From: Candidatus Firestoneibacteriota bacterium
GTDB lineage: Bacteria > Oederibacteriota > D2-FULL-39-29
Reading direction: 5' to 3'
Length of the DNA stretch: 39,898 nt
Assembly: GCA_903928075.1 (NCBI GenBank)
Contig: CAIYPD010000021.1
Span: 1 to 39,898, forward strand
Each line of letters starts with the position of its first letter. Position 1 is the first letter of the stretch. The position numbers were made by a program, and so were the translations under genes. The notes below the pieces were generated by a model. That model made no database searches, was not told where the DNA came from, and saw nothing but the letters and a program-made list of their open reading frames with translations. This document shows positions 1 to 39,898 of the stretch, one piece after another.

Positions 1-62
1 TGAATTACATGCACTCGTACCAATTCTCGTTGACTCATTGCGATTACATCCTTTTCTGTCAT
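1..62 (-). CDS. Transposase N-terminus (partial, possibly ISNCY-like)
   Basis: Only the first 20 codons lie in the window; the gene runs off the left edge. The start ATG at 60-62 follows a good ribosome site (GGAGGT at 66-71). The visible protein begins MTEKDVIAMSQRELVRVHVI, which resembles the N-terminus that precedes the helix-turn-helix of ISNCY-type transposases (MSQxELxRLHVI). The family call rests on these few residues and on the repeated DNA just upstream, so it is tentative. Confidence 0.55.
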   Translation of the reverse strand, partial: MTEKDVIAMSQRELVRVHVI

Positions 63-91
63 AGTACCTCCAAAAAGATACTATACCAGAT

Positions 92-139
92 AGGACATTT
101 CTACTTTGGTAATACAGGACATTATCACATTGGTATTAC
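92..139. repeat. Two tandem 24-bp direct repeats in the IS end
   Basis: Positions 92-115 and 116-139 are two head-to-tail 24-bp units that match at 19 of 24 positions. Both begin AGGACATT and contain TTGGTA. A partial third AGG follows. Iterated units of this kind near an IS end often serve as transposase binding sites; that role is inferred. Confidence 0.6.
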
Positions 140-233
140 AGGTTTTAATACTGGTGTTCGCAAAATAGAATACAATTAATAGCAGTTTAGCATTTTTAAA
201 TATTAGTATATGCTTTTTTTGTAAAATACCATT

Positions 234-1406
234 TTAGCGGGAGCCTTCTTGAGTATATGGAAGGAACTTAATGCAAACGGGGGAGGGGATTTTAATCTTT
301 TGTCCTATGGATTTAAGCAAACCGGTAACCTGGTCAATCCGGAAAATTACAAGGTTGTCGGATTTTTGATTAGCTGCCAAAAGATACTGCCCTGTCGGAT
401 CAATACAAAAGTTACGCGGGCCGCTGCCTTGCGTGGATTCAAAGCCGGAAATATTAAGCCGGCCGGTTATTTCCTCTATTGAAAATATAACTATACTGTC
501 GTGGCCACGGTTGGAACCATAAAGAAATTTTCCTGAGGGATGCACCTGCACTTCGGCGCAGTAGCTTTTTCCGGTAAAACCCTCAGGCAAGGTTGAGAGG
601 GTTTGGAGCTCACGCAAAATTCCTTTTTCTTCATTAAGAGTAACAGCGGTCATAGTCGAATTTAGTTCATTAATAATGTATGCAAACCGACCGGAAGGGT
701 GACGGGCAAAATGCCTGGGTCCTGATTTAGCCTCTAAAATAAGTGATTTCGGCTCATTTGGGGTCAGAACTCCTTTTTCTCCGTTATACCTGTAAGAAAA
801 TATCCGGTCCAGCCCCAGATCTGCAACAAAAGCATATTTTCCCGAAGAGTCGAGATTTATTGAATGACAGTGAGCTTCCCGCGGTTTAGCACTATTTTCG
901 GTATCTTTATGAACTATTACACAGGAAGGTTCAGCAAGTTTTCCCTCCGGCCCTATAGGGAGAACCGCAACGCTCCCTCCGGAATAATTTGCGACAAGAA
1001 CATTCTTTCCTTCTTTATCAATACTGAGATGGCAGGGCCCGGCGCCGCCGGATGACTGCTGATTCAGTAGTGTCAGTTTTCCGGTAAGCGCATCTATAGC
1101 AAAAGCGCTGACAATTCCGGTTTTTGCACTTACCTCACCCACGGCATACAATAACTTCCGTTTAGGATGCACCGCTAAAAACGACGGGTTTTCGATTTCC
1201 CCGGCAGGAACACCTTCACTGAGCTTTCCTTCCTTCAGGTCAAACTTTAGCAGGTAGATACCTTTGCTCTCTGTTTTTTTTGTGTAGGTACCAACATATA
1301 CATTCATCAAGCTAATATTCTCCCCGGCGCAACTTATGGCGATAGATATAAGCAGGATAATACCTGCAATATATTTCTTTGCTCTAAACATAGTTGAGTA
1401 TAGCAT
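234..1406 (-). CDS. Lactonase, seven-bladed beta-propeller (6-phosphogluconolactonase-like)
   Basis: A 390-residue protein of the lactonase family that includes the YbhE-type 6-phosphogluconolactonase of the pentose phosphate pathway. Blade motifs recur through the chain: YVGTYT near residue 37, then GAGPCHLSID, EAHCHSINLD, GPRHFARHPSGRF, VQVHPSGKFLYGSNRG and GPRNFCIDPTG. The N-terminus is hydrophobic and ends in AISCAG, which could be a weak lipobox, so the enzyme may be exported. That would be unusual for a cytosolic sugar-phosphate step, and the true substrate is open. There is no clear ribosome site before the first ATG. The Met at residue 6 (1389-1391) directly follows a TATACT box and is an alternative start. 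Confidence 0.8.
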   Translation of the reverse strand: MLYSTMFRAKKYIAGIILLISIAISCAGENISLMNVYVGTYTKKTESKGIYLLKFDLKEGKLSEGVPAGEIENPSFLAVHPKRKLLYAVGEVSAKTGIVSAFAIDALTGKLTLLNQQSSGGAGPCHLSIDKEGKNVLVANYSGGSVAVLPIGPEGKLAEPSCVIVHKDTENSAKPREAHCHSINLDSSGKYAFVADLGLDRIFSYRYNGEKGVLTPNEPKSLILEAKSGPRHFARHPSGRFAYIINELNSTMTAVTLNEEKGILRELQTLSTLPEGFTGKSYCAEVQVHPSGKFLYGSNRGHDSIVIFSIEEITGRLNISGFESTQGSGPRNFCIDPTGQYLLAANQKSDNLVIFRIDQVTGLLKSIGQKIKIPSPVCIKFLPYTQEGSR

Positions 1407-1412
1407 ATTAAG

Positions 1413-1627
1413 GAGAGTTCATAAAGTTCTAAAGATTTGTAAAGTAAAAGCGGTGAATCTTTATTTAAGCCTCAGAGATGACAAGAATAGAATATTTGTT
1501 CTTTTTACAATATAACTTCAATGATTTTAGACCTTATGAACGCTATGAACCTTACAAACTTTATCTCGCTTTGTCAACTATCGTTGACAATGATATATCC
1601 TTCCTATCGAGAAAAGCTTTGCTTATA
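1413..1627. repeat. Intergenic repeat element, copy A
   Basis: The gap between the lactonase and msrA holds GTTCATAAAGTT/TTTGTAAAGT words on the left and the complementary words (TATGAACC, CCTTACAAAC) on the right. A structured core at 1557-1627 matches 11865-11934 closely. Inside it is a strong dyad, TTGTCAAC-N4-GTTGACAA at 1571-1590, set between TCTCG and CGAGA. The core overlaps the msrA stop codon. No gene is seen here. It may be a small mobile repeat or a structured RNA. Confidence 0.6.
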
Positions 1628-2219
1628 GACCTGTCCGAAGGACATGACATCCCGACTGTCCGCTCTTCTTAAAGTACTTCTGGTGATATTCCTCGGCTTT
1701 GTAAAATTCCTTGGCGGGGACAACTTCGGTGACAATTTTTTCGGAAAATACTTTTTTCTTTTCCTGGTCGGCGATAAAATCCAGGGCTTCTTTTTTCTGG
1801 GTTTCGTTGTGGTAAAAGATAACCGATCTGTACTGGCTACCAACATCCGGACCCTGTCTGTTCATAGTCGTAGGGTCATGAAGCCGGAAGAATATATCCA
1901 GCAATTGTTTGTAGTTGATGAGTTTTGGGTCATAGTAAACTTCGACCGCTTCGGCGTGACCTGTTGTCCCCGTACAGACATCTTTATAGACAGGATTTTT
2001 GGTATGCCCCCCGGAATAACCGGCAAAGCTTTTAACAACGCCCTTTTGTAGATCAAAAAGGTCCTGCACGCCCCAGAAGCAGCCGCCGGCAAAAGCGGCT
2101 TTTTGAAGATTTTCCATACCAGCAACCCCCTTAACCTCTTCTGCGGGCACATTTTCTTTACAACCCGCAAAAGTAAGAAGCGCCATAAAACATCCAGATA
2201 AAAGAATCAGTATTTTCAT
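1623..2219 (-). CDS. msrA: Peptide-methionine (S)-S-oxide reductase MsrA, probable lipoprotein
   Basis: Reduces methionine S-sulfoxide in proteins, repairing oxidative damage. The catalytic GCFWG motif is present with the nucleophile at Cys47. Conserved HAEAVEVYYDP and GSQYRSVIFY segments follow, and a C-terminal Cys in SGQSGC may be the resolving cysteine. The first 20 residues are a hydrophobic signal ending FAGC, so the protein is probably a lipoprotein acting in the periplasm. It lies 61 bp downstream of the TPR gene and may be the last gene of the efflux operon, or may have its own start. The ribosome site is weak. Confidence 0.9.
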   Translation of the reverse strand: MKILILLSGCFMALLTFAGCKENVPAEEVKGVAGMENLQKAAFAGGCFWGVQDLFDLQKGVVKSFAGYSGGHTKNPVYKDVCTGTTGHAEAVEVYYDPKLINYKQLLDIFFRLHDPTTMNRQGPDVGSQYRSVIFYHNETQKKEALDFIADQEKKKVFSEKIVTEVVPAKEFYKAEEYHQKYFKKSGQSGCHVLRTGL

Positions 2220-2280
2220 CTTCTTAGCATAGAGTATTTCCCTAAAGGAGTATATGATATTGGTCAGTCACAAGCATAAA

Positions 2281-3012
2281 CTATCGCTTTAAATCTTTGA
2301 GTAACTCTTCGGCTTCTTTTTTATCGTAGAGGTAATAGTTAGCTGCTATTGCGGGAGTTATAGTTTCCAGAACATTTTCGAGAAGCATAATTGCCTCTTT
2401 TTTCTTTCCCTGATTTTTATAAATGCGGGCAAGATCAACAGCTGCCATAGTTAAATTTGGCCGGATTTCCAGAGATTCTTTCAGCAGTTCTATTGCTTTT
2501 TCCGTGCTTCCGCCAAACAAACCCGGCACCTGATAATAATAATTAGCCAGAGCAACTTTTGCTATGAGGTGCGCAGGATCAAGTTCCAGCGCTCTTTCAA
2601 ATTCCTTTTTTATTTCGCCGGCCGCGCCTATGGCGTTAAAGATGCCTTTTAACTGGGCACATCTTCCCAGACCGGCAGCATAATAAAAATGCGCGTCGGC
2701 GCTTTTCTCATCAAGCTTTAGAGCTTTTTTTGCAAACTCCGCACCCTTTTCGTAAGTTGCCCGTTTCTCGTCTTCTGTTTTAAGGCCTTCCCCGTAAAAA
2801 AGGTGGCACCTTGATAAAAGAATCAGGGCTTTCACATTGCCCGGTTCTTTTTCCGCTATCTGCGCGGCTATTTCTTTGGCCTTTACGGCATTTTCTTTAT
2901 CCAGGTGTCTTGCATCAAATAACTCGAGCGCCCTGGTATAAAGAGCGCCGGTATCTTCGGCTCTCAGGATAGATATACCTATTAGAAGTATAAGGCTGCA
3001 ATATTTCATCAT
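2281..3012 (-). CDS. Exported tetratricopeptide-repeat protein
   Basis: A 243-residue protein with an N-terminal signal peptide (cleavage probably after ILRA) followed by several TPR-like helical pairs. Recognisable segments are KEPGNVKALILLSRCHLFYG, KALKLDEKSADAHFYYAAGLG, ALELDPAHLIAKVALANYYY and SLEIRPNLTMAAVDLARIYK. The spacing resembles TatT-type TPR proteins that partner TRAP transporters, although no TRAP genes are adjacent here. Its start overlaps the end of the acyl carrier-like gene by 4 bp, so the two are translationally coupled. It probably acts as a periplasmic scaffold; the partner is unknown. Confidence 0.7.
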   Translation of the reverse strand: MMKYCSLILLIGISILRAEDTGALYTRALELFDARHLDKENAVKAKEIAAQIAEKEPGNVKALILLSRCHLFYGEGLKTEDEKRATYEKGAEFAKKALKLDEKSADAHFYYAAGLGRCAQLKGIFNAIGAAGEIKKEFERALELDPAHLIAKVALANYYYQVPGLFGGSTEKAIELLKESLEIRPNLTMAAVDLARIYKNQGKKKEAIMLLENVLETITPAIAANYYLYDKKEAEELLKDLKR

Positions 3013-3254
3013 GTCTGCTTTTTATTTTTAATCCTTTCTTCAACAGCCTTTAAAAGATCGTTCACAGTTTTCGAATACATAACTGTCCTATCGGTGAGAA
3101 TGTCAATTTTATATTTATCCTCAAGAGCCATTTCTATCTCTGCCATATCCAGATAATCAGCACCCAAATCCTCGGCAAACCTGGTTTCAGGTTTTATTTC
3201 TTTGTTCTTTACATCTATGGTCTTAGATATAACAGCCTTTAAGTCGTTAAGCAT
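3009..3254 (-). CDS. Acyl carrier protein-like, lacking the phosphopantetheine serine
   Basis: An 81-residue protein with the overall pattern of an acyl carrier protein: acidic, helical, with ETRFAEDLGAD before the attachment site and ALEDKYKIDI after it. The normal DSL motif, whose serine carries 4'-phosphopantetheine, reads DYL here with Tyr34 (codon TAT). A serine codon TCT would differ by one base. As written, the protein cannot be charged. The ribosome site is strong (GGGAGGG). It lies 46 bp after the RND gene and overlaps the TPR gene. It may be a non-acylated regulatory homologue, or the base may be an assembly error. Confidence 0.8.
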   Translation of the reverse strand: MLNDLKAVISKTIDVKNKEIKPETRFAEDLGADYLDMAEIEMALEDKYKIDILTDRTVMYSKTVNDLLKAVEERIKNKKQT

Positions 3255-3300
3255 TCGTCCCTCCCGCTTTAATAAACCTAATCAGCTTTAATTAAATAAA

Positions 3301-6300
3301 TCAGGCTTTGGTTGTTACTTTCGCTTTCAGCTTTTTTTTGCTTAAAGTGTCAAATATATCATACACAACCGGTATGATATAGAGAGTGATAAAGGTCGAA
3401 AGTAAGAGCCCGCCAACAACCGATATCCCCATAGGTATCTGCAATTCCATACCCGTTTCCTTTCCCAGCGCTATGGGAAGAAGAGCAAAGAGCGTGGCCA
3501 GGGCCGTCATAAGTATGGGTCTGAGCCTTGTTTCCGCCGCTCCTACAATAGCCTTCCTCTTGTCCTTTTCAACTTCACGCCGCTTTATCACAAAGTCAAT
3601 AAGCACAATAGCATTGGTTGCAACTATACCCACGAGCATTATTAGCCCGATTACTGCGGTTACACCAAGCGGTGTTCCGGTTATAAAGAGAGCGATTAAG
3701 GCGCCGGTTATTGCAAATGGAACCGAAAGCAGCACGGTGAACGGATGAATGAAGGATTCATAAAGTGAGGCCAGAATCATGTATATTAAAAGTATCGACA
3801 TCAGGAATGTCAGCCCCAGGGTTACAAAAGCTTCTCTCCTGTCCTTCTCGGCGCCGCCAAATTCGTAGAAATATCCCTGAGGAAGGCTTATTTTATCAAG
3901 CACCTTCTGTACATCAGTAACAACTGCGGAGAGATCCCTGCCGGCATAGTCAGCTGTGACACTAACCAATCTTTTTGCGTTTTCCCTGTCAACCTGAGCC
4001 GGGCCTTCGCTGTTTTTAAAATCAACCACATCTTTTAATGGAATAACAAAGCCCAAAGGAGAAGATATCGGAACTTCCAGTAAATCCTTTGAGGTTTTGC
4101 GGTATTTTTCTGTAAGCCTTACCCTGATATTTGACTCGGTTCCTGCCTCCCTGAATATGGAAGCAATACCCCCGTCAACAGCGGAAGTCATCTCGGAACC
4201 CACCTGGGCAACCGTAAGCCCGTATTTTGTAAGTTTATCCCTGTTAAAACTCAAAGTAAATTCCGGAAGCCCCTGTTCCATACTGGAGGCAGGTGATTTA
4301 ATGCCGGAAACCCCTTTGAGTTTTCCGGTCAAATCCGCGCCTATTCTTTTTAACAGGTCAAGGTCTTCACCGTAGATTTTTATTTCTATGGGCCTTGAAG
4401 AACCTGTACTGAAACCGGCGGCCTGCATGCTTATGTCTGCTCCCTTATTCTCTTTTCCCGCGCGATCTAAGGCATCGTAAAGATCTTTATCCTTAATCCC
4501 CTTCTGACCGGGAATTAAGCTGACCATAACCTGCGCAGATTCTGTGCCTGAGGCCTGACCCCGGAAAGCCCTGGCAGCCGCGCTGGTGCCAATATTCATG
4601 GAGATGTTTTCAAGATTATCAGCACAGGCAGCTCTAAGTTCTTTTTCTACCCTGTCTGTGACTTTCTCAGTAGCATCCAAAGATGACCCTTTGGGAAGCT
4701 TGACCATAACCTGATATTTTCCTGATACGAATGACGGAATAAATTCTTTTCCTATCCGGCTGAACATGACACCTGTCAGAACCAGTATACCGGCAAGTAT
4801 AAGGAGTACTTTGCCCTTATGCGAAAGGGCGGTGTGCAGGGAGCGCCCATAGGCTTTTTTGAACCGGTCATACCGGGTATTGCTATCTGCCTCGTGGGAA
4901 CCTATACCTTTATCAAAAAGTTTTGATGCCAGCATGGGAACAATGGTAAAGGCCACTATTAGAGAACCTGTAAGCGCAAAAAACACCGTGGCACCAAAGG
5001 CTTTAAAGAGTTGGACAGCCATGCCTTCTGCAAAAACAATGGGAAGGAAAACGATAACCGTGACTATGGTAGAAGATATAACGGGTACCGCCACTTCCTT
5101 GGAGCCTTCCACAGCCGCCGTAAAAGCGCTCTCTCCGAGCTGGCGCCGCCGGAAAATATTTTCCATGACCACGACGGAGTCATCCACCAAGCGCCCGAGC
5201 GCGATGACCAAGCCGCCGAGAGTCATAATGTTTATAGTATATCCGGTAAAATACATCGAGGTAAAAGCGATAAGTAATGAAATCGGTATGGAGATACATA
5301 TTATAAGCGTCGGATTCACCTTGCCCAAAAAGAGGAATATTATTATCGCGGCGAGTACCGCGCCTTCCAATGCGCTTTTTATAAGGGCGTTAATCGAATC
5401 GCTTATTATCGTTGAGGTGTCAAAATTGATGGTATAACCAAGTCCTTCAGGAAATTCCTTTTCAATTACTTTGAGTGATTTTCTGACATTAGCGGCTACC
5501 TCAACGGTGTTCGCGTCAGTTTCTTTCATAACAATCATCGAGATGCTTCGCGAACCGTTTATTTTAGATTTTCCTATTTCGTCCGCGTAGGAATCGTTGA
5601 CTTTTCCCACATCCTTCACGAAAATCGGGGCACCGTTCTTCATCCCGACTATGATATTTTCTATTTCTTCAGGTTTTTTAAATTCGCCTTCGCCTCTCAC
5701 CAAAAATTCGGTATCGGCGGCATCCGCGATATTTCCGGCGGAAACATTAAGGTTTTCCATTCTTATCTTTCCAAGAATCTGCGAAAGAGATATTCCGTAA
5801 GCGTATAATTTCTGCCGGTCGCAGTTGACTTGTATCTCCCTGTCTCTGCCCCCGATAACATAGACCGAGGCAACACCCTTGGTTCTTTCAAGTTTTGGCT
5901 GCATATTGTCGGTGCAAAATTTATTTATCATCTGCACATCTAAATTATAATTTTTATTTGACCGTACCGACATTACCAGCACAGGAATACCGCTGGTGTC
6001 CATTTTTATTATAACGGGATCCTTGGCATCGGAAGGGAGATAGTTCTTTATCCTGCCTACCCGGTCCCTTATCTGGTTGGTAGCTTCATCAAGATTCTCT
6101 CCCCAGTTGAATTCAGCGTTAATGACACAGACGCCTTCTGAACTGGTGGATTTGGCATTTTTAATACCGGAAACACTGCGAATGGCCGTCTCTAAGGGCC
6201 TAGTCAAACCTTTTTCCACCTCAAGCGGCCCGGCACCCGGGTATTCGGTCACGACCATCAAATTGGGAAAGGTCAGTGACGGAATAAGTTCCGTTTTCAA

Positions 6301-6393
6301 ATATAGAAGACTGATAAGGCCTAGGACTGCAAAAATCAGCATAAGCATTATCGTGGTTACCGGCCTTTTAACTGAAAAATCAAATATATTCAT
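3301..6393 (-). CDS. RND-family efflux permease (inner-membrane pump)
   Basis: A 1030-residue proton-driven pump of the resistance-nodulation-division superfamily, forming the inner-membrane part of a tripartite exporter. The N-terminus (MNIFDFSVKRPVTTIML) is typical of the AcrB-like group. The TM4 motif GRLVDDSVVVMENI keeps the two adjacent aspartates of the proton relay. A second half-repeat begins near GKVLLILAGILV, and the tail has TNAIVLIDFVIKRR. The length fits the family. The gene follows its adaptor by 26 bp and has a ribosome site GGGAGAGG. The substrate cannot be read from sequence. Confidence 0.95.
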   Translation of the reverse strand: MNIFDFSVKRPVTTIMLMLIFAVLGLISLLYLKTELIPSLTFPNLMVVTEYPGAGPLEVEKGLTRPLETAIRSVSGIKNAKSTSSEGVCVINAEFNWGENLDEATNQIRDRVGRIKNYLPSDAKDPVIIKMDTSGIPVLVMSVRSNKNYNLDVQMINKFCTDNMQPKLERTKGVASVYVIGGRDREIQVNCDRQKLYAYGISLSQILGKIRMENLNVSAGNIADAADTEFLVRGEGEFKKPEEIENIIVGMKNGAPIFVKDVGKVNDSYADEIGKSKINGSRSISMIVMKETDANTVEVAANVRKSLKVIEKEFPEGLGYTINFDTSTIISDSINALIKSALEGAVLAAIIIFLFLGKVNPTLIICISIPISLLIAFTSMYFTGYTINIMTLGGLVIALGRLVDDSVVVMENIFRRRQLGESAFTAAVEGSKEVAVPVISSTIVTVIVFLPIVFAEGMAVQLFKAFGATVFFALTGSLIVAFTIVPMLASKLFDKGIGSHEADSNTRYDRFKKAYGRSLHTALSHKGKVLLILAGILVLTGVMFSRIGKEFIPSFVSGKYQVMVKLPKGSSLDATEKVTDRVEKELRAACADNLENISMNIGTSAAARAFRGQASGTESAQVMVSLIPGQKGIKDKDLYDALDRAGKENKGADISMQAAGFSTGSSRPIEIKIYGEDLDLLKRIGADLTGKLKGVSGIKSPASSMEQGLPEFTLSFNRDKLTKYGLTVAQVGSEMTSAVDGGIASIFREAGTESNIRVRLTEKYRKTSKDLLEVPISSPLGFVIPLKDVVDFKNSEGPAQVDRENAKRLVSVTADYAGRDLSAVVTDVQKVLDKISLPQGYFYEFGGAEKDRREAFVTLGLTFLMSILLIYMILASLYESFIHPFTVLLSVPFAITGALIALFITGTPLGVTAVIGLIMLVGIVATNAIVLIDFVIKRREVEKDKRKAIVGAAETRLRPILMTALATLFALLPIALGKETGMELQIPMGISVVGGLLLSTFITLYIIPVVYDIFDTLSKKKLKAKVTTKA

Positions 6394-6419
6394 TTAACAC
6401 CTCTCCCTTAAGCAGTAGC

Positions 6420-7352
6420 TTACTTTGTAAGACCGGAATCTTTTACTCTTAAACCATCCTGGATAACATTAAAGTCGCTGTTTGCGATAAGTTCGCCGGG
6501 ATTCAACCCTTTTTTAATTTCAATTTCCAGACCGTTGTCATAACCCGTTTGCACGAGCGTCTTTTTTGCAATCTTATCTTTTATACCAAAGACATATACC
6601 TCACCGGCTTTTCTGATAAGAGCATTCCGGGGTATCACTACTGCGGAGCCTTTTGATGCGACAACAACCTCCACTTCTGCGGACATTCCGGCTTTGATAA
6701 GCCCGTCTTTGTTATCCGCCAAGATTTCGACCTTGCTGGTGTGGTTTAGGGGATCTGCAGTCGGGGCGACCGTGTAGACATTACCGGTAAAAACCTTGTC
6801 GGCATAGGCCTCAAGCATTACCTTTGCGGCCTGCCCGACCTTTATCCTGCTGATATCAGATTCTACTATTGTTAAAACTATCTTTACCTTGCTTAAGTCT
6901 CCGACGGAGGCAACGGGAGTAGCGCCCGCAACCGAGCCCATCATGGCGCTTATGGTTGCGCCTACATCAAGATATTTTTTTAGTATTACACCACCGGCCG
7001 GACTTTTTACAGGGTTCTGCGTGAATTCATAGCCGACCTCATCCCTGTCAATATAAGCTATAACATCATCCTTTTTCACTATCTGGCCTTCTTCCACCAG
7101 ATACTTTACCAGCCGTCCGGAGCCCTTGGAATAAATATTGTTCTGTTCAAACGGGTAGACCGTCCCGATGGAACTTATTTTGTCCTCTATAATGGAAAGT
7201 TTAGCCCTAACCGTATATATTGGAAGCCCTTCTGACTTTGACTCCGTAGCAGCAAAAGCTTCCTTAGTAACATCCTGCTTTTTGCCGCAACCAAAGACAG
7301 TAATAAGAACCAGAACCGCTGACACAATATATAACCTTTTATTTTTTAACAT
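6420..7352 (-). CDS. Periplasmic adaptor (membrane fusion protein, RND type)
   Basis: Links the RND pump to the outer-membrane channel. I choose the ATG at 7350-7352 because GGAGGAG precedes it; an upstream TTG in frame is less likely. The 310-residue product has a lipoprotein signal ending VFGC. A lipoyl-type hairpin follows (GRLVKYLVEEGQIVKKDDVIAYID, later AGGVILKKYLDVGATI), then beta-barrel segments (KVGQAAKVMLEA) and a C-terminal domain (VVIPRNALIRKAGEVYVF). It overlaps the end of the tolC-like gene by 14 bp, so translation is probably coupled. Confidence 0.92.
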   Translation of the reverse strand: MLKNKRLYIVSAVLVLITVFGCGKKQDVTKEAFAATESKSEGLPIYTVRAKLSIIEDKISSIGTVYPFEQNNIYSKGSGRLVKYLVEEGQIVKKDDVIAYIDRDEVGYEFTQNPVKSPAGGVILKKYLDVGATISAMMGSVAGATPVASVGDLSKVKIVLTIVESDISRIKVGQAAKVMLEAYADKVFTGNVYTVAPTADPLNHTSKVEILADNKDGLIKAGMSAEVEVVVASKGSAVVIPRNALIRKAGEVYVFGIKDKIAKKTLVQTGYDNGLEIEIKKGLNPGELIANSDFNVIQDGLRVKDSGLTK

Positions 7353-8700
7353 ATTCTCCTCCAATTTTTCCTATAGCTTTTCTAAGTTTTTCTTTCGCCA
7401 GTATCTGGTCGTATAAGGACTGATAATAGCTGATTTCTGTTTGAAGATAACTTACCTCGGTATCAAGTACATCCAGGTTTGTGGATAAGCCCTGCGTATA
7501 GCGTTCTTTAACCATATTGAGACTTTCTTTTGCCATGCCTATATTTTCGGCCTGGGCAATAATAGTTTTTTCGGTGGCTTCCAGGGTAAGGAAAGCTCCT
7601 TTCACTTCTATATTAATGCCATCTAAAAGCTGTATTTTCGCTATTAAGACTTGCTTTAAATTGGCTTCTGCCTCATCATACTTTCCGCTTGCTGAAAAAC
7701 CGTCAAAAAGCGGTATCGAAATTATACCTCCCGCATCCCAGCCTGTGGCCCAGGCCGTGTCGTTAGGCGGAAGCTGGGCGCCCATATTAGTAGAATAATT
7801 TGCCGTAATTGTGAATGAGGGCCTAAAGCCCGCAACCGCGATATTTAAAGCAGCCTGCAGCATTTTTATTCTTTCTGTCATCTGTTTTATTTCCACTCTG
7901 TTTTCAAACGCGCTATTTAAACAGACGGCCAGATCAAAAGTTTCCTTTTCATATTTAAATTCGCCTATTACGGTATACTTGTCGTTTCTCTCCGAGCTCA
8001 GGCTGTTATTAAAACCCATTAGCGCAAGTTCATATCCATTTTTCGCGCGGTTCAACTGTGGTTCTATATTAGCCAGCTGCACCTTAGCCCGGAGCAGTTC
8101 AAATTTTGACGCTAAACCGGCTTCATATCTTTTTTCAACCACTATAACATGAGCCTCAAGTGATTTTTTTGTTTCCTCAAGAACTTTAACCATCTGCGCC
8201 GACATTAAAAGAGAATAAAAGCCGCTTTTTACTTCATAGGTAATATCCTGAATGGTTTTCTCCAGGTCTTTTTCTGCAATATTTTTATTTGCTTCGGCAA
8301 TTTCAACCAAACCCTGTATTTTTCCCCAGGTGAAGACCGGCCAGGCCAAAGAAAGTTTTGCCACATACATATCTCCGAGCCTGTCTGCCGTAACATTCGG
8401 AAAAGGTATGTAATCCGTCTTTGGAACGCCGCCGGCGGTGAAAACTGGTATTTTAATGGGGTCCCCATAAACATACTGGGATAAAGCTGAGTTTTTGGTA
8501 TAAATTCCGGTAGCTGAAAGCTGAGGGTAAAGCAGGCCGGTGGAGGAAGTTAATCCACCTTCGGTCGCTTTTACTTTTTCTTTCGCCGCAACTATTGCCC
8601 GGTTATGAGCCAGAGCGTAACTTACACTATCCTCAAGTGTCAACTCTTCGGCCAAAAATCCAAAACAAAAAATAATATTTAATATTAATAACTTCTTCAT
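7339..8700 (-). CDS. TolC-family outer-membrane efflux protein
   Basis: A 453-residue outer-membrane channel of the TolC family. A short signal peptide (ending near FGFLAEE) precedes ELTLEDSVSYALAHNRAI, the usual opening of the first helical repeat. The second repeat appears around FDLAVCLNSAFENRVEIKQM. Long charged coiled-coil helices and a conserved RYTQGLSTNLDVLDTE segment near the end support the call. The start codon overlaps the marR stop (ATGA), so the regulator and channel are translated from one message. Confidence 0.93.
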   Translation of the reverse strand: MKKLLILNIIFCFGFLAEELTLEDSVSYALAHNRAIVAAKEKVKATEGGLTSSTGLLYPQLSATGIYTKNSALSQYVYGDPIKIPVFTAGGVPKTDYIPFPNVTADRLGDMYVAKLSLAWPVFTWGKIQGLVEIAEANKNIAEKDLEKTIQDITYEVKSGFYSLLMSAQMVKVLEETKKSLEAHVIVVEKRYEAGLASKFELLRAKVQLANIEPQLNRAKNGYELALMGFNNSLSSERNDKYTVIGEFKYEKETFDLAVCLNSAFENRVEIKQMTERIKMLQAALNIAVAGFRPSFTITANYSTNMGAQLPPNDTAWATGWDAGGIISIPLFDGFSASGKYDEAEANLKQVLIAKIQLLDGINIEVKGAFLTLEATEKTIIAQAENIGMAKESLNMVKERYTQGLSTNLDVLDTEVSYLQTEISYYQSLYDQILAKEKLRKAIGKIGGEYVKK

Positions 8701-9188
8701 TTGCCACCTTCCTTTACTTTAATCTTCTTCTCCATTTTTTCGCTTATCTCCTCTAAAACCGCGGCAAATTGCTCTGTCGTGGAAACCAATCGTTCTTGAT
8801 CTTCTTTTTCAAGCATACTCATCATCTTAATAACATTTTCCTTGTGATGAATATCGCACTCCGCCATAGCTTTTTTACCCTTCCCGGTAAATTCAATATA
8901 TATTACGCGGCGGTCTTTCCCGTCAAGCACCCGTTTTGCAAATTTATTTTTTACAAGTTTATCAACGACATGGGTTGCCGTAGGCAAAGGCATGCCGCAG
9001 GCGTGGGCAAGTTCCGACATCTTGTATTTTTCCTGTTCCTTGAAAAGTTGCAATATCCTTAACTCGGATATGGTGAAATTTAACATCGGGTTTTGGGTGC
9101 CGGTAAGCATAATCTTAGAGTTTATCTTCGGCATTATTTTCATAAAAGTATGTCTCACTTTTTCTATTCTATCGTAAATATTTTCCAT
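8697..9188 (-). CDS. MarR-family transcriptional regulator
   Basis: A 163-residue winged-helix repressor. The core is YKMSELAHACGMPLPTATHVVDKLVKN (recognition helix region, residues about 57-83) followed by the wing KRVLDGKDRRVIYIEFTGKGKK. It heads the efflux operon, and its promoter carries a dyad over the -10 box, so it most likely represses itself and the pump genes until an effector binds. The ribosome site is CGGAGGCG. Confidence 0.93.
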   Translation of the reverse strand: MENIYDRIEKVRHTFMKIMPKINSKIMLTGTQNPMLNFTISELRILQLFKEQEKYKMSELAHACGMPLPTATHVVDKLVKNKFAKRVLDGKDRRVIYIEFTGKGKKAMAECDIHHKENVIKMMSMLEKEDQERLVSTTEQFAAVLEEISEKMEKKIKVKEGGK

Positions 9189-9219
9189 ACTCTACGCCTC
9201 CGGTTACTTTCACAAGAAA

Positions 9220-9262
9220 TAGTTTCAATCGAAACTATACCACATGGTTATATTTTTGTCAA
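9220..9262 (-). promoter_or_regulatory. Efflux-operon promoter with overlapping MarR-type operator
   Basis: A full-consensus -35 box TTGACA (9257-9262) is separated by 17 bp from a -10 box TATAGT (9234-9239). The dyad TAGTTTC-N4-GAAACTA (9220-9237) covers the -10 box and the start point. A bound dimer there would block initiation, which fits autorepression by the first gene. Confidence 0.85.
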
Positions 9263-9267
9263 GAGGG

Positions 9268-9335
9268 GAAAATAAGAGGGGCAGAAGGTCCGAGGTACGG
9301 AAGTACAGCTAAATTCTTATTTTTGCTGCCCCTCT
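9268..9335 (-). terminator. Terminator after glnK-1
   Basis: Arms AGAGGGGCAG and CTGCCCCTCT (9326-9335 and 9275-9284) are perfectly complementary and followed by TTATTTT in the transcript. The intervening sequence has further complementary words (AAGGTC/GACCTT, GGAAGT/ACTTCC) in crossing order, so alternative folds or a pseudoknot are possible. It separates the nitrogen block from the efflux promoter. Confidence 0.65.
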
Positions 9336-9370
9336 GACCTTCAAAACTTCCGACCCTCTACCCTTCTGGT

Positions 9371-9712
9371 CTAGCCTATTGCTTCTTTTCCGGTTTCACC
9401 CGTCCTTATTCTTATACATTCTTTAAGATCCAGGACAAAGATCTTGCCGTCCCCGGTCTCTCCGGTTCTGGCTCCTTTTGTTATAGCATTTATGGTTTTC
9501 TCCAGATAACTGTCGTTTACCGCTATTTCCAGGCGAATCTTCCGGAGTAAATTCCCGGTCTCTTTGATTCCCCGGTAAACTTCGGTAACGCCTTTTTGAC
9601 GGCCATGGCCGAGAACTTCGGAAACGGTTATTAGGTTCACCTCTTCTTGATATAATTCGTGTTTCACATCTTCAAGTTTGTGCGGTTGTATTATCGCGAT
9701 AACTAATTTCAT
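9371..9712 (-). CDS. glnK: PII nitrogen regulatory protein, GlnK type (copy 1)
   Basis: A 113-residue trimeric signal protein that senses ATP/ADP and 2-oxoglutarate and plugs AmtB. The T-loop ([14 protein letters not shown]) keeps Tyr46, but position 51 is Glu, so the classic uridylylated Tyr51 of enterobacterial GlnB/GlnK is missing. The B-loop [10 protein letters not shown] and C-terminal RIRTGETG are intact. It lies 142 bp downstream of amtB-1, so the order is amtB then glnK. It differs from copy 2 at only a few positions. The ribosome site is CGGAGG. Confidence 0.95.
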
Positions 9713-9721
9713 GAAACCTCC

Positions 9722-9850
9722 GTAGGAGTAGTTTATAAAGTTCTTAACGTTTGTAATGTTTGTAAGGTCTAAAATCTTTGAAGGATATTTTTTAGATCCT
9801 CCTTAAACAAAGACGTTATAAACTTTATGAACCTTACAAACCTTATGAAC
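9722..9850. repeat. Intergenic repeat element, copy B
   Basis: The gap between amtB-1 and glnK-1 is an imperfect long hairpin. GTTCATAAAGTTTATAACG on the transcript pairs with CGTTAAGAACTTTATAAAC, with an inner AAGGA/TCCTT stem. The outer arms use the same GTTYATAA and TTTGTAAGG words as copies A and C. The core dyad found in A and C is absent. Its position matches copy C in the paralogous pair. Confidence 0.6.
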
Positions 9851-9854
9851 GGTC

Positions 9855-11081
9855 CTATTCTAGAACCGTGTACGCTGTTTCTTTGTGCTGGGTTAAGTCC
9901 AACCCGACCGCTTCATCCTTTTCACTGACCCTTACTCCGATTAATTTATCTATAACTTTTAAAATTACAAAAGTCACCACCAGTGAATAGACAATAGTGA
10001 AAGACACCGCGGCAAGTTGAATTAAAAACAATTTTGGGTTGCCATTAAATAGTCCGTCCGCTCCTGCGGGATTGATTACTTTACTGGCAAACAAACCTGT
10101 TGCAAGCGCGCCAAAAATTCCGCCAATACCATGCACACCAAATGCATCCAGTGAATCATCATAACCAAATTTCATTTTTACAATGGCCACCATAAGGAAG
10201 CAGATTATAGAAACACAGAAACCTATAATTACCGCAGGAATTACTCCGACAAAACCGGCAGCGGGGGTGATGGCGACAAGTCCAGCAACAGCCCCGGTCA
10301 CCGTACCAAACATCGTAGGTTTTCCATTGTGCAGCCAATCAATAAGAGCCCAGGTTAATCCCGCAGCTGCGGCGGCTGTATTGGTTACCACAAAAGCATT
10401 TACGGAAATACCATTGGCGGCAAGCGCAGAACCGGCGTTAAACCCGAACCACCCAAACCATAGGAGTCCCGCACCAAGCACAGTAAAAGGGAGATTGTGC
10501 GGAGCAACAGCCTGAGGGAAATTCTTTCTTTTGCCGAGATATAGCGCAGTGACAAGAGCAGCTATACCTGCGTTGATGTGAACAACTGTGCCTCCGGCGA
10601 AATCCAGGGCTCCAAGATTTCGAAAAAGACCGCCGACTCCCCAAACCATATGAGCAATCGGATCATAGACAAGGAAGGCCCAAAGAATGCTAAATAAAAG
10701 AAAAGCAGAAAATTTCATTCTTTCCGCAAAAGCGCCGATAATCAACGCAGGCGTAATTATCGCAAACATCCCCTGAAAAATCATAAACGCCTGGTGCGGA
10801 ATGGTTGCGGCATAATCCGCATAAGGCTCAAGCCCTACATCTTTAAGCCCTACCCAGTCTAAAGAACCGATAAAGGAATTTCCCGGAGCGAAAGCTAAAG
10901 AGTAGCCTAAAAGAACCCACTGCAAACCCAGCACGCACATAATAACAAAACACTGCATTAAAACACCAAGAACATTTTTCCTTCTAACCATACCCCCGTA
11001 AAAGAACGCCAGACCCGGGGTCATTAATAACACCATGGCCGCAGCAATCAGAACAAAAGCCGTATCTCCTGAATTTATCAT
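9855..11081 (-). CDS. amtB: Ammonium transporter (copy 1)
   Basis: A 408-residue channel for ammonium uptake in the inner membrane. It carries the signature residues: Asp160 in GALDFAGG, the first pore histidine His168 in VVHINAG, and the second, His317, in AFGVHGIGG. The C-terminal tail DEAVGLDLTQHKETAY is the GlnK-binding type. It starts MINSGDTAFV at an ATG with GAAGGAG upstream. It lies behind two tandem candidate attenuators. It is a close paralogue of the transporter at 11972-13198. Confidence 0.96.
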   Translation of the reverse strand: MINSGDTAFVLIAAAMVLLMTPGLAFFYGGMVRRKNVLGVLMQCFVIMCVLGLQWVLLGYSLAFAPGNSFIGSLDWVGLKDVGLEPYADYAATIPHQAFMIFQGMFAIITPALIIGAFAERMKFSAFLLFSILWAFLVYDPIAHMVWGVGGLFRNLGALDFAGGTVVHINAGIAALVTALYLGKRKNFPQAVAPHNLPFTVLGAGLLWFGWFGFNAGSALAANGISVNAFVVTNTAAAAAGLTWALIDWLHNGKPTMFGTVTGAVAGLVAITPAAGFVGVIPAVIIGFCVSIICFLMVAIVKMKFGYDDSLDAFGVHGIGGIFGALATGLFASKVINPAGADGLFNGNPKLFLIQLAAVSFTIVYSLVVTFVILKVIDKLIGVRVSEKDEAVGLDLTQHKETAYTVLE

Positions 11082-11167
11082 ACATTCTCCTTCTAGAACA
11101 AAATTTCACCGATTTCACCGATTTCAACTCTACTAGATTCCACTGATTTAAGCCAAAAACATTACAA

Positions 11168-11253
11168 AATAAAACATCCGGAGTCCCGCTTCTTTGCGAA
11201 TTACCGGACATCAAGGTCCCAACCTGTGTCTGCCGTCTTTTTACTTTGCCGGC
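11168..11253 (-). promoter_or_regulatory. Candidate ANTAR-type attenuator 3 (proximal to amtB-1)
   Basis: In transcript order there are three parts. First, a hairpin at 11232-11253 has GCCGGC against GACGGC (one mismatch) and a 10-nt loop starting AAAG. Second, a short hairpin GGAC-CTTGAT-GTCC lies at 11206-11219. Third, the terminator at 11174-11211 has an outer stem GATGTCCGG/CCGGATGTT, an internal loop, then TTCGC-AAAGAA-GCGGG, followed by TTTTATTTT. The second and third share GTCC and exclude each other. The terminator hexaloop AAAGAA has A1 and G4, the ANTAR-recognised pattern. From here to the amtB-1 start there is only a small ATTTCACCG repeat (about 11103-11125). Confidence 0.65.
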
Positions 11254-11313
11254 TAATTATTTGCTATTCTCTTATTCTACTCCTGCTTTTCTTTGCTTAA
11301 CTTTACCCCTTAA

Positions 11314-11401
11314 TTAAAATGTCCGGATACCCGCTTCCATGCGAAATCTCCGGACATCAACGTCCTAATTGTTTTCCATTTGCCGGCTTTTTCTTTGCCG
11401 G
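11314..11401 (-). promoter_or_regulatory. Candidate ANTAR-type attenuator 2 (distal, just after glnK-2)
   Basis: The layout is the same as attenuator 3. The first hairpin is CCGGC/GCCGG at 11383-11401 with a 9-nt loop starting AAAG. The second is GGAC-GTTGAT-GTCC at 11352-11365. The terminator at 11319-11357 has a perfect ATGTCCGG/CCGGACAT stem and TTCGC-ATGGAA-GCGGG at the tip; its hexaloop ATGGAA has A1 and G4. The U-tract is short (TTTTAATT). The first hairpin begins about 20 nt after the glnK-2 stop codon. The 65 bp between attenuators 2 and 3 hold no gene and no clear promoter. Confidence 0.65.
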
Positions 11402-11421
11402 TTCTTTTATTTTATTAGTAT

Positions 11422-11763
11422 TTACCCTATCGCTTCTTTCCCTGTCTCACCTGTCCTAATCCTTACGCACTCTTTGAGATCCAGGACAAATATCTTGCCA
11501 TCCCCGGTCTCCCCTGTCCTGGCCCCTTTCGTAATAGCCTTTATAGTTCTTTCCAGATAATCATCATTTACCGCTATTTCCAGACGAATCTTTCTTAAAA
11601 GGTTTCCGGTTTCCTTTATACCTCTGTAAATCTCTGTAACACCTTTTTGCCGACCGTGTCCCAGAACCTCTGAAACGGTTATAAGGTTAACCTCTTCTTG
11701 ATATAATTCGTGTTTTACATCTTCAAGTTTATGCGGCTGTATTATCGCGATAACTAATTTCAT
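11422..11763 (-). CDS. glnK: PII nitrogen regulatory protein, GlnK type (copy 2)
   Basis: A 113-residue PII protein almost identical to copy 1. The start is the ATG at 11761-11763, preceded by GGAGGAGG; a longer upstream reading has no such site. It has the same T-loop with Tyr46 and Glu51, so uridylylation at position 51 is not possible. Differences from copy 1 are conservative and include TEIYRG for TEVYRG and DDYLER for DSYLEK. It lies 208 bp downstream of amtB-2, separated by repeat element C. Confidence 0.95.
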
Positions 11764-11792
11764 GTTTTCCTCCTCCTTCGTCGTCGTCAAAG

Positions 11793-11968
11793 TTCAGAAC
11801 GTTTTTAATGTTAATAATGTTTGTAAAGTTAAAAATCTTTGATAGATATTCCTCCTTACTGTAAAACTTTATCTCGCTATGTCAACTGCCATTGACATAT
11901 AAATATCTTTCCAATCGAGAAAAGCTTTGCTTATGAACTTTATAAACCGTTACAAACCTTATGAACCG
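11793..11968. repeat. Intergenic repeat element, copy C
   Basis: It fills the gap between amtB-2 and glnK-2. The left arm shares AATGTTTGTAA and AAAATCTTTGA words with copy B. The core at 11865-11934 matches copy A, including the dyad ATGTCAA-N6-TTGACAT at 11879-11898 and the CGAGAAAAGCTTTGCTTAT stretch. The outermost dyad pair is T-A in copy A and A-T here, a compensatory change that favours a folded RNA or a two-fold DNA site. Confidence 0.6.
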
Positions 11969-11971
11969 TTC

Positions 11972-13198
11972 TTATTCAAGAACAGTATATGCCGTTTCCT
12001 TGTGCTGAGAAAGATCTAATCCGACTGCTTCATCTTTTTCATTCACTCTTACACCAATTAATTTATCTACAACCTTAAGTATAACAAAAGTAACCACCAG
12101 AGAATATACTACAGTGAAAAGTACCGCCACCAGCTGGATAACGAAGAATTTTGGATTACCGTTTAACAAGCCGTCAGCCCCTGCCGGATTAAGAGCCTTA
12201 CTGGCAAAAAGTCCTAAGGCAAGTACGCCGATAATGCCGCCTATGCCGTGAACACCGAAAGCATCAAGCGAATCATCATAAGCGAATTTGAATTTCACAA
12301 TCGCCACCATAAAGAAACCGATAAGAGAGACGCTGGCACCTATAATAATAGCCGGAACAACTCCGACATAACCCGCCGCGGGAGTAATTGCAGCAAGCCC
12401 GGCAATAGCCCCGGTTATTGTCCCAAACATTGTTGGTTTTCCGTTATACAGCCAGTCTATAAGCGCCCAGGTCAAACCGGCCGCGGCACCGGCCGTATTA
12501 GTCACAACAAAAGCATTCACTGCTATTCCGTTAGCGGAAAGAGCCGACCCCGCATTAAAACCGAACCAACCAAACCAAAGAAGCCCGGCTCCAAGAACCG
12601 TAAACGGTAAATTGTGAGGAGCAACTGCCTGGGGAAAGTTTTTTCTTTTACCAAGATACAGTGCCGCAACAAGCGCGGCTATTCCGGCATTAATGTGTAC
12701 AACAATACCTCCGGCAAAATCCAAAACACCCAAATTCTTTAAAAATCCGCCGCTTCCCCAAACCATGTGAGCAATTGGGTCATAAACAAAAAAAGCCCAA
12801 AGAATAGTAAAAACAATAAACGCCGAAAATTTCATTCTCTCCGCGAAAGCGCCTATTATTAGCGCAGGTGTAATTATCGCAAACATAGCCTGAAAGATCA
12901 TAAAAGCTTGGTGAGGGATGGTTGCCGCATAATCAACATTAGGCTCAAGCCCTACACCTTTAAGACCTATCCAGTCTAAAGAGCCGATAAAGGAATTGCC
13001 CGGAGAAAATGAAAGAGAATATCCAAAAAGAACCCACTGGAGACCCAAAACGCACATGATGATAAAACACTGCATCAGAACGCCCAAAATATTTTTCCTT
13101 CTAACCATGCCCCCATAAAAAAAAGCCAGCCCGGGGGTCATCAAAAGCACCATAGCTGCAGCTATCAGCACAAAAGCTGTGTCTCCCGTGTTAATCAT
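11972..13198 (-). CDS. amtB: Ammonium transporter (copy 2)
   Basis: A 408-residue AmtB paralogue. I choose the ATG at 13196-13198 because AAGGAGG lies just upstream and the product then aligns end to end with copy 1 (MINTGDTAFV). The Asp160, His168 and His317 signatures and the tail DEAVGLDLSQHKETAY are kept. Differences from copy 1 are mostly conservative membrane substitutions. It is the first transporter gene after glutamine synthetase, with attenuator 1 in between. Confidence 0.95.
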   Translation of the reverse strand: MINTGDTAFVLIAAAMVLLMTPGLAFFYGGMVRRKNILGVLMQCFIIMCVLGLQWVLFGYSLSFSPGNSFIGSLDWIGLKGVGLEPNVDYAATIPHQAFMIFQAMFAIITPALIIGAFAERMKFSAFIVFTILWAFFVYDPIAHMVWGSGGFLKNLGVLDFAGGIVVHINAGIAALVAALYLGKRKNFPQAVAPHNLPFTVLGAGLLWFGWFGFNAGSALSANGIAVNAFVVTNTAGAAAGLTWALIDWLYNGKPTMFGTITGAIAGLAAITPAAGYVGVVPAIIIGASVSLIGFFMVAIVKFKFAYDDSLDAFGVHGIGGIIGVLALGLFASKALNPAGADGLLNGNPKFFVIQLVAVLFTVVYSLVVTFVILKVVDKLIGVRVNEKDEAVGLDLSQHKETAYTVLE

Positions 13199-13370
13199 TA
13201 CTTTCCTCCTTTTCCTCAGCTTCTCCGCCACAAAGCATTGACAGTTTTCGCTATGCTCAACTTCTCATAATTCATCTTGTTTTTCTTCTATCTATTTTCT
13301 ATTGTCCATTGCTCAATTGCTCTAACCCGGGAGAAGGTATGTATGAGGGTCTGTTATCTTTAACTGTCTT

Positions 13371-13458
13371 AAAAAAAATGTCCGGATAACCGCAACCATG
13401 CGGACTATCCGGACATCAGTGTCCAAATTTATTCTGCAATATCCGGCTGCATTGCCGG
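13371..13458 (-). promoter_or_regulatory. Candidate ANTAR-type attenuator 1 (between glutamine synthetase and amtB-2)
   Basis: This is the best-formed copy. The first hairpin, CCGGC-AATGCA-GCCGG (13443-13458), has an exact hexaloop with A1 and G4. The second, GGAC-ACTGAT-GTCC (13411-13424), extends with G-U pairs to about 7 bp and also has A1 and G4. The terminator (13378-13416) has stem ATGTCCGGATA/TATCCGGACAT and tip CCGC-ATGGTT-GCGG, followed by eight Us. The second hairpin and the terminator share GTCC. The element starts 30 nt after the synthetase stop. From here to amtB-2 (13199-13370) I see no convincing promoter or gene. Confidence 0.7.
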
Positions 13459-13488
13459 CTTACTTTTTTTTCGGATTTCTATACTATT

Positions 13489-15591
13489 TTACAGTTTGAG
13501 CAGTAAATCTTGATACTTCGCCATAGGCCAAAGATCGTTAGCCACAATGGCTTCAGCAAAATCAACTGCTTTTCTAAGTGCAAGCAACCCATCAGAACCT
13601 TCTTCCGCACAGGAAGAGGCTTTTTTGTGAATATCTTGCATCTTTTCCAGTTTTTCCTGATACGCTTCGAACTTGGAAAGGTTCTCTCTTATATCGGCAT
13701 AAGCGGCTTCTATTTCCTTTACTTCGGCCGCAAGAACCTTGGAGTTCACACCGGCATCCTTAACCGAGCTAGCTGTTTCTGCTGTTTTTCTCATATGTTT
13801 AGCAACTGCAGGAAGAATAAGCGTCTTTGCGATATTCTTTGCTGTCTTAAATTCTATGTCCTTTATCTTTACATAAGTTTCAAGTTTAACCTCAATCTTA
13901 GAGTGTAATTCCCTCTCAGAAAGCACCTTGAAGTCCCCGAACATTTTAACCACATCTTTATCCAAGAAAAGCTTCAAAGCTTCCGGTGTGTTCTTGGCGT
14001 TAGGAAGCCCTCTCTTTGCAGCTTCTTTATGCCATTCTTCTGAATAACCGTTGCCTTCAAATCTTACTCTCTTAGTCTCTTTTAAAATATCTTTGAGAAC
14101 AAGAATAGCATTCCCTCTAACATCACCCTTCATATTGGAAAGCCTGTCGTAGAACTCCTTGTACCCGTAAGCCGCGATAAGATTAAATACCGTTGCCGCT
14201 TCCGCGCAGTTCTGGGAAGAACCGACCGCTCTGAATTCAAACTTGTTGCCGGTAAAAGCAATAGGGGAAGTCCTGTTCCTGTCTGAAGTATCTTTAGCTA
14301 CCTTGGGGAGATTCTGAACTCCAAGGCTGATATGCGCAAGCTGTTTTTCTGTAGGCTTAGCAGTTATACCTTCTATCTCATTAAAGAGCGCATTAAGATA
14401 TTCGCCAAGATAGATAGACATAATGGCCGGCGGAGCTTCATTTGCTCCAAGACGGTGATCATTCCCCGCGTCAGCAACGGAAGCCCGGAGAATTCCTCCA
14501 AACTTGTTTACCCCGTAGAGTATCGCCCCTATGGTTATAAGAAAGTTGAGATTCTTTAAGGGAGATTTTGACGGCTCTAGATAATTGATGCCGGTCTCAT
14601 CACCCAGCGACCAATTAAGATGCTTGCCCGAACCATTAACACCCGACATAGGTTTTTCGTGAAGACAGGCTACCAACCCGTGTTTTTCCGCAACTTTATG
14701 CATTATATCCATAAGTTTCAGGTTATTATCAATGCCCAGATTTGATTCATTGTAAAGCGGCGCTATTTCAAACTGGTTCGGCGCTACTTCGTTGTGCCTT
14801 GTTTTTGCAGGTACGCCGCGCCTGTAAAGTTCAATATCAAGCTCTTCCATAAAATTAAGCACTTTACTTTTTATAGAACCAAAATAATGGTCTTCCATTT
14901 GCTGGCCCTTCGCCGGAAGAGCGCCAAAGAGCGTTCTGTTGCAGATGAAAAGATCCGGCCTGGTGTTCCAGAGTTCTTTGTTAAAAAGAAAATATTCCTG
15001 TTCCGGACCGACATAAACTTTAATTCTTTTTGAAGTCCGGTTGCCAAGAAGCCTTTGAAGTTTTATGGCTTCTTCAGTTAACGCGCGCTGTGAGCGAAGA
15101 AGAGGCGCTTTAAGGTCAAGAACCTCCCCTGTCCAGGAAAGAAACACGGAAGGAATAACCAGTGTTTTTGCCTGCTCAGAAACGATAAGGAAGGCGGGTG
15201 AAGTCGGATCCCAGGCAGTATATCCTCTGGCTTCAAATGTGGATCTTATTCCGCCGGAAGGGAAAGAAGAAGCATCAGGTTCGGACTGAATTAATTGTCC
15301 GGGAGACAACCGCTCTATCATCTCACCATCTTCGCCGTAAGAAAGAAAAGCATCATGTTTTTCCGCGGTACCGCCCCTTTGAGGCTGAAACCAGTGAGTA
15401 AAATGAGTGGCCCCGTTTTCCATTGCCCATTCTTTCATGGCATGTGCAACATCTCCTGCAATATCCTGATCGAGGGCTTTGCCTTCCTCGATAGTCTCCA
15501 TAAGTTTTTTGTAGATCTCTTTACTGAGTTTCGCCTTCATGACTTTTTTACTGAATGTCAGTTCGCCAAATATTTCACTTGCCTTGATCAT
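13489..15591 (-). CDS. glnN: Glutamine synthetase type III
   Basis: A 700-residue enzyme making glutamine from glutamate, ammonia and ATP. The length and motifs fit the GSIII class and not the roughly 470-residue GSI. They include an N-terminal extension with ATHFTHWFQPQRGGTAEKHD, a VGPEQEYF metal site, ETIYNESN-like NQFEIAPLYNESN, NGSGKHLNWS in the ATP region and DHRLGANEAPPAI. The C-terminal third is helical, as in GSIII. The ribosome site AGGAGG precedes the ATG. A consensus promoter lies about 120 bp upstream and attenuator 1 follows the stop codon. Confidence 0.95.
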   Translation of the reverse strand: MIKASEIFGELTFSKKVMKAKLSKEIYKKLMETIEEGKALDQDIAGDVAHAMKEWAMENGATHFTHWFQPQRGGTAEKHDAFLSYGEDGEMIERLSPGQLIQSEPDASSFPSGGIRSTFEARGYTAWDPTSPAFLIVSEQAKTLVIPSVFLSWTGEVLDLKAPLLRSQRALTEEAIKLQRLLGNRTSKRIKVYVGPEQEYFLFNKELWNTRPDLFICNRTLFGALPAKGQQMEDHYFGSIKSKVLNFMEELDIELYRRGVPAKTRHNEVAPNQFEIAPLYNESNLGIDNNLKLMDIMHKVAEKHGLVACLHEKPMSGVNGSGKHLNWSLGDETGINYLEPSKSPLKNLNFLITIGAILYGVNKFGGILRASVADAGNDHRLGANEAPPAIMSIYLGEYLNALFNEIEGITAKPTEKQLAHISLGVQNLPKVAKDTSDRNRTSPIAFTGNKFEFRAVGSSQNCAEAATVFNLIAAYGYKEFYDRLSNMKGDVRGNAILVLKDILKETKRVRFEGNGYSEEWHKEAAKRGLPNAKNTPEALKLFLDKDVVKMFGDFKVLSERELHSKIEVKLETYVKIKDIEFKTAKNIAKTLILPAVAKHMRKTAETASSVKDAGVNSKVLAAEVKEIEAAYADIRENLSKFEAYQEKLEKMQDIHKKASSCAEEGSDGLLALRKAVDFAEAIVANDLWPMAKYQDLLLKL

Positions 15592-15714
15592 AACGCCTCC
15601 TATTAAAATGGTATATCTTTAAGCTTCATCGCTTTTTTTGGATTTTGCTTCTTGGCCGGTGTCTTTTTGCCCGCTCTCGCAGTAAAACCGTCAGTGGTTT
15701 TTAAGACTAACAGA

Positions 15715-15743
15715 ATTATAACAAAGAATAATACTGCTGTCAA
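15715..15743 (-). promoter_or_regulatory. Consensus sigma-70 promoter of glutamine synthetase
   Basis: TTGACA (15738-15743), a 17-bp spacer and TATAAT (15715-15720) are a perfect consensus match. The predicted start is near 15708, giving a leader of about 117 nt. The rest of 15592-15983 holds AT-rich sequence with additional TATAAT-like boxes (15780-15850) and the terminator of the UroD-family gene. I see no real gene there. Confidence 0.85.
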
Positions 15744-15917
15744 GAGAAATATAGTTAATTTACAGTAAAGTAGGGATAATTGCTCCATAAAATTACATAT
15801 TTATATAATTATAGATGTATTATATCTAATTATACATGAAATATGCTTATAACGCCTCTTCAATAACAAATCGGCCTCAGGATAATGCTGACAAAATAAG
15901 GGCTTTTTCATGCAAAT

Positions 15918-15960
15918 AAAAAGGCCCATAAGATCTTGTTTTAGACCTTACGGACCTTTT
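15918..15960 (-). terminator. Terminator after the UroD-family gene
   Basis: A 16-bp stem (15944-15959 with 15920-15935, several G-U pairs, loop TAAAACAA) ends in GGGCCTTTTT. A second overlapping stem, CTTTTT/AAAAAG, can form further downstream and is followed by TTATTTT. Confidence 0.85.
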
Positions 15961-15983
15961 ACTTTCAGACTTTCGACTTTTTT

Positions 15984-17051
15984 TTAGTATCTTCCCAGTT
16001 CCTTGCCGAGTCTTACAAATTCTTTAAACTGGGGCAGGGTTACCGACTCCGGGACCGAATGGTCTGTGGAAATCATATAGCCGCCATTTTTTTTGCATAC
16101 AGGAATGACTCTTTTCATCTCTGCCCACATTTTTTCCGGATGGTTGAAGAGGATGGCACTTAAACCACCGTGCATTCCGATTTTATCGCCGAACTGCTTT
16201 TTTATCTCAACAGGATCCATACCGGACTGAACCTCAAGAGGATTTAGCATTCCAACACCAATATCTATAAGCTCCGGAATGAACGGTAGAATATTCCCGC
16301 AGGAATGTAAGCGCGCCTTTACGCCTTTTACCGCTGCCCAGTCGCAGGCTCTTTTATGTGTTGGCTTTAAAACCTCTCTGTACATATCCACCGAGAAAAA
16401 TTGTTTTTGTTTATAACCCATATCATCGTACCACATTATCTCGTCAAATTTATAACCGGCATCCCAGACCATCTGAAAAAGGGCAATGTGCATATCCAGG
16501 TAAGTGTTGAACATATCCATTATCCATTCCGGTTGTTCAATGAGAGCTATGAGTACCCTTTCGGTGCCGACAGCATGCGAATGTGTTACATCAAAACCAA
16601 ACCAGAAACCGGCGGTTATCCAGCGGCCCTCTTCTTTCCATTTTTTGTAATTCTTTTCCAGGTAAGCCCAGTTTATCCTGTCCTTCGTCGGAACCATTCT
16701 TTCTTTCATTTTTTTCCAGGCGTCAAAACTGGTAGCCGTGTAATCTATGTACTCCGGCACACCTGCGTGATTTTTCCAGTTCTTAAGGGTGGCGCCCCAG
16801 GCTGAAGTTGTTATTATATATTCACCGGTTTCTTCTACAACTTTTTCCGGTAACTGCGGGCTGTTTTCCGCACCAATCCCGGCAAATTTGTCCAGGCCTA
16901 AATAATCATGATAGTTTGCGCCCTTCGGCATACCTTCGCTTTCCCATCTTTTTAAAGTGGAAGCCCAGACGCTGTCGGTTATCGGTACTCTGTCGGCTTC
17001 CTTATGAGCGTACATTCTGGTCATTCTTTCGTGCGTTGTCATTTCCGTCAT
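15984..17051 (-). CDS. Uroporphyrinogen decarboxylase (UroD) family protein, probable methyl-transfer role
   Basis: A 355-residue UroD-fold protein. The HSCG motif at residues 249-252 is the zinc-binding signature seen in MtaA/CmuA-like corrinoid methyltransferases and not in true heme-pathway HemE. Other family segments are MYAHKEADRVPI near the N-terminus, IMWYDDMGYK and PLEVQSGMDP. The start has GGGGGA upstream. There is no corrinoid protein gene nearby, so the substrate is unknown. It stands alone between two terminators. Confidence 0.8.
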   Translation of the reverse strand: MTEMTTHERMTRMYAHKEADRVPITDSVWASTLKRWESEGMPKGANYHDYLGLDKFAGIGAENSPQLPEKVVEETGEYIITTSAWGATLKNWKNHAGVPEYIDYTATSFDAWKKMKERMVPTKDRINWAYLEKNYKKWKEEGRWITAGFWFGFDVTHSHAVGTERVLIALIEQPEWIMDMFNTYLDMHIALFQMVWDAGYKFDEIMWYDDMGYKQKQFFSVDMYREVLKPTHKRACDWAAVKGVKARLHSCGNILPFIPELIDIGVGMLNPLEVQSGMDPVEIKKQFGDKIGMHGGLSAILFNHPEKMWAEMKRVIPVCKKNGGYMISTDHSVPESVTLPQFKEFVRLGKELGRY

Positions 17052-17154
17052 GATTTACATCCCCCTGTGCGAATTAATATTATACTATGAATCGGTTTGA
17101 AGAGCAGCGCACATTTCTTTATACATTTTTTTCAAACAAATTTCAATGTATTTG

Positions 17155-17189
17155 CCGTAAAAAAAAGAGAACGGTTTCCCGTTCCCTTT
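17155..17189 (-). terminator. Terminator of the porin-permease-PII operon
   Basis: The stem AAAGGGAACGG/CCGTTCTCTTT (17179-17189 with 17164-17174) is closed by a GAAA tetraloop and followed by a run of Us. It is a textbook rho-independent terminator, located about 40 bp after the PII stop codon. Confidence 0.9.
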
Positions 17190-17229
17190 TTTTGGATTAA
17201 CAAAACCCCGGCAATAGAATTTTTTATCC

Positions 17230-17568
17230 TTAAAGAGCAATATTACCGTGCTCCCCGGTCCTTATTCTGATTGCATCTTCTATGGGATAGATAAATATTT
17301 TTCCATCCCCCTGAAGTCCCGTGCAGGCGGCCTTGCAGATCGCCTCTGCAATAGAATTGACCACCTTGTCATCTACAACTACTTCGAGTCTTACCTTAAG
17401 CATCATTTTTATTTTATAGCTCTTTCCGCGCACCTTCTGCTCAATGCCTTTCTGGTTGCCGTGGCCTTCAAGTTCGGTTATCATCATCCCTGAATAACCT
17501 ACTTTTTCCAGTAACTCGCAAACTTGAGCCACCTTTTCCGGCCTAATTATCGCCTCAATCTTTTTCAT
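17230..17568 (-). CDS. PII-family signal protein next to the PII-fused permease
   Basis: A 112-residue PII protein, clearly distinct from the two GlnK copies. The opening is MKKIEAIIRPEK, the T-loop GHGNQKGIEQKVRGKSY keeps a tyrosine at position 51, and the B-loop is LQGDGKIFIY. The C-terminus RIRTGEHG is canonical. The gene begins 25 bp after the permease-PII fusion. It may form mixed trimers with, or compete with, the PII domain of the permease. It could be modified at Tyr51 if a GlnD-like enzyme exists elsewhere. Confidence 0.92.
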   Translation of the reverse strand: MKKIEAIIRPEKVAQVCELLEKVGYSGMMITELEGHGNQKGIEQKVRGKSYKIKMMLKVRLEVVVDDKVVNSIAEAICKAACTGLQGDGKIFIYPIEDAIRIRTGEHGNIAL

Positions 17569-17593
17569 GATATTCTCCTTTTACGCCTTTAAG

Positions 17594-19477
17594 TCAGATC
17601 GCGTACACTCCCTTTTCTCCGGTACGGACGCGTACTGCTTCCTTGGCATCAAACACAAATATTTTACCGTCACCCACCTCGCCGGTATTGAGAACCTCTC
17701 TCATAATATCCATAATCTTCGGAACATCCCAGTCATTGACGACAATATCCACTTTTATCTTGCTCCGGAATGTCACTCCCGCGCTTTCCAAAAATTTGGT
17801 ATCCTGGCCGTTTTGTCTTCCAAAACCTTTGACTTTTGTAACGGTCATGCCTATGATAAGTTCTTCGTCCTTCAATATCTCCACCAGAATATTTAATTTT
17901 TCCGGACGAATCATCGCGGAAATCATCTTAAAGCCGTAAGTCTTTTTTACTGAAGTAATGATAACATACAGTATGCTGATCAAAGTCCAGCCACCGGCTA
18001 TATAGAAACATATCTTTGCTTCGGCAACTGAATCGGCACTACCGATAGTGTACAGATAAATTATCGCCACAAGCATTCCGGCATTAAAAATGATACCGAG
18101 CACCGGAATTATTCCATGCTTGAAAATATTGAAATCTTTCCTGCCTTTAAAAGCAACGATCGTCCAAACACAGGTAAGCCCGTACAGAACAAATGTTCCG
18201 AAGTTTGAAGCCAGGGCAATACCGGTAAGGCCTACAATCGACTGAACCCCGATAGCGGCGATAACGCAGGAGACAACAACAAGCACCCATATAGCGGTGT
18301 GCGGCGTGCTAAATTTACCGCTCATGAATCCCAAAAAGTCCGGTAATTCACGGTCTTCCGCCATGCCGCAGCTGATACGGACTGCGGTGTTCATGCAACT
18401 GAGAGTTGTGCCGACAATGGCTATCATTACTGTAACTGCGATGGAGATCATAAGGCCGAAGCCCAGGCCGTGAAAAAGGTTATCCCCTATAAGTTTAGCA
18501 AGATCTCCTATGGGCGCGGAAGAAGCCGCGGCGGCAGCCATACCAACCGGAGCAGCGGCCGTACCAACCGCATTACCGATAAGTTTTTCGCTTATCATTG
18601 AACCGGCTGAGAAATATTCTATTAAGTAGGCAAAGATACCCTGGATCACCAGTGAAAGAATAATCGCTTTAGGAATAGTGCTTTTAGGGTTCTTTGTCTC
18701 TGCCGCGAGTGAGGTACAACTTTCAAACCCGACAAGAATAAGAATGGCCAAAGTTGACTGGATAACTACTCCGGTCAAAGAATGCGGTTTGATAATGTCC
18801 CAACCCCCGCTGAACGCCCAGGCGGACGCGTGCTGGGGATTGCTCACCCTGTACCAGATCGCAAGGATGCTGAAAACTACAAGCGTAACCAGTTGAATGA
18901 CATTTATCCAGATGGATGTCTTTGTTGAACCGGTTACTCCCCTGTAGGCAACATATCCGGTTGCAAAAGCAAAGGCTGTTCCAATTACAACAAGCGCGGG
19001 AACTGAAAGCGCGTTGCCAGTGAACTGCTGATAAATATAGCCTATCATATTTGCCATCATGGCGACCATGACACCGGGGTAGACCCAGTAAAACAGGTGT
19101 GTTGCCCATCCCGTTGCGAGTTTCGCAAGCCGGGCAAGGGAAGTAGGCGTAGATTTTCTTTTTTTGTTCTCATCAGACTCAAGAAAAGCTTTTTCCGCGA
19201 AATAGGTTACGCTGGCAAATCCTGCTTCCGGATAGATCTTTGCAAGTTCCGCGTATGAAAATGCAGTAAGAAAGCAGATTCCAAGGGCCAGGACTATTCC
19301 CGACCATATATCGCTGGCTACCGAAGTGCCGTTTGGGGCCGTAGCAGCCGCTTGTAACTGGTAAGTTATCCACAAGAACGCTCCGGGAGCTATTAGAGCC
19401 ATTGCGTTCATTGTCGCGCCAAGAAGACCCAGTGTGGGTTTAAGCTGCGGTGAAAAGTTCGCTCTTGATTCAGCCAT
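17594..19477 (-). CDS. APC-superfamily amino acid permease with C-terminal PII domain
   Basis: A 627-residue fusion. Residues 1 to about 510 are an APC transporter with about 12 hydrophobic helices. It keeps LGLLGATMNAMALIAPGAF in TM1, GFESCTSLAAETKNPKSTIPKA in the middle (family motif for TM6 and the following loop) and RISCGMAEDRELP. Residues 518-627 are a complete PII domain: MISAMIRPEK, a T-loop with GFGRQNGQ but no Tyr51, B-loop VGDGKIFVFD, and VRVRTGEKG. The domain would sit on the cytosolic side and may gate transport by 2-oxoglutarate or ATP status. The substrate is unknown. The order is barrel gene, fusion, free PII, all tightly spaced. Confidence 0.92.
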   Translation of the reverse strand: MAESRANFSPQLKPTLGLLGATMNAMALIAPGAFLWITYQLQAAATAPNGTSVASDIWSGIVLALGICFLTAFSYAELAKIYPEAGFASVTYFAEKAFLESDENKKRKSTPTSLARLAKLATGWATHLFYWVYPGVMVAMMANMIGYIYQQFTGNALSVPALVVIGTAFAFATGYVAYRGVTGSTKTSIWINVIQLVTLVVFSILAIWYRVSNPQHASAWAFSGGWDIIKPHSLTGVVIQSTLAILILVGFESCTSLAAETKNPKSTIPKAIILSLVIQGIFAYLIEYFSAGSMISEKLIGNAVGTAAAPVGMAAAAASSAPIGDLAKLIGDNLFHGLGFGLMISIAVTVMIAIVGTTLSCMNTAVRISCGMAEDRELPDFLGFMSGKFSTPHTAIWVLVVVSCVIAAIGVQSIVGLTGIALASNFGTFVLYGLTCVWTIVAFKGRKDFNIFKHGIIPVLGIIFNAGMLVAIIYLYTIGSADSVAEAKICFYIAGGWTLISILYVIITSVKKTYGFKMISAMIRPEKLNILVEILKDEELIIGMTVTKVKGFGRQNGQDTKFLESAGVTFRSKIKVDIVVNDWDVPKIMDIMREVLNTGEVGDGKIFVFDAKEAVRVRTGEKGVYAI

Positions 19478-19507
19478 AATGTCCTCCTTAAAACTTAATA
19501 TTGTCTT

Positions 19508-20203
19508 TTATATATTAATATCAAGCTGCGTGGTAAAGGTGTTGTTAGCATTAACTTTGTTGTTATTAAATATCACATAACCAAAAATAATGCTAGTAGC
19601 GGGCGTAAAGGCGTACGAACCGCCTATACTCAAGCTTCCGTAAGAACTCATTCCTGACGCGTAGTCAACTGACAACCATATTTTTTCGCTGATCGCTTTG
19701 TCCCATGACGCAATAAATCCGGTATTGGCAGCGGCTCCGGTTTCGGTCACAAGTAATTTATCGTTGCCGGAATAATAACCGAGAGAAATCCTTCCGATCG
19801 GATCGAAGGTTTTTGCTATCACAGCATAGATTATATTATAGTCGGTAACATTCACTTGTGTACCAAAATTAAATATCCCGGCTGCGATAGCAGGAACGGC
19901 TCCTGCTTCAGGAAAACCGAATTTCAGATTAAAAAAAAGCGGATTAACGGAAGGTTCCACCGCATCAATACCAATTTCAAGTTCTTTCATTAAACCATAG
20001 GTAAGGCCTACATCGGTACCGAACGCATAAGGTTTAACCGTATTGCTTTCTATAGAAAAATAGTTATCTATCCCGAGATGGAAGGTCCCCGCGCCCTGGA
20101 TATCCGTTGAGGGATTCCAGATCTGTGTTGAGGGTGTCGCAAAAACGAAGACGCCGGTAACTAGCGCTGCCAGAAGTATTTTTGAAATGTCTATTATTTT
20201 CAT
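19508..20203 (-). CDS. Predicted outer-membrane beta-barrel protein
   Basis: A 231-residue protein with a signal peptide (cleavage near VFAT) and alternating polar/aromatic strands: GTFHLGIDNYFSI, DVGLTYGLMKELEIGIDA, GRISLGYYSGN, IWLSVDYASGMS, SLSIGGSYAF and SIIFGYVIFNNN. About 10-12 strands are likely. The C-terminus ends DINI and lacks the usual terminal aromatic. No family name is recognised. It is the first main gene of the operon with the PII-fused permease, so it may let amino acids or amines cross the outer membrane. Confidence 0.65.
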   Translation of the reverse strand: MKIIDISKILLAALVTGVFVFATPSTQIWNPSTDIQGAGTFHLGIDNYFSIESNTVKPYAFGTDVGLTYGLMKELEIGIDAVEPSVNPLFFNLKFGFPEAGAVPAIAAGIFNFGTQVNVTDYNIIYAVIAKTFDPIGRISLGYYSGNDKLLVTETGAAANTGFIASWDKAISEKIWLSVDYASGMSSYGSLSIGGSYAFTPATSIIFGYVIFNNNKVNANNTFTTQLDINI

Positions 20204-20234
20204 ATTTTTCTCCTTTTTTAATTTATTTGGAACT

Positions 20235-20327
20235 TCATTCCAGCTCCCTGTCCGTTTCCGTATGCCTTTCCGCTGCTTTCCCGGTGATCTTTTCTAAGCT
20301 TTCCTTTGTATCTTTTTCATCAGTCAT
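20235..20327 (-). CDS. Possible 30-residue peptide upstream of the barrel gene
   Basis: A short reading frame (MTDEKDTKESLEKITGKAAE, then ten more residues) with a very good ribosome site, GGGAGGAG, six bases before its ATG. It is highly charged, with no membrane segment. It lies between a terminator-like hairpin and the barrel gene, about 30 bp upstream of the latter. It could be a real small protein or a leader peptide. Codon use looks gene-like, but it is too short to decide. Confidence 0.4.
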   Translation of the reverse strand: MTDEKDTKESLEKITGKAAERHTETDRELE

Positions 20328-20370
20328 CTTCTCCTCCCGTGCGGCTTCGCCTGAATATCTTTGCAATAAA

Positions 20371-20421
20371 AAAGGCATTTCTCTTTTTTGAGAAACGCCT
20401 TTGTGTGCCCACTTCAATGTG
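20371..20421 (-). terminator. Terminator between the sigma-like gene and the barrel operon, possible attenuator
   Basis: The stem AAGGCGTTTCTC/GAGAAATGCCTT (20390-20401 with 20372-20383) has loop AAAAAA and ends in TTTTTTATT. Just upstream is CAC-ATTGAA-GTG (20410-20421), a hexaloop with A1 and G4 but only a 3-bp stem. It could simply terminate the sigma-like gene or act as a weak member of the ANTAR-type element set. Confidence 0.7.
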
Positions 20422-20463
20422 CCTATACTACTACAAGTACTTTTTCGTCTCTTCCGGTAACTT

Positions 20464-20970
20464 TTATTTCATAAAATATTTTTTTGTTCTTTCTGCGATC
20501 TTTTTTCTCGTCTTTATGATCATTGGATGAGAAACTCCCGTTTTTCCGGCTATTTCCCTGATTGTATAGCCTTCGGATAATAACAAAAACACCTTTTTCT
20601 CTTTTTCTTCGAGTAAACCTGATAATTCCTGCATAAAAACTTCATCTTCCGGCGGTTTTTCTTCTTTTGCAACAAAATATTCCTTATCCCTGCCGCTATT
20701 ACTGTATTTCTTATCATAAATACTGATATTTCTGCTTTTTAATTCCATATTCCTTAAATAGTTTCTAAGATAATAGTAACAACCCTGAAGAAGATAGCTG
20801 TCATTTTTCCCCAGAAAAGTATTTAGTTTATATTCTTTCCATAAATGAAGAACAGCCTCCTGGTACAGGTCATCATGGTCAACATAGGCATATTTGCCGT
20901 TTAGTTTATATGCAATTCCCTTTATACCGGCAGATATTTTCTTTACTCTTTCAGGGAAACCGGTTTCCAT
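20464..20970 (-). CDS. Sigma-70 family (ECF-like) protein
   Basis: A 168-residue protein. Region 2 is visible at residues 30-75 (DHDDLYQEAVLHLWKEY, then YYYLRNYLRN). The C-terminal region 4 helix-turn-helix is LLSEGYTIREIAGKTGVSHP. There is no anti-sigma gene beside it. It follows the ANTAR gene after two hairpins with U-tracts. The ribosome site is AAGGAAGG. It may direct a stress or nitrogen-related regulon; its target promoters are not known. Confidence 0.75.
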   Translation of the reverse strand: METGFPERVKKISAGIKGIAYKLNGKYAYVDHDDLYQEAVLHLWKEYKLNTFLGKNDSYLLQGCYYYLRNYLRNMELKSRNISIYDKKYSNSGRDKEYFVAKEEKPPEDEVFMQELSGLLEEKEKKVFLLLSEGYTIREIAGKTGVSHPMIIKTRKKIAERTKKYFMK

Positions 20971-21000
20971 ATTTACCTTCCTTTTTAAGGCTCAAGATCT

Positions 21001-21079
21001 AAAAAAAAACGTCCAAAGACATTTTTGTCCCCGGACGTCAAAGTCACCGCCTATTTACAGGCTCAATCCCGTAAACAGG
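21001..21079 (-). promoter_or_regulatory. Divergent ANTAR-type attenuator candidate 4 (leader of the sigma-like gene)
   Basis: A terminator stem at 21009-21038 has ACGTCC/GGACGT outside and GGGGAC-AAAAAT-GTCTTT inside, with a hexaloop and nine Us after it. A short hairpin GAC-TTTGAC-GTC at 21034-21045 overlaps its 5' arm, as in attenuators 1-3, and keeps G4. The upstream hairpin is CCTGTTTAC/GTAAATAGG (21071-21079 with 21050-21058), or alternatively GCCT-GTAAAT-AGGC. A1 is not kept in these, so it is a weaker case. Confidence 0.45.
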
Positions 21080-21086
21080 TTTTTAA

Positions 21087-21125
21087 TAAAAAAACCTTTT
21101 GAATGCATCTTTCTCATTCAAAAGG
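21087..21125 (-). terminator. Terminator after the GAF-ANTAR gene
   Basis: A perfect 11-bp stem, CCTTTTGAATG/CATTCAAAAGG (21115-21125 with 21095-21105), is followed by TTTTTTTATT. It lies about 90 bp past the ANTAR stop codon. Confidence 0.85.
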
Positions 21126-21216
21126 CCCCAATGCCGCTTCCTTACTTTTTTATTATAGCGTACTTCACCTTATTTGTCAAGAGCTCGGCCTGTCCGCGGC
21201 TCAAAATAAGGGACGC

Positions 21217-22443
21217 CTAGCGTGAAGAAGAATTTTTCATTTCAAAAGAAAGTATGACCGCCTCCGCGACTTCTTTCATCGATTTTCGCAAATCCATGGA
21301 TTTTTTATGAATCAATTTATGGGCTTCTTCTTCTCCTATATTTAATTCCTTCATTAAAAGCCCTTTCGCTTTTTCAACAAGTTTTCTTGTTGCAAGCGCC
21401 TCTTTTGCCGCCGTTACTTCTTCTTTTAAATTTGCTTTTTCAATGGCAGAAGCCGCCTGATTGGCTATAGCCTGAAAAACTTCGATTTCCTCAGTTGTAA
21501 ACAAATGTTCTTTTTTTGTGTAGATATTAATAACTCCGATCACTTTTTCGTTTAGCATCATCGGTACTGAAAGCAAAGAAACTGCTCCTTCCTTTTTTGC
21601 GATATCAGGGAACATATAAGTCGGTTCTGCCGCCACCTCCAAAACCGCCCCCGGTTTTTTTTCTTTTACCACGCGTCCGCTTATTGAGCGGTCAATACGA
21701 ACATTTGGTTTTTTTATATAGGCTTCCGCCGAACCTTCCGAAGAAGCTATTTTTAATTCATTGTTTTTCTCATCAAGGAGCATGATAGTACATATCTTTG
21801 AATCCATAACATGCGCGGTAAGGCTTACAATCAATTTGAGTATTTCTTTAAGATAGCTTTCTGAGACCAGAGATTTGCTTATTTTTGAAAGCAGGTCAAG
21901 CTGTTTTGCTTTTTTCTCCATCTCTTCATAGGTAATAGCATTTTCTATAGCGGTCCCCAGATACCCGGCCAGAGTAAAAAGCAGTTTCACCTGGCGCTCG
22001 GGGTATTTGTGCGCTTTTTTATGATGCAGATTTATGACGCCGACAAGCTGGCCTCTTGAAAGTATGGGAATAGAAAGAAAAGCTTCGTAAGTATCTTCCG
22101 GAAGAGAGGTAAAAGCCCTGAAATTTAGTTCTTTGTAGGCTTCTTTTTCGATGGCCAGGGGTTTTTTCTGTTTCGCGACAAAACCGGTTATTCCTTCTCC
22201 TAGCTTGAGTTTAATTCTTCCCAATACATTTTTATGCGGATTTTTTGAAGCCCGCAGTATCAATTCCTGGTTTTTCCTGTCATAAAGATAAATAAGGCAG
22301 GCATCCGCGCCAATAAACGCGGAAGCGACTTCGCTTATATGATCTAAAACTTCGGATAATTCCAAACTACTGCTGATCTTTTGGGAAATCTGATGCAGGA
22401 TCTTTAATTCTTCTTTATCATTATATATATTTTTTTGCTTCAT
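21217..22443 (-). CDS. GAF-GAF-ANTAR protein, probable RNA-binding antiterminator
   Basis: A 408-residue regulator. GAF domain 1 spans about residues 10-170 (VLDHISEVASAFIGADACLI, GEGITGFVA, IPILSRGQLVGVINLHH). GAF domain 2 spans about 182-335 (RSISGRVVKEKKPG, SVPMMLNEKVIGVINIYTK). The ANTAR domain is at 345-402, with KEALATRKLVEKAKGLLMKE and MDLRKSMKEVAEAVI. ANTAR domains bind dual hairpins with A1/G4 hexaloops and prevent termination. There is no receiver or NIT domain, so the GAF modules probably sense a small molecule. Candidate RNA targets lie in the same window. It has its own promoter and apparently almost no 5' leader. Confidence 0.9.
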   Translation of the reverse strand: MKQKNIYNDKEELKILHQISQKISSSLELSEVLDHISEVASAFIGADACLIYLYDRKNQELILRASKNPHKNVLGRIKLKLGEGITGFVAKQKKPLAIEKEAYKELNFRAFTSLPEDTYEAFLSIPILSRGQLVGVINLHHKKAHKYPERQVKLLFTLAGYLGTAIENAITYEEMEKKAKQLDLLSKISKSLVSESYLKEILKLIVSLTAHVMDSKICTIMLLDEKNNELKIASSEGSAEAYIKKPNVRIDRSISGRVVKEKKPGAVLEVAAEPTYMFPDIAKKEGAVSLLSVPMMLNEKVIGVINIYTKKEHLFTTEEIEVFQAIANQAASAIEKANLKEEVTAAKEALATRKLVEKAKGLLMKELNIGEEEAHKLIHKKSMDLRKSMKEVAEAVILSFEMKNSSSR

Positions 22444-22449
22444 TTGTTG

Positions 22450-22478
22450 ATTGTATCAGATAAATATTGATTTAGCAA
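22450..22478 (-). promoter_or_regulatory. Promoter of the GAF-ANTAR gene, probably giving a leaderless message
   Basis: TTGCTA (22473-22478), 17-bp spacer and TACAAT (22450-22455). The ATG begins only 6 bases after the -10 box and no ribosome site precedes it, so the message would start at or next to the start codon. Confidence 0.5.
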
Positions 22479-22521
22479 TATCAAGCATTTTACTATGCCG
22501 GAGTTTATTAATCCGCAGGCC

Positions 22522-25377
22522 TTACTTAAAGTCTGCCGGTGAGAGCGGGTCTATACCGCGGGACAGGAGCTTCTCTTCTCCGCCTTTTTTTATGAGTGTT
22601 TGCGCATAATTTACCAGATTGACAAACAACCTGTCGGCAACAACATCTTTGCCAAGATTTCCAAGCACATCAAGATAACAAAGGATTACATTGCCTTTTC
22701 CTATAGGAACCACCGCCGTGGAAACCTTCCAGAAGTAACAGGCAGGCCTGGTCCACATATGAGAGTCAATATTCCCTGAAACTATTTCTCCGCCTGCTTT
22801 CATAATATCCTCTCCCTTTGAGTCTTTTCCGTAGCGGGAGTGGACCTTGGAGTATTCGTATTCCATCACGGTATTGCCGGGCAATCCGGCAAAGATAGGA
22901 TGCTTTTTGATATAGTCCATGCCTCTTCCCATGCCCCCAACCTCCTGTCTTATCAAAGTCGGGAAAAGATGTTCATACAGCAAGACCGGATCAGGTTCAA
23001 AAAGCACCGCGCAACCCCCAAGCTGGATACTCTTTCTCAACTGGCCTATAACTTCGTTTAGATACCACCCCTGGTTTACCACCTTCCTAAAATCGAAAAC
23101 CAGCGGCATATCCTTATCTCTGGAGTTATTGCCAAAACCTCTGGATGCAACACCCTGCCCATGGAGATAACCGGATATTATTTTTTCCGGGTCATGAACA
23201 GAAATTTCAGGAACTTTTATTTCTGCGTCTTTTATTACTGTGAACCGCATATCATCTTTGGAAACCTGAGCCCCGTTTTCAAAAAGCTCAGTAACCAGAA
23301 AATACCGCCCTTCATTTAATTTTATTTTAAGTTTCTTCAGAAAAACGGTCTGAACCCCGCTTTTTGCTTTAACCTTACCGGTAAATTTCTTTAGAGCCTT
23401 CCCCGCCGCTGAAACCATAGAGACCGTGTAGCTGTAATTGATACCCAGTTTGTTCTCATTTATAAGAGTTGCGCGCAGTGTGGCCTCTTCCCCTGAGGCA
23501 GAGAGTACCCGCGGCATTATCTCGGGAGACAAATACGGAGTCCGGGAAGCTTTAGCCATCCGAAACCAGGTTGCTTTCGGTTCTCTCCAGATATCAACCG
23601 CGCCGAATAATTCCCCGCTGGCATCGGCGAGCTGGCACAAAGCCATACCGTCGCGGTTTGGATCGCTCCGCATTGCAGCCACGATATGCTTTATTTCCTC
23701 GGCTCTTACTTCGTTTGCTTCCTTTATCAAGCCTTCCACGCTCCCAAATATTGCCCCAAGTTTACCCTTGGTAAATATATTTTTCAGTGAACCGTAAAAG
23801 TCTTTGTGGAGTTTGTAATCTTCCAGTCCAATCTTCCTTTCTGCCGGAGTGTACAGGCTCATTACTTTTTTATAGTCCGGCGGGACCTCGGGGGCTCCAA
23901 ACTCGTGGGTAAACAGTATCTTTCCTTTTTTTCCTAAATTCCTGTAATTAACAATACTCTTGTCTTCAAGAGGAAAAGGCACATAAGCAACCGGATTTAA
24001 CATTTCCACCTGCTTATGGGAATAAGGTAACATTATCATATCATGCGGATGTTTTTTATCAGGAAATTCACCAGCATTGTCTATCAATAATCTTGAAGGG
24101 TCAAACTGCCTTCCGTAATGCGCCAACTCGGCTTTCATAGCCAGTTTCTCCGGAATAGTATATCCTCTGAAGTTAACAATTTCATTGAGCATACACCACA
24201 TTATTATGCTCGGGTGATTCCGGTCTCTTAGCAGCATTTCCCTGGCCTCGTTTTTAAGCCTTCTGACGCAGTGTTCGGATTTACCTATCCAGCCGCTCGG
24301 TGGCTCCTCCGATAGCAATACCCCGATTTCATCTGCCAGTTCGAGCGATATTTTAGGCGCGGTTTTAACATGCATCCTCAGATAATTGAAACCAAAATCC
24401 TTGCACATTTGTATCTCTTTTTCCGCAAACTCCTTTGAATGCGGGAAGCTTAAGGTCCTGGGATAAACGCCCTGCTGTAAGAAACCTTTCAAAATTATCT
24501 TCTCGCCATTAAGAAAAAAGTTACCATTCTTTATGAGGAATTCCCGCATACCAAAATTTACAGAATACCCGTCAAGGATCTCGCACTCCCTGATGACAGA
24601 GACAGCTGCCGTGTAAAGGAATGGGGTGACATCCGACCAGAGCTTCATATCTTTAATATCAAGAACCGTGCTGAATTTGTTCTCGCCTTTTTTCAATGTT
24701 ACCTTAAGCGTTTTTTCGGCGATAATCTCATCAGTGTTCTTCTTCGAAGTTATCAGACAACACAAACTATATTTACCCTTCTTTCCTGTATTGTTGACGG
24801 TAATATTAAGACGCGCCTGTTTTTTCCAGATAAAAGATTCGACAAAACAATCAAGCACATAGGTTTTTTCGGTAACCAGCAGATTCACATCCTGCCAAAT
24901 ACCCCCAAAATTAAAATACCATCCTGCCTTGCCGATAGGCAGGTCACCCTGGTTCAGCGGCGCCCCCGCCCTAAAGCCTTCTATGGAATAGTTTATAGGC
25001 GGATTTATAACCCTTACCACAATTTCATTATCCCCATTTTTTAGCAGGTGTGTAATATCAAATACAAAAGGCGTATAACCGCCTTCATGGCTGCCCGCCG
25101 GACGCCCGTTCACATAAACATCGGCGTAGTAATGCGCCGCGCCTACTTCCAGCCGGATAACCTTATTAAGCCAGCCCGCTTCTATATTAACGGACTTCCT
25201 GTACCAACCCACCCCGTCATAGCCGGGTTTTATTTGTTCCCAAACTCCCGGAACCGCCATTTTTTTAAATTTTTTTGGAAAGCGCTTGAACCAGCCTTTT
25301 TTCTTACCGGTATTATCAGGATCAAAAGCCAGGTCCCACGCCCCGTTTAGCGATACTTTTTCTCGAATTTCTGTCAT
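22522..25377 (-). CDS. Glycoside hydrolase family 2 protein (beta-galactosidase/glucuronidase-like)
   Basis: A 951-residue GH2 enzyme. Residues 1-170 form the sugar-binding jelly roll (SLNGAWDLAFD, YYADVYVNGRPAGSHEGGYTPF), followed by an immunoglobulin-like domain and a TIM barrel. The acid/base is Glu399 in IIMWCMLNE and the likely nucleophile is Glu492 in FTHEFGAPE. About 300 extra residues follow the barrel and include GNVILCYLDVLGN. There is no signal peptide, so it should act in the cytoplasm. It follows the MORN/DJ-1 lipoprotein by 25 bp. The exact sugar is not determined. Confidence 0.9.
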   Translation of the reverse strand: MTEIREKVSLNGAWDLAFDPDNTGKKKGWFKRFPKKFKKMAVPGVWEQIKPGYDGVGWYRKSVNIEAGWLNKVIRLEVGAAHYYADVYVNGRPAGSHEGGYTPFVFDITHLLKNGDNEIVVRVINPPINYSIEGFRAGAPLNQGDLPIGKAGWYFNFGGIWQDVNLLVTEKTYVLDCFVESFIWKKQARLNITVNNTGKKGKYSLCCLITSKKNTDEIIAEKTLKVTLKKGENKFSTVLDIKDMKLWSDVTPFLYTAAVSVIRECEILDGYSVNFGMREFLIKNGNFFLNGEKIILKGFLQQGVYPRTLSFPHSKEFAEKEIQMCKDFGFNYLRMHVKTAPKISLELADEIGVLLSEEPPSGWIGKSEHCVRRLKNEAREMLLRDRNHPSIIMWCMLNEIVNFRGYTIPEKLAMKAELAHYGRQFDPSRLLIDNAGEFPDKKHPHDMIMLPYSHKQVEMLNPVAYVPFPLEDKSIVNYRNLGKKGKILFTHEFGAPEVPPDYKKVMSLYTPAERKIGLEDYKLHKDFYGSLKNIFTKGKLGAIFGSVEGLIKEANEVRAEEIKHIVAAMRSDPNRDGMALCQLADASGELFGAVDIWREPKATWFRMAKASRTPYLSPEIMPRVLSASGEEATLRATLINENKLGINYSYTVSMVSAAGKALKKFTGKVKAKSGVQTVFLKKLKIKLNEGRYFLVTELFENGAQVSKDDMRFTVIKDAEIKVPEISVHDPEKIISGYLHGQGVASRGFGNNSRDKDMPLVFDFRKVVNQGWYLNEVIGQLRKSIQLGGCAVLFEPDPVLLYEHLFPTLIRQEVGGMGRGMDYIKKHPIFAGLPGNTVMEYEYSKVHSRYGKDSKGEDIMKAGGEIVSGNIDSHMWTRPACYFWKVSTAVVPIGKGNVILCYLDVLGNLGKDVVADRLFVNLVNYAQTLIKKGGEEKLLSRGIDPLSPADFK

Positions 25378-25402
25378 GATATTCTTCTCCTTTTGCGGCA
25401 GG

Positions 25403-26446
25403 TTATTCCGTCTTAATTAATCTTGCGTTTTCCGCCACGAACTCTTTTAGTTTTTTTGAATCCCCGGCCGTAACTATTCTGCCACTTACCACTATGCCTT
25501 CCTTGAAGATAAGGTTTTGTATTTTGCTTAATTCGAAATTTACCTCTTCATTTTCGGGCTTCGCTACGGTCCGCCCCACCAGTAAACCTGCCCGGGCAAG
25601 GATAGCCTCGGCGTTGCCCACTGCTGAAATAATTTTTCCTTCATCATAAAAATTTCTCAGAATATTTCCCAGATCAGAATTGACATCTATTGCTTTAGAA
25701 TTGCAGGTAAACGAAATAATATCATAAAACTGGTAAACTGCTTCATCTATTAGAATATCCGGAGCTTTGTCTTCTTCATTGACTTTCTTTTTCAAACCCG
25801 CGACTACTACTTCGGCGCCTCTTTCAGAAAATAAATCCTTTAATTCTTTGGTCTTTTCTCTGTTCTCAAAATCCGAAACCAGTAGCACTTTTTTCCCGCT
25901 TAAACGCCTTTTTTCGGCAAACCTACCAAGAAGCTCTCCAATATTCATACTCTCGTTGGCTTCCAGACCGTAAACACTGCCATTTTGGATCTCCCCTTTG
26001 ATGAAAAGCACCTCGGAAGCTATCTTTCCGTCACGGGAGTAAGCAGTCAACTTGCCGTTTAATTTCCCATCGGTGTAATTAGATTCAGAAGAAACTTTGC
26101 CGTTTTTAAAATAGCTTGTAGTAGGGCCATTCCGCTTGCCGTCTTTATAAGTTTCAGACAAACGGACTATTTCATCTTCATCCAAAATCTTTACTTCTCC
26201 GTCAGGAATTTCGCCGCTGATAAGCACAGAGTTGATGCCGTAGTAGGGGGAGTAAGCGAGCACGCTTAGGGAGAGAGAAATATCTTTTGGTATTTCGCAT
26301 ACTTCACGGGCTATTTCTTTTTTTGTATGGTTAAAATAAACGGCAAAGACTTTTTCTTTGTCTTTTATAAGTACCCGGGTCGTATCTGAAAAAGAAACAC
26401 ACCCAAATACAAATAGCAATATAAGGAGTAACTTTATTCCTTTCAT
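25403..26446 (-). CDS. Lipoprotein with MORN-like repeats and a DJ-1/PfpI-like domain lacking the catalytic cysteine
   Basis: A 347-residue protein. A lipoprotein signal ends LFVFGC (Cys16). Residues about 98-158 hold MORN/YwqK-type repeats (YKDGKRNGP, YFKNGKVSSESNYTDGKLNG). Residues about 184-345 look like the DJ-1/PfpI fold: KKVLLVSDFENR, then ISAVGNAEAILARAGLLVGR, then VVSGRIVTAGDS. At the nucleophile elbow the usual Ala-Ile-Cys-His is Ala-Val-Gly-Asn, so the active cysteine is replaced by Gly277. It is probably a binding or structural protein on the cell surface side. It is the first gene of a two-gene unit with the GH2 enzyme. Confidence 0.7.
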   Translation of the reverse strand: MKGIKLLLILLFVFGCVSFSDTTRVLIKDKEKVFAVYFNHTKKEIAREVCEIPKDISLSLSVLAYSPYYGINSVLISGEIPDGEVKILDEDEIVRLSETYKDGKRNGPTTSYFKNGKVSSESNYTDGKLNGKLTAYSRDGKIASEVLFIKGEIQNGSVYGLEANESMNIGELLGRFAEKRRLSGKKVLLVSDFENREKTKELKDLFSERGAEVVVAGLKKKVNEEDKAPDILIDEAVYQFYDIISFTCNSKAIDVNSDLGNILRNFYDEGKIISAVGNAEAILARAGLLVGRTVAKPENEEVNFELSKIQNLIFKEGIVVSGRIVTAGDSKKLKEFVAENARLIKTE

Positions 26447-26505
26447 AAGTACATTTTAGAGATAATTATTGAAAAATTCAACCTTTTACTCTTCTTTATA
26501 AAATT

Positions 26506-26537
26506 AAAAAAGGCGGTAAAATAACTACCGCCTTTTT
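26506..26537 (-). terminator. Terminator after hcp
   Basis: The stem AAAAAGGCGGTA/TACCGCCTTTTT has a 7-nt loop. It carries A and U tracts on both sides, so it can work in either direction. Confidence 0.9.
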
Positions 26538-26556
26538 AATGCAACTTTTAACAATC

Positions 26557-28197
26557 TTAAGCTATTTTAAGAATCGCTTTCAGGTCTTCCTCTGCCGTCT
26601 TTATCGGTTTGATATCAAAGTTTTTCACCAGAAAATCCAGAATATTCGGTGAAATAAAGGCCGGCAAAGAAGGCCCCAGCCTGATTCCTTTTATTCCCAG
26701 GGAAAGAAGCGAAAGCAGGATTACGACCGCCTTCTGTTCATACCAGGAGAGGACAAAAGATAACGGCAGGGAGTTTACATCGGTCTTAAAAGCCTCTGCC
26801 AGAGCAAGAGCTATCTTAACAGCCGAGTAGGCGTCATTGCACTGGCCTACATCCAGCAGCCTGGGTATACCGTGAATATCCCCCAGATCTAAATGATTAA
26901 ACCTGAACTTACCACAGGCGAGAGTAAGAATAACTGTGTTCTTAGGCGTTTTTTCCACAAAATCCGTGTAATAATTCCTTCCGGGCTTTGTACCGTCACA
27001 ACCTCCCACGAGAAAAAAGTGTTTTATGTCGCCTTTTTTTACGGCTTCAATTACTTTGTCGGCCACTGAAAGAACCGCATTTCTTGCAAAGCCGGTGGTA
27101 AGAGTTTTACCGGAAACTTCCTGAAAACCTTTGAGTTCTTTTGCTTTCTTTATCATTTCACCGAACTCGTTCTGTTTTAAATGCCTTACTCCGGGAAAAG
27201 CCACTAAACCTGCGGTGTAAACCCTGTCTAAGTAGCTTGTCCTGGGTTTTTGAATGCAATTAGTGGTAAAGAGAATTGCGGCCGGTATATTATCAAACTC
27301 TTTTTGTTGATTCTGCCATGCGGTACCAAAATGTCCCGCTAAGGATTTGTACTTCTTCAGCCCGGGGTAACCATGTGCCGGCAGCATCTCGCCGTGAGTA
27401 TAAACATTCACTCCGCTTACTTCTGTTATTTTTAACAACTCTTCCAGATCAACCAGGTCATGCCCGGTAACAATAATAGCGGGCCCGGCTTTTTGCCCTG
27501 TTGATACTACCGTCGGCACGGGATGCCCAAATTTTCCGGTGTGTCCGGCATCCAGCATCTCCATTACTTTTATGTTCACCTGCCCGCATTCCATATTTAG
27601 AGCTACGAGTTCTTCTAATTTTATCCCGGTTTTCGTCAGCGCCGCAAGGGCTTTATGAAAAAAGGCATAGACCGTTTCATCTTCTTTTCCGAGAATATAA
27701 GCATGCGCGGCATAAGCGGCCATACCTTTCAGGCCATAGATTAATAACTGAGAAACCGACTGAATGTCAGTATTTATCTCTCTACTTTTAATTCCTTTAT
27801 CCCCGCTCTCTTCTATCAACTCACCTAGTGTTTCAGGCGGAGCATATTTTGCCTCGGCAGGAAGCTCACTTTCTTTAAAAACTGTTTTTACAGAAGATTT
27901 ATAAAGATCCAGGGCTTTATTAGTAATCACCGCACCTTCACGGATTATTTTTTCAAGTTCCTCGGGATCAAAATTTACATTTGTCACCGTAGTGAAAAGA
28001 GCGTTGACGGTAAAACGGTTTATACCCGCATCAACTATAGCTTTGTTCTGCCTGGCTTCATGGGCCAGATAGCCGATACCCTTTGCCTGGTATATTAAAA
28101 TATCCTGCAATCCCGCAACATCGGGTTGTTTACCGCAAACACCCGCATTCGAACATCCCTTACCTCCTGCCGCCTGCTCACACTGATTACAAAACAT
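26557..28197 (-). CDS. hcp: Hydroxylamine reductase / hybrid cluster protein, class I
   Basis: Reduces hydroxylamine and handles nitric oxide or S-nitrosylation stress, using a cubane and a hybrid Fe-S-O cluster. The start is the ATG at 28195-28197, which follows AAAGGAGG and gives the family N-terminus MFCNQCEQ; an upstream extension is unsupported. The N-terminal cysteines follow CX2CX8CX5C, the [4Fe-4S] pattern of anaerobes. Hybrid-cluster ligands appear as TGHDL, MECGQ, TTNCIQ, GGCDG and GQCND. The upstream region has two palindromic sites, suggesting regulation by nitrosative or redox signals. Confidence 0.96.
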   Translation of the reverse strand: MFCNQCEQAAGGKGCSNAGVCGKQPDVAGLQDILIYQAKGIGYLAHEARQNKAIVDAGINRFTVNALFTTVTNVNFDPEELEKIIREGAVITNKALDLYKSSVKTVFKESELPAEAKYAPPETLGELIEESGDKGIKSREINTDIQSVSQLLIYGLKGMAAYAAHAYILGKEDETVYAFFHKALAALTKTGIKLEELVALNMECGQVNIKVMEMLDAGHTGKFGHPVPTVVSTGQKAGPAIIVTGHDLVDLEELLKITEVSGVNVYTHGEMLPAHGYPGLKKYKSLAGHFGTAWQNQQKEFDNIPAAILFTTNCIQKPRTSYLDRVYTAGLVAFPGVRHLKQNEFGEMIKKAKELKGFQEVSGKTLTTGFARNAVLSVADKVIEAVKKGDIKHFFLVGGCDGTKPGRNYYTDFVEKTPKNTVILTLACGKFRFNHLDLGDIHGIPRLLDVGQCNDAYSAVKIALALAEAFKTDVNSLPLSFVLSWYEQKAVVILLSLLSLGIKGIRLGPSLPAFISPNILDFLVKNFDIKPIKTAEEDLKAILKIA

Positions 28198-28240
28198 ATT
28201 TTGTCCTCCTTTAGATCTGTTTGCTTTTCTGATCTCTAAT

Positions 28241-28303
28241 ATATGATACCAAAGTAGTATCATATTGTATATGACGGAAGTCACATAAGTTTTTGGTGTG
28301 ACT
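28241..28303 (-). promoter_or_regulatory. hcp control region with dyads
   Basis: There are three symmetric sequences. ATATGATAC-N7-GTATCATAT (28241-28249 and 28257-28265) is a perfect 9-bp dyad about 45 bp before the hcp start. TGTGA-CTTCCG-TCATA (28270-28285, minus strand) resembles CRP/FNR-type sites (TGTGA-N6-TCACA) such as those described for HcpR. AGTCACA-N11-TGTGACT (28279-28303) overlaps it. The binding proteins are not in the window. Confidence 0.6.
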
Positions 28304-28359
28304 TTTTAGCAGGGGCGGGGTAAAACTCCCATATTCCGGCCTTTTTTAAACCGGACCGG

Positions 28360-28878
28360 TTACGAGATCCACAGCGGAATAATGTCTGACAATTGCCATT
28401 TGCTGTCGGCCTTTTTCAGGTAATAGAGATTCCCTTCGGCGCAAAGAATATCATGAATACCGGCGATATAAACAAGCGCTTCAGTCTTCTGCTCATTAAA
28501 ACCCGCACGGGAAACAACCGTCTGACCGTCACTTTCAGGATATTTTTTATAAAATGACGCCCAACCGTCGGTCGTGCCGTCAAACACAAAGGCCTTTTCA
28601 AGTTCTTCCGGGCTTTGAAGCAATATTTTTCTTTCGGTTTGCAGCAGAGCCGCATCAAGCGGATAACTCTTCATATTTTTTGTAACAAAATCCAGCATAA
28701 GCCCGGCGGGCAGTCCTTTAAGCTCTTCTTGCTGCTTTTGAAAAAGATCTACATTGCCTGTGACAAAATCATTTTCTGTTTCATTCTGCAGGACCAGGTA
28801 GTCGGTCTCTCCTTCGCTTATGAAATCCAGCAGGAAGCCCAGTATCTCATATTCTTCTTTAGTTATTTCATTTCCCAT
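28360..28878 (-). CDS. Hypothetical protein, 172 residues
   Basis: I do not recognise a named family with confidence. The protein has no signal peptide or membrane segment and is acidic. Its C-terminus has the pattern VSRAGFNEQKTEALVYIAG, then GNLYYLKKADSKWQLSD and a final LWIS. A similar signature (S-R-x-G-F, A-L-V-Y-V, G-W-x-Y, terminal W-I-S) recurs in uncharacterised bacterial proteins. The ribosome site is good (AGGAAGAAAGGGG). It lies 55 bp after the AlkD-like gene and before the hcp control region. Confidence 0.6.
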   Translation of the reverse strand: MGNEITKEEYEILGFLLDFISEGETDYLVLQNETENDFVTGNVDLFQKQQEELKGLPAGLMLDFVTKNMKSYPLDAALLQTERKILLQSPEELEKAFVFDGTTDGWASFYKKYPESDGQTVVSRAGFNEQKTEALVYIAGIHDILCAEGNLYYLKKADSKWQLSDIIPLWIS

Positions 28879-28933
28879 GATTTTCCCCTTTCTTCCTCTT
28901 TTCTCTTCCCCAAACTTTATTATATTTTCATTA

Positions 28934-29665
28934 TCAATTATCTGTTATTGGATTGCCCTGCTTTTTGCCCTTCCGTCTTGCCTTCTCCGCTGCTCTTATC
29001 CTTCTCTTTGCCGTTGCGCTTTTCAATTCGCGAACCGCATCTGACCCCACCCATCTTGCGGATTTTGAAGCCGAGTTTACCAATATTTTCGAGATTTTAA
29101 GGGCTGAGCTATTGAGCTTAAAGCTTCTTTTTCCTATATTACGAAGCGCCCAGTTCACGGCTTTCTTTACAAAATTCCTTTCATCTGAAGCGCCTTTTAT
29201 TATCAAAGGATAAAACTTTTCAAACTTCTCATCGGGACTAACCCTGTCGTGCACTGCCAGTCCGGCCATAATTGTGTATCCGGCTCTTTTTTCATATTCA
29301 GGTTTTCTTTTCGTCCACTCCATGGCTTTTTTCCAGGAATATTTTGTGCGATCAAAAAGGACCGTTGTGACCTGATCGGTGACATCCCAGGAATCGAAAC
29401 CTTTTACCCACTCTTCCATCTGTACTTCAGTAACCTGTGCCGGATCATCTACTAAGGCGGCAAGAATCTTAGCCTCATGAATTTTAGTTCTATAAAGAGC
29501 CAGGGCAAGTTCATGCTCTGTGCCGAGCCTTTTTTTAAGTTTGCGGAGCTGGGGCATGGAAAGCCCGTAAGCACTGCTTACACAGATACCAAAGCGGGCC
29601 ATCCCGAAGATATTCCGGGCATTTCTGTTTTTCTTTATGTGGCTTATTACGTCCTTCAGGGTCAT
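28934..29665 (-). CDS. DNA alkylation repair protein (AlkD-like HEAT-repeat glycosylase)
   Basis: A 243-residue helical-repeat protein of the AlkC/AlkD superfamily, which excises alkylated bases. The segment GFDSWDVTDQV holds Trp93 and Asp97 with the spacing of the catalytic Trp109/Asp113 in Bacillus AlkD. VNWALRNIGKRS carries the second conserved tryptophan. The C-terminus is very basic (RIRAAEKARRKGKKQG) and could add DNA contacts. It starts 3 bp after the GH20 stop codon, so it is probably co-transcribed with a glycosidase gene to which it has no obvious link. Confidence 0.85.
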   Translation of the reverse strand: MTLKDVISHIKKNRNARNIFGMARFGICVSSAYGLSMPQLRKLKKRLGTEHELALALYRTKIHEAKILAALVDDPAQVTEVQMEEWVKGFDSWDVTDQVTTVLFDRTKYSWKKAMEWTKRKPEYEKRAGYTIMAGLAVHDRVSPDEKFEKFYPLIIKGASDERNFVKKAVNWALRNIGKRSFKLNSSALKISKILVNSASKSARWVGSDAVRELKSATAKRRIRAAEKARRKGKKQGNPITDN

Positions 29666-29668
29666 CAG

Positions 29669-31492
29669 TTATTTGATTGCCGATATTGTTTTAGCCCGGT
29701 CATGATTAATATGGAAATAAGGCACTTCACCGAAAGCCCGTTCCGGCTTTTCTTCGAGCTCTGCAAGTTCAGAAATCCTACCATTCAAATAATCCTTAAT
29801 TCTTTCTTCCATTACCCCGCATCTTCCTCTCAAGCCGGCATAACGGCTATCCAGCACTTCCAGACCAAACGGCTTTCTTTCCATAAGCCACACTGCCCGG
29901 TGCGCTTTCCATAAAATATCCGTCTTCTTCCCTATCAATCCGGCCGTCGCAGCTACGCTTCTTAACTTCTTTTTATCCCCGGCTTGATAAGCCCTGTAAG
30001 CAATATTTTTAATATCGGCCTTTATTCTAAGAAGGTCCAACAAAGCATAGGCATACTTGAATAAAATCCTGTTCTCCTTAGCGGTCTTCTTCATATTTCC
30101 CTTTATTTTTTTAAATATTTTTTCAAAGTAAGGGTTCCAGCTTTTTCCGGCACGGACCTGTGACGCATAAATACCCAGGAGAGGATCATCATAAAGAAAA
30201 CCTTTTGAGAGATTCGAGCTTTTTTTATCAAAAAAATCTATTTTAGCCGGCGCAAGAAATGTTTCCCAGTCATCTTTAGCGACGGCTTTTACCGTCTTTT
30301 TGACCATCTCCATATTAACTTTTTCTTCATAACAGAGTTCCGCGTACAGCACCAGGCCGGGCCAATTTGAGTCAAAAGGACACTCAGCCCCATCGTCCCC
30401 CCACATGGTCATCATACATCTTTTAATCTTTAATTCCTTCGCTTTTTCAATAAAGAGGAGCATATTGCTCTCTGCCAGGTTAAACCGGCCCCAAAAACAG
30501 GAGAAATTCCAGAGAGAAGGAGAAATTAAAGGTTCAAAGCCGAGTTTTCTATATCTTTTGACGGTTTCTTCGTAAACGGAGGCCTTATTTGAATAGTAGT
30601 TCCAGTAGTCCATGATAATGTTCTTCGGAAGATATTTAAAATGTTCTTTGTTCATCTTACCGGTTCCGTGCATATTGATAATGATATCCCCCCACATTAT
30701 GGGTTTCAGTTTAAGTTTTTTACAAATGTTGTTTACTTTCACCAGGTGCTTTACATACATCATCCGGGGATCCATCTTCTTGTTGATATTAAAGGTCTTG
30801 CCCTTACCAAGCCCCCAGGTTTCGTCCATGCCTATATGGATAAGTTTGGACTCGTAGGGTTCCGAACCGTTCTTGATAAGTTTTTCTATAAGTTTGTATG
30901 TTTCTTTTTTTTCTACATTGAATATCCTGTTATCATCCGCAATACCGGCGTATTTGGGAAATTTAAGAATTTGTTCCACATGTCCCAAAGTCTGGATGCA
31001 AGGGAACATAACGATGCCGAATTGTTTTGCGAATTTCACCAGCCGCCTTATCCCGGCCTTGGAATATTTTCCGCGCTGGTAACCGATAAGCGGTTCACCG
31101 GTAACTTCGAATGTGTCTTCGGTATAAAGCGTCAGGAAATTTATCCCCAGAAGGGCGAGTTTCACTATTATTATCTCAAGATAACTTTCTTTGATAACCC
31201 CGTTCCGGGAAACATCGATCATGAGCCCCCTGAAGGTCAAAGGCGGTTTTTTCTTGAGTTCAATTTCTTTTTCGTCTTTAAGAGCCATAATGGTCCCGAG
31301 AGCCCTAAACATATCTGAGGTCGTCTGAAAATTGACAGCTATTTCATCTCCGCCAGAAGATATGGCGAACCCTTCCTCGTAGGTTGGATTTAGCCTGACC
31401 ACTCTTCCCGTGCTAAAACTGAAAGTATCCGGGTAGAGCTTTATTAATTCTTCAAATACCTCGCTTTTCGGTAATAATAGCTTGTCTTTCAT
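29669..31492 (-). CDS. Glycoside hydrolase family 20 beta-N-acetylhexosaminidase-like protein
   Basis: A 607-residue enzyme removing terminal N-acetylhexosamine. I take the ATG at 31490-31492, with AGGGGGA upstream; an in-frame extension to 31576 has no ribosome site. An N-terminal GH20b-like domain (residues 1-80) precedes the barrel (LTFRGLMIDVSRNG, then PCIQTLGHVEQILKFPKY). The catalytic Asp223-Glu224 pair lies in HIGMDETWGLGKG. There is no signal peptide, so it should be cytoplasmic. The helical C-terminal region is not identified. Confidence 0.88.
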   Translation of the reverse strand: MKDKLLLPKSEVFEELIKLYPDTFSFSTGRVVRLNPTYEEGFAISSGGDEIAVNFQTTSDMFRALGTIMALKDEKEIELKKKPPLTFRGLMIDVSRNGVIKESYLEIIIVKLALLGINFLTLYTEDTFEVTGEPLIGYQRGKYSKAGIRRLVKFAKQFGIVMFPCIQTLGHVEQILKFPKYAGIADDNRIFNVEKKETYKLIEKLIKNGSEPYESKLIHIGMDETWGLGKGKTFNINKKMDPRMMYVKHLVKVNNICKKLKLKPIMWGDIIINMHGTGKMNKEHFKYLPKNIIMDYWNYYSNKASVYEETVKRYRKLGFEPLISPSLWNFSCFWGRFNLAESNMLLFIEKAKELKIKRCMMTMWGDDGAECPFDSNWPGLVLYAELCYEEKVNMEMVKKTVKAVAKDDWETFLAPAKIDFFDKKSSNLSKGFLYDDPLLGIYASQVRAGKSWNPYFEKIFKKIKGNMKKTAKENRILFKYAYALLDLLRIKADIKNIAYRAYQAGDKKKLRSVAATAGLIGKKTDILWKAHRAVWLMERKPFGLEVLDSRYAGLRGRCGVMEERIKDYLNGRISELAELEEKPERAFGEVPYFHINHDRAKTISAIK

Positions 31493-31577
31493 TGCATCCC
31501 CCTTTATTGGGAATATTTCTTTTGTTAACTCGATAAGTATACTCTTCCGATAGCTGAAAATCCAGCATTCTAGCATA

Positions 31578-31605
31578 TTGACTTACAAAGCTATTATAGT
31601 ATACT
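31578..31605 (+). promoter_or_regulatory. Promoter of the plus-strand glycosidase
   Basis: TTGACT (31578-31583), 16-bp spacer and TATACT (31600-31605), leaving a leader of about 125 nt. The same DNA has a minus-strand TATAAT (31593-31598), which may belong to a divergent promoter for the GH20 gene. The rest of the gap to 31737 shows nothing else. Confidence 0.6.
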
Positions 31606-31737
31606 AGTTGGATTGTGCGTAATTTAGTTAATCTTTTTCGGTTGCTAGTTGTAAGTAATCCGAAGTTACATGCTCAGGGTACTGCCCCCGGCATATTATC
31701 AACTTTAAGTTATATGTGATTTTAAGGAAGGTGTCCT

Positions 31738-34083
31738 ATGAAACTGGGCTATCAAAATGAGGATCTCTCGGCTTGGAAAGGAAAGTGGATATTTATCGGC
31801 CACGGGCCTTCTCTGCTTAATATGTACCGGCGGTACAGAAAAACTTTTACCCTGCCGCAAAAAGAAATAAAATCGGCAACAATAAGAATTACCGCCGAGA
31901 CCAGATACCTGCTTTGGGTAAACGGGCAGTATGTAAACCGCGGGCCGGCAAAATGTTATCCCTGGTACCAGGCCTATGACACCCTGGACCTTTCCGGCTA
32001 CTTAAAACCCGGGAAAAACTCAATAGCGGTACTGATGCATATCGTCGGCAAATCGACTTATTCCAATGTATGGAAGGAAAAAGCAGGTCTCTTAGTCGAC
32101 GGTGAAATTAAATTTGAAGACGGCACCGGGTTAAGAGTTGATTCCGATTACTCCTGGAAGGTAATCGTTGATCCGGCCAGAAGTTCCGAGGGCTCTCAAC
32201 TGATGGTCCAGCTTTCTTTCCAGGAGATATGCGACGGCAGAAAAGAACTGCCCGGCTGGACTTTACCTGACTACAACGACAGCAAATGGAAAAAACCCGA
32301 TGTCTACGGTACCGCACCTGCAGGTACTTTTCCCTGGTCAAATATGATAGACCGGGAAATACCGCTTCTGGAAGAAAAAATTACGCCTTTTACCGGTGTT
32401 TCCTGCTTTTTTAAGGGTGCAAACGCTAAGGATTGGCAAAACAATGCCCGGCTTATGGCTCATCTTTATAAAGAAAAGCGGATTAAGGACAATGCGTCAA
32501 AAATACAGGTAAAAATGGACGGGCAGGAGGTAAGCTCCATTGTAGTCGCTCCCGCAGGCAAAAAAAACTTTTCCGCGGTGGTCCTGGATCTCAGCAAAAC
32601 CTCCGTCGGTTGCCCGCGGCTTAAAATAAAAGCAGCGGCCGGAGGCGAGATTATCGACTTCTACTACGCAACCAGACATCCGGACAACGAGCTTTTTTTG
32701 AAAGTTACCAATCCCGACAATAATAATGAAGTCGGGCCGAATGGCTTGATAGACCGGTATATCTGTAGAAAAGGCGAGCAGGATTTTGAAACTTTTCTTT
32801 TCAAAGGATATAGGTACTTAATGCTGGTATTCAGGAATGTGGTAAAGCCGCTGGAAATTATTGAAATCAGTAATAATTTTATTTCCTATCCTGTCTTTCA
32901 CAAAGGAAGTTTCGAGTGTTCCGACGAAACATTTAACAAAATCTGGAAACTCTGTGAACACAGTTTAAAGGTCTGTATGCTCGACTCCTATGTTGACTGT
33001 CCCGACCGGGAGCAGGCGCAGTGGATGTTTGACGGATTGATAGAATTAGAGGTAAATTTCTTTTCTTTTGGCGATAAAGACCTTTCAAGAAGAATGCTGC
33101 GGCAGTGCGCGCAAAACCAGACCCCCGGCGGGCTTCTCTACGCAGTATTTCCCGTTGAGTATTTCGGGCTTATTATTGTTGATTATAGTTTCAGCTGGCT
33201 CCAGGCGGCAGACAGACACTATTTTTATACAAAAGATGCAACTATCCTGGCAGAGATCTTTCCGGTGGCGGTAAAAAACCTGGCCTGGTTTGAAAAATTC
33301 GCAGGGGAAAAGAAACTGCTAAAAAATCCTGAAGGATTATGGCTATGGCTGGACTGGTCCACAATAGATAAAAGGGGTATAAACGCCACCTTCAATCTCC
33401 AGTATGTGCTCACACTTCAGGCGATGCAGAGGATTTGCCAACTTGTCGGCCAAAACGCCGCGCCCTACAAAAAACAGGAAATTGCCGTAAAAAAAGCCCT
33501 GTTAAAAACCTTTTATGATAAAAACCGCGGGGTCTGGTACGAAAACTTTAATAACGGCAGGTTGACACAGCCCGGTCAACAGGCAAACGCCCTCGCTTAT
33601 CTGGCAGGCCTGCCTTCAGGCAAAGGCTCTTTGGAAATACTAAAACAGTCCTTGTTAAAGAGAAGTACCGTTAAACCGATAGCCTCCAGCGGCTTCTCTT
33701 TCTATGTATTAGAAGCCCTATTCGAAAAAAAAGAAGAAAGAAGAGCTCTCGACCTTGTCAAAGAAGGCTGGAGCTTCATGTTAAAACACGATGCCACCAG
33801 CACCTGGGAGACCTTTTATGGGTTAACCGGCGGGACTGTCTGTCATGGCTGGTCAGCGCATCCTCTGGCGCTTCTTTCCAAATATGTTCTGGGTGTCAAG
33901 CCGGTAGACCCAGGCTGGAAAACATTTAAATTTGAGCCCACTAAAGATAGCAGGATAACGCACGCAAAAGGGAGGGTTCCGACGCCTTACGGGGAAATAA
34001 TTGCGGAATGGCAAAGAGATTCAAAAGGTAAACTTGAAGTAAAACTAGACTACCCTAAAGAAATAAGACTAATTAAGAGTTAA
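31738..34083 (+). CDS. Alpha-L-rhamnosidase-like (GH78-type) glycosidase
   Basis: A 781-residue enzyme and the only plus-strand gene. The N-terminal half carries jelly-roll domains (RYLLWVNGQYVNRGPAKCYP near residue 56). The six-hairpin barrel follows, with the family motif DCPDREQAQWMFDG at residues 420-433. The end has TTWETFYG-like STWETFYGLTGG and HGWSAHPLALLSKYVLG. There is no signal peptide. The ribosome site is AGGAAGG. Its substrate may be rhamnose or a related deoxysugar on glycans. It lies divergently from the GH20 gene. Confidence 0.88.
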   Translation: MKLGYQNEDLSAWKGKWIFIGHGPSLLNMYRRYRKTFTLPQKEIKSATIRITAETRYLLWVNGQYVNRGPAKCYPWYQAYDTLDLSGYLKPGKNSIAVLMHIVGKSTYSNVWKEKAGLLVDGEIKFEDGTGLRVDSDYSWKVIVDPARSSEGSQLMVQLSFQEICDGRKELPGWTLPDYNDSKWKKPDVYGTAPAGTFPWSNMIDREIPLLEEKITPFTGVSCFFKGANAKDWQNNARLMAHLYKEKRIKDNASKIQVKMDGQEVSSIVVAPAGKKNFSAVVLDLSKTSVGCPRLKIKAAAGGEIIDFYYATRHPDNELFLKVTNPDNNNEVGPNGLIDRYICRKGEQDFETFLFKGYRYLMLVFRNVVKPLEIIEISNNFISYPVFHKGSFECSDETFNKIWKLCEHSLKVCMLDSYVDCPDREQAQWMFDGLIELEVNFFSFGDKDLSRRMLRQCAQNQTPGGLLYAVFPVEYFGLIIVDYSFSWLQAADRHYFYTKDATILAEIFPVAVKNLAWFEKFAGEKKLLKNPEGLWLWLDWSTIDKRGINATFNLQYVLTLQAMQRICQLVGQNAAPYKKQEIAVKKALLKTFYDKNRGVWYENFNNGRLTQPGQQANALAYLAGLPSGKGSLEILKQSLLKRSTVKPIASSGFSFYVLEALFEKKEERRALDLVKEGWSFMLKHDATSTWETFYGLTGGTVCHGWSAHPLALLSKYVLGVKPVDPGWKTFKFEPTKDSRITHAKGRVPTPYGEIIAEWQRDSKGKLEVKLDYPKEIRLIKS

Positions 34084-34115
34084 AACAACCTGTTTTCAAT
34101 CTGCCGTTAAGTTTC

Positions 34116-35315
34116 TTATTTGTTCTGAAATTTATAATTTGGCCGGTGGTACGGGTCTTTAATTAGTTTTTGCGCATCCCAGTGCTCTTTTGCCATTAAA
34201 AGTATCTCGTTCATCCATTCTCTGTTCTCGGCAAGAAGACAGAGCCGGCCGACTACTTCGCTGATTATTTTATCAATATCCTGTTCTTTTGCCTGATTTA
34301 GGTACATAACAAGGTGTTTTTTTGCGATAGCGCTCCAGGTTTTTTTGATAAACTCCTTATCTTTGAGAAGTTTATCAAGTTTTGCAAAATAACCGAGCAT
34401 CTTCTTGCCTTCGATCCCGGTAAGAGGCAGAGGCCGCTGCTCCGGAACTTCATTAATTCTATAAGGAACCCGCTCAAAAGATTTTACGCCTTTCTTCCCC
34501 ACCTTCATAAGTAGAAGCGAAGAATAGGCCGTGTAAGGTCCGTTTCTTTTCATATAACTGCTTGTATGCGCATCAAAGAGAAAATTTCCCAGGGAGTAGG
34601 CAATCAAGCAGCCTTTAACCATTTCAATACCCTGCGGGACATGCGGATGGTGCTGGAGAATAATTTTTGCGCCGGCCCGGGCAATTTGTCTGGAATTATT
34701 AAGCCGGGGTACCGAAGGTGTCTGCATAAACTCCAAATCGGCATGAATGGAAACCACCAGCACATCTACCTTGCTTTTATTTTTCTTAACATCCTCCAGG
34801 ATGGTTTCAAGTTCGTAGTACGCATAGCAGGGCCCCGTATGCCCCACGGTATAATTACTGTCTTCACCATAACATAAAAACCCAAAGGAGATACCGTTTT
34901 TTTCTATAACTTTAAGTTTTCTGGCTTCCTTCTGAGTTGCTCCGACCCCGCCCGTCGCGATCCCGGCATCTTCCAGGTATTTTTTTGTGTAATTCATCCC
35001 TATACTGCCGGCGTCCAGAACATGATTAGCCGCCATATTTAAAAAATCAAAACCTGTTTCTTTCAGTATTTTAGCCACAAAAGGCCCGGGTAATTTGGAT
35101 ATTAATCCTTCCCTGTCTATTTCTTTTTTGGGAAAATTTGCCGGTATCACAACCGATTCCATATTGCCAAATAACAGATCTGCCTTATTTAAAAATGGAA
35201 GCATTTTTTGAAAAGGCCAGCCGGCGCCGTAGGCAAGCACATCATCCGCTATTTGCCGGTAAAAAGAAATATCTCCGACCGCCCCGAAGATTACGGTATT
35301 TTCTTTTTTTGTCAT
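34116..35315 (-). CDS. CapA-family metallophosphatase-like protein
   Basis: A 399-residue protein of the CapA/PgsA family. Motifs in order are FGAVGDISF, LLFGNMES, NMAANHVLDAG, VVSIHADLEF, LQHHPHVPQGIE and YSLGNFLFD. These fit a dinuclear metal centre of the calcineurin-like type. CapA homologues are linked to poly-gamma-glutamate capsule synthesis, but no capB or capC is present and there is no membrane anchor, so the substrate is open. It starts 4 bp after the zincin gene stop. Confidence 0.82.
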   Translation of the reverse strand: MTKKENTVIFGAVGDISFYRQIADDVLAYGAGWPFQKMLPFLNKADLLFGNMESVVIPANFPKKEIDREGLISKLPGPFVAKILKETGFDFLNMAANHVLDAGSIGMNYTKKYLEDAGIATGGVGATQKEARKLKVIEKNGISFGFLCYGEDSNYTVGHTGPCYAYYELETILEDVKKNKSKVDVLVVSIHADLEFMQTPSVPRLNNSRQIARAGAKIILQHHPHVPQGIEMVKGCLIAYSLGNFLFDAHTSSYMKRNGPYTAYSSLLLMKVGKKGVKSFERVPYRINEVPEQRPLPLTGIEGKKMLGYFAKLDKLLKDKEFIKKTWSAIAKKHLVMYLNQAKEQDIDKIISEVVGRLCLLAENREWMNEILLMAKEHWDAQKLIKDPYHRPNYKFQNK

Positions 35316-35319
35316 TGTT

Positions 35320-35661
35320 TTAATATCCCCTCTTTTTTATTTCTTTTTCGTCCATGCCAAAATAGTGGGCTATTTCGTGAATAACTGTTTCTTTAATTGT
35401 TTTTTGCAGTTCTTCCGGTGTGCGGGAAACTTTTTCTATGGATTTTTTATAGAGCGTAATTTTGTCCGGCAGCAGAGGTTCAAAAAGAGCACCCCTTTCG
35501 CTCATAGGAACGCCACGGTAGAGACCAAGGAGAATACTGCCGTTTTTCTCAGGTGCAGTATCCTCCAAAATAATCTGAACGTTCTTTAGTTTTTTCGTGA
35601 ACTCTTTGGGAATAACTTTAAGCGCCTTCTCTATTTCCCGCTCGAATTCTTCAATTTGCAT
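35320..35661 (-). CDS. Small zincin-like metallopeptidase (PF06262-type)
   Basis: A 113-residue protein with HEIAHYFGMDE near the C-terminus, giving a zinc HExxH motif at residues 95-99 and a downstream Asp/Glu. GSILLGLYRGVPMSERG and LPDKITLYKKSIE are characteristic of the small cytosolic metallopeptidase-like family. Its natural substrate is unknown. It sits 9 bp after the TRAP permease gene. Confidence 0.85.
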   Translation of the reverse strand: MQIEEFEREIEKALKVIPKEFTKKLKNVQIILEDTAPEKNGSILLGLYRGVPMSERGALFEPLLPDKITLYKKSIEKVSRTPEELQKTIKETVIHEIAHYFGMDEKEIKKRGY

Positions 35662-35670
35662 GGATTCCTG

Positions 35671-37476
35671 TTAAAATATTTTTACCATAGAGGTAGTTAA
35701 AGCCGGGACATATGTTATTATTAGCACTGCCAGTAGCATGAGAAGAAGGAATTTCAAACTGGCTTTGGTGACATCTCCCACGGACATTTCAAATCTGTAA
35801 GCCGAAAGAAAGAGATTCATGCCTACCGGAGGGGTCAGGTAACCAAGTTCAAGATTGGCAATAAATATTATACCGAGATGTACCGGATCTATACCAAAAT
35901 GTTTTGCTATCGGGATGATAAGGGGAACCACAACAATTATTGCCGAGAAGATGTCCATAAGACAGCCCACTACCAATAGCACCAAATTAAGAATAAGAAG
36001 GAAAACATACTTACTGGCTATATGCAAGGCCACCCAGTCACGGACAGTTTCCGGTATTTGCTGAAGGACTATATAACTCGTAAAACCCATTGCTACACCG
36101 ATAATAACCAGCACACCGCCTACGAGAATTACACACTTGAGTAATATTTTTGGCATATCTTTTGTTAGGCTTATATCCTTATACACAAATATTTCAACTA
36201 TGAAGGCATATATAGCTACAAAAGCCGCGGCTTCCACAAGGGAGGTCCAGCCTCCGAATATTCCGTAAAGAATTAGCACGGGAATCAACAATTCCCATTT
36301 TGTTTCCCATAGAGAAGAAAGCGCATCTTTTAAAACAAAGGGAATTCTCTCTACCTTCGCTTTAACACCCTGCAGTACAGAAAATATTATTACGACGCCA
36401 ACAAGAAGCACGCCGGGAAGAATTCCTCCCTTAAAAAGATCGAGAATCGAGATCCCTGCCGAAATTCCGTATAATATCAGGGGCAATGATGGTGGAAAGA
36501 GCAGTCCGATACTTCCTGTCGCAGTTAAAAGGCCTACGGAAAACTTTTTTTCATAACCGGCTTTTAAGAGTACCGGAAGAAGAAGCCCTCCCATAGCAAG
36601 AATTGTAACACCTGAAGCACCGGTAAAAGTAGTAAAGAAGGTGCAGACAAGAATAGTCGCAATCGCCAGGCCGCCCGGCATCCATCCAAACCAGGAATTG
36701 AAAACTTTCACCATTCTCCTGCTGGCCCCCCCCTCCGCCAAAATATATCCGGTCAGGGTGAATAGCGGGATGGTGGGCAGTATGGAATCTGTGACTATCC
36801 TGTAAGTTTCCGCAGGAACAGAAGCAACAGGTTCTCCCGCGCCAAAATAAAATAATACTGCCAGCCCGCCAAGTGCGATAAATATCGGAGCACCAAAAAC
36901 TATCGCAGCAACTATAAGTACCGCAAGTGGAAGGGTAAGATACGGCATAGCAGGCAAAAGCCAGGTGCTAAAAATAAGAATGACAGGGAAAGAAAGCCCC
37001 GCAAGTATTTTTTCGGAAAGAGTCTTCGAGTAGCCGAAGGCAAATCTGAGAGCCATTATTATGAAACCTATGGGAAGTATCAATTCCATTACCCAGGTCG
37101 GCAGAGCCAAATTACCGGCTATGCTTTCGCTTCTAACAAGCTGTACACTTGCAAGGAAAAGAGCAAAACAGACAGCTGTACTTATAAAATTCCTGAAAAT
37201 CGAAGCAACTTTCTTTACAGGTGCAGGCATAAACTCGTCTAAAGATGTAATGGTTAGGTGCCGCCTATCCCGGGTCGCTATGACCGCGCCTACAAAACCT
37301 ACCCATAAAGTCAGATGCTGGACATAGACAATAGAGCCGGCAATCCCTGTATTAAAAAGCCTGCGGAAAACCATCTCTATGACAGGAATTATTGCCATAG
37401 AAAACAATAAAACCATAGCAAATCCATTTTCAAACTTGTGATAGAAACTTTCCAGCTTTCCCAATATTAGTTTCAT
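35671..37476 (-). CDS. TRAP transporter permease, fused small (Q) and large (M) subunits
   Basis: A 601-residue membrane protein. Residues 1 to about 165 are the DctQ-type small subunit (FRRLFNTGIAGSIVYVQHLTLWVGF). The rest is the DctM-type large subunit, which contains GGASRRMVKVFNSWFGWMPGG, GASGVTILAMGGLLLPVL, SIGLLFPPSLPLILYGI and LGYLTPPVGMNLFLSAYRFE. It drives sodium-coupled uptake of a ligand delivered by the binding protein. It is downstream of the binding protein by 11 bp. Confidence 0.93.
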   Translation of the reverse strand: MKLILGKLESFYHKFENGFAMVLLFSMAIIPVIEMVFRRLFNTGIAGSIVYVQHLTLWVGFVGAVIATRDRRHLTITSLDEFMPAPVKKVASIFRNFISTAVCFALFLASVQLVRSESIAGNLALPTWVMELILPIGFIIMALRFAFGYSKTLSEKILAGLSFPVILIFSTWLLPAMPYLTLPLAVLIVAAIVFGAPIFIALGGLAVLFYFGAGEPVASVPAETYRIVTDSILPTIPLFTLTGYILAEGGASRRMVKVFNSWFGWMPGGLAIATILVCTFFTTFTGASGVTILAMGGLLLPVLLKAGYEKKFSVGLLTATGSIGLLFPPSLPLILYGISAGISILDLFKGGILPGVLLVGVVIIFSVLQGVKAKVERIPFVLKDALSSLWETKWELLIPVLILYGIFGGWTSLVEAAAFVAIYAFIVEIFVYKDISLTKDMPKILLKCVILVGGVLVIIGVAMGFTSYIVLQQIPETVRDWVALHIASKYVFLLILNLVLLVVGCLMDIFSAIIVVVPLIIPIAKHFGIDPVHLGIIFIANLELGYLTPPVGMNLFLSAYRFEMSVGDVTKASLKFLLLMLLAVLIITYVPALTTSMVKIF

Positions 37477-37487
37477 GCTCTTCCTTT

Positions 37488-38480
37488 TTACTTCTTTTTT
37501 AAGTTTAAATATTCCAGATGGTATTTATTGACTTCTTCGTACATCGCTTTTAATTCGGGAGTGGTGAGAAGTTTTGGATAAGCCCCTTTTGATCTTTCTG
37601 TCCATTCTTTTACAGCGTCCTCAGGTATCTGGTGAACTTTAAGACCGTTTTTTACCATTATTTTGATAGCTTCGCCTTCAAGCGCTCTTATTTTTGTTTT
37701 TAAATCTTCCCCTCTTTTTACCGCTATCTTTTCCAGCTCGGGCCTGTATTTCTCGGGTATTTTTTCCCAGGACTTTTTACTAATGACCGTACCGCCGATT
37801 AATGCAGCCCATTTAATATCCGACATATTCGGCGCCAGAGCGAACCATTGGAAAGAAGCTGCCGCGATAGGCGAGGTGGAAAAAGCATTGATTTTTTTTG
37901 TCTGCAAAGAAGTAAGCATATCAGTAATGGCCAAAGGCATAACTTTAAAACCCGCTTCTTTCCAGGCATCGAGCACTCCGGTGTCCCCGCCCCAAACAAA
38001 CATTGTCTGATCTTTCATGTCATTAGGATAAACAACCTTTTTTTGTGCAAAGAATTTTACCCAGCCGACATCCCCCCAGTTAAGGACCTTGTAGCCTTTT
38101 TTATCAAGAGTGGCTTCAAGTTTTTTGGCAACTTTGCTCATGATATAATCGAGTTCCTCGTAGGATTGGATCATCATAGGCATCTGCATTGCCTGGACTT
38201 CGGTGGAAATTTCTCCCATCCCGACACCGGTAATAGCACCGGCATCCAGCGTGCCGATACCTATTTTTCTTACAACATCAGTTTCGTCGCCGACAACCCC
38301 GCCTGCGTAGATCCTTACATTCACTTCCCCGTTGGTAACTTTTTTCCAGTCATCCGCCATACCGCGAATAACATCGTACCAGGGTGACTGTTCCGGCGCC
38401 AAAGTTGCCAGTTTGATAGTAAGAGCGTTGGCAGTGGTGGTAAGAAACAATATCGTTAAAACAATAACTATTTTTTTCAT
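37488..38480 (-). CDS. TRAP transporter substrate-binding protein (DctP/TatP-like)
   Basis: A 330-residue periplasmic protein with a signal peptide (cleavage near ANA). It has the TRAP binding fold: TIKLATLAPEQSPWYDVIRGMAD, EVNVRIYAGGVVGDETDVVRKI and TSLQTKKINAFSTSP. In typical DctP/SiaP proteins a conserved Arg in K-I-R-V holds the ligand carboxylate. The matching segment here is KDQTMFV, with Phe161 in its place. The ligand is therefore probably not a simple carboxylate, as proposed for TatT-associated systems. Confidence 0.88.
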   Translation of the reverse strand: MKKIVIVLTILFLTTTANALTIKLATLAPEQSPWYDVIRGMADDWKKVTNGEVNVRIYAGGVVGDETDVVRKIGIGTLDAGAITGVGMGEISTEVQAMQMPMMIQSYEELDYIMSKVAKKLEATLDKKGYKVLNWGDVGWVKFFAQKKVVYPNDMKDQTMFVWGGDTGVLDAWKEAGFKVMPLAITDMLTSLQTKKINAFSTSPIAAASFQWFALAPNMSDIKWAALIGGTVISKKSWEKIPEKYRPELEKIAVKRGEDLKTKIRALEGEAIKIMVKNGLKVHQIPEDAVKEWTERSKGAYPKLLTTPELKAMYEEVNKYHLEYLNLKKK

Positions 38481-38501
38481 ATTAGCCTCGCTTCATAAAG
38501 T

Positions 38502-38525
38502 CAGTTTACTGTTTACCGTAAACTG
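38502..38525. repeat. Inverted repeat between tatT and dctP
   Basis: A perfect CAGTTTAC/GTAAACTG dyad with an 8-bp spacer that itself contains another GTTTAC word. There is no U-tract. It could set message levels by RNA processing between the two genes. Confidence 0.6.
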
Positions 38526-39452
38526 CTATTTGTCAATTGTGTCCTCTAACAGGAAAAAATCATTAATATTGTCGAGCATAAACTTTGCTCTTCTTTGGAA
38601 AATAATATTTGCCAATCTGCTCTCAGGATATTCATCCGTATTTATAGCCAGTGCTTTGCCGACCAGTTCTTTGAATTCTTTTATATCCTGTTTGCCCTGG
38701 GCTATTGCCGCCAGGGAAAGATAGGTGCTGACTTTTTTTCCTTTATTTATTTCTATAGCTTTACTAAAATGTTCTCTGGCTCTTTTTTCGCTCCCGCCCA
38801 TAGACTCAGACCGGCCGCCTTCCCAGGAGATAAAAAAATCATGCGCCGAGCCTTCATCAAAGGCCTCGTCCAGCTCAAGCACCCGGCCTACAAGTGCGGC
38901 ACCTATCGGGGACTCCGTAACCATCTGGAAATTACCTTTATCGGTAGTAAGCGCGGCCACCCAGGAAGAACCCGCCCAGTAAAGGAGCGGCACATCTTCT
39001 TTGTTGGTAAGCGCCAGCGCCGCTTTGAGATCTTTTCTTAATAGTTCATTAAAACCGGGATGATTAAGTTCCAGCCCTTTAAGCGCATAATCTCTTCCCC
39101 GGATATAAAGCTTAAACGCCCTGGCTCTCAAAAACTTTGCTTTCTCGTAATCCTGTTTGTCTATAGTATCGGCTTCCATCTGAAGAAAAGCATAAGCATA
39201 CATCGTAAAAGCTTTCGCGGTAGAAAGCACCAGCCCTTTGTGTTCGGGAACTCCGTCGAGGACAGATTCGTACATCTTCAAAGCAAAGGGCAACGCCTCT
39301 TTTACAAGGTCAGGGTCATTGTCCGAAGTAAAGACCGTGCCGGTCCCGGAAAGTGCGTCTCCCACGCTGTTTAGAGCAATCGCTTTTAAAGAACAACCAT
39401 TTGAAAAAACAACTAAAACTAAAAGAATTACCAATAAAAGACCTTTTTTCAT
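38526..39452 (-). CDS. TRAP transporter TatT-type lipoprotein (T component)
   Basis: A 308-residue lipoprotein with signal ending FSNGC (Cys20). It is all-helical with TPR-like repeats: LVKEALPFALKMYESVLDGVPEHKGLV, KFLRARAFKLYIRGRDYALKGLEL and REHFSKAIEINKGKKVS. This matches TatT, which forms a trimer and docks the P subunit in tripartite TPAT systems. It is the first gene of the five-gene unit TatT, P, QM, zincin, CapA. The ribosome site is AGGAG. Confidence 0.9.
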   Translation of the reverse strand: MKKGLLLVILLVLVVFSNGCSLKAIALNSVGDALSGTGTVFTSDNDPDLVKEALPFALKMYESVLDGVPEHKGLVLSTAKAFTMYAYAFLQMEADTIDKQDYEKAKFLRARAFKLYIRGRDYALKGLELNHPGFNELLRKDLKAALALTNKEDVPLLYWAGSSWVAALTTDKGNFQMVTESPIGAALVGRVLELDEAFDEGSAHDFFISWEGGRSESMGGSEKRAREHFSKAIEINKGKKVSTYLSLAAIAQGKQDIKEFKELVGKALAINTDEYPESRLANIIFQRRAKFMLDNINDFFLLEDTIDK

Positions 39453-39483
39453 AGGTTTTCTCCTGCTTTAAAGACCATATATT

Positions 39484-39520
39484 AGTATATTTGAAATGAA
39501 TGAGTTTTTCAAGGAAAAAC
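39484..39520 (-). promoter_or_regulatory. Promoter of the TRAP operon with overlapping dyad
   Basis: TTGAAA (39507-39512), 17-bp spacer and TATACT (39484-39489). A dyad GTTTTTC-N3-GAAAAAC (39504-39520) covers the -35 box and may be an operator. Confidence 0.65.
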
Positions 39521-39584
39521 AAAGTCCTTATCTGCAAAATCCGGAAAAACCAAAAGAAAAACCTTCTGATATTTCCAGAGCAAT

Positions 39585-39898
39585 CTATTTAAATTTAAAA
39601 TTTGTCTTCTTGACCATGGACTTGAATAAAATCCAAGCGTCGTCGAGAGAAATCTTTCCGACCAGAGGGTCATTCGCAAAGGCTCTGAAAGCAAGTTCCT
39701 CATTCCCCGTTAAAACTGCATTAAGTATGGTTTCCTGGTTTACCGCATGGCGGAGGACCAGAGTCGTAACCCCCTCCGGCAGAGAACCGCTTTTCACCGG
39801 TCTTATTCCGGCGGAAGAAAATTCGGCGTTGGTTTCAACAACAGCGCCGGGAGGAAGGCCCTCGTGCTGGCCGGTATTCGGCAGGTTCACATTTGTAA
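39585..39898 (-). CDS. Glycoside hydrolase family 4 enzyme, C-terminal end (partial)
   Basis: The gene enters from the right edge; its start is outside the window. The visible 104 residues match the C-terminal domain of GH4 enzymes (alpha-galactosidase/alpha-glucosidase/galacturonidase type): VNLPNTGQHEGLPPGAVVET, then GIRPVKSGSLPEGV and LAFRAFANDPLVGKIS. GH4 enzymes use NAD and a divalent metal to cleave glycosides. The specific sugar depends on N-terminal motifs that are not visible. Confidence 0.85.
   Translation of the reverse strand, partial: TNVNLPNTGQHEGLPPGAVVETNAEFSSAGIRPVKSGSLPEGVTTLVLRHAVNQETILNAVLTGNEELAFRAFANDPLVGKISLDDAWILFKSMVKKTNFKFK

Follow-up and report, generated by a model that had tools for sequence, protein, structure and literature searches.

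A classical PII domain fused to an APC-superfamily permease and paired with a divergent free PII protein

Results

An APC permease carries a complete PII domain at its C terminus

A gene in the 39,898-nucleotide contig analyzed here (the window) encodes a predicted transporter of amino acids or related nitrogen compounds whose chain ends in a classical PII domain, and this domain very probably still senses ATP and 2-oxoglutarate. The reading we hold with moderate confidence, drawn from sequence comparison and structure modeling, is a permease under PII control: the fused domain would serve as sensor and trimer core, would be coupled to the transporter through TM12, and would have a dedicated partner in the free PII protein encoded beside it. 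It is favored because the fused and free PII proteins have opposite residue profiles and the joint between permease and PII has a fixed length. The features of the locus are collected in Table 1.

Table 1. Features of the fusion locus and the neighboring nitrogen genes, by position in the window
Feature	Position	Strand	Basis or remark
glnK, copy 1	9371..9712	-	Pfam
amtB, copy 1 (ammonium transporter)	9855..11081	-	Pfam; two ANTAR-like leaders, 11365-11350 and 11219-11204
glnK, copy 2	11422..11790	-	Pfam
amtB, copy 2 (ammonium transporter)	11972..13231	-	Pfam; ANTAR-type leader, 13390-13458
Type III glutamine synthetase (GSIII)	13489..15591	-	Pfam; between the amtB-glnK pairs and the fusion/free PII genes
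Free PII gene, divergent subtype	17230..17568	-	112 aa; 101 bits (Pfam); 25 bp after the fusion
APC amino-acid permease with C-terminal PII domain (fusion)	17594..19477	-	ORF, Pfam, alignment, structure model
PII part of the fusion, residues about 516-627	17594..17932	-	Ligand residues kept; T-loop degenerate
Outer-membrane beta-barrel	19508..20203	-	Modeled, about 12 strands; weak FapF/COG4313-like match; no Pfam family
Small sigma-70-like protein, operon head	20464..20970	-	Below Pfam cut-off
Fusion-operon leader	21008..21180	-	Promoter, ANTAR-like hairpins, terminator
GAF-GAF-ANTAR antitermination regulator	21217..22443	-	ANTAR domain, 69.1 bits

The fusion ORF starts with ATG and encodes 627 residues without an internal stop. 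Its permease part (residues about 10-510) matches Pfam AA_permease_2 over residues 48-473 (73.9 bits, cut-off 27) and AA_permease (60.4 bits, cut-off 24.6); PF00909, the Amt/Rh channel family, is absent, and none of the NCBIfam named transporter subfamilies reached its cut-off for this part. Residues 517-621 match P-II (PF00543; 72.2 bits, cut-off 25) over profile positions 2-102 of 102, and the domain carries the B-loop TGEVGDGKIFV and the C-terminal RVRTGEKG. These scores rule out a chance overlap of ORFs and, with the ORF itself, bear out the initial annotation of an intact permease joined to a complete PII domain with its B-loop and C-terminal signature. A monomer AlphaFold model has a mean pLDDT of 83 and a pTM of 0.82, with low confidence in the T-loop and C-loop (pLDDT about 46-57). 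The permease part folds as a single APC domain whose best PDB match is the CAT homologue GkApcT (6f34; Foldseek E 9e-13), with 17% identity and a TM-score of 0.80 by target length. The helix of residues 481-514 (TM12) runs directly into PII strand 1 (residues 516-523).

The fusion probably arose once and is widespread

Scanning 84,980 species genomes yielded at least 80 loci. Among the matches listed were 38 fused permeases including that of the window, so that at least 37 further fusions exist, each free of stop codons. A frameshift joining two genes had been raised as the way in which the fusion might prove artificial; it is excluded by these 37 intact fusions from other genomes with the same permease-PII order and by the continuous fold of the model. 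The clustering of all 38 intact fusions in a single clade likewise rules out an assembly artifact.

The fusion records among the matches listed are labeled as about nine phyla: Nitrospirae, Planctomycetes/Phycisphaerales, Deltaproteobacteria (Myxococcota in NCBI ranks), Syntrophaceae/Thermodesulfobacteriota, Fibrobacteres, Elusimicrobia, Omnitrophota, Spirochaetaceae, and FCPU426; individual labels may be wrong because all of the records are metagenome assemblies. Locus L081, labeled Proteobacteria, has contig coordinates identical to those of genome G031 of the host phylum, and its label is probably wrong.

In a permease-only tree (79 rows) a branch of SH-aLRT 100 sets off all fused rows together, and the sole "unfused" row within the fused clade is cut by the end of its contig. 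In a tree built without the T-loop columns, the fused PII domains likewise form one clade (support 99) that excludes free PII and GlnK. As judged from these trees, a single event probably attached a classical PII to the TM12 end of an APC permease. Within the host phylum the fusion occurs in 8 of 45 genomes, relatives there including records labeled candidate division FCPU426; it is absent from the compared genomes of the window's own genus, family, and order. The window's copy groups near Phycisphaerales/planctomycete copies in the permease tree, apart from the other FCPU426 copies. This position and the absence from close relatives suggest acquisition by horizontal transfer. The plasmid collection contained only distant permeases, with a best identity under 60%.

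Kup-like potassium transporter genes adjoin the fusion cluster in L035, L038, and L043, and Kdp-like genes adjoin it in L041, as judged by eye from N-terminal sequence. In a MAG labeled Syntrophaceae (L049), genes resembling nif (nitrogenase-cofactor) genes, again judged by eye, precede the fusion. The L066 locus has the fusion gene in two tandem copies followed by a glutamine-synthetase-like gene. Among unfused relatives in Chloroflexi, Bacteroidetes, and Ignavibacteriae (L078, L082, L089, L090, L101, L110, L113), several have PP2C-type phosphatase-, Ser/Thr kinase-, and glutamine-synthetase-like genes nearby; BLAST comparison covered the synthetase-like match, the phosphatase and kinase being judged by appearance. 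Such neighbors perhaps reflect a different control of the same permease.

The fused domain keeps the PII ligand site and has a degenerate T-loop

The side-chain ligands of Mg-ATP and 2-oxoglutarate in GlnK include Gln39, Lys58, Lys90, Arg101, and Arg103, and a free C terminus has been stressed for 2-oxoglutarate binding (PMC8395244). Lys58, Gly87, Asp88, Gly89, Lys90, and Arg101 are present in 38/38 fused domains, Arg103 in 37/38, Arg38 in 36/38, and Gln39 in 32/38. The window's domain has Arg38, Gln39, Lys58, Lys90, Arg101, Arg103, and the B-loop GDGK. All 38 domains have a free C terminus and end at the usual position in A[VILM]. The proposal in the initial annotation of a retained ATP/2-oxoglutarate sensor is supported by these near-invariant residues and free C termini; the loss of nucleotide-binding residues that might have undercut it is not seen, nearly all of them being kept across the 38 aligned domains. 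Threonine occupies position 39 in 6/38 domains, all of the FCPU426 subclade, where it may weaken Mg/2-oxoglutarate binding.

The T-loop is another matter. The span from Arg38 to Lys58 ranges from 16 to 29 residues in the fused domains and is nearly constant at 21 in free PII and GlnK. Tyr46, Arg47, and Tyr51 are lacking from the fused T-loops; Tyr51, the uridylylation site, is not universal in PII proteins outside proteobacteria. Mean pairwise identity at the T-loop tip is 0.17 for fused domains, 0.41-0.46 for free PII, and 0.56 for GlnK-like proteins. Core identity is similar across groups (0.62-0.65 fused, 0.56-0.58 free).

A decayed T-loop, the Q39T substitution in some rows, and unfused relatives that manage without a PII domain at 63-66% permease identity are what ordinary domain accretion would produce, with PII a passive or decaying tail without a regulatory role. 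We regard accretion as very improbable, since the core ligand residues are near-invariant in 38 sequences whose records carry labels of about nine phyla, the fused core is as well conserved as that of free PII or better, and no loss of the PII domain is seen inside the fused clade of the permease tree.

A divergent free PII protein accompanies the fusion

The coordinates and Pfam match of the gene downstream bear out the free PII annotated there, across a gap of 25 bp (17569-17593). It belongs to a distinct subtype with altered nucleotide-site residues: His36, Arg38 replaced by Lys, Ser, Thr, or Asn, and often Met29. The window's copy has Asn in place of Arg38, a 21-residue T-loop, and both Arg47 and Tyr51. 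The T-loop is conserved in the subtype, with Arg47 in 29/38, Tyr51 in 32/38, and the 21-residue span in 36/38 proteins. The fused and free proteins thus have opposite profiles: a ligand site kept with a degenerate T-loop in one, and a conserved T-loop with an altered nucleotide site in the other.

Of the 37 other fusions, 26 have a free-type PII gene no more than about 200 bp away, as do the window and G030. It is farther away in L041, L052, L053, and L081 and is not adjacent in L062, L066, L067, and L070; the L063 locus is cut by the contig end. Fusions without an adjacent free PII belong to the FCPU426-type subclade, the one in which six fused domains have Q39T. Eight genomes whose unfused permease branches outside the fused clade contributed 16 PII genes; none of these is of the free type, and nearly all are GlnB-like. 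The pairing is strong but not exclusive, because some genomes of the host phylum have a free-type PII and no fusion. Distances among free PII proteins correlate with those among permeases (Mantel r 0.36; 5 of 2000 permutations), a correlation that may reflect shared ancestry alone. The constancy of this companion makes a functional pair, or mixed trimers with the fusion, a reasonable if tentative reading of these sequences.

GlnB and GlnK form mixed trimers in Escherichia coli. With this precedent, the conserved pairing with a divergent-type free PII and the restriction of the conserved T-loop to the free partner could be taken to mean that the fused PII is a membrane anchor or transceptor, tethering free PII (or GlnK) as mixed trimers that would inform other targets of transporter or ligand state instead of gating transport. 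Such a role is quite unlikely: almost all ligand residues of the fused domain are conserved, beyond the needs of a tether, and the FCPU426 subclade retains the fusion without an adjacent free PII.

The TM12-PII joint has a constant length

Unfused relatives stop shortly after TM12 with a short tail, and the PII domain of the fusions begins at this point. Across all 38 fusions, residues 505-523, which run from the last part of TM12 through PII strand 1, are constant in length; the same holds for 440 of 594 segments of 19 residues. The fixed length is compatible with, and not proof of, a rigid joint because other well-packed stretches are also without indels. Surface residues specific to the fused permeases amount to ten scattered positions and form no clear cytoplasmic docking patch.

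The PII fold places the N terminus of strand 1 on the same face as the T-loop, and the joint would therefore be expected to aim the T-loops at the membrane. This geometry would suit an AmtB-GlnK-like plug, in which a T-loop of the fused or free PII enters the inward-facing vestibule of the permease in the ADP-bound state and is withdrawn by Mg-ATP and 2-oxoglutarate. The free PII would be suited to the task by its conserved Arg47, Tyr51, and loop span, and plugging by the free protein, as distinct from the fused domain, is a possibility. As a whole the plug is unlikely: the fused T-loops, variable in length, poorly conserved, and without the three signature residues, do not resemble a pore plug, and, unlike the Amt pore, the vestibule of an APC permease is not a narrow channel. 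T-loop gating in the AmtB-GlnK manner is disfavored for the fused domain because its T-loop is degenerate and variable in length.

The fusion lies in a nitrogen cluster with candidate ANTAR leaders

All four PII domains of the genome are in the window, namely those of the fusion, the free PII protein, and the two glnK products. The idea that the fusion stands in place of AmtB-GlnK did not hold; a replacement is ruled out by the two complete amtB-glnK pairs in the same cluster. These tandem pairs (9371-13231) are near-identical, pointing to a recent duplication or gene conversion. The beta-barrel gene is conserved beside both fused and unfused permeases (L041, L059, L052, L051, L038, L071, L074-L076, L100). 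In L041 and L044, a gene similar to the sigma-like gene at the operon head was seen by eye in the upstream position. The neighbors, an outer-membrane channel, amtB, and GSIII, favor the import of a nitrogen source as the direction of transport.

In known ANTAR regulons, an ANTAR protein acts with tandem hexaloop hairpins (A1, G4) that overlap terminators, and PII and ammonium transporter genes are among the antitermination targets (PMC3369931). The fusion operon has a consensus promoter, TTGACA-17-TATAAT (21180-21152), followed by ANTAR-like hairpins at 21079-21050 and 21046-21031 that overlap a terminator at 21039-21008. The motif of the second (P2-like) hairpin, GGACNNTGAYGTCCGG, occurs four times in the window against 0.11 expected in shuffles, with two copies ahead of amtB1 and one each ahead of amtB2 and the fusion operon. 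The amtB2 leader, in which overlap with a terminator is also present, is the only one whose loops both fit the A1/G4 rule; the second loops of the amtB1 and fusion-operon leaders have G4 and lack A1. A stringent scripted scan for hairpin-terminator overlap found only the amtB2 leader in the window and none in the other fusion loci, and an Rfam scan of the window gave no match at gathering scores. ANTAR antitermination is likely for amtB2, the one leader fitting the rule in both loops, and plausible for amtB1 and the fusion operon. The GAF-GAF-ANTAR regulator and the four leaders form a probable local nitrogen regulon.

A model for metabolite control of the permease

In the PII-controlled permease that we favor, the PII domains would trimerize beneath the membrane, either as three fused subunits or as fused and free subunits together. 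ATP or ADP and 2-oxoglutarate would occupy the clefts between PII subunits, and the ligand-induced change would pass through a stiff TM12-beta1 connection to the permease, the free PII contributing its conserved T-loop. Nitrogen shortage, with high ATP and 2-oxoglutarate, would turn transport on, and ample nitrogen would turn it off. Transcription of the fusion operon is probably controlled together with amtB by the GAF-GAF-ANTAR regulator.

A stricter version, offered as a tentative possibility, makes mixed trimers obligatory, with fused subunits as ligand sensor and stiff TM12 link and free subunits supplying the T-loop that contacts the permease. If so, sensing and target binding, the two tasks of PII, would be split between two proteins that together make up a two-part, metabolite-gated transporter, and an APC permease would be made trimeric by its own regulator.

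Discussion

No nitrogen and energy sensors are more widespread than the PII proteins, which are known as free-standing partners that dock onto target proteins. With the sensor incorporated in an amino-acid transporter, PII control of transport could be studied in one chain, and the fusion family would show how PII can act without the usual T-loop. The fusion would also link organic-nitrogen uptake to the ammonium system (amtB, glnK, glutamine synthetase) in many uncultured phyla. APC permeases, PII proteins, PII control of transporters, and an APC protein with a nucleotide-binding tail (KimA) are already known. Full-text searches of open-access papers aimed at PII fusions returned no account of one with a permease; an earlier mention in subscription papers or preprints is possible. 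New relative to the open-access literature searched are a classical PII inside a transporter chain, its wide distribution, and its pairing with a specialized free PII.

The closest functional comparison is GlnK-AmtB, where a classical PII also acts on a membrane transporter, with the same ligand residues and in the same gene cluster. The present system differs in that the PII is covalently fused and the transporter is from the APC superfamily instead of Amt; the fused T-loop has neither the plug arginine (Arg47) nor the uridylylated tyrosine (Tyr51) nor a fixed 21-residue length. In SbtA-SbtB and other cyanobacterial transporter/PII-like pairs, a PII-fold regulator is encoded beside the transporter. 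This gene arrangement is shared here, but SbtB is a separate, PII-like protein (for context, PMC10991534), whereas the present PII is of the classical kind and belongs to the same chain as the transporter. KimA, an APC-superfamily K+ importer (PDB 8b70), resembles the fusion in joining an APC core to a C-terminal cytosolic domain for a nucleotide signal, c-di-AMP; it is dimeric, and its domain and ligand are unrelated to PII, which normally forms trimers. GkApcT and the CAT transporters (PDB 6f34, 5oqt) provide the best structural match to the permease part and have no cytosolic sensor domain. The candidate leaders recall the known ANTAR regulons (PMC3369931) in combining an ANTAR protein with ANTAR-like tandem small hairpins that overlap terminators, the loops fitting in full upstream of amtB2 only, with the difference that the target operon here contains the fusion and its partners.
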